Assembly: GCF_003987225.1 (NCBI RefSeq)
Contig: NZ_PIPX01000001.1
Location: 930,001-994,000, forward strand
Source of the DNA: Pseudidiomarina homiensis
Lineage (GTDB): Bacteria; Pseudomonadota; Gammaproteobacteria; Enterobacterales; Alteromonadaceae
Length of the DNA stretch: 64,000 nt
Reading direction: 5' to 3'
This document shows positions 1-64,000 of the stretch, in pieces; the stretch's first letter is position 1; each line of letters begins with the position of its first letter. Both the position numbers and the translations under genes were made by a program. The notes below the pieces were generated by a model, which was given only the letters and a program-made list of their open reading frames with translations, made no database searches and was not told the origin of the DNA.

Positions 1-392
1 ATCAACGCTACGATGTCAGGGCTTACTTGTGGGTTTACTGAAACGACAGTGGCGATAATTTGAACTTCGTTCTTGAACCCTTCAGGGAACAGCGGACGAA
101 TTGGGCGGTCGATCAAACGCGACGTTAAGGTCTCGTTTTCAGATGGACGGCCTTCACGCTTGAAGAAACCACCAGGGATTTTACCCGCAGCGTAGGTACG
201 CTCTTGGTAGTTAACTGTGAGTGGGAAAAAGTCTTGCCCTTCGTTGGCTTCTTTTTTGGCAACCACAGTCACCAAAACAGTTGTATCGTCCATGCTCGCA
301 AGCACGGCTCCGGTCGCTTGGCGCGCCATCGCACCAGTTTCTAGTGTCACTGTGTGACGACCGTATTGAAATTGCTTAGTTATTGGATTCAC
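1..392 (-). CDS. pnp: Polyribonucleotide nucleotidyltransferase (PNPase), N-terminal part
   Basis: Degrades RNA 3' to 5' by phosphorolysis and is part of the RNA degradosome in the cytoplasm. Only the first 130 codons are present because the gene runs off the window start. The visible protein begins [20 protein letters not shown] and continues with the first RNase PH domain of PNPase. I place the start at a GTG (390-392), because the conserved N-terminus begins there and an AGGAAAGG ribosome-binding site lies just upstream; no suitable ATG is available. It follows rpsO as in enterobacteria, and the intervening leader holds a long hairpin that probably serves in its autoregulation. Confidence 0.96.
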
Positions 393-433
393 GTTTTTTT
401 CCTTTCCTACTTTCTTCTTGATTACGTTCTTTG

Positions 434-500
434 CTATTTGCTATTTGCTGTTCGTTATCTGTTTTGATCTATCAAATAGCGAACAGCGAATAGCCAATAG
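434..500 (-). promoter_or_regulatory. Long hairpin in the pnp leader, candidate RNase III processing site
   Basis: Two 21-base arms (434-454 and 480-500) are inverted copies of each other with two mismatches, separated by a 25-base loop. They lie between the rpsO terminator and the pnp start. In E. coli a double-stranded stem at this same place is cut by RNase III, after which PNPase represses its own translation. The position and size match; the function here is inferred. The arms are built from CTATTTG-type repeats, so a dispersed intergenic repeat is an alternative. Confidence 0.6.
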
Positions 501-513
501 CGCTTTTATAAGT

Positions 514-540
514 AAAAAGGGGCCTTGCGGCCCCCTTTTT
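514..540 (-). terminator. Intrinsic terminator after rpsO
   Basis: Stem GGGGCC / GGCCCC around a four-base loop, flanked by A5 and T5 runs, 10 bases past the rpsO stop codon. Some transcription must pass it if pnp is also served by the rpsO promoter, as in E. coli. Confidence 0.85.
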
Positions 541-550
541 CGAACATTGC

Positions 551-820
551 TTAGCGACGTAAACCGAGTCGCTCAATCAGAGTCGCATAACGCTGATTGT
601 CTTTACGCTTCAGGTAGTCCAACAATTTACGACGTTGGCTTACCATGCGCAACAAACCACGACGTGAGTGATGGTCTTTTGCGTGTTCTTTAAAGTGGCC
701 CTGTAACTCGTTAATGTTATGGGTTAACAAAGCGACTTGAACTTCTGGTGAACCAGTGTCGTTTTCGCCTTGGCCATAATCTTTAACGATTTCAGCTTTT
801 TGTGCCGCAGTTAGTGACAT
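551..820 (-). CDS. rpsO: 30S ribosomal protein S15
   Basis: Primary 16S rRNA-binding protein that organises the platform of the small subunit. The 89-residue product has the full length and typical S15 sequence: the N-terminus [17 protein letters not shown], the [11 protein letters not shown] segment and the HHSRRGLL rRNA-contact segment are intact. The start is supported by an AGGAG site seven bases upstream. A strong promoter lies in the end of truB and a terminator follows, so rpsO can be transcribed as its own unit inside the larger nusA-infB operon. Confidence 0.99.
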
Positions 821-887
821 AAATTACTCCTAGTAGTTAAAACAGTCAGTGCCAATCACTAATTCAGCACCGACGCGATCGCCGAGC

Positions 888-916
888 ATTATACGTACTC
901 AGCTAAATTTTAGCAA
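888..916 (-). promoter_or_regulatory. Sigma-70 promoter of rpsO
   Basis: TTGCTA at 911-916 (minus strand) and a perfect TATAAT at 888-893 are separated by 17 bases. The -35 box lies inside the last codons of truB and the rpsO start is about 70 bases downstream. Confidence 0.7.
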
Positions 917-1844
917 TGCTAAGCACCCGCTTCGGCATAATTTTATTGTCGCGCCAAAAGCCTAAACCTAACAGTTCGTGCTGGTCGGCAGTTTTCACGC
1001 GCAGAATCACATCTTCAGGTTGCGCAGTTGCGTTGACCGCTTGCGCTGGATTCCCCGCTGTGAAGCGCGGTCCATCATTAGGCTCAATAAAAACTTCAGG
1101 GATTTGTTGGATCACCGTATCGCAAGGTAACAGCAAGGCATCCAACGCGGCGAAATCACCGCTTCCGGGGTCACATTGCGCGGCACGAGCAGCGAGTTCT
1201 TCAGGGGTGACCATGGTACCCTCTACCCCTTCAATCCAAGTGCGTCGTAGCGCCTGTACGTGAGCTCCACAGCCTAAATACTGGCCCATATCGTCCACCA
1301 AGGTGCGAATATAAGTGCCCTTTGAACAAGTCACTTCAAGGGTCAACAAGTCACCTGACAGCTCAATTAGACTAATTTTATGAATGGTGATAACGCGCGA
1401 CTTGCGCGGCACATCAATGCCTTGACGCGCATAGTAATACAGTGGTCGCCCCTCATGTTTGAGGGCAGAGAACATCGACGGTGATTGCTCTTGCGCTCCA
1501 GTAAACTGCGCGATAGCCGCTGTCAGCTGTTGCTCAGTAAAGTTTATTGGCCGCTCTTCAACTACCTCGCCTTCAGCGTCACTGGTACTCGTGCGCTGCC
1601 CCAACTTTGCCGTGACCACATAGGTTTTGTCAGCTTCTAAGGCAAAATGAGAGAGTTTAGTCGCTTCACCAAAGCACAGTGGCAAAACGCCGGTTGCCAA
1701 TGGGTCCAGCGCCCCAGTATGGCCACCTTTACGGGCATCAAAAAAACGCCGCACCTGTTGTAGTGCGGCGTTTGAGGTAAGTTCCAGAGGCTTATCTAAG
1801 ACAATCACGCCGCTAATTTCGCGACCCGATTTACGTCGTCCCAT
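903..1844 (-). CDS. truB: tRNA pseudouridine(55) synthase TruB
   Basis: Converts U55 of the T-loop of nearly all tRNAs to pseudouridine. The 313-residue protein carries the family signature GGHTGALDPLATG with the catalytic aspartate at D47, followed by the TruB fold and a C-terminal PUA-like region. The ATG shares one base with the stop codon of rbfA (TAATG), so the two are translationally coupled. The length agrees with the E. coli enzyme. Confidence 0.98.
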   Translation of the reverse strand: MGRRKSGREISGVIVLDKPLELTSNAALQQVRRFFDARKGGHTGALDPLATGVLPLCFGEATKLSHFALEADKTYVVTAKLGQRTSTSDAEGEVVEERPINFTEQQLTAAIAQFTGAQEQSPSMFSALKHEGRPLYYYARQGIDVPRKSRVITIHKISLIELSGDLLTLEVTCSKGTYIRTLVDDMGQYLGCGAHVQALRRTWIEGVEGTMVTPEELAARAAQCDPGSGDFAALDALLLPCDTVIQQIPEVFIEPNDGPRFTAGNPAQAVNATAQPEDVILRVKTADQHELLGLGFWRDNKIMPKRVLSIAKI

Positions 1845-2239
1845 TAGTCGTCTCCGTGCTCATCCTTAGAGTGCGTGCGTTCTTCGTCACGACGGATCGC
1901 GTCATCAACCAAACGTGACATACGAATACCTTCGTTCAACGACGGATCATGTACAAAACGCAATTCTGGCGTTATCCGCGCACGTACACGCTTACCCAAC
2001 AATGAACGGACAAAGCCTGAGGCGTCGTTAAGCACCTTCAGACCTTGCTTCACTTGCTGGTCATCGTCTTGTAAGAAGGTAACGAAGACTTTGGCATAGG
2101 CCAAATCGCGCGAGACTTCCACTGCTGACACCGTCACCATGGATACCCGCGGATCTTTGATTTCACGTTGCAGTATCAGCGCTATTTCACGCTGATACTG
2201 CTGACCGACCCGTTCTGTACGACTATAGTCTTTCGCCAT
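1844..2239 (-). CDS. rbfA: 30S ribosome-binding factor RbfA
   Basis: Late-acting 30S maturation factor that binds near the 5' end of 16S rRNA and helps cold adaptation. The 131-residue protein begins [14 protein letters not shown] and has the KH-like core segments [14 protein letters not shown] and [11 protein letters not shown]. It starts five bases after infB with no clear ribosome-binding site, so translation is probably coupled to infB. Confidence 0.97.
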
Positions 2240-2244
2240 AAGGG

Positions 2245-4911
2245 TTATAGACTCCGTTCGACTTGGACGGTTTCGAAGACCTCAATTTGGTCACCAACTT
2301 TAACGTCGTTATAGTTCTTCACGCCGATACCGCATTCCATGCCGTTACGTACTTCCTGCACATCGTCTTTGAAGCGACGTAGTGACTCAAGTTCACCTTC
2401 ATAGATCACCACGTTGTCACGCAATACGCGGATAGGCGCAGAGCGCTTCACGATACCTTCGGTGACCATACAGCCGGCAATTGCCCCAATCTTCGGCGAC
2501 TTGAACACGTCACGAACTTCGGCCAAACCAATGATCTGTTGCTTGAACTCAGGTGCAAGCATGCCGCCCATGGCTTGTTTCACTTCGTCAATCAGGTCAT
2601 AAATGACACTGTAATAACGCAGGTCCACACTTTCTTGCTCAATGACTTTCTTCGCTGAAGCATCGGCACGAACGTTAAAGCCCACCACGATAGCATTTGA
2701 AGCACTGGCAAGTGACGCATCAGTTTCAGTGATACCGCCAACGCCGCTACCAATGATATTGACTTTCACTTCATCAGTAGAGAGTTTCTGCAACGAATCT
2801 GCAATGGCTTCCAAAGAACCTTGTACGTCTGATTTCAGAACGATATTAAGTTCCTGTACGTCGCCTTCTTGCATGTTCGCAAACATGTTTTCCAGCTTCG
2901 CTTTCTGCTGTTTCGCAAGCTTCACGTCACGGTATTTACCTTGACGATAATTCGCAACTTCACGAGCTTTACGCTCGTCTCGTACAACTGTTGCTTCATC
3001 ACCAGCTTGTGGCACGCCAGACAGACCTAGAATCTCGACTGGAATCGAAGGGCCAGCTTCTTTGATTTCACGGCCAAGTTCGTCGCGCATCGCTCGGATA
3101 CGACCATATTCAAGGCCACAAAGAACGATATCGCCTTGGCGTAAGGTACCTTCTTGAACCAAGATAGACGCTACTGGGCCACGACCTTTATCAAGGCGTG
3201 ATTCAATTACGATACCGTGCGCCATACCATCAGATACAGCTTGTAAATCAAGTACTTCGGCTTGCAACAACAAGGCTTCAAGTAACTCGTCGATACCTTG
3301 ACCGCTGTGTGCAGACACTGGCACAAACTGTACGTCACCACCCCAGTCTTCAGGGATAACATCACGCTGAGCAAGTTCATTCTTCACGCGATCTGGATCT
3401 GCTTCCGGCTTATCCATCTTGTTCACGGCTACCACAATCGGCACGCCAGCAGCTTTCGCGTGCTGAATCGCTTCAATGGTCTGCGGCATTACGCCGTCAT
3501 CCGCTGCAACGACAAGAATAACGATATCCGTTGCACTGGCACCACGAGCACGCATTGAAGTAAACGCTGCGTGACCTGGAGTATCCAAGAAGGTGATCAT
3601 GCCATGGCCGGTTTCAACGTGGTAAGCACCAATATGCTGCGTAATACCACCGGCTTCGCCTGAAGCGACTTTAGCTTTACGAATGTAATCCAGCAGTGAG
3701 GTTTTACCGTGGTCAACGTGACCCATAACGGTAACGACAGGTGCGCGTGGCGCTTTCGCCTTTTCTTCACCTTCGTTACGTTCAGCAAGTACTTCTTGCT
3801 CGAGCGCATTATCGCTCACCAACTGAACCTTGTGACCCATCTCTTCAACAACAAGCGATGCTGTTTCTTGGTCAAGGACTTGGTTAATGGTAACCATCTC
3901 GCCCATTTTCATCATGGTCTTGATGACTTCGCTCGCTTTTACTGCCATACGGTTAGCAAGCTCACCTACGGTGATGGTTTCGCCAAGCTTCACTTCACGT
4001 TCAACTGGTGCTGCAGGCTTATTAAAGGCTTGCTGTAGAGTTGAACGCTTCGAGCCCTTACGACGTTTTTCACGACGTGGAGCTTCATCACGCTCATCAT
4101 CTTTCGCACGACGCTTCGACTTTTTACGATTACGACGCTCTTCATCGACGTCCTGCTCGTCTTCCGCTTCCTGTGCATACTGAGAGGTGGTGAAGTGAAC
4201 GTCTTCTTGCTCAGCTTGCTTACGCTTGGCTTCTTCTTCTTGCCAACGTGCTTCATTTTCTTCAGCAAGTTTACGCGCTTCTTCAGCTTGACGTGCCGCT
4301 TCAGCCTCAGCTTTTTTGCGAGCTTCTTCTTCTTGCGCCTTACGTAATTTTTCAGCTTCAGCTTTCGCTTCGTCTGCTTTCTTACGCTCTTCTGGCGTCA
4401 TCGCAGCACGCTTTTCAGCTTCAGCTTTCGCTTTAGCTTTTTCTTTCTCTTTGCGCGCAGCTTCTTGTTTGGCCTTCTCTTCCGCTGCTTTCTGCTCAGC
4501 TTTAGCTTTGGCTTCTGCCGCAGCTTTCGCCTCTTCTTCTTTGCGTTTTGCTTCAGCAGCCAAACGTTCCTGCTCAGCTTTTTCTTGCTCAGCTTTTTGC
4601 TCTTCTTCGAGCGCAGAACGCTTCACATACGTACGCTTCTTCCGCACCTCAACTTGCACAGACTTACTACGCGGACCGCCGCCAATGCTAAGCGTACTCT
4701 TCTCTTTCCGCTTCAACGTCATTTTGCTCGGCTCTTGCGGGCCTTTGCCGCCATGTTGCTTGTTAAGGTGCGCCAACAGCGCTTGTTTTTCGTCTTCAGT
4801 TACCGAATCGCCAGCTGACTTTTTCATGCCAGCTTCAGCAAATTGGGTCACCAAACGATCAACTGTCGTACCTACATCTTCAGCTAGTTTATCCAGCGTT
4901 ACTTCTTCCAT
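2245..4911 (-). CDS. infB: Translation initiation factor IF-2
   Basis: GTPase that places initiator tRNA on the 30S subunit and promotes subunit joining. The 888-residue protein has an N-terminal IF2-N motif (about 1-55), a long charged Lys/Glu/Ala-rich linker (about 85-290), a second IF2-N motif, then the G domain with GHVDHGKTS at 397-405, DTPGH and NKMD, and the C-terminal beta-barrel domains. It sits between nusA and rbfA as in enterobacteria. The repetitive linker makes the opposite strand look falsely open, and it is the least conserved part of the family. Confidence 0.99.
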
Positions 4912-4934
4912 AGTCCGTCGTACCCCCGTTGATC

Positions 4935-6434
4935 TTATTCTTCGTCACCGAACCAGCAAATATTACGCGCTTGCATAATCAGCTCACCAGCTCGTTGTTC
5001 GGTTAACTCTTCAATTTCAGCAAGATCATCAATACCTTGCTCAGCCAGATCTTCAAGGGTAATGATCCCTTTGCTGGCAAACACATACGCCAAATGACGA
5101 TCCAAACCTTCTAAGTTCAAGAGGGTCTCGTCTGGCTCTGCGCTTTCAAGTGATTCTTCATCTTTCAGTGCTTTCGTTGTTAACACTGCACGTGCACGAT
5201 TACGAAGTTCGTCAACGATATCTTCGTCCATGCCTTCGATAGCTAATAACTCGTCCATTGGTACATAAGCGATTTCTTCAAGTGTTGAGAAACCTTCATC
5301 AACCAATACCGCGGCGAAATCTTCATCGATAGCGAGATGCTTAGTAAACAAATCAAGCAAACGCTGCGCTTCTGCTTCGTTCTTCTCGGTAAACTCTTCT
5401 TCAGACATCACGTTAAGCTGCCAGCCAGTCAGCTGACTCGCCAAGCGTACGTTTTGTCCAGCTTTACCAATCGCTTGAGCTAAATTACCTTCTTCTACGG
5501 CGATATCCATGGTGTGCGCATCTTCGTCCACAACAATCGACGCTACTTCAGCAGGCGCCATCGCGTTGATCACGAATTGTGCTGGGTTATCGTCCCACAA
5601 GACGATGTCAACACGCTCACCACCAAGCTCACCAGAAACAGCTTGCACTCGCGCACCACGCATACCTACACAGGCACCGACGGGGTCAATACGGCGATCG
5701 TTACTCTTCACCGCAATTTTAGCTCGTGAACCTGGATCGCGGGCTGCGCCACGGATCTCGATCATCTCTTCGCCAATCTCTGGAACTTCGATGCGGAATA
5801 ATTCCACTAAGAAGTCAGGATGCGTGCGGCTCACAAACAACTGCGCGCCACGCGCTTCAGGACGAACATCGTAAAGCAAACCACGAACACGGTCGCCTAC
5901 GCGCACCGACTCTCGCGGTAACATCTCTTCACGATAAATCATCGCTTCGGCATTATTGCCAAGGTCGAGTAGCACGTGTTCACGGTTCGCGCGCTTCACG
6001 ATACCGCTGACAAGCTCACCCACTTGGTCTTTGTATTCATCAACCACTTTCGCGCGCTCAGCTTCACGTACCTTTTGCACGATAACCTGTTTCGCAGTTT
6101 GCGTCGTTATGCGGTCAAACTGAATCGAGTCGATTTGCTCTTCGACATAATCGCCAGCTTCTACCGACGCATCTTCATACTGTGCCGCAGCCAAACTAAT
6201 CTCGCGATAAGGATGCTCAAGCGGCTGCTCAGTGTCGTCGACCACTAACCAGCGACGGAACGTGTCAAAATCACCGGTAGTACGGTCAATACTGACGCGT
6301 ACGTCGATATCACCGTCATATTTTTTCTTGGTTGCATGTGCCAGCGCAGACTCTAGCGCTTCAAAGATCTTGTCTTTCGACACGTCTTTTTCATTCGAAA
6401 CAGCTTCTGCAACTAATAAAATCTCTTTTGCCAT
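4935..6434 (-). CDS. nusA: Transcription termination/antitermination protein NusA
   Basis: Binds RNA polymerase and nascent RNA and modulates pausing, intrinsic termination and antitermination. The 499-residue product has the N-terminal RNAP-binding domain (from [16 protein letters not shown]), an S1 domain, two KH domains ([12 protein letters not shown] and [15 protein letters not shown] segments) and two acidic C-terminal repeats, the full gammaproteobacterial form. I chose the ATG at 6434 rather than one seven codons upstream, because family members begin MAKEI and a GAGG site precedes it. Confidence 0.98.
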
Positions 6435-6458
6435 TATCTTGCCTCGCCTGCGCAATCC

Positions 6459-6917
6459 TTAGTTAAACTGAGGAACTAAATGAGCTTTTTTAACTGTTGA
6501 GTAGCTAACCTTCAGTGGTTCACCATCAACTTCGAATTCAACCTGGTCGCCATCAATTGCTTTGATCACGCCCTTAAATTTGCGTTTGTTTTGCTGAGCC
6601 ATGGTCAGCTCTACCGCCGCTGTTTCGCCCAGATAGTCTTGCATTTGTGCCGCACTAAAGAACGGTCGCTCCATACCGGGCGACGAAACTTCTAAGTAAT
6701 ACTCACTTGAGATTGGATCTTCAACATCCAATAACGCGCTTACTTGATGGCTTACATCGGCACAGTCATCAACACTAATACCGTTTTCATCATCAATATA
6801 AACGCGCAGAGTTGAGTGCTTGCCAGCGCGAACAAATTCCACACCCCATAACTCAAACCCTAGCGCCGCCACTGCAGGCTCTAGCATCTCGACTAAGCGT
6901 TCTTCAATACGTGCCAA
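6459..6917 (-). CDS. rimP: Ribosome maturation factor RimP
   Basis: Needed for 30S assembly. The product resembles E. coli RimP, with the segments ALGFELWGVEFVRAG, LRVYIDDENGI and VSSPGMERPFF. An upstream extension in the same frame is not RimP-like and would run through a terminator hairpin. A TTG codon at about 6917 is preceded by CAGGAG eight bases upstream and gives the usual family N-terminus (ARIEERLVEML) and a length of 152 residues, so I take TTG as the start. First protein gene of the rimP-nusA-infB group. Confidence 0.9.
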   Translation of the reverse strand: MARIEERLVEMLEPAVAALGFELWGVEFVRAGKHSTLRVYIDDENGISVDDCADVSHQVSALLDVEDPISSEYYLEVSSPGMERPFFSAAQMQDYLGETAAVELTMAQQNKRKFKGVIKAIDGDQVEFEVDGEPLKVSYSTVKKAHLVPQFN

Positions 6918-6937
6918 ATTCTTGAACTCCTGAAACA

Positions 6938-6959
6938 AAAAAAGGGCGTAAACGCCCAG
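6938..6959 (-). terminator. Intrinsic terminator abutting the rimP ribosome-binding site
   Basis: On the minus strand a GGGCG / CGCCC stem with a TTTA loop is followed by seven T, and the T-run ends only a few bases before the rimP CAGGAG. Transcripts from tRNA-fMet must read through it to express rimP-nusA-infB, so it may act as an attenuator. Confidence 0.65.
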
Positions 6960-7024
6960 TGTTAGTGCTGCCAATTCGACCGCTAGTTCCTAGCCGTACC
7001 GCATTGCAGCAGAGGTCACATAGT

Positions 7025-7053
7025 AAAAAGCCCCGAACTGCTGCGGGGCTTTT
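7025..7053 (-). terminator. Intrinsic terminator after tRNA-fMet
   Basis: AAAAAGCCCCG and CGGGGCTTTT flank an eight-base loop, about 25 bases past the tRNA 3' end. It is the first of two terminators between the tRNA and rimP. Confidence 0.75.
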
Positions 7054-7076
7054 AAAACACTGGACCCTTTGTTAAA

Positions 7077-7153
<77 letters not shown>

Positions 7154-7219
7154 TCCGAAAACGTGTCCATATTATAAGGATTCCCGAAGGAAACGCAACC
7201 AACATTCAGTTGCTCTATT

Positions 7220-7304
7220 TGGTGCGGATGGCGGGACTTGAACCCGCACGCCCGAAAGCACTACCCCCTCAAGATAGCGTGTCTACCAATTCCACCACAT
7301 CCGC
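7220..7304 (-). tRNA. leuU: tRNA-Leu (GAG)
   Basis: An 85-base class II tRNA with a long variable arm, anticodon loop TTGAGGG (anticodon GAG) and encoded CCA. It begins 13 bases past the secG stop codon, the same secG-leuU-metY order as in E. coli, so it is probably processed from the secG transcript. Confidence 0.96.
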
Positions 7305-7317
7305 AAAAAACAGTTAC

Positions 7318-7665
7318 TTAGTTTGACTCAGGTACGTCGCTTGAAGAGTTAGGAACTTCTTCGTCAGACGCTGGAACTTCGTTCATGCTTGGTGCTGGCG
7401 TTTCGATAGTTTCGAACTCGCTTTCAACATCACCATTACCTGAAGAAAGATTACCTAGAACCAGACTTAATACAAAAAAGATAATCGCTACGACGGCTGT
7501 AGTACGGGTCAAAAAGTTACCTGAACCGCCTGAGCCAAATACCGTATTTGATGAACCAGCACCAAAAGACGCACCCATGTCGGCACCTTTGCCCTGCTGA
7601 ATCATGATAAAACCGATCAGCACGATGGCTACGATAAGATACGCAATCAATAAAAATTCGTACAT
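7318..7665 (-). CDS. secG: Preprotein translocase subunit SecG
   Basis: Small inner-membrane subunit of the SecYEG channel. The 115-residue product starts MYEFLLIAYLIVAIVLIGF and has two hydrophobic helices flanking the conserved QQGKGADMGASFGAGSS loop, then a Ser/Glu-rich tail. The ATG at 7665 is chosen over an upstream in-frame codon because GGAG precedes it and family members begin at this helix. It starts two bases after the tpiA stop. Confidence 0.97.
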   Translation of the reverse strand: MYEFLLIAYLIVAIVLIGFIMIQQGKGADMGASFGAGSSNTVFGSGGSGNFLTRTTAVVAIIFFVLSLVLGNLSSGNGDVESEFETIETPAPSMNEVPASDEEVPNSSSDVPESN

Positions 7666-7667
7666 AG

Positions 7668-8444
7668 TTAACTTCTCCGGGCTTGCGCTGCGCGACAAAT
7701 AGCAAGGAACGCTTCTGGTTCAAGACTTGCGCCGCCGATCAAGCCGCCATCAATATCTGCTTCTGCAAACAAAGTTTCGGCATTCTCTGCCTTTACGCTA
7801 CCACCATACAGAAGTGGTACGCTCGTGCCCGCAACATCATACTTCTGTTGCAGCCACTGTCGAATAAATGCGTGAACTTCCTGTGCTTGCGCCGGGCTAG
7901 CTGTTTTACCAGTACCAATAGCCCAAACGGGTTCGTAAGCAACAACCACCTGCGCCATTTGCGCACTACTTACGTTTTGCAAGGCACTTTCTAGCTGCGC
8001 TTGCACGACCTGCATGGTCTGTTCCGCTTCACGTTCCTGCTCGCTTTCGCCGACACAGAGAACGACTTTAAATTTCGTCTCGGAAGCACTTAACGCTGCA
8101 GCAACTTTCGCCTGAATCCGCTGTTCAGTATCGCCATAGAACTGTCGACGTTCTGAATGTCCAACGAGCACGTATTCAGCACCGGCTTCAGCGACAAGAT
8201 CTAAGCTATGCTCACCAGTGTGCGCGCCTGCAGCATTTTCGTTGACGTCTTGCGCACCAAGGTGCACTTGGTCATAAAACACTTCACTTTGCCACGCCGC
8301 AAGTAACACTGCTGGAGGACATACCGCGACAGTCACGTCAGCTAACACTTCCGGCGCATCGCGCAAGGTCTTTGCCAACTGCTTCACTAGATGGCGTGAG
8401 CCATTCATTTTCCAGTTAGCGATAACTAACGATTGCCGTTGCAT
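7668..8444 (-). CDS. tpiA: Triosephosphate isomerase
   Basis: Interconverts dihydroxyacetone phosphate and glyceraldehyde 3-phosphate in glycolysis. The 258-residue TIM barrel shows ANWKMNGS near the N-terminus, the catalytic histidine in VLVGHSERR, the catalytic glutamate in AYEPVWAIGTGK and the phosphate loop LLYGGSVKAEN. Its position between glmM and secG is the arrangement of Pseudomonas-type gammaproteobacteria rather than E. coli. Confidence 0.98.
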   Translation of the reverse strand: MQRQSLVIANWKMNGSRHLVKQLAKTLRDAPEVLADVTVAVCPPAVLLAAWQSEVFYDQVHLGAQDVNENAAGAHTGEHSLDLVAEAGAEYVLVGHSERRQFYGDTEQRIQAKVAAALSASETKFKVVLCVGESEQEREAEQTMQVVQAQLESALQNVSSAQMAQVVVAYEPVWAIGTGKTASPAQAQEVHAFIRQWLQQKYDVAGTSVPLLYGGSVKAENAETLFAEADIDGGLIGGASLEPEAFLAICRAAQARRS

Positions 8445-8548
8445 AGTTGCCTCTTGGTCTTAAGTTGCTACCTCAAGAGCGGCGAGATATTACATAACCT
8501 GCCGCTAACTTACAAGTACTGAATTCGATAAATCAGCGAGACTGCTTA

Positions 8549-9889
8549 TTAATTCGCCGCCGCCTCAACTTCGCCAGCAATTTGTTGCGCGAAGGACTTG
8601 GTGATCTGTTCATCACGGCCTTCAACCATTACACGAATCAAGGGTTCTGTACCTGACTTGCGTAACAATACTCGGCCCTCATCGCCCAAGCGTTCTTCCA
8701 CGTCTTTTACCGCGGCTTTGACCGCTTCATCGCTGAGTGGATCGGAACCGGCTTTGAAGCGGACGTTAATCAACGTTTGCGGGTACTTTTCAAACCCTTT
8801 CATTAACTCTGCCAAGCTGCACTGCTCTCGTTGCATCGCAGTAAGCACTTGTAACCCAGCAATAATACCGTCACCAGTGCTATGAAATTGACGATTGATG
8901 ATATGGCCAGAATTCTCACCGCCAATTTTCCAATCGCGTTTCACTAATTCTTCCATCACATAGCGGTCGCCAACTTTGGCACGCACAAACGGAATATTCC
9001 GCTCAGCAAAAAATTTCTCGAGGGCAAAGTTCGACATCAATGTGCCAACGATACCACCTTGTAAAAGGCCATCTTGTTGGGCCGCACGAGCAAGAATGTA
9101 AATAACATCGTCACCGTCGATGATGCGTCCTTCGGCTGTGACCATCATCAAACGGTCACCGTCGCCATCCAAGGCGAAACCGAGATCAGCTTTGTGCTCT
9201 TTGACTGCCGCTTGCAACGCAGCCAGATCCGTTGCACCACAGTTTGCATTGATATTCACGCCATTTGGCGCAGTACCAATTTCAATCACTTGTGCACCAA
9301 GTTCACGCAAAACGTCTGGAGCGATGTGGTAAGTGGCGCCATGGGCACAGTCCACCACGATAGTTAATCCGGTGAGCGACAGTTCACTCGGAAACGCACT
9401 TTTACAAAACTCAATATAGCGCCCAGGAGCGTCGTCGATACGACTAGCGCGCCCCATTTGTTCGGACGGCACACAGACCAACTCTTGGTCTAATAAACGT
9501 TCAATCTCACTTTCCACCGCATCAGGCAGCTTACTTCCCGAATCAGAGAAAAACTTAATACCGTTGTCGTAATAAGGGTTATGCGAAGCGCTAATCACAA
9601 TGCCAGCAGCCGCACGAAAATTACGCGTTAAATACGCCACCGCGGGGGTTGGCATCGGCCCAAGAAATTCAACACTCACACCAGCAGAGAGCAATCCTGC
9701 CTCAAGCGCAGACTCGAGCATATAACCCGACAACCGCGTGTCTTTACCCACCAAAACGCGTTGATTGCCAGACTTCGACAATACAGTTCCTGCCGCCCAA
9801 CCTAATTTAACGGCAAAATCCGGAGTAATAGGAAAGTCACCGACACGTCCGCGGACGCCATCAGTGCCAAAATACTTACGTTGACTCAA
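8549..9889 (-). CDS. glmM: Phosphoglucosamine mutase
   Basis: Converts glucosamine 6-phosphate to glucosamine 1-phosphate, feeding UDP-GlcNAc for peptidoglycan and LPS. The 446-residue protein has the GTDGVRG start motif, the phosphoserine loop ISASHNP with the active serine at S102, a metal-binding DGDGDR loop and the C-terminal [12 protein letters not shown] phosphate-binding loop. It overlaps the end of folP by four bases. Confidence 0.99.
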
Positions 9890-10698
9890 CTGAAATCTCC
9901 AGCCAAGGTTGCAGCAACTATTTTCATTGCATCAACCGTTTCCCTGACATCATGCACGCGAATAATACGTGCCCCTTTCATTGCTGCAATCGTTGCGGCA
10001 GCAAGACTCGCTGGTAGACGGTCGGTTACGTCGCGGCCAGTAACATGACCCAACATCGACTTACGCGACACGCCAATCAACAACGGTAACTGCAGTTCAT
10101 GAAAGGCCTGCATGCGTTGTAATAACTGGTAATTATGCCTTACAGACTTACCAAAACCAAAGCCCGGATCGAGAAAAAGACGTTCTTTATGGATTCCAGC
10201 TTGTTCGCAGGCGCGAATACGGTCCTGTAAAAACGCCTTTACTTCAACAACCACATCATCGTAGCGCGGTTCATGCTGCATCGTGCGCGGCTCACCTTGC
10301 ATGTGCATCAAGCAAACATCAGCGTCATGCTGCGCCAACAGCGCTAGCGCGCCATTATCTCGCAGGGCACGAATATCATTGATCATTGCCACCCCCTGCT
10401 TTAAGCCTTCAGCCATAACCGCTGTCTTGCAGGTATCTAACGAAATCGCCACATTCGTTTCGGCGCGCAGCTTTTCAATCACTGGGATGACACGGTCGAT
10501 TTCTTCTTGCACTCCTACGCTATCGGCACCAGGGCGGGTCGATTCACCACCGACATCGATATAGCTCGCCCCGTTGGCAATCATCTGCTCTGCTTGGCGC
10601 AGCGCTTGGTCGAGGTGGTTAAAACGGCCACCATCGGAAAATGAATCCGGTGTGACGTTTAAAATACCCATCACTTGGGGAAGTACGGCTGTGCTCAT
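9886..10698 (-). CDS. folP: Dihydropteroate synthase
   Basis: Condenses p-aminobenzoate with dihydropterin pyrophosphate in folate synthesis; the target of sulfonamides. The 270-residue TIM-barrel protein has [32 protein letters not shown] and GVSRKS. The ATG at 10698 follows GAGGA; an in-frame extension would run through the ftsH terminator and is not family-like. A terminator hairpin sits only 15 bases upstream of this start, leaving no room for a promoter between, so expression needs read-through from ftsH or a promoter inside ftsH. Confidence 0.97.
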
Positions 10699-10712
10699 GG
10701 CTCGATCCTCAT

Positions 10713-10740
10713 AAAAAAGCCCCGAAGTCGGGGCTTTCTT
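10713..10740 (-). terminator. Intrinsic terminator between ftsH and folP
   Basis: GCCCCG-AAGT-CGGGGC hairpin followed on the minus strand by six T, starting right after the ftsH stop codon and ending just before the folP ribosome-binding site. Confidence 0.8.
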
Positions 10741-10741
10741 T

Positions 10742-12667
10742 TTAACTGGCCGGTGCGTCACCCGGCTTACCATCTGTCAACGGTCGTTCTTCGGAACTTG
10801 CCGTTGCACCACCACTGGTATTGTTATCTTGGTCCGGCTTTTGCCAGTCACGCGGTTCACGTACATCACGACGATTCATCAGATCATCAATTTGATCGGC
10901 ATCGATGGTTTCATATTTCATCAGTGCGTCTTTCATCGAATGTAAAATATCGATGTTTTCTTCAAGAATACGTTTCGCGCGGTCGTAATTGCGGTCAATG
11001 AAGAGCTTAACCTCTTGGTCAATCGCTCGCGCGGTATCATCTGACATGTGCTTGTGCTGAGTCACTGAACGACCAAGAAAAACTTCGTTCTCATCGTCAG
11101 CGTACAGCAATGGGCCCATTTTCTCAGAAAGTCCCCATTGAGTTACCATTTTACGCGCAATTTGCGTAGCTCGCTCAATATCGTTAGAAGCGCCGGTCGT
11201 CACTTTCTCATCGCCATAAATGATGGCTTCAGCCAAACGGCCCCCAAACAAGCTTGAAATCATACTCTCAAGATGTTGCTTGGTGTGACTCACACGATCT
11301 TGCTCAGGCAAGTACATGGTGACACCTAAAGCGCGACCACGTGGAATGATTGACACTTTGTAGACCGGATCATGTTCTGGCACTAAACGACCAACGATGG
11401 CGTGACCAGCTTCGTGATAAGCGGTCATCGCTTTTTCTTCATCAGTCATGACCATTGAGCGACGTTCCGCACCCATCATGATCTTATCTTTGGCTTTATC
11501 AAATTCTTCCATCGCCACGACACGTTTGTTATTACGCGCCGCAAATAGCGCAGCCTCGTTCACTAGGTTTGCTAAATCGGCACCCGAGAACCCAGGCGTA
11601 CCACGCGCGATAACTGATGCATCAACGTCATCACCAAGCGGTACCTTACGCATATGTACTTTTAAGATTTGCTCACGACCTCGCACATCTGGCAAGCCTA
11701 CAGGTACCTGACGGTCAAAACGGCCTGGGCGCAAGAGCGCAGGGTCAAGTACGTCTGGACGGTTGGTCGCCGCAATCACAATAATACCTTCATTGCCTTC
11801 GAAACCATCCATCTCGACTAGCATTTGGTTCAAGGTTTGCTCACGCTCATCGTGACCGCCACCAAGGCCGGCACCACGTTGACGTCCTACCGCATCAATC
11901 TCGTCAATAAAGATGATGCAAGGCGCTGACTTTTTCGCTTGTTCGAACATGTCACGTACACGCGACGCACCGACACCGACGAACATCTCGACGAAGTCTG
12001 AACCAGAAATTGAGAAGAAAGGTACTTTTGCTTCACCAGCAATGGCCTTTGCAATCAACGTCTTACCGGTACCTGGAGGACCGACCATCAGCACGCCTTT
12101 CGGGATCTTGCCGCCAAGACGCTGGAATTTGCTCGGGTCACGTAAGTAATCTACCAGTTCAGAAACTTCTTCTTTGGCTTCATCACAACCGGCGACATCG
12201 GCAAACGTGGTCTTAATTTGATCTTCGCTCATCAACCGAGCTTTGCTCTTACCAAAGCTCATGGCTCCACGGCCACCGCCGCCACCTTGCATTTGTCGCA
12301 TGAAGAAAATCCACACCCCGATCAGCAATAGCATCGGGAACCACGAAATAAAAATCGAAGTCAGGATACTAGGCTCTTCTGGTGGTTTACCTACCACTTC
12401 GACGTTGTTTTCTAACAAGTCGTTTAGCAAGTCAGGGTCATGCACTGGCATTACCGTGGTAAAGGTATCGCCTGTACGCGACTGCGCGGTAATCATTCGT
12501 CCGTCGATGTCAACTTTGCGCACGCCACCATTGTTCACTTGTGACACAAATTGACTGTATGCGACCTGCGAACCATTGTTTGCACCGGGACTGAAACTAT
12601 TGAACACTGTCATCAAAACAACAGCGATCACTAGCCATAGAATTAGATTTTTTGCCATATCGCTCAA
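10742..12667 (-). CDS. ftsH: ATP-dependent zinc metalloprotease FtsH
   Basis: Inner-membrane AAA+ protease that degrades membrane proteins, sigma-32 and LpxC. The 641-residue protein has an N-terminal membrane helix (about 6-24), a periplasmic domain, a second helix at about 100-120, the Walker A motif [11 protein letters not shown]-region arginines and the zinc motif HEAGH at 418-422. A TTG at 12667 has GAGG eight bases upstream. The ATG three codons later (12658), which gives the common N-terminus [10 protein letters not shown], has only a weak site, so either may be used. It follows rlmE as in E. coli. Confidence 0.98.
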
Positions 12668-12710
12668 AGCTGACTACCTCATTTACTTGCGTTGCATGCG
12701 CAACAGCCTA

Positions 12711-13337
12711 CTACAATTTGTATCCTGTCGCTACCAAATAGACCTCACGAGAACGTGCTCGAGACGAGTCTGGTTTGCGCGTTTTCACGGTTTTAAATGC
12801 CGCGCGTACGTCTTTCAAAAATTCTTCGAAACCTTGTCCATGGAATACTTTGACGACAAAACTGCCATTCGGTTTCAAAACTTGGTGGCACATGTCTAAT
12901 GCCAACTCAACCAAATACATCGCACGTGGTTGATCGACATTATCGTTACCACTCATGTTGGGTGCCATATCCGACAGTACTACATCTACGTTTTTACCAC
13001 CGATGCGGTTCAATAAAGCATTCAACACACTTTCGTCGCGGAAGTCCCCTTCAAGAAAGTCTACTCCAGCAATCGGGTCCATCGGTAAAATATCACAGGC
13101 AATGACTTGGCAGTTACCCTGCAGCGTCTCTACCACATACTGCGACCAGCCACCTGGCGCAGCGCCAAGGTCAACCACGGTCATTCCCTGTTTCAGGAGC
13201 TTGTCTTTATTCTGAATCTCTTCGATTTTGAACACCGCACGTGAACGTAACCCTTTCTTCTGGGCCTTTTGTACATAATGATCACTAAAGTGCTCTTGCA
13301 GCCATCGGGTGCTGCTTGCTGATCGTTTTTTTCCCAT
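12711..13337 (-). CDS. rlmE: 23S rRNA (uridine-2'-O)-methyltransferase RlmE
   Basis: SAM-dependent enzyme that methylates U2552 in the A-loop of 23S rRNA during late 50S assembly; heat-induced in E. coli. The 208-residue product starts [19 protein letters not shown] and has the SAM loop [13 protein letters not shown] and the catalytic-region DMAPNMSG. The ATG at 13337 fits the family N-terminus and follows GAGG; the frame is open further upstream without similarity. Transcribed with ftsH, divergent from yhbY. Confidence 0.97.
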
Positions 13338-13369
13338 TGCCTCAATACCAAAACTGGCTTCTTCTACCC

Positions 13370-13398
13370 AGATGGCGGTAGAATAGCGAAAATTCAAG
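13370..13398 (-). promoter_or_regulatory. Candidate sigma-32 promoter of rlmE-ftsH
   Basis: CTTGAA (13393-13398) and CGCCATCT (13370-13377) on the minus strand are 15 bases apart, close to the sigma-32 consensus CTTGAA-N14-CCCCATnT. The E. coli rlmE-ftsH operon is a known heat-shock operon. The site is 33 bases upstream of the rlmE start. Confidence 0.6.
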
Positions 13399-13418
13399 TG
13401 ATAGTAGGATATTATTAC

Positions 13419-13727
13419 ATGGCCGCAGGGTTAACATTAAGCAATAAACAAAAACAGCACCTAAAAAGTCTGGCGCATAGCCTGAAACCAGTCGTCTTGT
13501 TGGGCGCTAACGGCCTAACGGAAGGTGTAATGGCCGAAATTGAACTGGCGCTTAATCACCACGAATTAATTAAAGTGAAAGTGCCAGAGGAAGATCGTGA
13601 AGTGCGTGAGCAAGTCTACGCAACCATACTTGCCCATACACAAGCTTACCGTGTGCAGGTCGTCGGTAAAATTTTAACCCTCTACAAGCCAAGTCCAGAG
13701 GGTAAAATTCAACTTCCTCGTCGATAA
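13419..13727 (+). CDS. yhbY: Ribosome assembly RNA-binding protein YhbY
   Basis: Small CRS1-YhbY (CRM) domain protein associated with pre-50S particles. The 102-residue product contains the family pattern [16 protein letters not shown], the HHELIKVKV segment and a [11 protein letters not shown] end. The ATG at 13419 follows TAGGA; earlier in-frame codons lie in the divergent promoter region. It is divergent from rlmE, as in E. coli. Confidence 0.95.
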
Positions 13728-13740
13728 ACTCTATTTAGTC

Positions 13741-13775
13741 ACGTGCATCGTAGCCCTACGATGCACGTCTTTGTC
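13741..13775. terminator. Bidirectional terminator between yhbY and the CI-like gene
   Basis: A perfect inverted repeat of 13 bases (13741-13753 and 13756-13768) with a tiny loop, followed on the plus strand by a T-rich TCTTTGTCTT. It sits in the 69-base gap between two convergent genes. Confidence 0.75.
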
Positions 13776-13796
13776 TTGACCGCGCTTTCGTCCTCT

Positions 13797-14333
13797 TCAG
13801 TCTTCGTCGTCCGACGTGTCATCTGGCTGCCAACTCAACGCTAATGCAATTTGATTCAAAGCAAAGTCAAGTCCGATATGATCGGCGCGCGATGCTAAAT
13901 AAGTATCCACCAACAACTGCTGATTACGCGGCGTTTCCGGTAATTGATAACGTCGTAGGAATGGCTTCACCTCGGCTGTCGCCCGCAGTACCTCCTCGGT
14001 GTCAGAAGACGGCTTGTAGTGCAGCATAATCGGCTCGTCCACATGTAAGTCCGACGGCCGTGGATAATCGAGTTGCTGGCGTGGCGCAAAAAACCAATCC
14101 AATGAAATACCGACGCGCAAAAGCCCTTGGACCAAATGATCATAGGTGACATTCTGGCGTTGTCGCCAGTTGCCATAAGTGGACTGTGGAATACCAAGCC
14201 GACGCATTAACGAGGCAGTTGACTCATCGCCAAAATACAGTCGTAACCGCGCAACCACCTCGTCCATATTGAGCATTTCAACATTGCTTTTCTGCGGTCC
14301 TTGTGTAGTATTTATCTCTGTGTCATTTGACAT
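13797..14333 (-). CDS. CI-repressor-like helix-turn-helix regulator
   Basis: Probable DNA-binding repressor of 178 residues. Residues about 24-82 match the phage CI repressor N-terminal domain pattern: a conserved arginine/leucine helix, then STASLMRRLGIPQSTYGNWRQR as helix-turn-helix, then YDHLVQGLLRVGISLDWFF, which is typical of that family. The C-terminal 95 residues resemble nothing I recognise and lack an S24 peptidase Ser/Lys pair, so SOS-type self-cleavage is unlikely. AAGGG precedes the ATG. It is divergent from a small XRE/Ner-like gene with a palindrome array between. The pair looks like a CI/Cro-type switch, but no other phage genes are nearby and the target genes are unknown. Confidence 0.8.
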   Translation of the reverse strand: MSNDTEINTTQGPQKSNVEMLNMDEVVARLRLYFGDESTASLMRRLGIPQSTYGNWRQRQNVTYDHLVQGLLRVGISLDWFFAPRQQLDYPRPSDLHVDEPIMLHYKPSSDTEEVLRATAEVKPFLRRYQLPETPRNQQLLVDTYLASRADHIGLDFALNQIALALSWQPDDTSDDED

Positions 14334-14410
14334 CTTTTTCCCTTAAATAGTGTCTTTTGACTTCTAAAACAATTCATTTGAATTCTATGTGAACTCACAG
14401 TGAATTCACA
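14321..14410. promoter_or_regulatory. Array of five palindromic operator-like sites
   Basis: Five 12-base dyads, all with an outer half site followed by its inverted partner: TGTCATTTGACA (14321-14332), TGTCTTTTGACT (14351-14362), ATTCATTTGAAT (14372-14383), TGTGAACTCACA (14388-14399) and AGTGAATTCACA (14399-14410). Centre-to-centre spacings are 30, 21, 16 and 11 bases. The first covers the start codon of the CI-like gene and the second lies in its promoter spacer. They fall into two related classes (TGTCA/TGACA and GTGAA/TTCAC), as expected if two regulators bind. Confidence 0.65.
14344..14372 (-). promoter_or_regulatory. Promoter of the CI-like regulator
   Basis: TTGTTT (14367-14372) and TATTTA (14344-14349) on the minus strand are separated by 17 bases. 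One palindrome (14351-14362) fills the spacer, so binding there would block RNA polymerase and give autorepression. Confidence 0.5.
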
Positions 14411-14439
14411 AGAAAACATTCAACCACAGCTGAGCCACA

Positions 14440-14718
14440 ATGGATAGTCAAAAAATAAAAATGGAATTAGCGCAACGCGGTTTCGACTTTTCGATGCTCG
14501 CAAAAGCGTTAGGCAAAAGCCCGTCCCTCATATCGAAAGTGGCCTCGCGAAAGGCACGTTCGCGCTCGGTGGCTGTTGCGCTTGCCAAAGTATTGGAGCG
14601 CCCCATCGAAGAAGTCTTTCCGGATGTGCAAGACTATTATCAAGGTGCTCCACAGAGTGGGAAGGAGCGCAAACAAAAAGAGCGCGAATTAATCGCGTTC
14701 TTAAATGATGAGAAATAA
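14440..14718 (+). CDS. Small Ner/XRE-like helix-turn-helix protein
   Basis: A 92-residue putative DNA-binding protein. Residues about 8-60 form a helix-turn-helix (MLAKALGKSPSLISKVASRK) followed by VAVALAKVLERPIEEVFPDV, which is reminiscent of the Ner/Nlp (SfsB) family and of XRE regulators; the tail is charged. Ner and Cro proteins are short early repressors opposed to CI-type repressors, matching the divergent layout here. The ribosome-binding site is weak (TGAG). The end of greA lies 20 bases beyond on the other strand, so it is not cotranscribed with its neighbours. Confidence 0.75.
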   Translation: MDSQKIKMELAQRGFDFSMLAKALGKSPSLISKVASRKARSRSVAVALAKVLERPIEEVFPDVQDYYQGAPQSGKERKQKERELIAFLNDEK

Positions 14719-14738
14719 CAAGTCGTTAGACGTGGATT

Positions 14739-15215
14739 TTAAATATACTCCACACTCACGACTTCGTATTCAACTTCGCCGTTAGGCGTGTTCACTCGCG
14801 CCACGTCATCTACTTGCTTGCCAATCAGTGCACGAGAAATGGGTGAATTCACAGAGATCAGGTTCTGTTTGATATCCGCTTCATCATCACCAACAATACG
14901 GTACTTCACTTCTTTATCGGTTGACGTATTGTAAAGTGTCACCGTCGAGCCAAAGATGATTTTGCCTTGGTTAGGTACCTTAGTAACGTCAATAATCTGT
15001 GCATTTGACAGTTTTGCTTCAATCTCTTGAATACGCCCTTCACAAAAACCCTGCTGCTCGCGTGCAGCGTGATATTCGGCATTCTCTTTCAAGTCACCGT
15101 GTTCACGCGCATCGGCAATCGCTTGGATGATGCGTGGTCGATCTTCAGTTTTTAGACGCTTCAATTCCTCCCGCAGCATCTCGGCGCCGCGGGTCGTCAT
15201 TGGAATTTGACTCAT
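14739..15215 (-). CDS. greA: Transcription elongation factor GreA
   Basis: Rescues backtracked RNA polymerase by stimulating transcript cleavage. The 158-residue protein has the N-terminal coiled coil with the acidic tip ([18 protein letters not shown]) and the C-terminal FKBP-like domain ending [14 protein letters not shown]. It overlaps the end of carB by four bases, matching the carA-carB-greA arrangement of pseudomonads. Confidence 0.99.
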
Positions 15216-18200
15216 GCTGTTTGAACCCTTTTATGTAATGACTGCAGTGAATTTACCCGTGCTCGGTCATCTGCAGTATTTGCTTTAACAGTGGCAAAGG
15301 CTGCATTTAACGTGGTGGTGTAAATCACTTTATTCAAGAGTGCTTCACGACGAATGTAGACTGAGTCTTCAATTGCCTGGCGCCCTTCTACGGTATTAAT
15401 GATGTAACTGTACTCGCCGTTTTTAATTGCATCAACAATATTTGGCCGGCCTTCTTGCAGTTTATTCACTACCGAACAGGTAATACCTTCTTCGCTAAGC
15501 ATCTTCGCTGTACCGCGAGTGGCCTCTAACGAGAAGCCGAGGCCAAGCAAACCACGCGCAAGATCAAACAAGCGTGCTTTGTCGCCATCACGTACCGACA
15601 ACAATGCTTTACCTGCTTTCGCCAGCGCTTCACCAGCACCAAGGTTCGCTTTGGCGTAGGCTTCTTCAAAGCTTTCACCAACACCCATGACCTCACCGGT
15701 AGAGCGCATTTCTGGCCCGCGAATTGGATCCACACCTTGGAATTTAGCGAACGGGATCACGACTTCTTTCACCGAGAAGTAAGGTGGAATAACTTCTTTG
15801 GTATAGCCCTGCTGCTGCAAGGTCTGTCCCACCATCACCCGCGCCGCAATCTTCGCCAACGGCACACCGGTCGCCTTCGAGACGAAAGGCACTGTACGCG
15901 CCGCACGCGGATTCACCTCAATCAGGTACACTTCATCATCTTTAATGGCAAACTGTGCGTTCATAAGACCATGAACGTTCAATTCAAAAGCTAGCTTACG
16001 CATTTGCTCGCGTAGCTCGTCTTGAATTTTGTCGCTTAACGAGTAAGGCGGCAAGGAACAAGCTGAGTCACCTGAGTGCACGCCGGCTTGTTCAATGTGT
16101 TGCATAATGCCGCCGATGAACAAGTCTTGCCCATCACAAATGGCGTCTACATCCACCTCAATCGCATTGTCTAAGAAACGGTCCAGCAACACCGGTGCCG
16201 AATTCGAAACTTTCACAGCATCGGTCAAATAACGATGCAAGTCGCTTTCATCGTAGACGATTTCCATGGCACGGCCACCCAGTACGTAGCTTGGACGCAC
16301 AACCAGTGGGTAGCCAATACGCTCAGCTTCACGCAATGCTTGGTCAACCTTGGTGACCGTAGCGTTTTCTGGCTGCTTCAAGCCTAAACGACGTACTGCA
16401 CTTTGGAAGCGCTCACGATCTTCTGAACGATCGATAGCGTCAGGCGAGGTACCAATGACAGGAACGCCATTCGCCTCAAGTTCACGAGCCAACTTCAATG
16501 GCGTTTGGCCACCGTACTGAACAATCACACCTTTCGGCTGTTCAACGCGCACGATTTCCAGCACGTCTTCCAAAGTGATCGGCTCGAAGTACAAGCGGTC
16601 CGAGGTGTCGTAATCGGTGGAAACCGTTTCTGGGTTACAGTTGACCATGATGGTCTCGTAACCGTCGTCGCGCAGCGCAAGCGCGGCATGAACACAGCAA
16701 TAATCAAACTCGATACCCTGACCAATGCGGTTAGGACCACCACCAATGACCATGATCTTCTCACGATCCGATGGCGCAGCTTCACATTCTTCGTCATAGG
16801 TCGAATACATGTAAGCCGTATCTGATGCAAATTCTGCCGCACAGGTATCAACACGCTTGTAAACAGGTACCACGTTGAGCTCGTGACGACGACGGCGAAT
16901 TTCTGCTTCAGCGACATCAAGAATGTCGGCAATACGTGCATCCGAGAAACCTTTGCGCTTCAATACGCGCAATACACGCTCGTCGAGCCCCGCCATGCCA
17001 AGCTTCTGTATTTCAGCTTCCAGCAAGACGATTTCTTCGATCTGAATCAAATACCATTCATCGATGCGGGTCTGCTCAAATACTTCGTGTACCGTCATGC
17101 CTAATCGGAAGGCATCGGCAATGTAAAAAATGCGCTCGGCACCTGGTTCTTTAAGCTCACGAATAACTTTACCGCGTGCTTCTGGGTCAGACGGGTCAAC
17201 CATAGGATCAAATCCTGTGGCGCCAATCTCTAGGCCACGTAGTGCTTTTTGTAATGACTCTTGTTGGTTACGACCAATTGCCATCACTTCGCCCACCGAC
17301 TTCATCTGCGTGGTCAAACGGTCATTACAACCGGCAAATTTTTCAAAGTTGAAGCGTGGGATTTTGGTAACTACGTAGTCAAGTGCAGGCTCGAACGATG
17401 CCGGAGTTACGCCTCCAGTAATTTCGTTCTCAAGTTCATCAAGGGTGTAACCCACTGCCAACTTGGCCGCAACTTTTGCAATTGGGAAGCCCGTAGCCTT
17501 TGATGCCAACGCTGAAGAGCGTGAAACGCGCGGGTTCATCTCAATCACTACCATGCGGCCAGTGTTTGGATCGATACCGAACTGGACGTTTGAACCACCG
17601 GTTTCCACACCGATTTCGCGCAACACTGCCATCGCTGCATCACGCATCAACTGGTATTCTTTGTCCGTTAACGTTTGCGCTGGAGCTACCGTGATCGAAT
17701 CACCGGTATGAATGCCCATCGCATCAAAGTTTTCAATGGCACAGACAATAATGCAGTTATCATTTTTGTCGCGTACCACTTCCATTTCGTATTCTTTCCA
17801 ACCGATCAACGATTCGTCAATCAACAGCTGATTGGTGGTTGAAAGGTCGAGGCCACGACGACAAATTTCTTCAAATTCTTCGCGGTTATAGGCAATACCG
17901 CCACCGCTGCCGCCCATCGTGAACGACGGCCGAATGATGCATGGGAAGCCCAAGCGATCAAGTACATCAAAAGCTTCGTCTAAATTGTGCGCGACTTCGG
18001 CATTTGGTGTTTCCAAACCAATCGCCTTCATCGCTTTATCGAAACGGTCGCGGTCTTCAGCTTTATCAATCGCATCAGCGTTCGCGCCGATCATTTCGAC
18101 ATTGTATTTTTCCAAGACACCGTGTCGATCCAAATCGAGCGCACAGTTCAACGCCGTTTGCCCACCCATGGTCGGCAGTACTGCGTCTGGACGCTCAACT

Positions 18201-18436
18201 TCGATAATTTTGGCAACCACTTCCCAGTGAATCGGCTCGATGTAGGTCACATCTGCCATCTCTGGGTCAGTCATAATGGTGGCTGGATTCGAGTTCACCA
18301 GAATGACTTTGTAGCCTTCTTCACGCAAAGCTTTACAAGCTTGCGCGCCCGAGTAATCAAACTCACAGGCCTGGCCAATCACGATTGGGCCAGCGCCTAG
18401 AATGAGGATGCTCTTTATGTCGGTACGTTTTGGCAT
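15212..18436 (-). CDS. carB: Carbamoyl-phosphate synthase large subunit
   Basis: Makes carbamoyl phosphate from bicarbonate, ammonia from CarA, and two ATP, for pyrimidine and arginine synthesis. The 1074-residue protein has two homologous ATP-grasp halves, each with an [10 protein letters not shown] or GGGPNRIGQ loop and a [11 protein letters not shown] or [10 protein letters not shown] nucleotide loop. A C-terminal MGS-like allosteric domain spans about residues 935-1074. The length matches E. coli CarB. Thirty bases separate it from carA. Confidence 0.99.
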
Positions 18437-18466
18437 AATTAAATTCGTCCTCCGTTCCGGCAGCGC

Positions 18467-19624
18467 TTAGGCGTGCTGGCTCATCAATTCAATAAAGTGA
18501 TCAAACAATGGCGCGGCATCGTGCGGCCCTGGACTAGCTTCAGGATGTCCTTGGAAACTAAAGGCCGGCACATCCGTACGGTGGATGCCCTGCAACGTGC
18601 CGTCGAAGAGTGATTTGTGCGTCACTTTTAAATTGTCCGGAAGGTTGTCTTCGGTGACCGCAAAGCCATGGTTCTGACTGGTAATCATCACGCGGCCAGT
18701 GGCTAGATCTTGCACCGGATGGTTGGCACCATGGTGACCAAACTTCATTTTGCCAGTTTTCGCACCGCTGGCCAGCGCTAATAGTTGGTGACCTAAACAG
18801 ATACCGAAAATCGGTAACTTCGCCTCAATTAGCTCGCGAATCGCAGTAATCGCATAGTCACAAGGTTCTGGATCGCCTGGCCCGTTCGACAAAAACACAC
18901 CGTCTGGATTCAGTGCGAGGACATCCTTCGCAGGTGTTTGCGCTGGCACCAAAGTGACTTTACAGCCGCGGTCCGCCAACATACGCAAAATATTACGCTT
19001 ACAACCATAATCGTAGGCAACAACATGAAGCTTAGGCTCAGTTAATTCCCCAAAGCCTTCGCCTAGTTGCCAACTGGTGCTCGTCCACTCGTGTGGCGTC
19101 CGAATCGTCACCTCTTTGGCGAGATCCATACCTTGTAGTCCCGGGAAACCGCGGGCAAGCTCTAGCGCTTTGTCGATATCCAGTTCGCCATCGACATTAC
19201 CGGCCATGATACAGCCGTTTTGCGCCCCTTTCTCGCGCAGAATGCGCGTTAATTTACGCGTATCAATATCCGCAATACCTACCACATTTCGCTGCCGCAG
19301 ATAGTCACCTAGTGATTGCTCTTGACGGAAGTTGCTTGCTTTAAGTGACATGTCACGGATCACCAGACCTTTAGCCCAAACGCGGTTGGATTCTTCGTCT
19401 TCGTGGGTAGTGCCGTAATTGCCAATATGGGGATAAGTGAGAGTAACGATTTGTTCAGCATAGGAGGGATCGGTGAGAATTTCTTGGTAGCCGGTCATGG
19501 CGGTATTAAAAACAACTTCGCCGACTGCCGTGCCACCGGCACCGATAGCTGTGCCGTGAAAAACAGTTCCATCCGCAAGCACCAAAATGGCTTTGCTCGC
19601 TGAATGGCTCGCTAGAATACTCAA
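18467..19624 (-). CDS. carA: Carbamoyl-phosphate synthase small subunit
   Basis: Glutamine amidotransferase subunit that delivers ammonia to CarB. The 385-residue protein has the N-terminal CPSase domain ([21 protein letters not shown]) and a class I amidotransferase domain with the nucleophile C276 in GICLGHQ and the [10 protein letters not shown] histidine/glutamate motif. There is no usable ATG; a TTG at 19624 is placed ideally behind GGAGG and gives the family length, so I take it as the start. A terminator-like hairpin lies directly upstream. Confidence 0.97.
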
Positions 19625-19641
19625 GGTTAACCTCCGTACAT

Positions 19642-19677
19642 AAAAAAACGGGTGAATCAAAAATTGACTTCCCCGTT
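19642..19677 (-). terminator. Terminator/attenuator hairpin in front of carA
   Basis: On the minus strand AACGGG pairs with CCCGTT, with inner pairing of GAA/TTC and TCAA/TTGA around a short loop, followed by seven T. Ten bases separate it from the GGAGG of carA. Either it terminates the dapB transcript or it attenuates a carA leader transcript. Confidence 0.7.
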
Positions 19678-19693
19678 GATTACCTTGCACCAG

Positions 19694-19722
19694 CTTAAAA
19701 GTGCGCGTTTTCAGCTTGCCAA
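19694..19722 (-). promoter_or_regulatory. Possible carA promoter
   Basis: TTGGCA (19717-19722) and TTTAAG (19694-19699) on the minus strand with a 17-base spacer. Transcription from here would pass the whole hairpin before reaching carA. The -10 box is imperfect, so this is tentative. Confidence 0.35.
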
Positions 19723-19775
19723 CTTTGCGTCGGCAAATTGGTCGTATTCTATAAAAAAAGCGCTGCTGCGTCTAG

Positions 19776-20573
19776 CTAAATTTGTTTCAGTAACGTCGTA
19801 AGGTGATCCCTTAAGTTTAAACTGTCCGCCATGCTATAACGTCCAGCAGGTTGCTCAACAAGCCACTGCGCAGCGTGCACAGCACCGCTTGCGAAAATAC
19901 GTCGATCCGTCACTCGATGCTGTAACTCGATGCGCTCCCCTGGCTGTGCAACTAATACCGAATGTTCACCAGTGATATCGGCGGCCCGCAGTACCGCAAA
20001 ACCGATGCTGCCCGGCTCGCGCAAGCCATCACCTCGAACGCCTGCATCGACGTCAGCGAAGTTCGCACCACGGCCTCGAGCAGCGGCCTTGCCAAGTAAT
20101 AGTGCAGTACCCGATGGGCCATCACGTTTAGCACTATGATGGGCTTCGGTTATCTCAATATCGGCAGCAGGCAGACTCGCACTGGTCAAGTGCACCAATT
20201 GCTCGAGTAAACAAACACCGACGCTGGTATTTGCCGCATAAAGCAGTGGAATCGATTTAGCGGCACTCTCTAACAGCCCCTCATGTTCGGTGTTTAACCC
20301 TGTTGTACACACCACAATAGGCACACCCAAGCGCTGCGCGAGCTGCAAATTGCTCGCTAAAGCTGCAGGTAAACTAAAGTCGATAAGGGCATCAACAGCG
20401 CCGGCTTGCAGTTCGCTGCCAGCACAAAAATTTAGTCCGGCCAAGGTAGGCTGCCCAAGACGGGCTGAGTGCGCGCTTACCACTGCCGCAGCCGGCACTA
20501 ATTCAGACTCAGACAATTCTTGCAGGACCGCCTGCCCCATGCGCCCACTAGCGCCAATTACTCCAACTCTCAT
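19776..20573 (-). CDS. dapB: 4-hydroxy-tetrahydrodipicolinate reductase
   Basis: Second committed step of the diaminopimelate/lysine pathway, reducing the dihydrodipicolinate precursor with NAD(P)H. The 265-residue protein has the Rossmann loop GVIGASGRMGQ, the substrate loop EAHHSAKRDGPSGTAL and the family C-terminus. The ATG at 20573 shares its A with the stop codon of the upstream symporter (TGATG), so translation is coupled; a TTG one codon earlier is less likely. Confidence 0.97.
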   Translation of the reverse strand: MRVGVIGASGRMGQAVLQELSESELVPAAAVVSAHSARLGQPTLAGLNFCAGSELQAGAVDALIDFSLPAALASNLQLAQRLGVPIVVCTTGLNTEHEGLLESAAKSIPLLYAANTSVGVCLLEQLVHLTSASLPAADIEITEAHHSAKRDGPSGTALLLGKAAARGRGANFADVDAGVRGDGLREPGSIGFAVLRAADITGEHSVLVAQPGERIELQHRVTDRRIFASGAVHAAQWLVEQPAGRYSMADSLNLRDHLTTLLKQI

Positions 20574-21796
20574 CAAGATGTCGATTCCATTGCTAAAGTT
20601 TGTTCGCGTTCCTGCCGACCCAAGACGACGGAAACCGCCATATCGCCGGTTACATTTGTTGCTGTACGCATCATATCAATAATTCGGTCGACCGCAGCGA
20701 TAAAAGCAATACCTTCAAGCGGTAAGCCTATCACATTTAAGGTTACGGTCAGCATCACTAAAGCAGTGCCGGGCACGCCCGCTGTGCCAATCGATGCCAA
20801 GGTAGCTGTCGCGGTAATTAACAAGTAGTCAGTGAACTCTAGCGGAATACCATAAAGTTGCGCGATGAAAATCGATGCAATAGCCGGATAAATGCCGCCA
20901 CAACCATCCATATTAATCGTCGCGCCTAGTGGCAACACGAAACTCGCATAAGACTTCTTCACCCCTAAACGTTCCGTGATCGCTTGGTGCGCCGCCGGAA
21001 TCGTGCCAAAACTACTACAGGTAGTAAATGCCACGAGCTGCGCCGAAAACACAGATTTAAAAAAGTACCAGGGCGACATCCCAGCCAAACGCACCATAGT
21101 GCCGTAGGTTAAGAAAATATGGAGTAAGCACGCCAGATAAATGGCTCCAATAAAGGCCGCCAATGGCGCCAAACTACTTAGCCCATAATGCCCCACAACC
21201 CAAGCCATCAGGCCCAATACCCCAAAAGGCGTCAGTTCCAACACCATTTTGGTAATACGGTACATAACCTGTGCACCAGACTTTAGTACATTACCTAAAG
21301 CCCGAGCTGGTTCTCCCACTTGGCGAATCGCAATCCCCACTAATGCAGCGAACACAACAATCTGCAAGATCTTACCTTCGGCTAATGCCGCAAACGGATT
21401 CACCGGAATCATGTTCAAAAATACTGCAGCGGGCCCTGGTACCTCTTTCTCTTGATAATCTGCAGCAGCACTCAAGTCTTGTGTCGCAGTCACGTCCAAC
21501 AGACTACCGACACTCAAACCAATGAGACTGGCAATCACCGCAGTGAACAAGAATAGACCAACCGTCTTCGCACCAATCTGGCCAAGACCTTCGCCTTCAC
21601 CAAACTGCAAAATAGCATTCACAATCGCACAGAAAATCAGTGGCGCTACAAGCATTTTCAATGCTCGAATAAATACATCGCCCAGCGGCTTCAGTTGCAC
21701 CGCTACGTCAGGCACCAGTAAACCGGCCACAACACCTATTACAAAGGCACCCAGCACCCGTTGCCAGAACGGAATCGCAAACCACGCTTTCAGCAT
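20573..21796 (-). CDS. Dicarboxylate/amino acid:cation symporter (DAACS family)
   Basis: Probable Na+- or H+-coupled uptake of glutamate/aspartate or C4-dicarboxylates. The 407-residue inner-membrane protein has about eight membrane helices and the two re-entrant loops of the GltP/GltPh family: the serine-rich TCSSFGTIPAAHQAI, the NMDG-containing LPLGATINMDGCGGIYP and the GTAGVPGTALVM segment. Substrate cannot be read from sequence. It overlaps dapB by one base, an unusual pairing that could join amino-acid uptake to lysine and pyrimidine/arginine biosynthesis genes downstream. Confidence 0.9.
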   Translation of the reverse strand: MLKAWFAIPFWQRVLGAFVIGVVAGLLVPDVAVQLKPLGDVFIRALKMLVAPLIFCAIVNAILQFGEGEGLGQIGAKTVGLFLFTAVIASLIGLSVGSLLDVTATQDLSAAADYQEKEVPGPAAVFLNMIPVNPFAALAEGKILQIVVFAALVGIAIRQVGEPARALGNVLKSGAQVMYRITKMVLELTPFGVLGLMAWVVGHYGLSSLAPLAAFIGAIYLACLLHIFLTYGTMVRLAGMSPWYFFKSVFSAQLVAFTTCSSFGTIPAAHQAITERLGVKKSYASFVLPLGATINMDGCGGIYPAIASIFIAQLYGIPLEFTDYLLITATATLASIGTAGVPGTALVMLTVTLNVIGLPLEGIAFIAAVDRIIDMMRTATNVTGDMAVSVVLGRQEREQTLAMESTS

Positions 21797-21902
21797 ACAT
21801 CCTCTTCGCTGTTGAACTTTTGCGTATTGTACGGGGCTTCCGTGATTTACGATTAGATCGAATTGTTATGCGTTATGCGTTATTCGCACGTTCGGCATTA
21901 CG

Positions 21903-21992
21903 GGTAGCCCGTGGTTCTACCACGGGTTATGCTGAATTCAACGAAAATGGTCAAAACGTTAGGTTTGACCCGTGGTAGAACCACGGGCTACC
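21903..21992. repeat. REP-like inverted doublet
   Basis: Two perfectly inverted 25-base arms (21903-21927 and 21968-21992) around a 40-base centre. Each arm is itself a hairpin, CCCGTGG-TTCTA-CCACGGG, which is the structure of REP/BIME elements: two head-to-head imperfect-palindrome units. It occupies the gap between the M48 protease gene and the symporter gene. Only one doublet is seen in this window. Confidence 0.7.
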
Positions 21993-22009
21993 AACAGCAA
22001 AGAACGCTG

Positions 22010-22807
22010 TTAAGGTTTCGGGCAGTTCGCGCGGGGGGCTTGGCGATAGGTTGGCATTGCTTCAGCGCTTAGTTGCTCTAGCGCATCGATGCGGGTTTGT
22101 GGCGATGGATGCGTTGATAAGAATTCTGGTGGCGTTGGCCCGCCTTGTTTGGCCATATTTCGCCACAACTCTGCCGCTTCACGCGGATCATAACCGGCCG
22201 ATGCCATGTACTGCATCCCCAGTTCGTCTGACTCACTCTCGTGAATCCGCGAGTAAGGCAAAATATAACCTAATTGTAGGCCCACACCGAGCACACCCAT
22301 CACCAGCGCCGCTTGGTCACTATCCATTTCTTGACCGATGAGCATACCACCAAGCTGCAAACCAAGACCTGCCGCAAACTGATTCGACATCCGCTCATTG
22401 CTATGTTGAGCAATCACGTGGCCAATTTCATGGCCGATAACCGCGGCTAACTGATCGGGAGTTTCGGCAACATCGATGAGTCCGGTATAAACGCCAATCT
22501 TTCCGCCCGGCAAGGCAAACGCATTCACCTGCTCACTCTCGAATACCGTTACGTCCCACTGCTGCTGCGACCATGGTGATGGCAGCACCGAGATGAGGTC
22601 ATTGGTAATGCACTGCACATACTGATTGAGTGCTGGGTCTCGTGAAACCTTTTCTTTTTCTTTAATGGAGCTATAACTTTGCGCACCCAGTTGAGCCAGT
22701 TCATCACTGCTAAATAGTTGCAGTTGCGAACGACCTGTCGGCGATTGCGTACAAGCCACCAGTCCAGCGACTGCCGTTGCAATGAAAACCGTCTTCAAGG
22801 TGCGCAT
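22010..22807 (-). CDS. M48 family metalloprotease, LoiP-like lipoprotein
   Basis: Periplasmic zinc protease of the Ste24/Oma1-like M48B group. The 265-residue precursor has a lipoprotein signal with lipobox LVAC (C19), the zinc motif HEIGH at 126-130 and the third ligand region ESESDELGMQYM. The ending THPSPQTRIDAL is typical of LoiP/YcaL/BepA relatives, but no TPR domain follows, so it is the short LoiP-like form. Such proteases trim misfolded outer-membrane proteins. It starts 29 bases after dnaJ, suggesting cotranscription with the chaperones. Confidence 0.92.
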   Translation of the reverse strand: MRTLKTVFIATAVAGLVACTQSPTGRSQLQLFSSDELAQLGAQSYSSIKEKEKVSRDPALNQYVQCITNDLISVLPSPWSQQQWDVTVFESEQVNAFALPGGKIGVYTGLIDVAETPDQLAAVIGHEIGHVIAQHSNERMSNQFAAGLGLQLGGMLIGQEMDSDQAALVMGVLGVGLQLGYILPYSRIHESESDELGMQYMASAGYDPREAAELWRNMAKQGGPTPPEFLSTHPSPQTRIDALEQLSAEAMPTYRQAPRANCPKP

Positions 22808-22836
22808 ATGCTTTCTCCTAACTTTCGCCTCCGCGA

Positions 22837-23982
22837 CTAGCCACGGAGGTCATCAAAGAAACGTTTTACGCCATCGAAAAAGCCTTTTTCTTTCGGGCGA
22901 TAACGTGCGGCTTCATCGCCACTGCCCATCGACTCATCCAGTTGACGCAACAAATCCTTCTGCTTTTCTGACAAGTTGACCGGTGTTTCCAGCACCACTT
23001 TACAGATAAGATCGCCAGTCGCTCCAGTACGAACTGAACGGACACCTTTGCCACGCAAGCGGAACAGCTTACCGGTTTGCGTTTCCGCAGGTATCTTCAG
23101 TTTCACCTTGCCTTCCAATGTCGGCACGTGAATGTCGCCACCTAACGCTGCATGCGTAAAGCTTAAAGGTACTTCACAATATAAATTATTGCCATCACGT
23201 TTGAAAATTGGATGCTCGCGCACGTGAACCTGCACATACAAGTCGCCCGCTGGAGCGCCCATTTCACCCGCTTCACCTTCACCATTTAAGCGGATACGGT
23301 CGCCGGTATCAACGCCTGCCGGAATTTTTACATTCAGGGTTTTAGTGCGCTCTACGCGACCTTCGCCATGACAGGTGCGGCATGGATCTTTAATGACCTT
23401 GCCGCGCCCACGACAGTGCGGGCATGGCTGCTGCACCGCAAAGAAGCCTTGGCGCATTTGGATGTGGCCAGCACCATGACAGTGTGAACAGGTTTCTGCG
23501 CCACTACCTTTGCGCGCACCTGAACCGTCACAATCTTCACATTCTGACAGTTTCGGTATCTTCAGCTCGACTTCTTTACCACGCACCGCCTCTTCCAGCG
23601 ATAATTCAAGGTTGTAGCGTAAATCAGCACCTCGTGCCGCTTGCGCACGACCACCACCGCGCCGGCCGCCGCCAAAGATATCACCGAACACATCACCAAA
23701 AATATCCGCGAAGTCGGCTGCGCCAGCACCGCCACCACCAAAGCCACCTTGGCCTTGTTCAAAGGCTGCGTGTCCATATTGGTCGTAGGCTGCGCGTTTT
23801 TGTGGGTCCATAAGGACTTCATACGCTGCTTTCACTTCTTTAAACTTAAGCTCTAGCTCTTTATCACCCTTGGTACGGTCTGGGTGATACTTCATCGCCA
23901 TACGCTTATAAGCTTTTTTGATGTCGCGTTCGCTGGCATCTCTGCTTACGCCCAGCACTTCATAAAAATCTGGTTTCGCCAT
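22837..23982 (-). CDS. dnaJ: Chaperone protein DnaJ
   Basis: Hsp40 co-chaperone that loads substrates on DnaK and stimulates its ATPase. The 381-residue protein has the J domain with HPD (about 33-35), a Gly/Phe-rich linker, four CxxCxGxG-type zinc repeats ([32 protein letters not shown]) and the C-terminal substrate-binding domains. Lies downstream of dnaK. Confidence 0.99.
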
Positions 23983-24031
23983 AATCTTGCGTCTTCCACT
24001 TTTCCTAATTTGCTTTGTCCTGATACAAACA

Positions 24032-24061
24032 CACGGAGGCCACCTGCTGGCAACCCCCGTG
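24032..24061 (-). promoter_or_regulatory. GC-rich hairpin between dnaK and dnaJ
   Basis: CACGG...CCGTG outer arms with further G:C pairing form a 30-base hairpin in the 112-base dnaK-dnaJ gap. There is no U-run after it, so it is not a standard terminator; it could lower dnaJ expression relative to dnaK or stabilise the dnaK mRNA end. Confidence 0.45.
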
Positions 24062-24094
24062 CGTTGTTATCACAGACACCCGGTGGGCGTATGC

Positions 24095-26017
24095 TTACTT
24101 TTTCTCGTCGTCTTTGACTTCCTCAAACTCAGCATCAACAACATCGTCGTCTTGCTTCGCTTGTTGCTCGCCAGCATCGGCATCAGCGCCAGCTTGCTGC
24201 GCTTTTTGCTGCGCTGCTTCCATGAGCTTGCTCGACGCCTCAATAAGCGCTTGCTGTTTGGCTTCGATTTGTTCTTTATCGTTCGCCTTCACAGCTGCTT
24301 CTAGCTCACCGATAGCCGCTTCGATTTTCTCTTTCTCTGCGCTATCTAAGCTGTCACCAACTTCTTCAAGTTGCTTACGAGTCGCATGCACTAAGCCGTC
24401 CGCTTGGTTGCGTACTTGCACCATCTCTTCGAACTTACGGTCTTCCTCAGCGTGTGCTTCGGCGTCACGTACCATTTTCTCGACATCTTCGTCGCTTAGA
24501 CCTGATGAAGCTTTAATGGTGATCTTTTGTTCTTTACCTGTGTCTTTATCTTTCGCAGACACATGCAAGATACCGTCAGCATCGAGGTCAAAGGTTACTT
24601 CGATTTGCGGTACACCACGTTGGGCTGGGCGAATACCTTCTAAGTTAAATTGACCTAATGATTTGTTGTCTGCCGCACGCTTGCGCTCACCTTGGATAAC
24701 ATGAACAGTTACCGCTGACTGATTGTCTTCAGCAGTTGAGAAGGTTTGCGACTGCTTCGTAGGAATCGTCGTATTCTTCTCGATCAGTTTGGTCATCACG
24801 CCGCCCATGGTCTCGATACCGAGCGACAATGGCGTTACGTCAAGCAACAAGACATCTTTCACGTCACCTTGCAACACACCAGCCTGCACCGCAGCACCCA
24901 CAGCTACTGCTTCGTCAGGGTTCACGTCACGGCGTGGCTCTTTACCGAAGAAATCGGTCACGGCCTGCTGTACTTTCGGCATCCGCGTTTGGCCACCGAC
25001 CATGATAATGTCTTGAATATCGCTGACCGAGAGGTCTGCATCTGCAAGTGCTTGTTTAACCGGTTCCAATGACTTACTGATCAAGTCTTCAACCAATGAC
25101 TCAAGCTTGGCGCGCGTTACTTTAATCGCCAAGTGCTTAGGACCGGTGTTGTCCGCAGTAATATACGGCAAGTTCACTTCGGTTTGCTGTGCAGATGACA
25201 ATTCGATCTTAGCTTTTTCGGCCGCTTCTTTTAGACGCTGCATTGCCAAAGGATCTTTGCGTAAATCGATACCTTGGTCTTTCTCAAACTGCTCAACCAA
25301 GTAATTGATTAAGCGGTTGTCAAAGTCTTCACCACCAAGGTGAGTGTCACCATTGGTAGCAAGTACTTCAAAGGTATGTTCGCCTTCAACTTCATCGATT
25401 TCGATGATTGAAATATCGAAAGTACCACCACCTAAGTCATACACAGCGATGGTGTTATCGCCTTTCTTCTTGTCCATACCGTAAGCAAGTGCAGCTGCGG
25501 TTGGCTCGTTGATAATACGCTTAACTTCCAAGCCAGCAATGCGGCCAGCGTCTTTGGTTGCTTGGCGTTGCGCATCGTTAAAGTAGGCAGGCACAGTAAT
25601 AACTGCTTCGGTCACTTTCTCACCAAGGAAGTCCTCCGCAGTTTTCTTCATCTTTTTCAAGATTTCAGCAGAAATTTGCGGTGGCGCTTTCTTATCGTCA
25701 TTGATCTGAACCCATGCATCACCATTGTCCGCTTCGACAATTTTGTAAGGCATAATGCCGATGTCGCGCTGCACTTCATCATCTTTAAAACGACGACCAA
25801 TCAAACGCTTAATTGCAAATAGGGTTTTATTTGGGTTGGTTACCGCCTGACGCTTGGCCGGCTGACCCACTAAAGTTTCACCGTCGTCTGTAAACGCTAC
25901 TACCGAAGGCGTTGTACGATCACCCTCAGCGTTTTCGATAACGCGTGCTTTGTCGCCATCAAGTACAGCAACACACGAATTCGTTGTACCTAAATCAATA
26001 CCAATAATTTTGCCCAT
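24095..26017 (-). CDS. dnaK: Chaperone protein DnaK (Hsp70)
   Basis: ATP-dependent folding chaperone. The 640-residue protein has the actin-like ATPase domain ([13 protein letters not shown], the [15 protein letters not shown] segment, GGTFDISI), the [10 protein letters not shown] linker and substrate domain, and the acidic EEVKDDEKK tail. The ATG at 26017 gives the family N-terminus [10 protein letters not shown] and follows GGAG; an upstream in-frame codon four residues earlier is ignored. A sigma-32 promoter lies upstream. Its usual partner grpE is 5.9 kb away, beyond an accessory insert. Confidence 0.99.
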
Positions 26018-26061
26018 GACTGTCTCCAAACTCCAACATTCAAAATACTTCGTTATTCCTG

Positions 26062-26090
26062 ATATGGGGCATCTCTAAATTTTTTCAATG
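26062..26090 (-). promoter_or_regulatory. Sigma-32 heat-shock promoter of dnaK
   Basis: Minus-strand CATTGAA (26084-26090), 14-base spacer, CCCCATAT (26062-26069): a near-consensus sigma-32 promoter 45 bases before the dnaK start. Confidence 0.8.
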
Positions 26091-26171
26091 CCCGCTCAGG
26101 TAATTTATCTTTGGTTGACAGTGTTATGGGGTTGCGAAAAAGGATTACAAGCCTTGTGGTTAATTTTTTTC

Positions 26172-27815
26172 TTAAACCCAGCCTTTTGGACGCGCAGCTG
26201 TTGGGTAGTCCTTCATGCCCAACGCTCGCTGGAGCCAGAGTTCATGTGGCGGTAGCATCTGTCGCGCCATTTGCAAACGTTGCAAAATTGCCGGATTGAC
26301 TTGGGTTGGTGGACGGCGCTCACCGAACCATTGATCACATTCCTCTTGCAAAAATTCCATGCCATACAAAATGCATTCGTAACTTTCGTGATTCCATAAG
26401 CCGCCCGTATCTACTGGAGAGCGTGCATCCATCAGACCAGAACCGAGCGGTGGCAGCGCACCATCGGCTTGCCCAACAAGCGCAGCGAAATTTTGGTCTT
26501 GAAAGTCATGAGCACTCGGTGGCTTATGCCGCCAAAACTCAAACTTAGCTTGCAAGCGATCAGTAATGTGCTCACGCTCTTGTACGGTACGCCAAAACTC
26601 GGTATCAGTGCGCTTCGTCAGGCAGTAATGCATGTTGATAAAATCGAGAATTTCATAATAACGGTTGGTCATCAGACGGTTATATCGTGCAGCAAGAATT
26701 TCTTGATCTTCTCGGCGCCAAGGAAAGTGCTCAGCGAGTAGCACCGCACCTAAATCACTCAAATAAAGTCCGGTCGATTCAAGTGGCTCAATAAAACCGC
26801 CAGATAAGCCAATAGCGACACAATTACCTTGCCACTGTTGATGACGTCGCCCTGCTTTAAAAGGTATAAAACGGCACGGTAAATCATCGGTATTGCCGCC
26901 CTGATAGGCGCGCATTTCACGCTCGGCTGCCTCTTCATCAATGAAGGCACTGGAATGCACATAACCAATCGAACGACGGGTTTGCATGGGGATATCCCAA
27001 ATCCAGCCGTTCGACAACGCTGTAGCGGTCGTATAAGGCCGCACCATGCCTGGATAATGCGTGTCATATGGCACGTGCATCGTCACCGCACGATCGCAAA
27101 GCAGGTACTTGCCAAAATCTTCGTAGCCAACGCCCATTTCTTTTTCCAACAGCAGCGAGCGGAAGCCGGTACAGTCGACAAAAATATCCGCCGTGATTTC
27201 TTGGCCTTTGTCGGTGGTAACACTCGCAATATCGCCATTGGCATGCTTCTTCACTTCCGCCATATTGGCCATGGTATGTACAACATTTCGAGCGGTGGAG
27301 AAGTCACGCAGATAATCGGCAAATTTTTGCGCATTCATCTGATACGCATAATTAAGCCGCGCCCCCATGCGCCATTCACCAAACATAACGGGGGCGCGCC
27401 CCCACTCACAAACTAAAGGCTGAATCGAGCAGGTTTCCATGAACGGCACACTGCGGTCAGAGCGAAGCCAATCACTACCGGCGTAATCAATAGGTTGAGC
27501 GCGTAGACTACTGAACGGATGGTGGTAAAAACTGTTGTCATTGTGAACCCAGTTCACATATTTGATCGATTGCTTAAACGTACCTTCGGTGACCCGCATG
27601 AATTCCATTTCGTCAATACCAATAGCGGCGAGTAAGTGTCGCATCGAGGGAATCGTTGCTTCACCGACCGAAATACGGGGTGTGTCAGGTGATTCGAGTA
27701 GCTCGATATCAACACGATGGTCATTACCCCGCCGATTTAACGCGCCATTGAGATAAGCAGCCGCCATCCAGCCAGCCGAGCCACCACCGACAATAAGAAT
27801 CTTCCGCTTTTCCAT
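26172..27815 (-). CDS. Flavin-dependent tryptophan-halogenase-family protein
   Basis: Predicted FADH2-dependent halogenase of 547 residues that would use halide and O2 to form hypohalous acid. It has the FAD loop GGGSAGW (10-16), the conserved lysine K81 in EGTFK and the halogenase signature WIWDIP (271-276), which separates halogenases from monooxygenases. The substrate is unknown; similar proteins (for example BrvH of Brevundimonas) occur beside TonB-dependent receptors and can act on free indole rather than tryptophan. It lies 26 bases after a sulfotransferase gene, apparently in one operon. No flavin reductase gene is nearby. Confidence 0.88.
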   Translation of the reverse strand: MEKRKILIVGGGSAGWMAAAYLNGALNRRGNDHRVDIELLESPDTPRISVGEATIPSMRHLLAAIGIDEMEFMRVTEGTFKQSIKYVNWVHNDNSFYHHPFSSLRAQPIDYAGSDWLRSDRSVPFMETCSIQPLVCEWGRAPVMFGEWRMGARLNYAYQMNAQKFADYLRDFSTARNVVHTMANMAEVKKHANGDIASVTTDKGQEITADIFVDCTGFRSLLLEKEMGVGYEDFGKYLLCDRAVTMHVPYDTHYPGMVRPYTTATALSNGWIWDIPMQTRRSIGYVHSSAFIDEEAAEREMRAYQGGNTDDLPCRFIPFKAGRRHQQWQGNCVAIGLSGGFIEPLESTGLYLSDLGAVLLAEHFPWRREDQEILAARYNRLMTNRYYEILDFINMHYCLTKRTDTEFWRTVQEREHITDRLQAKFEFWRHKPPSAHDFQDQNFAALVGQADGALPPLGSGLMDARSPVDTGGLWNHESYECILYGMEFLQEECDQWFGERRPPTQVNPAILQRLQMARQMLPPHELWLQRALGMKDYPTAARPKGWV

Positions 27816-27841
27816 AACCTACTCCGCTTAGTGCGTTGTAA

Positions 27842-28633
27842 TTATTCGTTGTAACCGAGTAACGTTCGGAGGCCCGGAGCTGCATAATCAACCAGTTTAC
27901 GTTGTTGCTCAGGTAGCTCATTCGGGATCGAAAATGCTGTATTGCTCAAGTTATCGCGGTAGGTCCCGCTTTGCTCGCGATCCGCACCCACGCGGATACG
28001 CTCGCGCCAGTCCGCTGGAAATTCGCGTAAGTTAAGCGGTGCCAACAATTCGCGGAAATACGACTCTGCTTCATCGCTGTCGAGATTGACGACGTTGTCG
28101 CGCAACTCCTCGTAGCGCACCAGTTTCACACCCGTGCCCAACCATGCTGCTGCGTTATTATCGAAAATATCAGCCAATGACGGCACTTTTTGGTGGATAC
28201 CAAAAATCATCATGTTGAGAATCTCTTCAAGATTAATTTGCCCAGCCTTGAGATGCTCTAAATTACCTTGAAAATTATCTGATAAGAAGAAACGTGCGCG
28301 CGCTAAAACCCAGTCGTAAGGGTCACGGACCACCACAATATGCTGCGCTTTGTGAAGCGCGATGCAGGCCTCGTCAGAAAAAAGCAAATGCCCCCAACTT
28401 AATTTGGGCTGCAACGGATTAAACGCTCCGACATGCTGCCGCAAAACCGGAATTTGAATGAAAGTATCGTGGTATTGCTGGTTTACGGGCACAAACATCC
28501 GAAAGATATTGCGAATTAAATGGGTGCCACATTTCGGCACTGAATTCAAAAAAACGGGAACGGTTAGAACTTGTTGGTCAAAGTCCTGATTACGTTCGTT
28601 AAGAGTATCAGGCTTGGTCACAATACGCGCCAT
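27842..28633 (-). CDS. PAPS-dependent sulfotransferase-like protein
   Basis: Probable sulfotransferase of 263 residues. It has the 5'-phosphosulfate-binding loop VPKCGTHL (from P33, compare PKSGTTW), a WGHL segment whose H82 may be the catalytic base, and a 3'-phosphate-binding motif VVVRDPYDWVLARARFF from V100, equivalent to the RNPxDxxxSxxxF pattern. No signal peptide. The ATG at 28633 fits the domain; the frame is open upstream across a terminator. The acceptor could be a glycan, peptide or small molecule. It is in an operon with the halogenase, separated from the TonB receptor by a terminator. Confidence 0.82.
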   Translation of the reverse strand: MARIVTKPDTLNERNQDFDQQVLTVPVFLNSVPKCGTHLIRNIFRMFVPVNQQYHDTFIQIPVLRQHVGAFNPLQPKLSWGHLLFSDEACIALHKAQHIVVVRDPYDWVLARARFFLSDNFQGNLEHLKAGQINLEEILNMMIFGIHQKVPSLADIFDNNAAAWLGTGVKLVRYEELRDNVVNLDSDEAESYFRELLAPLNLREFPADWRERIRVGADREQSGTYRDNLSNTAFSIPNELPEQQRKLVDYAAPGLRTLLGYNE

Positions 28634-28696
28634 TGTTTGCTCACTGTTGTTGTTATTCGTTCTATGAGTTTGCCATTTTCGCGGCCTATAAAAAAG

Positions 28697-28723
28697 AAAA
28701 TGCCGACAAAAAGTCGGCATTTT
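28697..28723 (-). terminator. Intrinsic terminator after the TonB receptor gene
   Basis: TGCCGAC-AAAAA-GTCGGCA hairpin flanked by A4 and T4, 28 bases past the receptor stop codon and 64 bases before the sulfotransferase start. Confidence 0.8.
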
Positions 28724-28751
28724 ATCTTAGTGCTTGTGTCTACACTGCTAA

Positions 28752-31721
28752 TTAAAAGTCATAAGCAATGTTGACGAAGGCACGGCGACCTAACCAGTCG
28801 TACTGACTGTAGAAGGCTGCGTTACCTACACGCGTCGCGTAGCTGCTCGAAGAAATCTGAGGAGCTTCTTTATCGAATGCATTCGCAACACCAACAGTGA
28901 TACTCAAGCCTTCGTCGATAAAGTCACGAGTTGCAGAGAACGCATGATAGATCACCGATGGAGTAGCAAGGTCGATACGAACCTCCTCACCCCAATAAGT
29001 AGCATCATCACGGTACTCGCCGTCACCATACCACTCGTGGTTCGATGCTTCACCGATGTAACGTGCGGTCCAGTTATAGGTCCAATCACCTTTCATCATC
29101 GCAAAGTTGAAGTTACCCACGTGCTCAGGGCGACCTAAGCGACCAGCGCGGTCTTGGCGCTCACTGGTTGGTAGTAATTTGCTTGAAGCTTCAATCTGAT
29201 ACGTGTGCTCATAACTCAATTCGAACTCAGCGAAATCAGTAGAGAACGGATAGCTCATTTGCAAATCGACACCAGTATTCACTTGGCTTGCGATGTTCAA
29301 GTAATTACCTTGAACTTCTTCAACGCGCAGGTCAGTTTCATTACGGAAGAACTGATCACATAGCGGCTCTGATTCGAAGTTCTGTGACGAATAACAACCA
29401 CCAACGATTTGGCCTGCGCCAAGCAGTGTTACTTCACCTTCGATTTCGATATCGAAGTAGTCGATACTCATCGCGAAATCAGTGAAGCTTGGTGTCCAGA
29501 CGAAACCAACAGTGTTCGCAGTAGAAGTTTCAGCTTTAAGCGTACCGAAACCACCACCAGTGACGACTGTGGCTGAAATTGCACCACCAGCGTAATCTTC
29601 CGGGATGCCGTCAGCAGCACAGTTTGCCGCAACATTATCGGAAATATTACCCTGTTCGAGATTCTCACCCCAACGAATACATGGATCAACACTACGCTGG
29701 CTTGCGAAGCTTGACTGGTCGTTTAGGAACAATTCGTAAAGCGCTGGTGACCGGAACGATGTACCACGTGAAGCACGAATACGGAAACCTTCAACCACTG
29801 ACCAGTTCAAGCCCGCTTTATAAGTAGTATCGCTACCATAGGTTGAAACGTCAGTGAAACGACCTGAAACCGAAACATCCAAGCTTTCCATTAATGGCAA
29901 GTCTCGAACAACTGGGATTTGCACTTCTGCAAAGGCTGCGCGCGTGAATGATTTACCACGTGTGATACCTGCAGATGACATACCCCAGCTGTTACCCTGA
30001 AGTGTCACTTCTCCTGGGGTATCATTGATCTTATCTTGCTGGAACGATAGACCCGCTGCCATGCCTACAAAGCCGGCTGGGAGTTCCATTAGATCACCAG
30101 TAATAATACCTTCCAACGTGCGTTGGTTATAAATGGTGTTACCGGTTTCAGAACCGAACAAGAATTCTTGCATTTCTGGGCTGATATTACCCGCCAAGAA
30201 TTGCGGATCGAGCCACGGTACATCTTTACAAGGAATACCACGTACCGACAGCTCCATACCTTCACATGAGCCGGTCAGGAAGTTCTGATCGAAAATCGCA
30301 TCTTGGTAGATGATTTTCTGCTGATAGTCACCATCACTGCGACTGTCTTGGTAGTTGATATCCCAGTACCAATCACCGATTGAGCCTTCGATACCGGCAA
30401 CAAAACGACGATAATCTACAGTAATTTCGCTGCCCGAGTGATCCGTGATCGGCGTTGGGCTTAACCACTGCGCACCTGTCCAGCCTTCGCTACGCGTATC
30501 ACCAGAGAAGAAGTTTTCGTTGTAGAGGTAGCTCCAGAACTGACGATAACCATTTGTGATGGTTTTACGACGGTTTAACAACACTTCGGTGTACAAAGTT
30601 GTGGTATCTGACGCCCAGTATTCACCTTCAACAAAAACAGTCGCAACTTCAGTTTCTGGTGAAAGCGTTTCTAAGTCTTGGAAAGGATGGTCGGCATTGG
30701 TTACACCGAACGATTCACGGTCATAAGCGACTGGGTACCAGCCTTCTGGGGTACGCATAGAGTTAGGACCGGTCGCGCGATCGTTAAACGAGTCGAGGTA
30801 CTGACCTAAGTCACCATCGTAATCATACTGCGCTTTTGCACCTGGAGGTACTTCGCCCGAGTAGTCATAGATCCAAACATGGCCCCAAAGTAAGTCATTA
30901 CAATGGTATTCGTTGGTACGTGGATCAACTACATCGACACGCTCACCTGAATCTGGGTCGAAGAAGTAAGGGGTACCACAAGCAAATACATCACGGTCAC
31001 CACGCGCAAGCTCTTGGGTGCGCTGGTAGTCACCGACTACGCGTAATGAGCCGCTGTCAAAGCTACGGCCCATGGTACCGCTTAAGCGGAACTGAGCACC
31101 GCCGTCGTCCATCGGCTGACTCATGTTCAGGTTGAGGCTACTTTCATCACCCGATTTAGTGATAATGTTTACAACACCAGCAACAGCGTCAGAACCGTAA
31201 AGTGAAGAAGCACCATCTTTCAGGATCTCAACACGCTCAACGGCAGACAAAGGCATGATGTTCAAGTCGAACGCAGAAACCTGACCACGAGTACCCGCAG
31301 GGCCGATACGGCGGCCATTCAACAATACCAACGTACGGTTCGCGCCTAAACCACGCAGCGAGAAGGTTTCAGTACCCGTACCACCTTCGGTGACAAAGGC
31401 AGTTGAAGTCGCCGCTGTGATTTGGTTTGAACCCGCAGCAACGGTAGAAGTACGCAATAAATCACCAAGCGTGACAAGACCTTGGTCAACGGCGTCGCTG
31501 GCATTAATGATTTCAACAGGAGCGGCCTGGTCGAGGCCATCAGTGCGGATGCGAGAACCCAAAACTTGGATTTTCTCTTGCGGTTCTTCAGTTACCGCAT
31601 TGTCATTATCTTCGTCTGAACCGGTATCTTGCGCTAAGGCTACAGGGCTTGTTGCGGCGAACACGCAACCCATAGCGATAGCCAAGCGACTCAGCTTCAA
31701 CTCTTCGAGGAATGTAGTCAT
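28752..31721 (-). CDS. Large TonB-dependent outer-membrane receptor
   Basis: Energised outer-membrane transporter of 989 residues. A signal peptide ends at about A30 (PVALA-QD), followed by an acidic stretch, a possible TonB-box-like region (EKIQVLGSR), a plug domain with LVLLNGRRIGP, VERVEILKDGASSLYGSDAVAGVVNIITK, and a beta-barrel ending in YDF with a C-terminal phenylalanine. The ATG at 31721 follows AAAGGA. This OMR type with the SSLYG segment often imports peptides or glycans. It heads the insert that also encodes a halogenase and a sulfotransferase, so it may import their substrate or be functionally linked. Confidence 0.93.
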   Translation of the reverse strand: MTTFLEELKLSRLAIAMGCVFAATSPVALAQDTGSDEDNDNAVTEEPQEKIQVLGSRIRTDGLDQAAPVEIINASDAVDQGLVTLGDLLRTSTVAAGSNQITAATSTAFVTEGGTGTETFSLRGLGANRTLVLLNGRRIGPAGTRGQVSAFDLNIMPLSAVERVEILKDGASSLYGSDAVAGVVNIITKSGDESSLNLNMSQPMDDGGAQFRLSGTMGRSFDSGSLRVVGDYQRTQELARGDRDVFACGTPYFFDPDSGERVDVVDPRTNEYHCNDLLWGHVWIYDYSGEVPPGAKAQYDYDGDLGQYLDSFNDRATGPNSMRTPEGWYPVAYDRESFGVTNADHPFQDLETLSPETEVATVFVEGEYWASDTTTLYTEVLLNRRKTITNGYRQFWSYLYNENFFSGDTRSEGWTGAQWLSPTPITDHSGSEITVDYRRFVAGIEGSIGDWYWDINYQDSRSDGDYQQKIIYQDAIFDQNFLTGSCEGMELSVRGIPCKDVPWLDPQFLAGNISPEMQEFLFGSETGNTIYNQRTLEGIITGDLMELPAGFVGMAAGLSFQQDKINDTPGEVTLQGNSWGMSSAGITRGKSFTRAAFAEVQIPVVRDLPLMESLDVSVSGRFTDVSTYGSDTTYKAGLNWSVVEGFRIRASRGTSFRSPALYELFLNDQSSFASQRSVDPCIRWGENLEQGNISDNVAANCAADGIPEDYAGGAISATVVTGGGFGTLKAETSTANTVGFVWTPSFTDFAMSIDYFDIEIEGEVTLLGAGQIVGGCYSSQNFESEPLCDQFFRNETDLRVEEVQGNYLNIASQVNTGVDLQMSYPFSTDFAEFELSYEHTYQIEASSKLLPTSERQDRAGRLGRPEHVGNFNFAMMKGDWTYNWTARYIGEASNHEWYGDGEYRDDATYWGEEVRIDLATPSVIYHAFSATRDFIDEGLSITVGVANAFDKEAPQISSSSYATRVGNAAFYSQYDWLGRRAFVNIAYDF

Positions 31722-31744
31722 AGGACATCCTTTATTGTTTTTAT

Positions 31745-31757
31745 GATGATTATCATC
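31745..31757 (-). promoter_or_regulatory. Perfect palindrome in the TonB receptor leader
   Basis: GATGATTATCATC is a perfect 13-base dyad 24 bases before the receptor start. It shares a partial pattern with Fur boxes (TGATAAT-N-ATTATCA) but is not a good match; an operator for another regulator is equally possible. Confidence 0.4.
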
Positions 31758-31802
31758 TAAGAGGAACTCGAAAGCGCAGGCTTTTCCTCCCCCTAACGCT
31801 TG

Positions 31803-31830
31803 ATAATAAACCATAAGAACAACATTACAA
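31803..31830 (-). promoter_or_regulatory. Promoter of the TonB receptor gene
   Basis: TTGTAA (31825-31830), 16-base spacer, TATTAT (31803-31808) on the minus strand, giving a leader of about 75 bases that includes the 31745 palindrome. Confidence 0.55.
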
Positions 31831-31885
31831 CCTAAAAATGTTGCTCAGGACGCCCCTAGACTGGCTTCTTTGTTTCAAACCTGTG

Positions 31886-32494
31886 TCAGTTTTTTACCAC
31901 CATTACCATCGCTGGACGTAATAAACGTCCGCTCAATGTGTAGCCTTTTTGCATCACCGCCAAAATAGTATTGTTCTCTTTGCCTTCAGCAGCTTGCATT
32001 GACATCGCTTGATGCAAATCTGGATTAAAAGTTTCTCCTTCTTCGCCAACCGCTTCAACACCAAATTTAGTTAGCGTGCTCAGCAGGCTCTTGTGCGTAA
32101 GCTCAATACCCTCCAGAAAGTTGGCATTAATGCTTTCTTCTTGGTCTGCGATCGCTAGCGCGCGTTCGAGATTGTCGACCGTAGTCAACAATTCATTGGC
32201 AAACTTCTCCAGAGCAAATTTATGCGCCTTCTCAACATCTTGCGCAGCGCGACGACGCACATTTTCCATTTCGGCGACAGCTCGTACGGCACGATCTTTC
32301 GATTCTTCCGCCCGCTGCTCCGCTTGACTGAGTGCAAGCTCCAGCTCAGCAATACGTTCGTCTGCTACGGTTGACAGTACTTGCTCTTCACCGCTGTCTT
32401 GCGTCTCGCTTTCTGTCTGCTCTACAGTTTCTGGCTCGTGCTCATCAACTGCAACTTTTTGTTCATTTTCCTTCGCAGAATCGTGTTGGGTCAT
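31886..32494 (-). CDS. grpE: Nucleotide exchange factor GrpE
   Basis: Releases ADP from DnaK and so resets its chaperone cycle. The 202-residue protein has an acidic N-terminal region, a long coiled-coil (about 45-105) and the conserved C-terminal beta domain with FNPDLHQAMS and GYTLSGRLLRPAMVMV. Divergent from nadK with its own sigma-32 promoter; separated from dnaK by the halogenase/TonB insert. Confidence 0.98.
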   Translation of the reverse strand: MTQHDSAKENEQKVAVDEHEPETVEQTESETQDSGEEQVLSTVADERIAELELALSQAEQRAEESKDRAVRAVAEMENVRRRAAQDVEKAHKFALEKFANELLTTVDNLERALAIADQEESINANFLEGIELTHKSLLSTLTKFGVEAVGEEGETFNPDLHQAMSMQAAEGKENNTILAVMQKGYTLSGRLLRPAMVMVVKN

Positions 32495-32538
32495 GTTTCG
32501 TTACTCTTTCAATGTGATATAACTAAGCTTGTGCTCTG

Positions 32539-32566
32539 TTATGGGGGCACGATTTTTTGATTCAAG
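32539..32566 (-). promoter_or_regulatory. Sigma-32 heat-shock promoter of grpE
   Basis: Perfect CTTGAA (32561-32566), 14-base spacer and CCCCATAA (32539-32546) on the minus strand, about 45 bases upstream of the grpE start and inside the grpE/nadK divergent region. Confidence 0.82.
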
Positions 32567-32596
32567 GTATTTTGCATAAAAATCGAGGGAAGTTTT

Positions 32597-33487
32597 ATGG
32601 CAAATCCACAGGCGCTAGCCTTTCAACGCATTGCTCTACTCGGTAAGGTCAATCATGAAGCGACCCGCGCCACGCTCCTTACCTTAGAGCAAGAGTTGGG
32701 ATCCCTTGGTTTGGATGTCATCATTGAAGAGCGCACTGCGCAACAGCTCGATCGGCGTGAACGAGCGACCCTTCCCCTCGAGCAACTGGGTGAAGCCGCA
32801 GACTTAGCAGTGGTCGTGGGAGGTGACGGCAACATGCTCGGCGCGGCACGCATTCTTTGCGAGCATAACGTCGCCGTGGTCGGCGTTAACCGCGGCAACC
32901 TCGGTTTTCTTACCGATCTTGACCCCGACCATGTCATGCAGCAACTTCGTGCGGTATTAGCGGGTGACTTTATCACTGAAGAACGCTTCCTATTACAAGC
33001 CGAAGTCATCCGTAATGGTCATCGCCATAATGTTGGTCGTGCGATCAACGAGGTCGTGCTGCATTCTGACAAAGTCGCCCACATGATCGAGTTTGAAGTT
33101 TATGTCGACAGTGACTTCGTTTATAGCCAGCGTTCTGATGGATTAATCGTAAGCACGCCTACCGGCTCCACTGCGTATTCGTTATCCGGTGGCGGACCAA
33201 TTTTAACCCCGGGATTAGACGCGATTAGTTTAGTTCCTATGTTCCCACATACCTTAAGTAGTCGCCCCATCGTGGTCGGTGCGAACTGTACCTTACACCT
33301 CAAACCTTCACCGGATAATGGTAATTTGCAGTTAAGTTGTGACGGCCATATGCGCATGGAAGTACTCCCCAACGACGAAGTGTTGATCCACAAATACGCC
33401 TATACTTTGACGCTATTACACCCTAAAGATCACAGCTACTTCAAAGTGTTACGAAATAAACTCGGTTGGGGTAGCCGACTCTTTTAA
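32597..33487 (+). CDS. nadK: NAD kinase
   Basis: Phosphorylates NAD to NADP. The 296-residue protein has the GGDGNMLG catalytic motif, the [11 protein letters not shown] segment and the NAD-binding [13 protein letters not shown] loop. A GAGGGAAG site precedes the ATG. Divergent from grpE and 88 bases upstream of recN, as in many gammaproteobacteria. Confidence 0.98.
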
Positions 33488-33495
33488 GCTCTGAC

Positions 33496-33543
33496 TTGCA
33501 TTACTGTATAAATACTGTATAACTACTGTATGTAAACACAGTA
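33496..33543 (+). promoter_or_regulatory. recN promoter with LexA box
   Basis: TTGCAT (33496-33501) and TATAAC (33518-33523) with a 16-base spacer form the promoter. A perfect CTGT-N8-ACAG LexA box lies at 33526-33541, extended to a TA...TA-flanked 20-base palindrome. TACTGTAT half-sites repeat every 11 bases at 33502, 33513 and 33524, so the box overlaps and follows the promoter. Confidence 0.8.
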
Positions 33544-33575
33544 GTTGTAGCACGTTATGCGTAAGGAGCTTTTTT

Positions 33576-35255
33576 ATGTTGGTGCATCTACACGTTCGCA
33601 ATTTTGCCGTCGTTCGGCAACTCGACGTTGACTTTAAACAAGGTATGACCGCCATTACCGGTGAAACCGGCGCAGGAAAATCAATTGCTCTCGACGCTCT
33701 CGGGCTTTGCTTGGGCGACCGTGCCGATAGTGATGCCATTCGCCCTAGTGCAGAGAAAGCGGAAGTCATCGCAAGTTTTCAACTAATCCCGTCAGGCCCC
33801 GCACATGAATGGTTAACGGCACAAGAGTTGCTCGACGAAGATGAACCTGAACACTGTGTTCTGCGTCGTGTCATAACCCGCGAAGGGCGTTCTAAAGCGT
33901 GGATCAATGGTTGCCCTGTGAACGTCACACAATTGAAGCAACTAGCGCCGCTGTTAGTGAACATTCACGGTCAACACGAACACCAATTGCTCACCAAACC
34001 GGAACACCAGCTTGAATTACTTGATGCGTACGCACGCCATGATGACCTGCTTAACGATGTTAGCTCGGCTTATCGCCAATGGTACGATTTGCGAAAAAAA
34101 CAAAAACAAGCGATACAACAACAGGAAGAGCGTCAAGCACGATCACAACTGATCCGTTATCAAGTGGAAGAGCTGGATCAATTCGCACTGCAAGAAGGTG
34201 AATACGAAGAGCTCGAACAACTGCATAAGAAATTGAGTAACAGTTCTGCTTTACAAGAAGACAGCCAATTTGCGGTCAATGCCCTCTTCGAAGGTGAGCA
34301 TAATAATGCCTATGGGTTAGTTCAGGCTGCCGTACAACGCTTGGAACAGCAACTCGACAATGATCCAACACTCGAGCCCGCAGTTAAAATGCTGACTGAA
34401 GCCAGTGTCCAAATCGAAGAAGCAGCCCGTGAATTACGTCATTACAGTGACGCTATCGAGCTCGACCAGGATGCTTTAGCAAACGCCGAGAAACGTGTCA
34501 CCCAAGCTGTGCAATTAGCGCGCAAGCATCAACTTGAACCAACGGCGTTGCCAAGTTTACATGCGCAATTGAAAGCTGAATTAGCAGAGCTCGACGCCGC
34601 CGCGGATGCGCTGGCTAACTCTGATGAAGCCGTTCAAGTTGCCGCACAACATTATCGATCATGTGCTGCAAAGCTATCGGCACAGCGCCAACACGCGGCA
34701 AAAGAGTTAGGTGAACAAATTTCACAATCCATGCGTGAATTAAATATGCCGCATGGGCGCTTCGTTATTGCAGTGGAGCATCAAGCCGATGCACCAGCAA
34801 CACGTGTTGGCACCGATAATGTGCAATTCCAAGTTACCACCAACCCAGGCCAACCGCTGCAGTCATTGGCTCGGGTCGCGTCCGGCGGTGAGCTTTCGCG
34901 TATCAGTCTTGCGGTACAGGTGATTGCCGCCGCACAAATGACAACTCCGACACTAATGTTTGATGAAGTTGACGTTGGTGTAAGTGGTGCTACTGCCGCT
35001 ACAGTTGGTAAATTATTGCGCCAACTTGGCAAGCAAAATCAGGTGATTTGCGTGACACATTTACCGCAGGTTGCCGCCCTAGCTCACCAACAATTACGGG
35101 TAGATAAAACGACCGACGGTGAGCATACTGAAACCCAAATGACCGCCCTTGATCACGACAACCGTGTGATCGAGCTAGCACGGTTACTTGGGGGAGATCG
35201 CATTACCGATACCACCAAAGCGAATGCCAAAGAATTATTGGCAAATGCTAGCTAA
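33576..35255 (+). CDS. recN: DNA repair protein RecN
   Basis: SMC-like ATPase acting early in double-strand-break repair. The 559-residue protein has the Walker A loop GETGAGKSI near the N-terminus, a central coiled coil, the ABC signature VASGGELSRISLA and the Walker B TLMFDEVDVGVSG. SOS control is indicated by the LexA box upstream. Confidence 0.98.
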   Translation: MLVHLHVRNFAVVRQLDVDFKQGMTAITGETGAGKSIALDALGLCLGDRADSDAIRPSAEKAEVIASFQLIPSGPAHEWLTAQELLDEDEPEHCVLRRVITREGRSKAWINGCPVNVTQLKQLAPLLVNIHGQHEHQLLTKPEHQLELLDAYARHDDLLNDVSSAYRQWYDLRKKQKQAIQQQEERQARSQLIRYQVEELDQFALQEGEYEELEQLHKKLSNSSALQEDSQFAVNALFEGEHNNAYGLVQAAVQRLEQQLDNDPTLEPAVKMLTEASVQIEEAARELRHYSDAIELDQDALANAEKRVTQAVQLARKHQLEPTALPSLHAQLKAELAELDAAADALANSDEAVQVAAQHYRSCAAKLSAQRQHAAKELGEQISQSMRELNMPHGRFVIAVEHQADAPATRVGTDNVQFQVTTNPGQPLQSLARVASGGELSRISLAVQVIAAAQMTTPTLMFDEVDVGVSGATAATVGKLLRQLGKQNQVICVTHLPQVAALAHQQLRVDKTTDGEHTETQMTALDHDNRVIELARLLGGDRITDTTKANAKELLANAS

Positions 35256-35293
35256 ATGAACGTTTCCGCAATAAATAGGTCAATCTAAACTCT

Positions 35294-35324
35294 GCAAGGC
35301 TAGTTATTCAGCCTTGCTTTGTTT
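35294..35324 (+). terminator. Intrinsic terminator after recN
   Basis: GCAAGGCT (35294-35301) and AGCCTTGC (35310-35317) form an eight-pair stem with an eight-base loop, followed by TTTGTTT. Confidence 0.8.
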
Positions 35325-35371
35325 ATCATCAGAACTATTGAACTCCATAAACGAGAAGTAAAGTCTATTTT

Positions 35372-35719
35372 ATGAAGAAATTATTGTTGGCAAGCCTAGT
35401 GATCGCACTGAGTGGTTGCTCCGTATTTGATGGTCTAGTACATCGGATTGACGTCCCACAAGGTAACTATTTGGAGCAACGCGATGTTGACCAACTGCGC
35501 ATCGGTATGAGCAAAGAACAAGTGAATTATGTTCTTGGCGCACCGGTCGCCGAAAATGTATTTGCCGACGACACTTGGTACTATGTATTCAACATGGATT
35601 CTGGCAGTGGTGATGATTATCGTCGAACAGTGACGCTCACTTTCGTTGATAATAAACTCACAGACTATGCTGGTGATTTTGATCGTCCAAAGAATTTTGA
35701 CACGCCGCTGGATCAATAA
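35372..35719 (+). CDS. bamE: Outer membrane assembly lipoprotein BamE
   Basis: Small subunit of the BAM complex that inserts beta-barrel proteins. The 115-residue precursor has lipobox LSGC (C16) and the SmpA/OmlA domain with GNYLEQRDVDQLRIGMSKEQV and VLGAPV. It follows recN as in E. coli. Confidence 0.97.
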   Translation: MKKLLLASLVIALSGCSVFDGLVHRIDVPQGNYLEQRDVDQLRIGMSKEQVNYVLGAPVAENVFADDTWYYVFNMDSGSGDDYRRTVTLTFVDNKLTDYAGDFDRPKNFDTPLDQ

Positions 35720-35771
35720 ACAGGCTGTTGCCAGCGCACTTCCGTAATTTTAAGCACCGAATGGGGAGTGT

Positions 35772-38513
35772 ATGGAACCGAGCAACAGCCTCGAGCGCTT
35801 CACTGACATTATTAAAAGCCCGACTGACCATCGCCACTATGCGATGGTTCGCTTACCTAATGGCTTGCGCTGTGCGCTCGTACACGATCCTGATGCACAA
35901 CAGAGCACAGCCGCTGTAGCGGTCGCTGCCGGTCACTTCCAAGATCCCAATGACACCCAAGGACTTGCTCACTTCCTCGAGCACATGCTGTTTTTGGGAA
36001 CCCACAAATACCCCGAAGCCACTGCTTACCAAGACTTTACTCATCAACACGGCGGTCACCACAATGCGTGGACGGGAACTGAGTACAGTAGTTACTATTG
36101 CAGTGTGGACGCCACAAGCTTCGCCGCTGCTCTCGACCGATTCTCGCGCTTTTTTTACGAGCCGACATTCAACCCTGAATGGATTGCCAAAGAAGTTAAT
36201 GCGATAGAGTCTGAGTTTCAGATGAAACGCAAAGACGAGTTACGACGGTTGTATCAAGTCCACAAGGCAACCGCCAATCCTGCGCATCCCTTTTCAAAGT
36301 TTTCCGTAGGGAATTTCGCGACACTTACAGAAAACGGTGACACCACCGGCCTAGACCATCGCATGCGTGAGTTTTTCGCGACCTGGTACCGAGCCAATCG
36401 TATGACACTTGTGTTGGCGGGCCCGCAATCACTGGACGAGCTAGAACAATTGGCGCACCAGCACTTTAGCGCCATCGTCGGCAATGGGCCTTCTGCTAGC
36501 CCAGAACAAGCAGCTCTTTATTTACCTGAGCAGCGTGCGGTGCAACTCAATGTTCGTCCATTAAAAGACGCTCGCCGTTTAATACTTGCTTTCGCACTAC
36601 CTAGCATCGACGACGACTACCCCTACAAAACCACAAGTTTCATCGCTCACTTATTAGGTTACGAAGGACCTGGCAGCCTCTACGCTGAACTGCATCACGC
36701 AAATTTAATTAATAGCTTAGCTGCCGGTGGCGGTATTAGTGGTAGTAACTTCAAAGACTTTAACCTCAACATGCAACTCACTGCGGAGGGGCTAGCTAAA
36801 ACCGATCAAATTATTATGGCAGTGCTAGGAGCTGTTGAACGAATTAAGAACGAGGGGCTTGAAGATTGGCGTTACCGTGAGCGACAAGTCGCTATTGCTA
36901 ACGCATTTCGTTTTCAAGAGCCAGCTCGGACGGCCGACCTTGCGCCACAACTTGCTATCAATATGCATCATTATGAGCCGCATGACTTGATCTTTGGCGA
37001 CTATCGCATGGACCAGCTCAATACCACTAAAGCTCGCGAATTACTGAATCTTATGCACGTGGACAATTTGCGTGCAACGCTGATTCACCGAGAGGTCGAA
37101 GTCGATCAGCATGAACCGATTTATGGTACTGACTATCAACTACGTCCGTTCACCGAAGAGCAGAAGGACAAGTGGCGGAATGCACAAACAAAAAGCATTC
37201 AATTGCCGGCGCCCAATCCTTACCTCCACCCGTTAAGCTCACCGTTGCCGCTGGAAGAGCCGATTTCACGGCAACCACAATGTTATCAGCTAGCGGAAGG
37301 CCTCACGTTGTGGCATTTACAAGATCCTGATTTTAGAGCACCCAAAGCGCACATTTATTGTCAATTTACGTTGCCAAATGTTACGGCGAGTGCGCGTCAT
37401 TACGCCAGCGCCCGCCTCTGGTGTGAACTGATGATCGATCGCCTTAATGAAGATTGTTACGATGCCGAAATTGCGGGCCTACATTTTAATATTTACCCAC
37501 AGCACTATGGCATCACTTTACACATAAGTGGTTACTCGCAAGGTATCGTAGAGCTCAGCAAAGATCTTCTGCAGCGCATGCGTTCGACGTCTTTCAGTGA
37601 CTCGCGCTTCGCCGATATCAAACAAAAACTATGTGTCAATTGGCAGTCAGCGCTTGCGAACAAACCTCTAAATCTGTTGTTTGCTCGCTTAAATGTTTTA
37701 CTACAACCTCATATGTATGCACTTAGCGATCTTGCAGAGGCCCTCGACACTATTACCCGCGCAAGCTTCGATGCTTGGCATGAGCAATTATTTGCAGCGG
37801 TTGAATTAAAGCTATTTGCCCACGGCGATCTGACCCCGAACGTACTTAAGCCCTTGACTGACTGTGCGTCACAAAGCTTTTCGATGCAAGCTGACTTGCA
37901 AGCCAACATGCCAGCCACACGCGACCTCGAACAACTTAAGCACGCTGGGAAACTCGACGCTCGTGGCCAACTTGAAACGCACCACTCTGATCATGCGGCA
38001 ATGCTGGTTATCCAAGGCCCTGACACCAGCGTCCTGCAACAAACCAATATGTTGTTGCTCAATCAGTTTATTCAGCCGCACTTGTTTAATGAACTTCGCA
38101 CGCGTCAACAACTCGGTTATCTGGTGGGCAGCACCTATATGCCGATAGAGCAGCGCCCTCATCTACTCATGTATGTGCAATCGAGTAACCAGCAAGCAGA
38201 GCACTTATGCGACGCACTTGACGAATTTAGGCAGCATTTTTTAAGTCAATTCGATGATCGTATTCACGATGAACTCGAGCAAGTGAAGGGATACCTCATT
38301 CGTAAGTTACGTGAACCAGATACCAATTTACGCTTACGTAGTCAGCGTTTATGGAGCACTATTTCGCCAGCTGATGTAAGTTTTGACCGCCTTGAACAAA
38401 TGGCCCTAGAGCTTGAATCGAATACAACTTTGTTTTTCATCAAGCAATTAGCCGAAATCCTAGCTACAACGGGGCATCACGGCTATATTACGGCAACTCC
38501 TAAAGAACTTTGA
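35772..38513 (+). CDS. M16 (insulinase/pitrilysin-type) zinc protease
   Basis: A 913-residue inverzincin related to protease III and insulin-degrading enzyme. The inverted zinc motif HFLEH is at 67-71, with the distal glutamate in EVNAIESEFQMKRKDE; the C-terminal half has the inactive M16 repeats including RTRQQLGYLV. Unlike E. coli Ptr, no signal peptide is seen (the N-terminus is MEPSNSLERFTDIIK), so the protein is probably cytoplasmic. It starts 52 bases after bamE and may be cotranscribed. Confidence 0.93.
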   Translation: MEPSNSLERFTDIIKSPTDHRHYAMVRLPNGLRCALVHDPDAQQSTAAVAVAAGHFQDPNDTQGLAHFLEHMLFLGTHKYPEATAYQDFTHQHGGHHNAWTGTEYSSYYCSVDATSFAAALDRFSRFFYEPTFNPEWIAKEVNAIESEFQMKRKDELRRLYQVHKATANPAHPFSKFSVGNFATLTENGDTTGLDHRMREFFATWYRANRMTLVLAGPQSLDELEQLAHQHFSAIVGNGPSASPEQAALYLPEQRAVQLNVRPLKDARRLILAFALPSIDDDYPYKTTSFIAHLLGYEGPGSLYAELHHANLINSLAAGGGISGSNFKDFNLNMQLTAEGLAKTDQIIMAVLGAVERIKNEGLEDWRYRERQVAIANAFRFQEPARTADLAPQLAINMHHYEPHDLIFGDYRMDQLNTTKARELLNLMHVDNLRATLIHREVEVDQHEPIYGTDYQLRPFTEEQKDKWRNAQTKSIQLPAPNPYLHPLSSPLPLEEPISRQPQCYQLAEGLTLWHLQDPDFRAPKAHIYCQFTLPNVTASARHYASARLWCELMIDRLNEDCYDAEIAGLHFNIYPQHYGITLHISGYSQGIVELSKDLLQRMRSTSFSDSRFADIKQKLCVNWQSALANKPLNLLFARLNVLLQPHMYALSDLAEALDTITRASFDAWHEQLFAAVELKLFAHGDLTPNVLKPLTDCASQSFSMQADLQANMPATRDLEQLKHAGKLDARGQLETHHSDHAAMLVIQGPDTSVLQQTNMLLLNQFIQPHLFNELRTRQQLGYLVGSTYMPIEQRPHLLMYVQSSNQQAEHLCDALDEFRQHFLSQFDDRIHDELEQVKGYLIRKLREPDTNLRLRSQRLWSTISPADVSFDRLEQMALELESNTTLFFIKQLAEILATTGHHGYITATPKEL

Positions 38514-38596
38514 CAGCCTCGAGATTATTGGGTAACTTGAGCGGTATAACAAAAATAAGAGTTGTGGCGAAACACAACCCAACAATGGGATGACAC

Positions 38597-41263
38597 GTGC
38601 GCTTTGATACACAATTGAGAAAGTGGTGGTCGGCTTGCACCCAAAACAAAATAGTTCTGGGCCGCATAGCTGTCGCTTTTTTACTGTTGCTAACTAGTGC
38701 ATTTTCGCTCACTAGTCTAACCCCGTCAGCATACGCTCAAGTTGGCTCGGGTAATGACTGGCGTGTGGAGCTGATTACCTTACGTGTTGCCAATAAGCCC
38801 ATAAGTGCCGATACCCTTGACGAACGCAATCTCGCGCAACTTTACAATGCGACACAACTGCATGTTCCGCGCTTGCAAGAACCGCTCACCATTGAATTTG
38901 GCGCACCTTATGCGCCAAGTGCTCAAAAGCTTCAATACCGTTATAAACTGGACGGGTTTGACGCAAATTGGATTTATACCGATGCGGACTATCGTCGTGC
39001 AACGTACACCAATCTTGATTTCGGCAATTATACGTTTCGTGTAGAGGCCTCACCAAACGGTAGCTATTGGTTCGGTACACGCACCATCGAGCTTGATGTT
39101 GCGGCCCCACTTTGGTTGTCGCCATGGGCGATAGCTTTATACGCGGCGTTGCTCATCGGCATTCTCGTCGGCGTTGGTGCCATTATTAGCACGCGGCGAC
39201 AAGCCATTCACCTCCTGCGCGACAGTGAGGAACGCTTAAAGCTGAGTTTGTGGGGCAGTGGCGACCAACTTTGGGATTGGCATATCGACACCGATGAGTT
39301 ACATCGCCATAACACATGGCGTCAGTTAAAGAACTTCCCAGAGGATGGAATTCGCTTTGGTGATGACACCGGCAAATCAAATATCCATCCTGCGGATCTT
39401 GCCAAAGTCCGTTGGACGCTGCGCAATTATCTTGAAGGTAAAACCGACCACTATGAACAAACCTATCGTGTAGCCTCACACAAAGGCTGGATGTGGGTTC
39501 TCGATCGCGGCAAGATTGTTACCTACGATGAGCAACAGCGCCCGCGCCGAATGACCGGGACCTTAAAAGATATAACGCCACTGGTCACCGCTGAAGAGCG
39601 CTTAAAGATGTTGGCTGCCTCGATCACTAACATTTCCGATGGCGTCTGTATCTATGACGCGCAATTTAATGTGGTGGAAACCAACCAGTCCTTTTCACGG
39701 ATCACTGGCTATCGTCGCGACGATATGATTGGCCGTTCACTGCGCTTTAGTTTGTACAGTCCAGATCACCTTGAACAGATCAAGCAAATAGTGCAACAGC
39801 AAGGAACTTGGCATGGCGAGCTAGAGGATTTGCGTAAGGATGGCACCGTTTATCAAATGGAGCTTACCCTTGATGCCATCCGTGACGAGAGTAAAGAAAT
39901 TTCGTATTACGTCGCTACCTTCTCAGATATCACCGATCGTAAAAACGCTGAACGGGAACTCCGTCGTCTTTCGAATACCGACACCCTAACGGGCCTACCG
40001 AATCGCTCTTACTTCCAAGTCAGCCATTCAAACTTAGTACGCAAGCGTATTATGCATGCCCTGCTGTTATTCGACTTGGACGACTTTAAGAAAATCAATG
40101 ACTCACTTGGGCATGAAGTCGGTGATCACTTACTCATGCATGTTGCCGAGCGTGTTGGTGAAGTGGGCCGCCCACAAGACACCTTTTATCGACTCGGTGG
40201 CGACGAATTCGTTTTGATGCTTGAGGATACGACTGACGTACGGGTGATCACCTCCGCCGCTAAACGTATTTTAGAGTGTCTCTCGCAACCATTTCATATT
40301 AGCGACCATGACATCGTGGTCAGTAGTTCGATAGGTATTGTTGTTTACCCGAACGACGGACAATCCTCGCAAGAGCTACTGCAGAATGCTGATACGGCAA
40401 TGTATCATGCGAAAAATCGTGGTGGTGCTACGTACCAATTCTTTAATGAGTCGATGAACAAAAATGCCGTGCGACGGTTGCAAGTTGAAAACCAATTACG
40501 GCACGCTCTACGGAATAATTATTTGCAGGTGCACTACCAGCCCAAGGTTTCATTACGCACAAATAAGTTTGTCGGCTTGGAAGCACTGGTACGGCTTGAG
40601 ATACCGGACGTCGGCGTCGTCAGTCCCGCCGAGTTCATTCCACTCGCCGAAGAAACTGGACTTATTATCGATGTCGGTGAACGCGTGTTACGGCAAACCT
40701 GCCGCGATATGCGCGAGTGGGTTGAAGCGGGTGCCGTGCAGGGCCGCGTGGCCGTCAACCTGTCAGCGAAGCAGTTTTTGCAGCCCGATCTAGCCGAACG
40801 CATCATGGTTATTTTGCAAGAAGAAAAGCTTCATCCAAGTTATTTAGAGCTAGAGATTACAGAGGGCGTGGTTATGGACGATCCCGAACGCGCGATTGAA
40901 ATCATGACCGAGCTGAATAACCTTGGCATTCACCTAGCGCTCGATGATTTTGGTACTGGCTATTCATCACTCGCTTATTTGAAGCGCTTCCCGATTCAAA
41001 CATTGAAGATCGACAAGGCCTTCATCGACGACATCAATGGCGCTGAACGTGACCGCAACATGGTCGCATCGATTGTCGCCATGGCGCACAATTTAGGTCT
41101 TGATGTGGTTGCTGAGGGAGTCGTGAACTTAGAACAAGCAGCGACCTTGAGCAACTTACAGTGTGAGTTTGCGCAAGGCTTCCTCTTTGCCGAACCGCTG
41201 CGCAGCGAGAACTTTCTGGCCCATATTAGCACCACCCTTGCGACGCTAAAAAACAGTCCTTAA
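38597..41263 (+). CDS. Membrane sensor with Y_Y_Y, two PAS, GGDEF and EAL domains
   Basis: Predicted c-di-GMP enzyme of 888 residues, starting at GTG after GGGATG. Order: a hydrophobic segment (about 20-45, signal anchor or signal peptide), a Y_Y_Y-type beta domain (about 85-170, KLDGFDANWIY), a membrane helix (about 178-200), two PAS domains, a GGDEF domain with intact GGDEF at 534-538 and an EAL domain with E662-A-L-V-R and DDFGTGYSSL intact. Both synthesis and hydrolysis of c-di-GMP are possible. Y_Y_Y usually follows a beta-propeller; here the propeller is absent. Confidence 0.92.
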   Translation: MRFDTQLRKWWSACTQNKIVLGRIAVAFLLLLTSAFSLTSLTPSAYAQVGSGNDWRVELITLRVANKPISADTLDERNLAQLYNATQLHVPRLQEPLTIEFGAPYAPSAQKLQYRYKLDGFDANWIYTDADYRRATYTNLDFGNYTFRVEASPNGSYWFGTRTIELDVAAPLWLSPWAIALYAALLIGILVGVGAIISTRRQAIHLLRDSEERLKLSLWGSGDQLWDWHIDTDELHRHNTWRQLKNFPEDGIRFGDDTGKSNIHPADLAKVRWTLRNYLEGKTDHYEQTYRVASHKGWMWVLDRGKIVTYDEQQRPRRMTGTLKDITPLVTAEERLKMLAASITNISDGVCIYDAQFNVVETNQSFSRITGYRRDDMIGRSLRFSLYSPDHLEQIKQIVQQQGTWHGELEDLRKDGTVYQMELTLDAIRDESKEISYYVATFSDITDRKNAERELRRLSNTDTLTGLPNRSYFQVSHSNLVRKRIMHALLLFDLDDFKKINDSLGHEVGDHLLMHVAERVGEVGRPQDTFYRLGGDEFVLMLEDTTDVRVITSAAKRILECLSQPFHISDHDIVVSSSIGIVVYPNDGQSSQELLQNADTAMYHAKNRGGATYQFFNESMNKNAVRRLQVENQLRHALRNNYLQVHYQPKVSLRTNKFVGLEALVRLEIPDVGVVSPAEFIPLAEETGLIIDVGERVLRQTCRDMREWVEAGAVQGRVAVNLSAKQFLQPDLAERIMVILQEEKLHPSYLELEITEGVVMDDPERAIEIMTELNNLGIHLALDDFGTGYSSLAYLKRFPIQTLKIDKAFIDDINGAERDRNMVASIVAMAHNLGLDVVAEGVVNLEQAATLSNLQCEFAQGFLFAEPLRSENFLAHISTTLATLKNSP

Positions 41264-41457
41264 TGCGGCTGCCAAAGCACATTGTCGCGACCCAACGCGC
41301 GCAACAAGGTCATACGTTTGTGTGAGATAAATAACGGTAGAACAACCGGGCCAAGCATCAACGCCGCGAACCCCCAGCGTTTAGCCCCCATGGCATTGCG
41401 TAAAGCTTGAATATAAACAAGTAGCGCAGACAACAAACAACACAGCGCGATCAACAA
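41260..41457 (-). CDS. Small predicted membrane protein, unknown function
   Basis: A 65-residue protein with a hydrophobic N-terminal helix (LLIALCCLLSALLVYIQAL), a basic loop and a second hydrophobic stretch (FAALMLGPVVLPLF). I do not recognise a family. Support comes from a strong AGGAGG five to eight bases before two consecutive TTG codons. It overlaps the end of the GGDEF-EAL gene by four bases on the opposite strand and lies upstream of nothing on its own strand, so it is probably a single-gene unit. Confidence 0.55.
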   Translation of the reverse strand: MLIALCCLLSALLVYIQALRNAMGAKRWGFAALMLGPVVLPLFISHKRMTLLRALGRDNVLWQPH

Positions 41458-41521
41458 AACAACCTCCTAAATAATGGCTATGAAGTCAGCCGAAACTGCC
41501 TGCATAGCCACCTACTTCGTA

Positions 41522-43660
41522 TTAGTCATCGTCATTATAAAACGAACGGCCTTCATTTGCCATTTCGACCAACAACGGTGCTGGCTCATAACGTTCGCCA
41601 TGTGCTTTAGCATAGCCGCGCAGTTGGCCGACAACTTCAGCGCAGCCTAGGCTATCGATGTAGCGGAATGGGCCGCCACGAAATGGTGGAAAACCAATAC
41701 CAAAAATCGCGCCTATATCGCCATCTCGCGGACTACGGATGATCCCTTCGGCTAAGCAATAGGCGGCTTCATTCAGCATTAAAAACACCGTGCGACGTGC
41801 TATTTCATTACCACTAAGCTGCGCATTTGGCTGAACTCCGAGCAGGTTGTATACGCTGCTATCGACTTCCTTGCCAGGCTTTTTACCGCTATACGCATAA
41901 AAGCCCTTTTTGTTCTTCTTGCCTTTGCGCTCGTCATCTAACAGCTTTCCAAACGCATCTGGTGCGCGAAAGCGATCGCCAAGCTCGTTGGCCATAATTG
42001 GCGCAACTTTCGCCGCAACGTCGATGCCGACTTCGTCCATTAATTTCATCGGACCAACTGGGAAGCCAAATTTAACCAAGGCTTTATCAACCGCTTCAAT
42101 AGGTTCGCCACCGAGGACCAGACGTGCCGCTTCATTCATGTAAGGGGCAAGAATACGATTAACGTAAAAGCCTGCGCCATCCTTTACCACGATCGGCGTT
42201 TTGCCTTGCTTTTTCGCTAGCGCCACGGTCGTTGCAATGGTCGCATCGGAGGTCTTCGTATGAGTGATAATTTCCGCCAACGGCATTTTGTCTACTGGCG
42301 AAAAGTAATGCAACCCAATCACATTCTCGGGACGCTTGGCTTTTGCGGCGATTTGCGTAATCGGTAAGCTCGATGTATTGGTCGCGAAAATCGTATGCTC
42401 TTGCGCATGTTCCTCAATATCAGCGACCATCTTTTGCTTCAGCTCAAGATCTTCAAAGACCGCCTCGATTACCAGATCGGTGCGCTCGAACCCAGAGTAA
42501 TCGAGGGTACCGCTGAGTCGTAGCATGGTCTTTTCTAATTCAGCACGGCGCATATGCTTACGTTTAACTTTCTTGTTTAGCAGGTCATAGCTGTACTTCA
42601 TTGCATGCACAATGCCCTGTTCAGCAATATCTTTAATGCGCACAGGAATCTCGGCTTTTGCTGCTGTTACATAGGCAATTCCACCGCCCATGAGACCGCC
42701 GCCCAATACGCCAACGCGGCTTACCGAGCCGGGTTTAGTATCACCAGCACCCGTTTCTTTTTTCATCGCCGTTGTCGCAAAGAAAATACCGCGTAATTGC
42801 TTCGATTCTGGTGTCATCGCGAGCATGCCAAATTGGCGCGCTTCGTACTGAAGCCCCTCTTGGAAGCCATGGTCAGCGCCATAGGAAATCGTATCAATGA
42901 TGGCATCGATCGCCGGATAATTACCTTTAGCCTTTGCCTGCGCCTGCTCGCGCGCTTTCTTGAAAATGATGCCACGACCAAAACGAGTGCCTTCAAGGCC
43001 TTTATTGAGTAAGCTGTGGTGCACTCGTTGTACTTTTGCTTTGCTCTTTAGCGCCTTCTCAACGGCCGCTTCAAGCAAAATACTACTTGGCACAACATCA
43101 TCAACAATACCCAGCTTTTTAGCTTGCTTAGGCCGCAGCTGCTTGCCGGCCAAAATCAACGGCAGTGCTTTTTGAATGCCAATCAGACGTGGCAAGCGCT
43201 GAGTACCACCGGAGCCCGGCAGCAAGCCTAATTGCACTTCAGGTAAGCCTAACGAAGTTTTGTCATTATCCGTACAAACGCGGTAATGGCAGGCGAGTGC
43301 CAACTCTAAACCACCGCCTAAACAAGCACCGTCAATCGCTGCGACAACAGGTACCGACAATTGCTCGATGCGATCAAACATCGCTTGCCCTTGGCGCGCA
43401 AGACTTTCCGCGTCAGCAGCATTTTCGCAATCATCAATCATACTGATATCAGCACCAGCGACAAATGAACCCGGCTTATCACTAATAACCACGATACCTT
43501 TGAGCGTACTCAGTTGCTCAAGTTTGCCCAGTACCTCACTTACCTCTTCAGCGAAGCTCGCTTTCAAGGTATTCATTGATTCGCCAGGCACATCGATGTG
43601 AATAACCGCGACGCCATCGTCACGCGTTTCTAAAGTAAATGCGCGTTTCGTATCAGTCAT
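41522..43660 (-). CDS. fadJ: Fatty acid oxidation complex subunit alpha FadJ
   Basis: Bifunctional enoyl-CoA hydratase and 3-hydroxyacyl-CoA dehydrogenase of beta-oxidation. The 712-residue protein has a crotonase domain ([11 protein letters not shown] and [13 protein letters not shown], catalytic [15 protein letters not shown]), the dehydrogenase NAD loop [14 protein letters not shown] and the [17 protein letters not shown] segment. The length matches E. coli FadJ (714). It is paired with fadI through a one-base overlap, identifying FadJ rather than FadB. Confidence 0.95.
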
Positions 43661-44970
43661 TAGTTACTCTCCAAAATCATTGCTGAGCCAAGCCCACCGG
43701 CAGCACAAGCGGTGGTCAACGCGGTACCGCCACCACGACGTTTAAGTTCACGCAAGGTTTGTGTGATCATGCGCGCGCCGGTTGCAGCAAATGGATGGCC
43801 GTACGCAATCGAACCGCCCAGCACATTAAATTTATCCATATCAATCTCACCAATGGCTTCGCTGCGTCCGAGTTTTTCCGCCGCGAACTTTTTACTGCCA
43901 AACATTTTTACGTTCGCCAATGTTTGTGCCGCAAAGGCTTCATGCATGTCGATTAAATCAAGGTCGCTTAGCTTCATACCAGCACGGTCCAATGCTATTG
44001 GCGTGGCGAATGAAGGCCCCATTAGCATGTCTTTCTCGACACCGATGGCGCTAAACGCATAACTCTTGATGTAGCCCAAAATCTCATAACCTAAGGCCTT
44101 CGCCTTGCTTTCAGTCATCAACAGCACCGCTGCCGCACCGTCAGTAAGTGGCGTGCTATTCGCTGCTGTCACCGAACCGTGTTTACGATCAAACACAGGC
44201 CGCAATTTCGCATAGCTGTCGAGCTGACTATCACTGCGAATCGTGTTGTCACGGCGTAAAAAGTCTTTATACGGTTCCGCAAAGGCAGTCATGACCTCAG
44301 CGTCGAGCTTACCTGCTTCCCATGCTTCATGAGCAAGCGTGTGTGAACGATGCGCTAGGGCATCTTGATCGGCGCGGTTGATACCATGAGTCTTCGCCAT
44401 TTGCTCGGCTGTGTCGCCCATCGTCAGACCAGTACTATATTCCGCAATCGCCGGCGGTACTGGGAGTAAATCTTTGAAACTCAGACGCTTTAAAACACTC
44501 AGTCGCTGACCTAAGCTACGCGCTTTATTTAAATCAACCAACGCATGCGCCAACTTGCGCGAAACGCCTATCGGTAACACCGAAGAGGAATCTGCGCCGC
44601 CAGCGATACCGACACTAATGTTGCCAGCGACCATGGTTTCAAGCACGTTTACGGTTGCCTGAAAGCTGGTAGCACAGGCACGGGATACGCTATAGGCATC
44701 GGTGTTAACCGGCAAACTGGTACCGAGCACGATTTCACGAGCGATATTCGGTGCCGACGGCATTTGCACGACTTGGCCAAAAACCAATTGTTCAACTTCT
44801 TTGCCATCTAAGCCATAGCGGTTGAGCATTTCTTGCACAACCATCTTACCTAAATCAAGCGCTGGTATACCGTGATAATAGCTTGCTTGCTTGGCAAATG
44901 GAGTGCGGAGCCCAGCGACCACCGCTATGCGATCCCCCTGTGGCGTAGTCAGTTGCTGACGTGACGTCAT
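43660..44970 (-). CDS. fadI: 3-ketoacyl-CoA thiolase FadI
   Basis: Thiolase that cleaves 3-ketoacyl-CoA to acetyl-CoA in the FadIJ complex. The 436-residue protein has the same length as E. coli FadI and near-identical blocks: [23 protein letters not shown] with the nucleophilic cysteine, [34 protein letters not shown] and [12 protein letters not shown] with the second active cysteine. A FadR-like site lies at its promoter. Confidence 0.97.
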
Positions 44971-45008
44971 AATTCACTACCTCTGTTCGGTAAATTGGCG
45001 GATTTCTG

Positions 45009-45034
45009 ATCTGGTCAGACCTCACGATTTATTA
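45009..45034 (-). promoter_or_regulatory. fadI promoter with FadR-like operator
   Basis: An extended -10 TG-TAATAA (box 45029-45034) on the minus strand is directly followed by ATCTGGTCAGACCTCAC (plus-strand 45009-45025), which keeps the ATCTGGT-NN-GACC core of the FadR box ATCTGGTnnGACCAGAT but not its last arm. The site would overlap the transcription start, so FadR would repress unless long-chain acyl-CoA is present. Confidence 0.6.
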
Positions 45035-45127
45035 CAAATTCTAGCGGTTTCATCCCAAGAATTAAACTCTTGTTTTAGGTAAAGTACATACTAGAGTATA
45101 GACACAGCTATCACATTAGGGGTTAAC

Positions 45128-46084
45128 ATGGCCGCAGAACAGTTTCAAAGCCTGCGAAATTACTTAGACAGCCAAGTGCTCGGGCAACCAGAGTTCACCG
45201 AAAGCTTGCTGATTGCCGTCCTTGCCGACGGTCACCTCTTGGTCGAGGGTCCACCTGGTCTCGCCAAAACACGCGCCGTGAACGCCTTAGCCAAAGGGAT
45301 TGAAGGAGACTTTCATCGTATTCAATTCACCCCGGATCTGTTGCCTGCAGATTTGACCGGTACCGACATCTATCGGCCAGAAACTGGCGAGTTTGTCTTT
45401 CAAAAGGGCCCGTTGTTTCACAATGTGATCTTGGCCGATGAAATCAACCGCGCTCCCGCAAAGGTCCAATCCGCGTTACTTGAAGCCATGGCGGAGCGCC
45501 AAATTACGGTGGGGCAAACAACCTATCCCCTACCCGGCTTATTTATGGTTTTGGCAACACAAAATCCGTTGGAGCAGGAAGGTACCTATCCTCTCCCAGA
45601 AGCACAGCTTGACCGTTTTCTTATGCAACTCAATCTCGATTATCCTGCGGCCGAAACCGAGCTGGATATTTTGCGTTTGACCCGCGGCGAAGAATTACAT
45701 GGCGACGTGGCGATGCCCGCCCCGTTAAGCCAACAAGATATCTTCGCAGCGCGCAAAGAAGTATTAGAAATCTTTATGGACGAAAATGTCGAAAATTACC
45801 TCGTGCAACTGGTGATTGCTACACGACAAGCCGAACATTATTCGAATGACTTGGCTCGATGGTTAAGTTACGGTGCGAGTCCGCGCGCAACGATTGCGCT
45901 TGATCGATGCGCCCGTGCGAAGGCCTGGTTAGCCGGGCGCGACTTTGTCACGCCAGATGATATTCAAGCTGTCTTCGCGCACGTTTTACGTCACCGCATT
46001 ATTTTAAGCTACCAAGCCGAAGCGGATGGCGTAACCGCTGACCAAGCCTTACAGGTTATTCTACAAGAAGTGCCAACCCCGTAG
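45128..46084 (+). CDS. MoxR-family AAA+ ATPase
   Basis: Chaperone-like ATPase that usually acts with VWA-domain proteins encoded beside it. The 318-residue protein has Walker A GPPGLAKTRAV, Walker B LADEINRAPAKVQSALLEAM, sensor 1 ATQNPLEQEGTYPLPEAQLDRF and a C-terminal lid with the GASPRATIAL segment. It is the first gene of the six-gene Bat operon and ends six bases before the DUF58 start. Confidence 0.95.
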   Translation: MAAEQFQSLRNYLDSQVLGQPEFTESLLIAVLADGHLLVEGPPGLAKTRAVNALAKGIEGDFHRIQFTPDLLPADLTGTDIYRPETGEFVFQKGPLFHNVILADEINRAPAKVQSALLEAMAERQITVGQTTYPLPGLFMVLATQNPLEQEGTYPLPEAQLDRFLMQLNLDYPAAETELDILRLTRGEELHGDVAMPAPLSQQDIFAARKEVLEIFMDENVENYLVQLVIATRQAEHYSNDLARWLSYGASPRATIALDRCARAKAWLAGRDFVTPDDIQAVFAHVLRHRIILSYQAEADGVTADQALQVILQEVPTP

Positions 46085-46090
46085 GTGATT

Positions 46091-47050
46091 ATGACCAACG
46101 CAAGCGAATGGCTGCAACAATGGCACAGCGATGGCATGCACGTCGGTAGTGCTGAATTAATGTACTACCGTAGCAAAGTCGGTGCCTTCGCACGGCATCG
46201 CAAACTACATCCGCCGAAGGCACAAACTGGGGCCTTGCTCAGTAAAACAAGGGGCCGAGGTATGGAGTTTGACGAAGTCCGGCATTATCAAGCGGGTGAT
46301 GATGTGCGCGCCATCGATTGGCGCGTTACAGCGCGAACCGGCACCCCTCACACTAAACTTTACCGTGAAGAACGTGAACGTCCGGTAATGTTTATCGTGG
46401 ATCTATCTCCCTCACAGCACTTCGGTAGTCAGTTGTTGTTAAAGAGTGTCCTTGCCTGTCACATCACTGCTGCAATGGCGTGGCTTGCTGTCCAACGTGG
46501 CGATCGCGTCGGTGCCCTGCTCGGGCACCCACAGCGCCACGTAGAGATTCGCCCACAGGGACGCCAACATGGCGTCTTGCGCATTATTCATAGCCTCGTA
46601 GAACTGCAAAATGAAAGCTTAGCAGCGTGGCAGCAGGCGCCAGCGGATGGCTCAACTGCAACCTTAGATGACTTGCTCCAACGCGCCCAGCAGGTCGCTA
46701 AACCCGGAACGATTATTCACATCATCAGCGACTGGCAGCAGTTCTCCGAGACCACCTTTACGCTGTTACAAGCACTGCAACGCCATTGCAGTCTGCAAGT
46801 GTTACAGTGCAGTGACCCGCTCGAGCATCAATTCCCTGAGTCTCTCGCACAACAAGACATTGCGTTGAGTAATGGTCAACGCCAACTCGAGTTTCCAGCG
46901 GGTGATAGGACTCTACGCGCAAGCTACACCGCGCAGAGCGCGCAACAACAGCAGCAACTTTGGTCACATCTACAGCAGCTACAACTCGAGTTACACCAAT
47001 TTAGCGCAGCACGTGCTCTCGAGGAGCAATGGCCGGAGGTGATGTTGTAA
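46091..47050 (+). CDS. DUF58 domain protein (MoxR-associated)
   Basis: A 319-residue protein with the DUF58 signature GRGMEFDEVRHYQAGDDVRAIDWR and a following VWA-like fold starting VMFIVDLSPS. DUF58 proteins accompany MoxR ATPases and are thought to be part of the MoxR/VWA system; no enzyme activity is known. The ATG at 46091 follows TAGGTG. Its stop overlaps the next start (TAATG). Confidence 0.92.
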   Translation: MTNASEWLQQWHSDGMHVGSAELMYYRSKVGAFARHRKLHPPKAQTGALLSKTRGRGMEFDEVRHYQAGDDVRAIDWRVTARTGTPHTKLYREERERPVMFIVDLSPSQHFGSQLLLKSVLACHITAAMAWLAVQRGDRVGALLGHPQRHVEIRPQGRQHGVLRIIHSLVELQNESLAAWQQAPADGSTATLDDLLQRAQQVAKPGTIIHIISDWQQFSETTFTLLQALQRHCSLQVLQCSDPLEHQFPESLAQQDIALSNGQRQLEFPAGDRTLRASYTAQSAQQQQQLWSHLQQLQLELHQFSAARALEEQWPEVML

Positions 47051-47535
47051 TGACCAATCCCGCATTGAGTGAACTCAATCCTATTATCGCCGCGCCTGCA
47101 GCATCTTGGTGGCCGTTAGCGCCGGGTTGGTATGTGGTGGCAATCACGGCAGTGAGCCTTACGCTGCTGCTAACCCTAACCATCGTGCGTGCGATTCGGC
47201 GACGCCGCATCAGACGCGCAGCCTTGCGCCAACTGCAACCGGGGTTAGCGCTTAATGAGCTCAACTTACGCATAAAACAAGCATGTATGGGTTATTATCC
47301 GCGCAAGCATATTGCCCAACTCAGTGGTCGCCAGTGGCGCGACTTCTTGCTGCAACAGCTGAGCGAATGCAACGCGGCGCGCTACTACGACCTTCTCGTC
47401 GAAGTTGAGCAAGCGAGTTACCGCCCGCTTGCCGAACAAGCAGAATTGCAGCAACGTTACTATGAATTTACTAAGGCTTGGTTAAAGCTTGCGCTACCAC
47501 CGAGTAAAGCACAACGGAGGCGCATGCATGATTGA
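47050..47535 (+). CDS. DUF4381 membrane protein
   Basis: A 161-residue protein with one N-terminal membrane helix (about 24-48, WYVVAITAVSLTLLLTLTIV), a basic stop (RRRRIRR) and a soluble helical domain with YYPRKHIAQLSGRQWRDFL, the pattern of DUF4381, which is found only in MoxR/Bat operons. It overlaps both neighbours, supporting cotranslation. Function unknown. Confidence 0.88.
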   Translation: MTNPALSELNPIIAAPAASWWPLAPGWYVVAITAVSLTLLLTLTIVRAIRRRRIRRAALRQLQPGLALNELNLRIKQACMGYYPRKHIAQLSGRQWRDFLLQQLSECNAARYYDLLVEVEQASYRPLAEQAELQQRYYEFTKAWLKLALPPSKAQRRRMHD

Positions 47536-48520
47536 GTTTGCTTGGCCTTGGCTGGCTTTCGCTTGGCTGTTGGGACCTGCACTGTGGTGGCTGCGTCGGC
47601 CACAACAACAGCACTTCTCAACCTTACGCGTACCACAGCTACTGCAACTTAATGAGAGCGCGTCAAGACAACCACGTTCGTTGTTGCGTAGCGTCATACT
47701 CTTTATGTTGTGGAGCTTACTCATTGCTGCATTATGTCGTCCACAATGGCTTGGCGAACCGGTACAGATCCGCAGTGAGGCCCGCGAGATGGTGTTAGCT
47801 GTCGATTTATCGGGGAGTATGGAAATCGCTGACATGAAAATCAATGGTGAAGAAGTGAATCGCCTTAGCATGGTCAAGCATGTTGTCAGTGACTTTGTCG
47901 AACGGCGAAAAGGCGACAAGATGGGGCTTATTCTGTTTGCCGATACCGCCTATGTGCAAGCACCAATCACCTACGATTTAGCTAGTGTGAAACAATTACT
48001 CGAAGAAGCTCAGCTGCGCTTGATCGGCGAACGTACGGCTATCGGTGACGCAGTTGCACTGGCGGTGAAACGTTTTCGTGACAACGAAGAAAGCAATAAA
48101 ATTCTCATCTTGTTGACCGATGGCCAGAACACCGCTGGCTACGTCTCACCAGAGCAAGCACAGCAACTCGCCAGCTACTATGGTGTTAAGATTTATGCCA
48201 TCGGCGTGGGTGCTGAAGAAGTGATTGTTGATAGTTTCTTTGGCCAGCGTAAAGTCAATCCAAGTCGGGATCTTGACGAGGCAATGCTGCAAGGACTAGC
48301 CCAAGCGACCGGTGGTGAGTATTTTCGCGCGCGCAGCACCGAAGAGCTACAGCAAATCTATCAAACATTAGATCAATACGAGCCCGTCAGCGGTGATGAG
48401 CAATTACGTCGACCACAGACCGAACTGTATTACTGGCCTGCCGGTCTCGCTTTTGCACTCTTCGCATTGAGTTGGCTAGTGGGGCAACTACGCCAACAGC
48501 GGCGGAGGTCAGCAGAATGA
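47528..48520 (+). CDS. batA: VWA domain protein BatA
   Basis: A 330-residue inner-membrane protein with two N-terminal helices, a VWA domain with intact MIDAS DLSGS (in VLAVDLSGSM) and LLTDGQNTAG, and a C-terminal helix (AGLAFALFALSWLVG). BatA belongs to the aerotolerance-type Bat system described in Bacteroides and Leptospira; the biochemical role is unknown. The start at 47528 follows GGAGG and overlaps the DUF4381 gene by eight bases. Confidence 0.9.
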   Translation: MIEFAWPWLAFAWLLGPALWWLRRPQQQHFSTLRVPQLLQLNESASRQPRSLLRSVILFMLWSLLIAALCRPQWLGEPVQIRSEAREMVLAVDLSGSMEIADMKINGEEVNRLSMVKHVVSDFVERRKGDKMGLILFADTAYVQAPITYDLASVKQLLEEAQLRLIGERTAIGDAVALAVKRFRDNEESNKILILLTDGQNTAGYVSPEQAQQLASYYGVKIYAIGVGAEEVIVDSFFGQRKVNPSRDLDEAMLQGLAQATGGEYFRARSTEELQQIYQTLDQYEPVSGDEQLRRPQTELYYWPAGLAFALFALSWLVGQLRQQRRRSAE

Positions 48521-50334
48521 ATTTAGAGCTATTCCATTTCGTTCGACCATGGTGGCTGCTCGGCTTTTGTGTTGTGCTATGGGTCGCCTTAGTACTTTGG
48601 CGCCGGAGTAAACAACAACAGGGGTGGTATCAAGTGGTTGCACCGCATTTATCAACTTTGCTGGTTGCCGATAAGAACCGTCAGCGCAGCTCGATGGTCG
48701 GTTGGCTGTTGCCGCTCGCTTTAAGTAGTCTGGTCTTAGGTCTAGCAGGGCCTACTTGGCAGAAAAAGCCGCAACCCGTCTTCCAGTTGGACGCTGGGCA
48801 AGTCATCGTACTTGATGTTTCACAGTCCATGTTGGCCACCGATATTGCACCAAACCGCCTCACCCAGATGCGTTTCAAGGCAATGGCACTCGCCAACGAA
48901 CAGCTCGATGGTGAAACTGGGCTTATTGCTTATGCTGGTGATGCTTATGTGATCAGTCCGTTGACTACAGATTCTCGAAGTCTGAGTAACTTGATTCGCG
49001 CCCTGCGCCCCGAACTCATGCCCGTGCAAGGCAGTTACCCGCTCGCCGCGTTAGAGCTCGCTGATCGTCTGTTGCGCGAAGCTGGCTATGCCGAAGGCGA
49101 TATTTATTGGTTCACCGACGGTATCGATACACGCGATCAACAAGAACTAACAACCTTTGTGCGTAACCATCCACACCGTATTGCGATTCTTGGTTTAGGC
49201 ACCGAACAAGGAGCACCGATTCAATTAGCCAACGGCAATTTACTACGCGATGCGGCGGGCGATGTAGTGGTGCCGAAAATGTTAGCCAGCCGTTTAGAAC
49301 GCTTAGCAGAGCTTAGCAACGGTCGCTTTAGCGCATGGCGACAAGATCAACAAGACCTAGAATTTCTCAGCAGCATGCCACCACTCAATCGCGAAGGCAG
49401 CGAAAGCGAGGACCAGCGCGGTGATGCTTGGGTCGACCAAGGTCCTTGGCTCATTGGCTTAGCCGTGCTCTTGGTACTACCGCTCGTGCGACGCAATGCG
49501 TTTCATTTTGCGCTGGTTTTGCTACTTGGTCATCTTGCGTTGTTTACGCCACCCAGCGCTCACGCGCAAGCGACCAGCAACGACCAAGGCCTTGCATGGC
49601 ATGAACAACTTTGGCAAACCCCCTATCAACAGACCGATCAGGCATTACGGGCCGAGGACTATGAAAGGGCCAAGCGCATTGCTGAAGATCCGTGGCAACG
49701 TGGCACGGCCAACTACGCGCAAGGCAATTATGAACAGGCCTTGCAAGACTTTTCCCAAGTCGATAACGCGCAAGGCTACTACAATCAAGGGAATGCCTTG
49801 ATGCAACTTGAGCGCTTCGACGAAGCAGCAAATGTCTATCAAGAGGCGCTTGAACGTGATCCCGCATTGACGGAAGCCCAGGAAAACCTTGCTTTGGCGA
49901 AGCAGTTAGCTGCCGCACAACAAGAGCAGGAGCAACAGCAACAAGGACAAGGCGAAGGCCAACAGCAACAAGAAGGTCAACAACAAGGCGAACAGCGCAG
50001 CGACGCACAAAGCGAGCAACAACCCGCGGAGCAAAGCGGCACTGAAGGTGAAGCGCAACAACAAGAACAAGGTGCCGAGCCACAAGCCGAAGCACCACCG
50101 CAACCACAAGAAGCTGGCACAGAATCAAACTCAACTGAAGCTGAAGGCGAAGCGGCCGATCCCCAAGCGATGCCGAGCGCCGATCAACTCAGTGAAGAGC
50201 AACGCCAACAAATGGAAAACTGGCTTAATCGCATCGAAGATGACCCAGCTATCTTGCTACAACGAAAAATGGAGCTTGAAGCACGCCGCCGAGGTCGCGA
50301 GCGTCTGCCCCAAGGAGTCGATAAACAGTGGTAA
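48517..50334 (+). CDS. Fused BatB/BatC: VWA domain plus TPR and Gln-rich tail
   Basis: A 605-residue protein with N-terminal helices, a VWA domain with MIDAS DVSQS, a membrane helix and then TPR-like repeats (about 390-465, NYAQGNYEQALQDF). A very Gln/Glu-rich low-complexity stretch follows (about 468-548), then a conserved end EEQRQQMENWLNRIEDDPA. BatB and BatC are separate proteins in Bacteroides; here they are one polypeptide. It overlaps batA by four bases and batD by seven. Confidence 0.88.
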   Translation: MNLELFHFVRPWWLLGFCVVLWVALVLWRRSKQQQGWYQVVAPHLSTLLVADKNRQRSSMVGWLLPLALSSLVLGLAGPTWQKKPQPVFQLDAGQVIVLDVSQSMLATDIAPNRLTQMRFKAMALANEQLDGETGLIAYAGDAYVISPLTTDSRSLSNLIRALRPELMPVQGSYPLAALELADRLLREAGYAEGDIYWFTDGIDTRDQQELTTFVRNHPHRIAILGLGTEQGAPIQLANGNLLRDAAGDVVVPKMLASRLERLAELSNGRFSAWRQDQQDLEFLSSMPPLNREGSESEDQRGDAWVDQGPWLIGLAVLLVLPLVRRNAFHFALVLLLGHLALFTPPSAHAQATSNDQGLAWHEQLWQTPYQQTDQALRAEDYERAKRIAEDPWQRGTANYAQGNYEQALQDFSQVDNAQGYYNQGNALMQLERFDEAANVYQEALERDPALTEAQENLALAKQLAAAQQEQEQQQQGQGEGQQQQEGQQQGEQRSDAQSEQQPAEQSGTEGEAQQQEQGAEPQAEAPPQPQEAGTESNSTEAEGEAADPQAMPSADQLSEEQRQQMENWLNRIEDDPAILLQRKMELEARRRGRERLPQGVDKQW

Positions 50335-52133
50335 AAACAGTACGTCACTTAGCCTTTATAAGCGCATTGATGCTCGCGTTTGGTTTCGCTGGTTCGGCGA
50401 CTAATGCGCAAACAAATTCACCTAAAACAGTCGTTATGAGTGTCGATAAAAATCCGGTTGCCAGCGGTGATACTTTTATCCTAACGCTCACTGTCGATCA
50501 GTTTATTGAGGACCAAGAATGGCGGCCAGCTGAACTGCTCCCAGATTTCGACGTCATGGGTACTTCAAGTAGCAGCACCACCCAAATCATCAATGGCGCA
50601 ACCACGCGCGAAAAAACATTTCGGACAGTGGCCAAGGCGCCGCAACAACCTGGTGATTATGAACTCGGCCCTTTCACTGTTGCCGGCGCAACGTCTAATC
50701 AGCTCACGTTGCAAGTTCTCCCAGCGGACGACCCAGCGCTTAGTGAGCAGCGTGACGCTTTCATGCGGGTGGAACTTGATCGCGACGAAGTTTATGTGCA
50801 AGAGCAGGTCGTATTAACGACCAAGCTTTACCTTGCAGCGAACTTGCATAGCGGAAATATCATTCCACCAGAGCTAGAAGATGCGGACATTCGCCAAGTT
50901 GGTCGTGACGAAGACAGCACTGAAGTCATCGACGGACGCATGTTTCAGGTTTTCCAGCGTAGTTTTGTGGTAATCCCGCAACGTTCTGGTGCCCAAGAAA
51001 TTCGCGGCCCAGTCTTTCAGGGGCAAATCAACGTCGCCAGCAACCGAACGTTGTTTCCAAGCTTTTCTTCGACGCGCGCGGTGACCACAGCGGCGACTGA
51101 CCTGCCGCTAACGGTGAAGCCGATTCCGCAAGATTGGCCAAAGCAACACACATGGTTGCCAGCCGAGCTCGTTACCTTATCGGTGTCGGTCGGAAACGAG
51201 GGCAGCACGCAACCGGAAGATGAGCAATTGCAAATCACTCAGGGAGAGCCGCTTACGCTCACCTATCGCCTGACTGCGGTTGGCCCACTTGCCGACCAAT
51301 TACCACGTTTGGACGAACTGGTTCGCCAGCTGCCCATTGGCGACGCCAGTATTTATCCAGAAGCCCCCGAATCAGCCATGAATCAGCGCAATGGTCGTTT
51401 AGTATCGCAACAGACCTTACGGGTTGCGATTATTCCACACAGCGCTGGCACACTCGAAATCCCCAGCCTAGAGCTGCCCTGGTTCAATACCCAACTACGT
51501 GGACGGCAGCAAGCAGCTGCGCCAGGACAAAGCATTTTGGTAGCACCCGGTGTTAGCGATGGTCGCGATGTGCAACCCACTGCTGCCCAACAAACGCCAG
51601 AACCTTCAGCGCCAAGTGCAGATGAAGCGAAAGCTAACACCGAAACGGTGACTTCGCCCACAGCAACAAGTCAACGCGAGTTACGCTATTGGCAGTATGC
51701 GGCAGGAGCGCTCGCAGCACTATGGCTGTTAACCCTACTGTTCTGGTTTCTTCGTGCACGTCAGCACAACACCGGTACGGCCCATCAGGAAGATGCTACG
51801 TCATCGGCAAGAGAGGGCAACGCCCGCGCAGATCTTCGCGCTGTGCAACGCGCCTGTAATGCAAACGACGCAATGGCCGTGGAGGTTGCCCTCAAAACGT
51901 GGATGCGGGCGCAGTTGAAACTTTCTGGACAACTCAATGCGCTGGCTGACTACTTTGACCACACGCCATTGCGCAGCCAACTTGAGCATCTGCAGAGCTC
52001 GCGGTTTTCAGCAGGGCAACATGATTGGCAAGAAGGAAAAGCGCTATGGCGAGCCTTACAGGGTGCTTTACAGGCGCATAAAGAACGCCAGCGCGGGCAA
52101 CCTTCAGAATTGCCACCGCTTTATCCCCAATAA
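50328..52133 (+). CDS. batD: BatD-like oxygen tolerance protein
   Basis: A 601-residue periplasmic protein with a signal peptide (ending about A26, SATNA-QT), a series of immunoglobulin-like beta domains beginning VVMSVDKNPVASGDTFILTL, a membrane helix at about 455-476 (YWQYAAGALAALWLLTLL) and a cytoplasmic helical tail. This is the architecture of BatD, the last gene of the operon; a strong terminator follows. Confidence 0.88.
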   Translation: MVKTVRHLAFISALMLAFGFAGSATNAQTNSPKTVVMSVDKNPVASGDTFILTLTVDQFIEDQEWRPAELLPDFDVMGTSSSSTTQIINGATTREKTFRTVAKAPQQPGDYELGPFTVAGATSNQLTLQVLPADDPALSEQRDAFMRVELDRDEVYVQEQVVLTTKLYLAANLHSGNIIPPELEDADIRQVGRDEDSTEVIDGRMFQVFQRSFVVIPQRSGAQEIRGPVFQGQINVASNRTLFPSFSSTRAVTTAATDLPLTVKPIPQDWPKQHTWLPAELVTLSVSVGNEGSTQPEDEQLQITQGEPLTLTYRLTAVGPLADQLPRLDELVRQLPIGDASIYPEAPESAMNQRNGRLVSQQTLRVAIIPHSAGTLEIPSLELPWFNTQLRGRQQAAAPGQSILVAPGVSDGRDVQPTAAQQTPEPSAPSADEAKANTETVTSPTATSQRELRYWQYAAGALAALWLLTLLFWFLRARQHNTGTAHQEDATSSAREGNARADLRAVQRACNANDAMAVEVALKTWMRAQLKLSGQLNALADYFDHTPLRSQLEHLQSSRFSAGQHDWQEGKALWRALQGALQAHKERQRGQPSELPPLYPQ

Positions 52134-52156
52134 CCACTCTTTACCGATGTACCCAT

Positions 52157-52186
52157 AAAAAAACGCATCCCTAGGGATGCGTTTTT
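52157..52186. terminator. Bidirectional terminator between batD and ppiD
   Basis: AAAACGCATCC and GGATGCGTTTT form a near-perfect palindrome around CTAG with A- and T-runs on both sides, in the gap between two convergent genes. Confidence 0.9.
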
Positions 52187-52212
52187 GAATTCCAGAGCGC
52201 TTCGTTAGCCGA

Positions 52213-54105
52213 CTAGTTTTGCGTCTCGTCAGCCTTGTTGAGCAGGATTTCAATCTCAGCATCAGCACGCAGCGCACTCACCACAGCTTGATAGCTTTCC
52301 TGCATGTAACTGTTAACGAGCTGGTCCTGCAATTGTGCAGACTGAGCTTCGTCGACAGTGCCAGCTTGCACGCCGGTAAGCGCAACAACGGCAACGTTGC
52401 CACTACTTAAGTTTGCCGTATCAACAGTAACCGCACCTGCTGCTGGAGCACGCAAATTAAATAACTTCTGCACCACAGCTCGTGGATGTGCGGCCGCTTG
52501 GCGAGACACATTATCTAAAGCGACAAAGTCAATTCCTGTTGCTTCGTCCGCCTGCAATTGCGCAACAACTTCTGCCGCACGCTCTTCTGCCATCACTTGC
52601 GCCCGTTCACGACGAACCTGCTCAGTGACTTGTGCACGAACTTCATCAAGGCTTTGGGTTGAGGCAGGCTCATGACCTAATACGCGTACAACTACCGACT
52701 CAGTGTCACTCACTTCAATGAGTTCGCTGTTCAGTTGCTCGCGGATCAATTGACCATTAAATACAGGTTCCAGAACCGCCGGCGAGTCCAAAGGTGCCGG
52801 AGCACTATTGCGACTAAAGAACTCAGTTTCTTGCACTTGTAAGCCAAGATCCTCGGTAACTGGCGCGAAGGTATCTGGGATCTCAAAGGTCAACTCAGAC
52901 ACTTGTTGCTGTAGTTCGTAGTAACGCTGCTTAACGCGGTCGTCTTGCAAATCAGCGATGATTTCTGCACGAACTTCCTCAAGTGGCGTTACCGAGCCTT
53001 CTTTGATATCCGTCAGTTTGATAATGTGATAACCAAAACTCGTTTCCACTACACCAGTCGTATCGCCAACATTCTCCAGCGCAAACGCAGCTTCTTCGAA
53101 ATCAGCATCCATAGTGCCTTTCTCGATAAAGTCTAAATCACCGCCCTGCTCACCTGAGAATACGTCATCCGACTTTTCTTGTGCGAGTTCAGCGAAGTCG
53201 GCACCGGCTTCTAAATCAGCCAAGATTGCTTCTGCTTCAGCTTTTGCCGCTGCAGCGTCTTCACCAGACTCAATCAAAATGTGCGAGAAGCGGTACTGAG
53301 GCGCAGTTGAATACTGGCTCATATTACCTTCATAGTAGGCTTGCACCTCTTCGTCCGCGATTTCGATTTCTTCAGCAATGCTACCGGCATCAACGAGCAC
53401 ATAGGCCAGCTTCACTTTTTCCGGTACTGCGAACTGCTGAATATTATCGTTGTACCATGCCTCTACTGCTGCCTCATCGACCTCGACCTGCGCAAGATAA
53501 TCCGCCAGCGCAATTTCCGTATACTTACCGCTGCGAGTCTGCCCGATCAACTGCTGCGTTGCATCAACCTCGCTGGGCAATACAAACTCACTAGAAACGA
53601 TCCCTTGCACCAACTGCTGGGTCACCAAGTCGCGGCGTACCACTTGGGCAAATCCGTCGGGAGTGTAACCTAAGCTGCGCAATGTCGTTAGGTACAAGTC
53701 GTTGTCGAACTGGCCAGCAACTTTAAAGCTCGAAATATCACGAATCGCCGCCTTAACTTGGGCAGCTGAAACACGCAATCCTTGGCCTTTCGCGGCTTGC
53801 TCTAATAATTTTTGATTCACCAAGTCATTCACAACTCGCGTACGAAGTTGCTGGGTAAAGCGCGGATCACGCGCCATCTGGTCGTAGAAGTCGCCCATTT
53901 GCTGCTGCTGACGGGCTCGCTCATTTTCGACCGCTCGGTCAAACTCTGCTTGGGTAATTTCCTCGCCATTCACTAATGCGACCGAAGGCTCAGGCTGATT
54001 AGCGATGTAGCCACCAATCCCAGCCAAAGCAAACGTTAACGCAATGAGTACAAGAAATACCTTGACCCAAAGGCTTTGTGACCCTTCACGAATCCTCTCC
54101 AACAT
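52213..54105 (-). CDS. ppiD: Periplasmic folding chaperone PpiD
   Basis: Inner-membrane anchored chaperone that helps proteins leaving the Sec channel. The 630-residue protein has a short cytoplasmic start (MLERIREGSQSLWVK), a membrane helix (about 15-35), a SurA-N-like chaperone region, a parvulin domain (about 265-365, YRFSHILIESGED and GGDLDFIEKGTM) and a long C-terminal part. It lies downstream of hupB as in E. coli. Confidence 0.96.
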   Translation of the reverse strand: MLERIREGSQSLWVKVFLVLIALTFALAGIGGYIANQPEPSVALVNGEEITQAEFDRAVENERARQQQQMGDFYDQMARDPRFTQQLRTRVVNDLVNQKLLEQAAKGQGLRVSAAQVKAAIRDISSFKVAGQFDNDLYLTTLRSLGYTPDGFAQVVRRDLVTQQLVQGIVSSEFVLPSEVDATQQLIGQTRSGKYTEIALADYLAQVEVDEAAVEAWYNDNIQQFAVPEKVKLAYVLVDAGSIAEEIEIADEEVQAYYEGNMSQYSTAPQYRFSHILIESGEDAAAAKAEAEAILADLEAGADFAELAQEKSDDVFSGEQGGDLDFIEKGTMDADFEEAAFALENVGDTTGVVETSFGYHIIKLTDIKEGSVTPLEEVRAEIIADLQDDRVKQRYYELQQQVSELTFEIPDTFAPVTEDLGLQVQETEFFSRNSAPAPLDSPAVLEPVFNGQLIREQLNSELIEVSDTESVVVRVLGHEPASTQSLDEVRAQVTEQVRRERAQVMAEERAAEVVAQLQADEATGIDFVALDNVSRQAAAHPRAVVQKLFNLRAPAAGAVTVDTANLSSGNVAVVALTGVQAGTVDEAQSAQLQDQLVNSYMQESYQAVVSALRADAEIEILLNKADETQN

Positions 54106-54168
54106 AATCGTCTCTTAACCTCAAAGTGTTCTGATTTTTTCCGCGCGTTATTCTATCCCATTACGCAG

Positions 54169-54200
54169 AAAAAAAATAACCCGAAGACAGGCTTCGGGTT
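54169..54200 (-). terminator. Intrinsic terminator after tRNA-Asp
   Basis: AACCCGAAG and CTTCGGGTT pair around a five-base loop and are followed on the minus strand by TTATTTTTTTT. Confidence 0.85.
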
Positions 54201-54215
54201 ACTTTCTCTATTCGC

Positions 54216-54292
54216 TGGCGGAACGGACGGGATTCGAACCCGCGACCCCCGGCGTGACAGGCCGGTATTCTAACCAGCTGAACTACCGCTCC
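54216..54292 (-). tRNA. tRNA-Asp (GTC)
   Basis: A 77-base cloverleaf beginning GGAGCGGTAGTTCAG, with anticodon loop CTGTCAC (GTC) and encoded CCA, closely matching E. coli tRNA-Asp. It starts eight bases past the hupB stop codon and is followed by a terminator, so it is probably processed from the hupB transcript. Confidence 0.97.
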
Positions 54293-54299
54293 GCAGAGA

Positions 54300-54572
54300 T
54301 TAGTTTACTGAGTCTTTCAGTGCTTTACCGGCTTTGAAAGAAGGTACTTTTGCTGCAGCGATTTGAATCGTCTGGCCAGTTTGTGGGTTACGGCCAGTGC
54401 GAGCTGAACGCTCACGAACTGCGAAGGTACCGAAACCTACCAATTGTACTGAATCACCCTTTTTCAAAGCATCAGTTACTGCTTCAATAAAAGAGTCCAG
54501 AGCTCGACCTGCAGCAGCTTTTGAAATTTCTGCTCCCTCTGCAATTTTGTCAACTAACTGAGACTTGTTCAC
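54300..54572 (-). CDS. hupB: DNA-binding protein HU-beta
   Basis: Nucleoid-associated histone-like dimer that bends DNA. The 90-residue protein starts [14 protein letters not shown] and has the signature [21 protein letters not shown] of the DNA-binding arm. The start is GTG (54570-54572) behind AGGGGATGA. It is downstream of lon as in E. coli, with tRNA-Asp and ppiD after it. Confidence 0.98.
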
Positions 54573-54876
54573 AGTATCATCCCCTTAGATTGTTATTATC
54601 AGATTTTGCTTGGTTCCATTAGCTTTTAAATGGGCCAGCGAAGGTTATAACAAGCTTGAACATTCTGTTCAAGCGGTTCAACAGGTCTCCGACTACTTTT
54701 ACGTTTCCCTGTCGTTCAAGTGCCACGTCAGGCGGTGTTTAAGGTTTCCCCTGACCATTCACTTTGACTCTAGGCTACCACAAGATTTTCGATTGAGAAC
54801 CCTTTTTCACAATTTTTTTGACGAAAGAATGCGGGCTGTAGCCATGTTGCGGCCTCACAGCCCGCATTTTACCGTC
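54573..54876 (-). other. lon-hupB intergenic region with lon terminator
   Basis: This 304-base gap holds, on the minus strand, a hairpin with arms 54828-54839 and 54857-54868 (GCGGGCTGT / ACAGCCCGC) followed by TTCTTTC, probably the lon terminator. A weak -10-like GATAAT lies about 30 bases before hupB. I see no gene; the plus-strand frame here is unsupported. Confidence 0.6.
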
Positions 54877-57222
54877 TTAATGGGCTTTTTTACCTTCAGG
54901 TTGACGCTCTAATGCGACCGCCAAAACCTCATCAATCCATTGTACTGGCTGAATCGTGAGGTCACCTTTTACGTTATCGCTAATTTCTTGCAGGTCGCGC
55001 TCATTATCTTTCGGAATCAGCACATGCTTGATGCCGCCGCGATGAGCCGCCAACAACTTCTCTTTCAAGCCGCCAATGGCCAGCACTTCGCCGCGCAAGG
55101 TGATTTCTCCCGTCATGGCAACGTCGGCACGCACTGGAATCTGCGTTAATGATGAAACCAACGCGGTCACCATCGCAATACCTGCACTTGGACCATCTTT
55201 CGGGGTTGCCCCTTCCGGCACATGCACATGAATATCGCGTTTTTCGTGGAAATCATCGGCGATGCCAAGCATGTCGGCACGACTGCGAACCACGGTTAAT
55301 GCGGTTTGGATTGACTCCTGCATGACGTCTCCGAGTGAACCGGTTGAAGTGATCTTGCCCTTACCCGCAACATTCGTCGCTTCGATGGTAAGCAAGTCGC
55401 CACCCACCTCGGTCCATGCCAAACCGGTGACTTGGCCAATTTGATTACTTTCTTCTGCTTTACCATAATCAAAACGCTGTACACCTAGGTATTCCTTAAG
55501 ATTATCGGCGTTGATTTCGACCTTTTTGATACGCTTATCAAGCACGATTTTCTTCACGGCCTTACGGCATAAACGAGAAATTTCTCGTTCCAAGTTTCGC
55601 ACCCCAGCTTCGCGCGTGTAGTAGCGAATGATTCCCAAAATAGCGTCATCTTTGATGGTCAGCTCTTTTTCTTTTAAGCCGTTACGATCGAGTTGCTTCG
55701 GCAGTAGGTGCCGTTTTGCAATATTGAGCTTCTCGTCTTCGGTGTAACCGGCCAAGCGAATAACTTCCATACGGTCGAGTAACGGACCTGGAATATTCAT
55801 ACTATTAGAGGTTGCGACAAACATGACGTCGGACAAATCATAATCAACTTCCAAATAATGGTCGTTGAAATTGATGTTCTGCTCGGGATCAAGAACCTCA
55901 AGCAATGCCGACGCAGGGTCACCACGCATATCAGCCGCCATCTTGTCGATTTCGTCTAATAAAAACAGTGGGTTACGCACACCTACCTTGGCCATTTTTT
56001 GAATTAACTTGCCGGGCATCGAGCCAATATAGGTACGACGGTGACCACGAATTTCAGCTTCATCACGCACACCGCCGAGCGCCATACGAATGTATTTGCG
56101 CCCCGTTGCTTTAGCAATGGATTGTCCTAATGAGGTTTTACCGACCCCAGGAGGGCCGACAAGGCAAAGAATTGCACCTCGAACCTTAGTGGTCCGCTGT
56201 TGCACCGCTAAATATTCAAGGATGCGTTCTTTGACTTTCTCTAAACCGTAATGGTCGGCATCCAAAATCTTCTCGGCATTAGCTAGATCCTTCTTGATAC
56301 GCGAACGCTTCTTCCATGGCACCGAGACCATCCAGTCAATGTAGCCACGAACCACGGTTGCTTCGGCGGACATCGGCGACATCATTTTCAATTTTTGCAG
56401 TTCAGCGCGGGTCTTCTGCTCAGCTTCTTCCGGCATTTTCGCATCTTGGATCTTCTGCTCCAGCGCCTCAAATTCATCTGGACCATCTTCCATCTCGCCC
56501 AATTCTTTTTGAATAGCTTTCATTTGCTCATTCAAATAGTACTCGCGCTGGCTTTTCTCCATTTGCTTTTTCACACGCGTACGAATGCGCTTCTCAACCT
56601 GTAACAAGTCGATTTCGCCTTCCATCAGCGCCATTAAAAACTCTAACCGCTCGCGAACTTCAGTGATTTCCAGAACCTTTTGCTTATCGTTAAGCTTCAA
56701 CGGCATGTGCGCAGCCATAGTATCGGCCAAGCGATCAGCTTCTTCAATTCCTGACAACGACGTCAAGACTTCCGGCGGAATCTTCTTGTTCAGCTTCACA
56801 TAGCCTTCAAACTGGTTGACCGCAGAGCGAATCATCACCTCTTCTTCTTTATCCGACATCGCCTCAGACTCAAGGTAGTGAACTTTCGCCTTGAAGAAGT
56901 CCTCGCTCGCCTCAAACTCGTCGATCTCAGCCCGTTGAGAGCCCTCAACCAGAACTTTGACGGTGCCATCAGGCAGCTTTAAGAGTTGTAAAATGTTCGC
57001 TACTGTACCGATCCGATGAATATCTTTCTCTTCCGGCTCATCAATACTGGCGTCCTGTTGTGCGGACAGAAAAATCTGTTTGTTGTTTTCCATCGCAGCT
57101 TCTAAACAGCGAATCGACTTTTCACGTCCGACGAACAGCGGGATGACCATATGCGGGTACACCACGACGTCACGCAACGGTAAAACTGGAATACTCAGGT
57201 GTTCAACCCGTGCTTCGCTCAT
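54877..57222 (-). CDS. lon: ATP-dependent protease Lon
   Basis: Cytoplasmic AAA+ protease of misfolded and regulatory proteins. The 781-residue protein has the N-terminal substrate domain ([21 protein letters not shown]), Walker [12 protein letters not shown], Walker [11 protein letters not shown] and the Ser/Lys protease domain with S679 in PKDGPSAG. The ATG follows TCTGGAGA. A sigma-32 promoter lies upstream. Confidence 0.99.
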
Positions 57223-57274
57223 AATTGTCTCCAGATGGGTAACTTCAAGTCCGATAAATTTATCTTACTCTCTA

Positions 57275-57303
57275 ATATGAGGCCATGTAGATAAAGTTCA
57301 ATG
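57275..57303 (-). promoter_or_regulatory. Sigma-32 heat-shock promoter of lon
   Basis: Minus-strand CATTGAA (57297-57303), 14-base spacer, CCTCATAT (57275-57282), the same -35 box and spacing as the dnaK promoter. It lies between the clpX terminator and lon. Confidence 0.75.
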
Positions 57304-57311
57304 TTTGGCAT

Positions 57312-57338
57312 AAAAAAAGGGCCTAAAAGGCCCTTTTT
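57312..57338 (-). terminator. Intrinsic terminator after clpX
   Basis: AAAAGGGCC-TAAAA-GGCCCTTTTT hairpin with a long T-run on the minus strand, about 30 bases past the clpX stop codon. Confidence 0.9.
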
Positions 57339-57365
57339 GCACATTTTTCATGCTAATCAAGGTGC

Positions 57366-58643
57366 TTATTCACCTGAGGCATGCTTTTCTTGTTCTTGGT
57401 TATGGTAAATCATAATCGGTTTGGACTCACCGGTAACCACCGATTCATCGATGACCACTTTCGCCACATTATCGATCGACGGCAGGTCATACATGGTATC
57501 CAGCAAGACGCCCTCAACGATGGATCTGAGACCACGAGCGCCGGTACGACGCTGCATAGCTTTACGCGCAATCGCTCGCAAGGCATCATCACGAAACTCG
57601 AGTTCCACGCCTTCCATATCGAACAGCGCTGCATACTGCTTGGTAAGCGCATTTTTCGGCTCTTGCAGAATCTGCACTAAGGCATCTTCATCAAGCTCTT
57701 CTAACGTCGCTAACACGGGCAAACGACCAATAAACTCTGGAATCAAGCCGTACTTAACCAAATCTTCAGGCTCAACTTGCTGTAACAGGTTCGCCATCTT
57801 TTCAGCCGCTTTGTTTTTCACTTCGGCGCCGAAACCGATACCGGTACCCGTGCTTACGCGTTGCTCGATGACTTTTTCAAGTCCAGCAAATGCACCACCG
57901 CAAATAAACAGAATTTTTGAGGTATCCACCTGGACAAATTCTTGTTGTGGGTGCTTGCGTCCACCTTGCGGAGGAACTGCCGCCACGGTACCTTCAATCA
58001 GCTTCAATAAAGCCTGTTGCACGCCTTCACCAGAAACATCTCGAGTAATCGATGGATTGTCTGATTTACGTGAAATCTTGTCGATTTCATCAATGTAGAC
58101 AATACCGCGTTGGGCTTTTTCGGCATCGTAATCGCACTTCTGCAGCAACTTTTGAATAATATTTTCGACGTCTTCACCAACATAACCGGCTTCGGTTAAG
58201 GTGGTGGCATCAGCCATGGTGAAAGGAACATCAAGGAAACGCGCAAGGGTTTCCGCTAAATACGTCTTACCTGAACCAGTAGGGCCAATCAGCAAAATAT
58301 TACTTTTGCCAAGTTCAACTTCGTCTTTACCCTTTCCTGAGTTTTGCAGGCGCTTGTAATGGTTATAAACCGCTACCGCAAGCACGCGTTTAGCAAATTC
58401 TTGACCGATGACATAAGCATCAAGATGATCACGAATCTCGCGTGGGGTCGGCAAACGATCAGAGCTTTCGCTCGGCGCAATGTTCTTGATTTCTTCTTCA
58501 AGAATATCGTTACAGAGCTCTACGCACTCATCACAAATAAAAACCGAAGGTCCGGCAATAAGTTTGCGAACCTCGTGCTGACTTTTCCCACAAAAGGTAC
58601 AAAACAACGGCTGTTCGCCATTACCTTGGGTGTTATCAGACAT
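57366..58643 (-). CDS. clpX: ATP-dependent Clp protease ATP-binding subunit ClpX
   Basis: AAA+ unfoldase that feeds substrates to ClpP. The 425-residue protein has the N-terminal zinc-binding domain (CTFCGKSQ ... CDECVELC), Walker [12 protein letters not shown], Walker [10 protein letters not shown] and the ClpP-contact IGF-type loop region (GIGFGAEV). It starts one base after the clpP stop codon, with its GGAGAG inside the clpP end. Confidence 0.99.
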
Positions 58644-58644
58644 G

Positions 58645-59262
58645 CTACTCTCCAGCTCGTTGCGTCAATACTTTATCAACTACACCGTAGTTTACTGCTT
58701 CTTCAGCCGACATAAAGTAATCACGGTCAGTGTCTTTCGCGATTTGCTCATAATCACGCCCAGTATTCTCTGCCAACATGCGATTCAAGCGTTCTTTAAT
58801 ATCAAGGATCTGGCGAGCATGGATCTCGAAATCAGACGCTTGACCTTGGAACCCGCCCAGCGGCTGGTGGATCATGACGCGCGAGTTCGGTAAGCAGTAA
58901 CGTTTACCTTTGGTACCGCCAGCCAACAAGAAAGCGCCCATACTCGCCGCTTGGCCCATACATACCGTGCTTACATCGTTCTTAATAAAGCGCATGGTGT
59001 CGTAAATAGCCATACCCGCCGTTACCGCACCGCCTGGTGAGTTAATATAAATATAGATGTCTTTGTCCGGATTTTCTGACTCCAAGAACAACAACTGCGC
59101 CACAATCAGATTCGCCATGTGATCTTCCACTTGGCCACATAAGAAAATGACGTTCTCTTTTAACAGGCGCGAATAAATATCGTAAGAACGCTCCCCTTTA
59201 GCGGTTTGCTCCACTACCATGGGGACTAACTGCGCGAGCGGATCGTGCGCGAGTTCCGACAT
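58645..59262 (-). CDS. clpP: ATP-dependent Clp protease proteolytic subunit ClpP
   Basis: Tetradecameric serine protease. The 205-residue protein carries the catalytic serine in [12 protein letters not shown] and the histidine in [10 protein letters not shown]. The ATG at 59262 follows AGGAG; the frame is open upstream through a terminator hairpin and is not family-like. The tig-clpP-clpX-lon-hupB-ppiD order is that of E. coli. Confidence 0.98.
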
Positions 59263-59280
59263 AGAAACTACTCCTAAAAT

Positions 59281-59313
59281 AAAAAATGGCTCGTATAAGA
59301 CTATACGAGCCAT
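59281..59313 (-). terminator. Intrinsic terminator between tig and clpP
   Basis: Perfect 12-base arms (59286-59297 and 59302-59313) with a four-base loop, followed on the minus strand by six T and then the clpP AGGAG. It would stop tig transcripts unless read through. Confidence 0.85.
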
Positions 59314-59341
59314 TAAACCAAGTTGCGAGTCATTCCGTCAA
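59312..59341 (-). promoter_or_regulatory. Possible clpP promoter overlapping the terminator
   Basis: TTGACG (59336-59341), 18-base spacer and TTTAAT (59312-59317) on the minus strand. The predicted transcription start (about 59305) falls inside the first arm of the terminator, so initiating here would destroy the hairpin in the new transcript. Confidence 0.45.
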
Positions 59342-59366
59342 CGCTTAGGTCGCGGAATCAACGAAC

Positions 59367-60668
59367 TTACTTCTGTTTCGGGTTCATCAACTCGTCGAAG
59401 CTGGTCTTTTTCGCCGAAACTTTAGCTTTACCAAGAACGAAGTCAATTGCTTGATCTTCAAGTGCTACATTGCGCACTTGTTGCATCAATTCCTGGTTGC
59501 CTTTGTAATAGGCCACAACTTCTTCTGGATCTTCGTAAGCTGACGCATTGTTAGCGATGATTTCGTCAACTTTTGCATCGTCGACTTTAATGTCATTGCC
59601 ACGAATAACTTCACCCAACAACAAGCCAATTTTTACACGTTCTTTCGCTTGTTCTTCAAACAAGTTAGCTGGTAACTCAGGCATTTGTTGAGCGTTATTA
59701 CCGAAACGCTGCATCGCTTGACGACGCAAAACGTCAATCTCTTGCTTAACCATCGCTGACGGTGTTTCTACGTCATTGTGTTCAACCAAGCCTTTCAATA
59801 CTTGCTCTTTCACTTTGCTTTGTACGGTGTTCTTCAGTTCGCGTTCCATATTTTTACGAACTTCAGCTTTAAGTGCGTCAATGCCGCCCTCTTTCACACC
59901 AAACAACGCAACAAATTCGTCATCGACTTCTGGTAAAACTTGTTCTTCAACTTTCTTAGCGACGATATCGAATTCAGCTTCTTTCCCTTTCAGGTTTTCA
60001 GCGTGATAGTCTTCTGGGAAGGTGACTTTAATGGTCTTTTCTTCGCCAGTTTTCATACCGATAATTTCGTCTTCGAAACCTGGGATCATGCGACCCTGAC
60101 CAAGTTCTAAAGCGAAGTCTTGCGCTTTGCCGCCATCAAATTCTTCGCCATCGATGCGACCAGTGAAATCGATCGTGATACGCTCACCTTTCTTCGACTT
60201 ACGCTTCACTTCTTTCCAGCTCGCGTGCTGCTTACGCAACGTGTCGAGCATATCGTCGACATCTTTTTCAGTGACGGTCACGTCAGGCTTTTCGATTTCG
60301 ATTTTATCCAAACCTTGTACTTCAACTTCTGGATAAACTTCGAAGGTTGCAACGAACTCAAGGTCCTTACCTTCTTCATTGATTTTAGGCTCGATGGAAG
60401 GAGGGCCTGCAGGATTCATTTTTTCCTGCATGATTGCTTCGAAATATTTGCTCTGCATCAGTTCTTGTGCAGCGCGAGCACGAGCTTCTTTGCCGAATAA
60501 TTTTTGCAATACATTCGGTGGTACCTTGCCTTTACGGAAACCGTTAATGCGACGGTTACGGTACTCGTTCTTCAACAGCTCTTTGACTTTTTCGTCGATG
60601 GTTGCCGCTGGCACAGTAATGGTGGCGCGGCGCTCTAATCCTTGGGTTGTCTCTACAGAAACCTGCAT
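59367..60668 (-). CDS. tig: Trigger factor
   Basis: Ribosome-bound chaperone and peptidyl-prolyl isomerase. The 433-residue protein has the ribosome-binding loop GFRKGKVP near residue 45, an FKBP-type domain (about 150-245, [20 protein letters not shown]) and a C-terminal helical chaperone domain. The length agrees with E. coli TF (432). Confidence 0.99.
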
Positions 60669-60738
60669 TGCTTTCTTACCTCGGCTTCACTATTGGCCTT
60701 GAGCCCACCACGATTGGGGCCCTTGAAAATGACGCCGC

Positions 60739-60767
60739 ATTATAGCGAAGGGAGGCGAGAGAGTCGA
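60739..60767 (-). promoter_or_regulatory. Sigma-70 promoter of tig
   Basis: TCGACT (60762-60767), 17-base spacer and a perfect TATAAT (60739-60744) on the minus strand, 71 bases before the tig start. Confidence 0.6.
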
Positions 60768-60801
60768 GTAGTGCAGGTTATCTTTTTGTCGAAGTTAGCC
60801 A

Positions 60802-61914
60802 CTAACTCGCGATTTCGAAACGATCACGGCCATTATGTTTCGCGCGGTACACGGCGTTATCAACCTTCCGCATCACATCATCAGGCGTACTCGTGGCCGT
60901 CGGAATAAAGGTGTAAATTCCGACACTTATGGTCAATTGAGCTGCACCCTCACAGGAGCTAATGCGCGCCAGTAAGGTTTCTGCGCGTTGTTGTGCTTCG
61001 GCCTCGGTTAACAATGGACAAATCGCTAAAAATTCATCGCCGCCGAAGCGACCAATCGTTTCACCACTGCGCTGCAAGGTGTGCTTCAGCTCTTGCGCAA
61101 CACAGCGTAACGCCGCATCACCGACCATGTGCCCATGTTGATCGTTCAGTTGCTTAAAGTGGTCAATGTCAATCATCATCACGGTGAGGACTTGCTGTTT
61201 ACGCTGTAACCGGCTGAGTTCGCTACTTAATGCGGCATCGAGCCCGCGCCTATTTTTCAGTTCGGTCAGCCCATCTTCATGTGCCAGTTGCGCTAACCTT
61301 GTATTGGCTGCCCGCAATTCCGCTTCCATCTGTTGTAGCTGGGCTTCGGTGCGGTGGCGCGCCAACGTGTTGGTGATCATGTCCGCCACCAAGCGCATTT
61401 GCCGCACATCTTCATCACTCCAGTCGCACTGTCGATGCACAAGATCACAACCAACAAAGCCAATGAGGCGTCCCTCCAAATACATGCCTACCGCCATCAT
61501 TGACTGAATATTTTCGCGCACCAATTCAGCCTTAAACCCCCCCGCTTCATCAGGCAGCTGTGCTGTATCATTTACCAAGATCAGGCCGTTCGCCTTCATT
61601 TCGCGAAAGAACCACGGCATTGCCGAGGCCGGAACGCCTTGCAGGTCGTCTTTGTGGGCGGTAATACCGTCATTAACCCACTCATGCGTATTAGACATCT
61701 CGTTGTAGTCATTAGAAAACAAGAAGACGTAACAGCGATCCTTACGATCGTTGCTACCTAATGCCGCAAGAGCATTCTCGATATGTTGAGCAGACTCAGC
61801 GGGTGATGCGTTGATCAGGCTGGTACTAATTTGCGAAATAAGATACGCAAACTGCGCGGTCGAATGTGTTGTTATTGTAGTTGATTCGGTCGTCATGCGT
61901 AATGAACTCGTCAT
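60802..61914 (-). CDS. GAF-GGDEF diguanylate cyclase
   Basis: Predicted c-di-GMP synthase of 370 residues, cytoplasmic (no membrane helices). A GAF-like sensor domain spans about 20-185, a short coiled coil follows (RTEAQLQQMEAELRAANTRLAQL), and the GGDEF domain has an intact GGDEF at 291-295. The inhibitory RxxD I-site upstream is RSGE, so product inhibition may be absent. The start is uncertain: 61914 or 61896, both with weak ribosome-binding sites. Confidence 0.9.
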   Translation of the reverse strand: MTSSLRMTTESTTITTHSTAQFAYLISQISTSLINASPAESAQHIENALAALGSNDRKDRCYVFLFSNDYNEMSNTHEWVNDGITAHKDDLQGVPASAMPWFFREMKANGLILVNDTAQLPDEAGGFKAELVRENIQSMMAVGMYLEGRLIGFVGCDLVHRQCDWSDEDVRQMRLVADMITNTLARHRTEAQLQQMEAELRAANTRLAQLAHEDGLTELKNRRGLDAALSSELSRLQRKQQVLTVMMIDIDHFKQLNDQHGHMVGDAALRCVAQELKHTLQRSGETIGRFGGDEFLAICPLLTEAEAQQRAETLLARISSCEGAAQLTISVGIYTFIPTATSTPDDVMRKVDNAVYRAKHNGRDRFEIAS

Positions 61915-62021
61915 TTTTATTAACGAAACTTTAGCAATATGCGCTAGTTCAGACAGAATTTCAACTTAAGTGGGCGCTAAAATATGGAACAGAAAGGTTT
62001 ATTTTTTTGAGAGGGAGATAA

Positions 62022-62098
62022 TGGTCGGCGAGACTGGATTCGAACCAGCGACCCCTTGGACCCAAACCAAGTGCGCTACCAAGCTGCGCTACTCGCCG
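62022..62098 (-). tRNA. tRNA-Pro (TGG), copy 1
   Basis: A 77-base cloverleaf with anticodon loop TTTGGGT (TGG), encoded CCA, similar to E. coli proM. Identical over its full length to the tRNA at 62330-62406. Last gene of a four-tRNA array. Confidence 0.97.
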
Positions 62099-62102
62099 TA
62101 AA

Positions 62103-62179
62103 TGGGGTGGCTGATGGGACTTGAACCCACGACAACCGGAATCACAATCCGGGGCTCTACCAACTGAGCTACAGCCACC
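62103..62179 (-). tRNA. tRNA-His (GTG)
   Basis: A 77-base tRNA with anticodon GTG (GGATTGTGATTCC), the extra G-1 residue typical of tRNA-His and encoded CCA; very close to E. coli hisR. Confidence 0.97.
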
Positions 62180-62229
62180 ACTACTTACTTTGACTTACTT
62201 CAACGTGCTTTGTCATGCCAGGGCTAAAA

Positions 62230-62306
<77 letters not shown>

Positions 62307-62329
62307 ATGGTACTAACGCTTGCTTAGAA

Positions 62330-62406
62330 TGGTCGGCGAGACTGGATTCGAACCAGCGACCCCTTGGACCCAAACCAAGTGCGCTACCAAGCTGCGCTAC
62401 TCGCCG
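62330..62406 (-). tRNA. tRNA-Pro (TGG), copy 2
   Basis: Identical 77-base copy of the tRNA at 62022-62098; first gene of the array Pro-Arg-His-Pro, 46 bases from the promoter. Confidence 0.97.
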
Positions 62407-62452
62407 ACATCTAAGTAAACCCGTGCAGGACGCGGCCTGACAACGGGGGCGA

Positions 62453-62481
62453 ATAATACCCACTCGGCTAGGCAGCGTCAA
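62453..62481 (-). promoter_or_regulatory. Promoter of the tRNA array
   Basis: TTGACG (62476-62481), 17-base spacer, TATTAT (62453-62458) on the minus strand, followed by a GC-rich discriminator TCGCCCCC. GC-rich discriminators mark stable-RNA promoters under stringent (ppGpp) control. Confidence 0.75.
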
Positions 62482-62647
62482 ACATTTTTTTGCCCAAATT
62501 CACTGACTGACGATTTTTAAAACAATTCGCTGCTTAATTATACGTACCTTCATGAATTATCCCTAATCTTAACTACAATCAGCAGCGGAAACATGCAAAA
62601 ATACACCACCAAATTGACCTTCACATTCTATTTATTTGGGGAATCCA

Positions 62648-63523
62648 ATGACAGCGCAACTTATCGACGGCAAACATGTCGCCCAACAGGTTCGTGAACA
62701 AGTTAAACAACGCGTCGCTGAACGTGTACAACAAGGACTTCGCGCGCCAGGTCTAGCGGTCATTTTGGTAGGTGAAGATCCCGCCTCTGAGGTTTACGTC
62801 GGCAGCAAGCGACGCGCCTGTGACGAAGTTGGGTTCACATCGAAATCGTATGACTTACCCGCCTCGACCACACAAAGCGAGTTGCTCGCTCTGATTGATA
62901 AGTTAAACAATGATCCAACTGTCGATGGCATTTTGGTACAGCTCCCTCTCCCCGAAGGCCTTGATGCACAAGAGCTGCTCGAACGCATTAACCCCTTTAA
63001 AGATGTCGACGGCTTTCACCCCTTTAATATGGGGCGCTTAGCGCAACGTAATCCAGCGTTGCGCCCCTGTACACCGCGCGGCGTCATCACCCTTATCGAC
63101 TCGATTGGTGTCGACTTGCATGGTTTACATGCGGTTGTCGTAGGAGCTTCTAATATTGTCGGTCGACCTATGAGCCTCGAACTCTTGCTCGGTGGCGCTA
63201 CCACAACCGTCTGTCATCGCTTCACCAAAGACCTGCAACACCATGTTGAACGCGCAGATGTGCTGGTGGTCGCGGTGGGCAAGCCAAACTTTATTCCTGG
63301 TGCTTGGGTAAAGCCTGGTGCGATAGTCATTGATGTCGGTATTAACCGTGGAAGTGATGGTAAGTTAGTTGGCGATATCGAGTTTGCCCCCGCAGCCGAG
63401 CGGGCAAGCTATATCACACCAGTACCTGGCGGTGTTGGCCCAATGACCGTTGCCACGCTCATGCAAAATACCCTACAAGCCTGTGATACTTGGCACTCAC
63501 CGCAGCGAGCCGAGACTAACTAA
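62648..63523 (+). CDS. folD: Methylenetetrahydrofolate dehydrogenase/cyclohydrolase
   Basis: Bifunctional one-carbon enzyme interconverting 5,10-methylene-, methenyl- and 10-formyl-THF with NADP. The 291-residue protein has the catalytic lysine K54 in [13 protein letters not shown], the [10 protein letters not shown] segment, the Rossmann region [12 protein letters not shown] and the C-terminal [11 protein letters not shown]. The ATG at 62648 follows GGGGAA; an in-frame ATG four codons earlier lies inside that site and is less likely. Confidence 0.98.
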
Positions 63524-63990
63524 GGCACACGATAGCCACTCAATAACGGGTAGGCAACCTTATGCTCTAACGCCCAAAGAGGTTGCCCACTAAGCATTTG
63601 GCGTGAGTGGCAAAACTGTTGCGCAGCTGACGCATTCGCATTTTTCAGTGCGGCAAGCAGCGCTGCTGCGAGCGGTACCTGCAACCGCAAACACCACCAC
63701 ACTTCAATTTCTAACGTCCGCTCAGCTTGCCATTGCTCAGCATCAGCCGCCTCTGCTAAACGCAAACTGGCATGATCAACAGCTAACTCCTTTACCCACT
63801 GTTCCGACGCAAGATCATAACGTTGCTCAGCATGTTCCTGGAGAACTTGAGCAGTCGGCCGCAGAATTTGTAATTTCCCAGCCCACTGGAAACGCGCCCA
63901 TTGCCGTGCAGTTGCTGCCAATTGTGCCTGCCAGCGTTCAGTTGTCGACGGCGGTAATGCTACGAACCACTGAGGTACAAGACTCGCCAT
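63520..63990 (-). CDS. Conserved-looking protein of unknown function
   Basis: A 156-residue, Trp- and Ala-rich protein ([14 protein letters not shown] at the start) with no signal peptide, membrane helix or motif I recognise. It overlaps the end of folD by four bases on the opposite strand. The ATG at 63990 lacks an obvious ribosome-binding site in the ten visible upstream bases, so the true start could lie beyond the window. Sequence composition is like its neighbours. Confidence 0.6.
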
Positions 63991-64000
63991 GCCAACAATA

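Follow-up and report, generated by a model that had tools for sequence, protein, structure and literature searches.

A TonB-dependent receptor, a sulfotransferase-fold protein and, usually, a flavin-dependent halogenase together constitute a gene cassette that is conserved, as judged by sequence comparison, and one copy of which separates grpE from dnaK in Pseudidiomarina homiensis. Because this set is genuine, recurs and has no description in the literature searched, its three genes very probably serve one process. Our preferred reading, which we hold tentatively, is that a cytosolic sulfotransferase and halogenase would act on the receptor's aromatic side chains before it is exported.

Within the window (the whole 64,000-nucleotide stretch of DNA that was analysed), three genes occupy the grpE–dnaK interval at the places originally predicted, all on the minus strand (Table 1). 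The longest receptor reading frame starts at 31814, and the 989-residue form at 31721; the listed sulfotransferase frame encodes 292 residues, of which a 29-residue N-terminal extension is interrupted by stops in several relatives, and the conserved start at 28633 gives 263. For dnaK we take the ATG of MGKIIGID as the start; the frame on the list opens with TTG at 26029. The pattern TTGAA-N11..17-CCCCAT, which follows the sigma-32 consensus, has two matches in the 64 kb against 0.15 expected. Since dnaK appears to have its own heat-shock-type promoter, the location of the cassette looks incidental. Repeats in 24000-33500 are mostly short or less than 90% alike, with no recognisable matched pair flanking the island, and no Rfam family reaches its gathering score in 25900-32700.

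Table 1. Features of the cassette and its flanks (positions in the window).
Feature	Position	Strand	Remarks
dnaK, downstream flank	24095..26017	-	Open reading frame; adjacency compared in 26 genomes
Heat-shock promoter, sigma-32-like, between cassette and dnaK	26064..26088	-	Pattern match
Flavin-dependent halogenase gene	26172..27815	-	547 aa; Trp_halogenase 439 bits
Sulfotransferase-fold gene	27842..28633	-	263 aa from conserved ATG; model, fold matches and invariant residues
Intrinsic-terminator-like hairpin, receptor/sulfotransferase gap	28697..28723	-	
TonB-dependent receptor gene	28752..31721	-	989 aa; plug and 22-stranded barrel; Pfam Plug, TonB_dep_Rec_b-barrel
Trp419 codon, loop L3, weak candidate halogenation site (inferred)	30465..30467	-	
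Receptor extracellular loop L2 (residues 236-355), with WGHVWxYDY motif	30657..31016	-	Strand count on model
Tyr285 codon, candidate sulfation site (inferred)	30867..30869	-	
grpE, upstream flank	31886..32494	-	Open reading frame; adjacency compared in 26 genomes
Heat-shock promoter, sigma-32-like, preceding grpE	32541..32565	-	Pattern match

The halogenase, recognised in the original prediction by WIWDIP and a catalytic lysine, is confirmed as such by its score against Pfam Trp_halogenase (PF04820; 439 bits, cut-off 21) and by alignment to solved tryptophan halogenases, in which its GxGxxG, WxWxIP (WIWDIP), lysine and glutamate all have counterparts; the roles of WIWDIP, the lysine and the glutamate are those we take to be usual for the family. 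Phylogenetic analysis places 70 of the 77 halogenases from sulfotransferase loci in a clade (support 0.76) that contains no halogenase sampled elsewhere. Among these 70, the predicted catalytic residues K81 and E343 are kept in 68 and 70 sequences, and within WxWxIP the first tryptophan, the isoleucine and the proline are kept in all 70 and the second tryptophan in 68. The cassette enzyme thus has the fold family, FAD motif, WxWxIP and catalytic lysine and glutamate in common with PrnA, RebH and PyrH, but it is linked to a receptor rather than to an antibiotic cluster, and the three alignments examined for the window protein stop near residues 426-439, beyond which lies what is presumably the free-tryptophan-binding region of PrnA and PyrH.

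The second enzyme had been called a PAPS sulfotransferase, an assignment that stands on predicted fold and invariant residues, with the window protein scoring 13.1 bits against Pfam Sulfotransfer_1 (PF00685), below the gathering cut-off of 22. It matches no NCBIfam model, and searching the PDB by sequence, also with a profile, found no sulfotransferase for it; among its relatives, 40 of 62 reach E 0.1 or lower against Sulfotransfer_1, the strongest at 1.9e-5. Its predicted structure (pLDDT 89.7) is matched by PAPS sulfotransferases (Foldseek E 2.9e-5), with Z scores of 13.1 to Teg12 and 13.0 to SULT7A1, and resembles the SULT family, Teg12, Teg14 and StaL (rmsd 3.7 over 198 residues to Teg12); the top matches are tied and pick out no single ligand class. 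K34, H82 and R103, invariant in 62 sequences, fall where the SULT family has its lysine, histidine and arginine, and from SULT spacing we take them to be the PAPS-binding lysine, the catalytic histidine and the 3'-phosphate arginine, the usual SULT serine presumably being Ala111 in the window protein. PAPS could be supplied through an APS kinase encoded in the genome. Unlike the SULT and glycopeptide enzymes, the cassette protein, which belongs to an unnamed family, is encoded near an in-clade receptor at 76 of 80 loci.

Pfam Plug and beta-barrel domains bear out the predicted 989-residue TonB receptor. Its model (pLDDT 84.1) has 22 barrel strands by count on the model's DSSP and is matched by the solved structures of BtuB, Cir, FecA and PfeA, again with tied top rows that single out no ligand class. 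The plug and 22-strand barrel are common to all of these proteins, whereas the window receptor differs in its length and long extracellular loops; one stretch, WGHVWxYDY, is missing from about 70% of the other receptors in the alignment.

The three genes co-occur in other genomes, the point on which the original prediction had turned. In a set comprising the best 80 of 196 sulfotransferase relatives, the gene immediately upstream of the sulfotransferase, on the same strand and within 205 bp, encodes a receptor at 70 of 80 loci, an adjacency far beyond chance and an order that spans two classes. A halogenase lies within 5 kb at 57 of these 80 loci, and at 20 no halogenase appears within 10 kb or before the contig ends. 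For 16 of these 20 (all except L059, L085, L100 and L106) whole genomes were searched, and 13 lack a halogenase at E 1e-100. Since the receptor-sulfotransferase pair also occurs without a halogenase, the two steps can be separated. The receptors form a clade of 77, with 67 directly linked to a sulfotransferase, eight in the same loci in other arrangements, and the remaining two being the window receptor again and a paralogue from its own genome; usable full reading frames came from 67 of the 70 linked receptors, and four loci (L042, L088, L091 and L101) have no in-clade receptor in the DNA examined.

Inspection of the grpE–dnaK site in 26 genomes of the genus revealed an all-or-none pattern: the receptor is present in 11, grpE adjoins dnaK in the other 15, and receptor and sulfotransferase are both present or both absent throughout. 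(In one genome, G001, the receptor is split over two frames and the contig ends inside the sulfotransferase.) Matches were found in 9 of 247 genomes sampled from the order, one of them weak (28% identity), in the own genome only among 369 from the class, and in 6 of 398 from the phylum, own genome included. The cassette is kept together across many aquatic bacteria, in surroundings that differ elsewhere. No relative was found in 72,556 plasmid records; IMG/VR holds one candidate stretch, unconfirmed.

Comparison of neighbouring gene families of at least 150 residues, part of them annotated, revealed none that is widespread near the pair besides S9-type peptidases, hydroxylases and gene order shared by related genera. 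An S9 prolyl oligopeptidase-type family (by representative) lies within 6 kb at 20 of 70 loci outside the grpE–dnaK group, and some loci also carry Asp/Asn hydroxylases and a second sulfotransferase. The own-genome receptor paralogue is followed by a protein that, by inspection, resembles an S9 peptidase. In keeping with the original suggestion of an undescribed system, no description of the cassette was found among the open-access papers (PMC) listed, subscription papers and preprints lying outside this scope; among those papers, halogenase, TonB and sulfotransferase were mentioned together only by an Acetobacteraceae genome survey, and term searches within PMC1790865, PMC5507952, PMC3400609 and PMC5343134 revealed no mention of halogenase, sulfotransferase or SapC.

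The genes had been described as co-operonic, which is only partly right. A terminator-like hairpin follows the receptor gene, with the enzyme genes usually downstream of it, and recurs between receptor and sulfotransferase at 68 of 70 loci, against 18% in dinucleotide shuffles; because this conserved element separates them, receptor and enzymes do not form a simple operon. The arrangement fits a high receptor-to-enzyme ratio. A proposed link to iron finds no support in the sequence: a conserved Fur box was rejected as a general feature, as the 76 receptors near a sulfotransferase score like 657 control genes (at least 14 of 19 consensus positions in 2 of 76 and 11 of 657, respectively). The window itself has a Fur-like core at about 31743-31760, within a site scoring 13 of 19, and the closest relative (L029) also has one, by the site found.

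Two receptor residues, both in extracellular loops by strand count on the model, stand out as candidate sites of modification, Tyr285 and, less strongly, Trp419. Tyr285 is present in 78 of 79 sulfotransferase-linked receptors, three of which are duplicates; at the sole exception (L103), a tandem receptor keeps the motif. The residue is retained in five receptors from further genomes that are less than 50% identical to any member of the first set and whose loops have diverged around it. By contrast, none of 16 in-clade paralogues not linked to a sulfotransferase has it, a linked/unlinked difference that was sought after the loops had been seen, and only 8 of 219 conserved receptor columns are lost in both paralogue groups. 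As the 16 unlinked paralogues form one clade, the loss was probably a single evolutionary event. In six of the 16, the genome carries a sulfotransferase elsewhere.

Trp419 is found in 52 of 54 halogenase-positive and 7 of 20 halogenase-negative receptors, and of 275 columns it has the strongest association with the halogenase in a Fisher test (before further genomes were added it was second, behind I715). Its likelihood ratio of 14.1 on 4 parameters is tied with those of R227 (14.0) and I715 (13.5) and is not significant over 275 columns, of which the 48 best by Fisher test were fitted. Seven of nine halogenase-negative gammaproteobacterial receptors keep Trp419, and two halogenase-positive ones (L099 and L105) are without it. 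Receptors of the first set were scored positive on any halogenase match in the fetched stretch, and those of further genomes when the genome as a whole contained a match of E 1e-120 or better; L065 was scored positive for a halogenase found elsewhere in its genome, and L059 and L106, whose contigs end nearby, were excluded. Of twelve validation receptors, three were identical to earlier ones; these three enter the Tyr285 count of 78 of 79 and not the Trp419 association.

Were the receptor the substrate, its chain would be synthesised in the cytosol and still be unfolded there, while read-through past the hairpin would provide the enzymes at a lower, catalytic level. Before export, the sulfotransferase would use PAPS to sulfate a tyrosine, the likeliest being Tyr285 in the WGHVWxYDY loop. 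The halogenase, where present, would use FADH2, halide and O2 to halogenate an aromatic side chain, which might be that of Trp419 one loop further on. The modified loops might then bind ligand differently, or conceal the receptor from phages or bacteriocins that use it. PAPS and FADH2 are cytosolic, bacterial tyrosine sulfotransferases exist, and peptide-bound tryptophan is a substrate of some flavin halogenases. Halogenases of the wider family adjoin receptors in loci with chitin-sugar and maltodextrin enzymes, and since the presumed ligands there have no aromatic ring, the receptor protein rather than the ligand is a possible common substrate. SapC, Cupin_8 or Asp/Asn hydroxylase proteins accompany some related loci. 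The glycan loci that combine receptor, halogenase, SapC and Cupin_8 resemble the cassette in having a halogenase near the receptor and a hairpin after the receptor gene, but none of 40 stretches examined has a match to the cassette sulfotransferase, and their halogenases fall outside the cassette clade. It is possible, if doubtful, that the cytosolic enzymes of the cassette both sulfate a loop tyrosine and halogenate a loop tryptophan before export, which would make this a self-modifying outer-membrane receptor, and that they belong to a broader group of enzymes that tailor the TonB-dependent receptors beside which they are encoded, a group taking in halogenases, SapC, Cupin_8, Asp/Asn hydroxylases and sulfotransferases.

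Tyr285 and Trp419 may instead simply bind ligand, and the unlinked paralogues may have changed ligand. Almost as likely as modification of the receptor is that both enzymes act on a peptide or small aromatic compound of the cell's own making, which, once halogenated and sulfated, would be exported and retaken through the receptor, serving for instance to carry metal or to signal. The best matches to the predicted fold of the sulfotransferase act on small molecules or glycopeptides, which argues against a receptor substrate. Among them, level with animal SULTs, are Teg12, Teg14 and StaL; these three sulfate phenols in glycopeptide antibiotics, compounds that also carry chlorine, and the receptor fold resembles siderophore, cobalamin and colicin receptors. 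Such a pathway sits less easily with the scarcity of further widespread gene families near the pair, with the lack of a conserved Fur-type box and with sulfotransferases in genomes that have no halogenase.

That the enzymes instead detoxify, trap or route an imported compound, such as peptide-derived aromatics, seems unlikely: the S9-type peptidases near the pair and after the own-genome paralogue suggest a peptide ligand, but receptors deliver to the periplasm, whereas these enzymes need cytosolic cofactors and by inspection have no export signal, and related halogenases serve receptors whose presumed ligands lack aromatic rings. Less likely again is a different protein or a surface polymer as substrate, the receptor being merely co-regulated; the hydroxylases, SapC or Cupin_8 proteins of some related loci would suit this, but the receptor is the constant partner, and no second candidate substrate gene was seen to recur among the annotated neighbour families. 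Chance proximity or hitch-hiking of genes that act separately is very improbable, for although the grpE–dnaK location is incidental and the cassette has other surroundings elsewhere, the receptor-sulfotransferase order recurs at 70 of the 80 loci, in two classes, and the two genes come and go together across the 26 genomes.

Modification of the receptor, the reading we prefer, is accessible to experiment, as the cassette makes testable why flavin halogenases accompany TonB-dependent receptors: it is small, present or absent among the species of one genus and found in cultured species such as Pseudidiomarina aestuarii and P. salinarum, and it singles out two residues for mass spectrometry. Should the receptor prove to be the substrate, its halogenation and tyrosine sulfation would be a new layer of outer-membrane receptor control; otherwise the cassette would still point to an unnamed sulfotransferase family and to a halogenated or sulfated compound of aquatic bacteria. 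Decoration of either the receptor or its cargo would be novel for bacterial outer membranes.

Genes for a TonB-dependent receptor, a sulfotransferase-fold protein and a flavin-dependent halogenase all lie between grpE and dnaK, as the original prediction had placed them, with gaps of 118 bp between receptor and sulfotransferase and 26 bp between sulfotransferase and halogenase. The sulfotransferase of Pseudidiomarina sp. CB1 is 100% identical to that of the window.

Genes of the cassette and its flanks (window coordinates)
Feature	Position	Strand
TonB-dependent receptor, 989 aa	28752-31721	minus
Sulfotransferase-fold protein, 263 aa	27842-28633	minus
Flavin-dependent halogenase	26172-27815	minus
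grpE, flank	31886-32494	minus
dnaK, flank	from about 26017	minus

A search for the three-gene set in other genomes, proposed earlier as a check, found it. Scanning named genomes returned 196 sulfotransferase relatives, of which the best 80 underlie all locus counts. Carriers among these 80 include Pseudidiomarina, Idiomarina, Aliidiomarina, Kangiella, Pleionea, Rheinheimera, Arsukibacterium, Alishewanella, Alteromonas, Marinicella and Woeseiaceae, and among the alphaproteobacteria Hyphomonas, Henriciella and Maricaulis. At 70 of the 80 loci a receptor match ends no more than 205 bp upstream of the sulfotransferase on the same strand; six more hold, in a different arrangement, an in-clade receptor (one within the clade of linked receptors, those adjoining a cassette sulfotransferase), and four hold none within the stretches examined. 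A halogenase lies within 5 kb of the sulfotransferase at 57 loci; at 36 it follows on the same strand at a distance of no more than 400 bp, and at 20 none is present within 10 kb or up to the contig end. Whole-genome searches, covering 16 genomes of those 20 loci, found a close halogenase homologue elsewhere in two (L065 and L042), only a 41% homologue in one (L064) and no halogenase at E 1e-100 in 13. The sulfotransferase family is rare: it was found in 9 of 247 genomes of an order sample (one match weak), in 1 of 369 of a class sample, the source genome itself, and in 6 of 398 of a phylum sample that counts the source genome. There is good support for reading the three genes as one functional cassette, and the PMC literature searched yielded no account of the set.

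Runs of at least three halogenase genes, divergent to the receptor-sulfotransferase pair, occur in L037, L074, L076, L099 and L105, which suggests that halogenation has more than one site or substrate there. In the vicinity of the cassette, 10 loci contain an Asp/Asn hydroxylase family and 7 a Sulfotransfer_3 family, each named from two representatives. A second sulfotransferase (Sulfotransfer_3) adjoins an Asp/Asn hydroxylase near the cassette at L050:1575-3277 and L078:104-1741, and at L088:5201-7321 an ORF that overlaps the end of the sulfotransferase gene encodes TPR repeats together with a domain of the Asp/Asn hydroxylase type.

Among 26 genomes of the genus, the gene next after grpE is the receptor in 11 and dnaK in 15, the grpE-dnaK distance in these 15 being 88-265 bp. 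The sulfotransferase occurs in the same 11 genomes, and the halogenase adjoins in 10 of them, the contig of G001 stopping inside the sulfotransferase; Idiomarina aquatica (L043) carries the cassette at the same site. A sigma-32-like promoter precedes grpE and another precedes dnaK; the 64 kb contain no further match, with 0.15 expected. Transcription of dnaK could therefore be independent of the cassette; since the surroundings of the cassette also differ in other lineages, the separation of grpE from dnaK looks incidental.

A terminator-like hairpin occupies the receptor-sulfotransferase junction in 68 of 70 loci, against 18% in dinucleotide shuffles. The 36 sulfotransferase-halogenase junctions contain no such hairpin, and the majority of them lack the length for one. 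Because the hairpin equally follows receptors in loci lacking a cassette sulfotransferase (29 of 32 junctions), it is a general trait of this group's receptor-enzyme junctions; its presence suggests that the enzyme genes may be reached by low-level read-through. A Fur box upstream of the receptor is not generally conserved. In the window a core resembling a Fur box (31743-31760) lies ahead of the receptor start, and the closest relative, L029, has a similar site.

The window halogenase can be aligned to solved tryptophan halogenases, PyrH among them, and retains the FAD motif, WIWDIP, Lys81 and Glu343. Because its alignments to solved structures break off around residues 426-439, short of the region to which free tryptophan binds in PrnA and PyrH, free tryptophan appears doubtful as its substrate. 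The sulfotransferase scored under the Pfam cut-off, matched no NCBIfam model and retrieved no sulfotransferase in PDB sequence searches, including one with a 62-sequence profile. Its AlphaFold model (pLDDT 89.7) matched cytosolic SULTs (Foldseek E 2.9e-5) and the glycopeptide enzymes Teg12, Teg14 and StaL, whose Z scores of 12.6-13.1 are tied with those of the cytosolic SULTs. Lys34, His82 and Arg103 are invariant across 62 sulfotransferase sequences, and the source genome encodes an APS kinase for PAPS supply.

Inspection of the receptor model (pLDDT 84.1; 22 barrel strands by our own count) places loops L2 (residues 236-355) and L3 (395-424) outside the cell by strand count. L2 carries a WGHVWxYDY motif; of the other receptors aligned, about 70% have a gap where this stretch lies. 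The tyrosine at 285 in this motif is present in 66 of 67 linked receptors and in all 12 from further genomes, three of which duplicate earlier sequences; five of the 12, at less than 50% identity to any earlier receptor, keep it amid otherwise divergent loops, and in one (G047) the receptor and sulfotransferase genes are convergent. Tyr285 is absent from all 16 unlinked in-clade paralogues of the genus, one group nested inside the linked clade on the tree, and its loss there was probably a single event; for six of the 16 the genome encodes the sulfotransferase at another locus, and for the other 10 it does not. Of the 219 conserved columns, only eight are lost from the two paralogue subgroups alike, Tyr285 being the sole tyrosine among them. 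The source genome holds an in-clade paralogue lacking Tyr285 (L186:6699-11719; C1:1136198-1141218), with no sulfotransferase or halogenase nearby and an S9-type-peptidase-like gene following it.

In L3, 52 of 54 halogenase-positive receptors retain Trp419, compared with 7 of 20 halogenase-negative ones, which places this column first among 275 in association with the halogenase by Fisher test. On the tree, where halogenase presence changes eight times by parsimony, the Trp419 likelihood ratio of 14.1 is first of 48 columns fitted, tied with R227 and I715; before the further genomes were added, Trp419 ranked second. With class labels assigned by name and kinship, alphaproteobacterial receptors have it in 8 of 8 halogenase-positive versus 0 of 11 halogenase-negative cases, and halogenase-negative gammaproteobacteria keep it in 7 of 9.

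Away from the cassette, 40 selected stretches around halogenases in 13 related genomes hold 56 long halogenase ORFs. Counted in genes, the distance from these ORFs to the closest receptor is one in 26 cases, two in 11, three in 8 and four in 4; for 7 the stretch contains no receptor. Neighbours were annotated in three stretches: a GH20 hexosaminidase, SIS and amidohydrolase proteins and SapC in L172; an alpha-amylase and a cyclomaltodextrinase in L161; and a GH94 phosphorylase, SapC and Cupin_8 in L154. The ligands presumed for these loci are without aromatic rings. Receptor, SapC, Cupin_8 (a JmjC-like cupin) and halogenase genes stand together in the relatives' glycan-utilisation loci L154 and L172, and gene sizes suggest the same grouping in L158 and L160. 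The second full-length halogenase of the source genome adjoins a second large receptor (L027:6722-11283; C1:1602721-1607282), near amidase/beta-lactamase-like and glycoside hydrolase family 3-like proteins named by inspection; this is perhaps a muropeptide uptake locus.

That the enzymes modify the receptor itself is the leading mechanism, held tentatively, and a tailored small molecule or peptide follows close behind; Tyr285 and Trp419 could instead both be ligand-contacting residues. If receptor modification is correct, Tyr285 is a candidate site of sulfation and Trp419, more weakly, of halogenation, both standing as candidates rather than findings.
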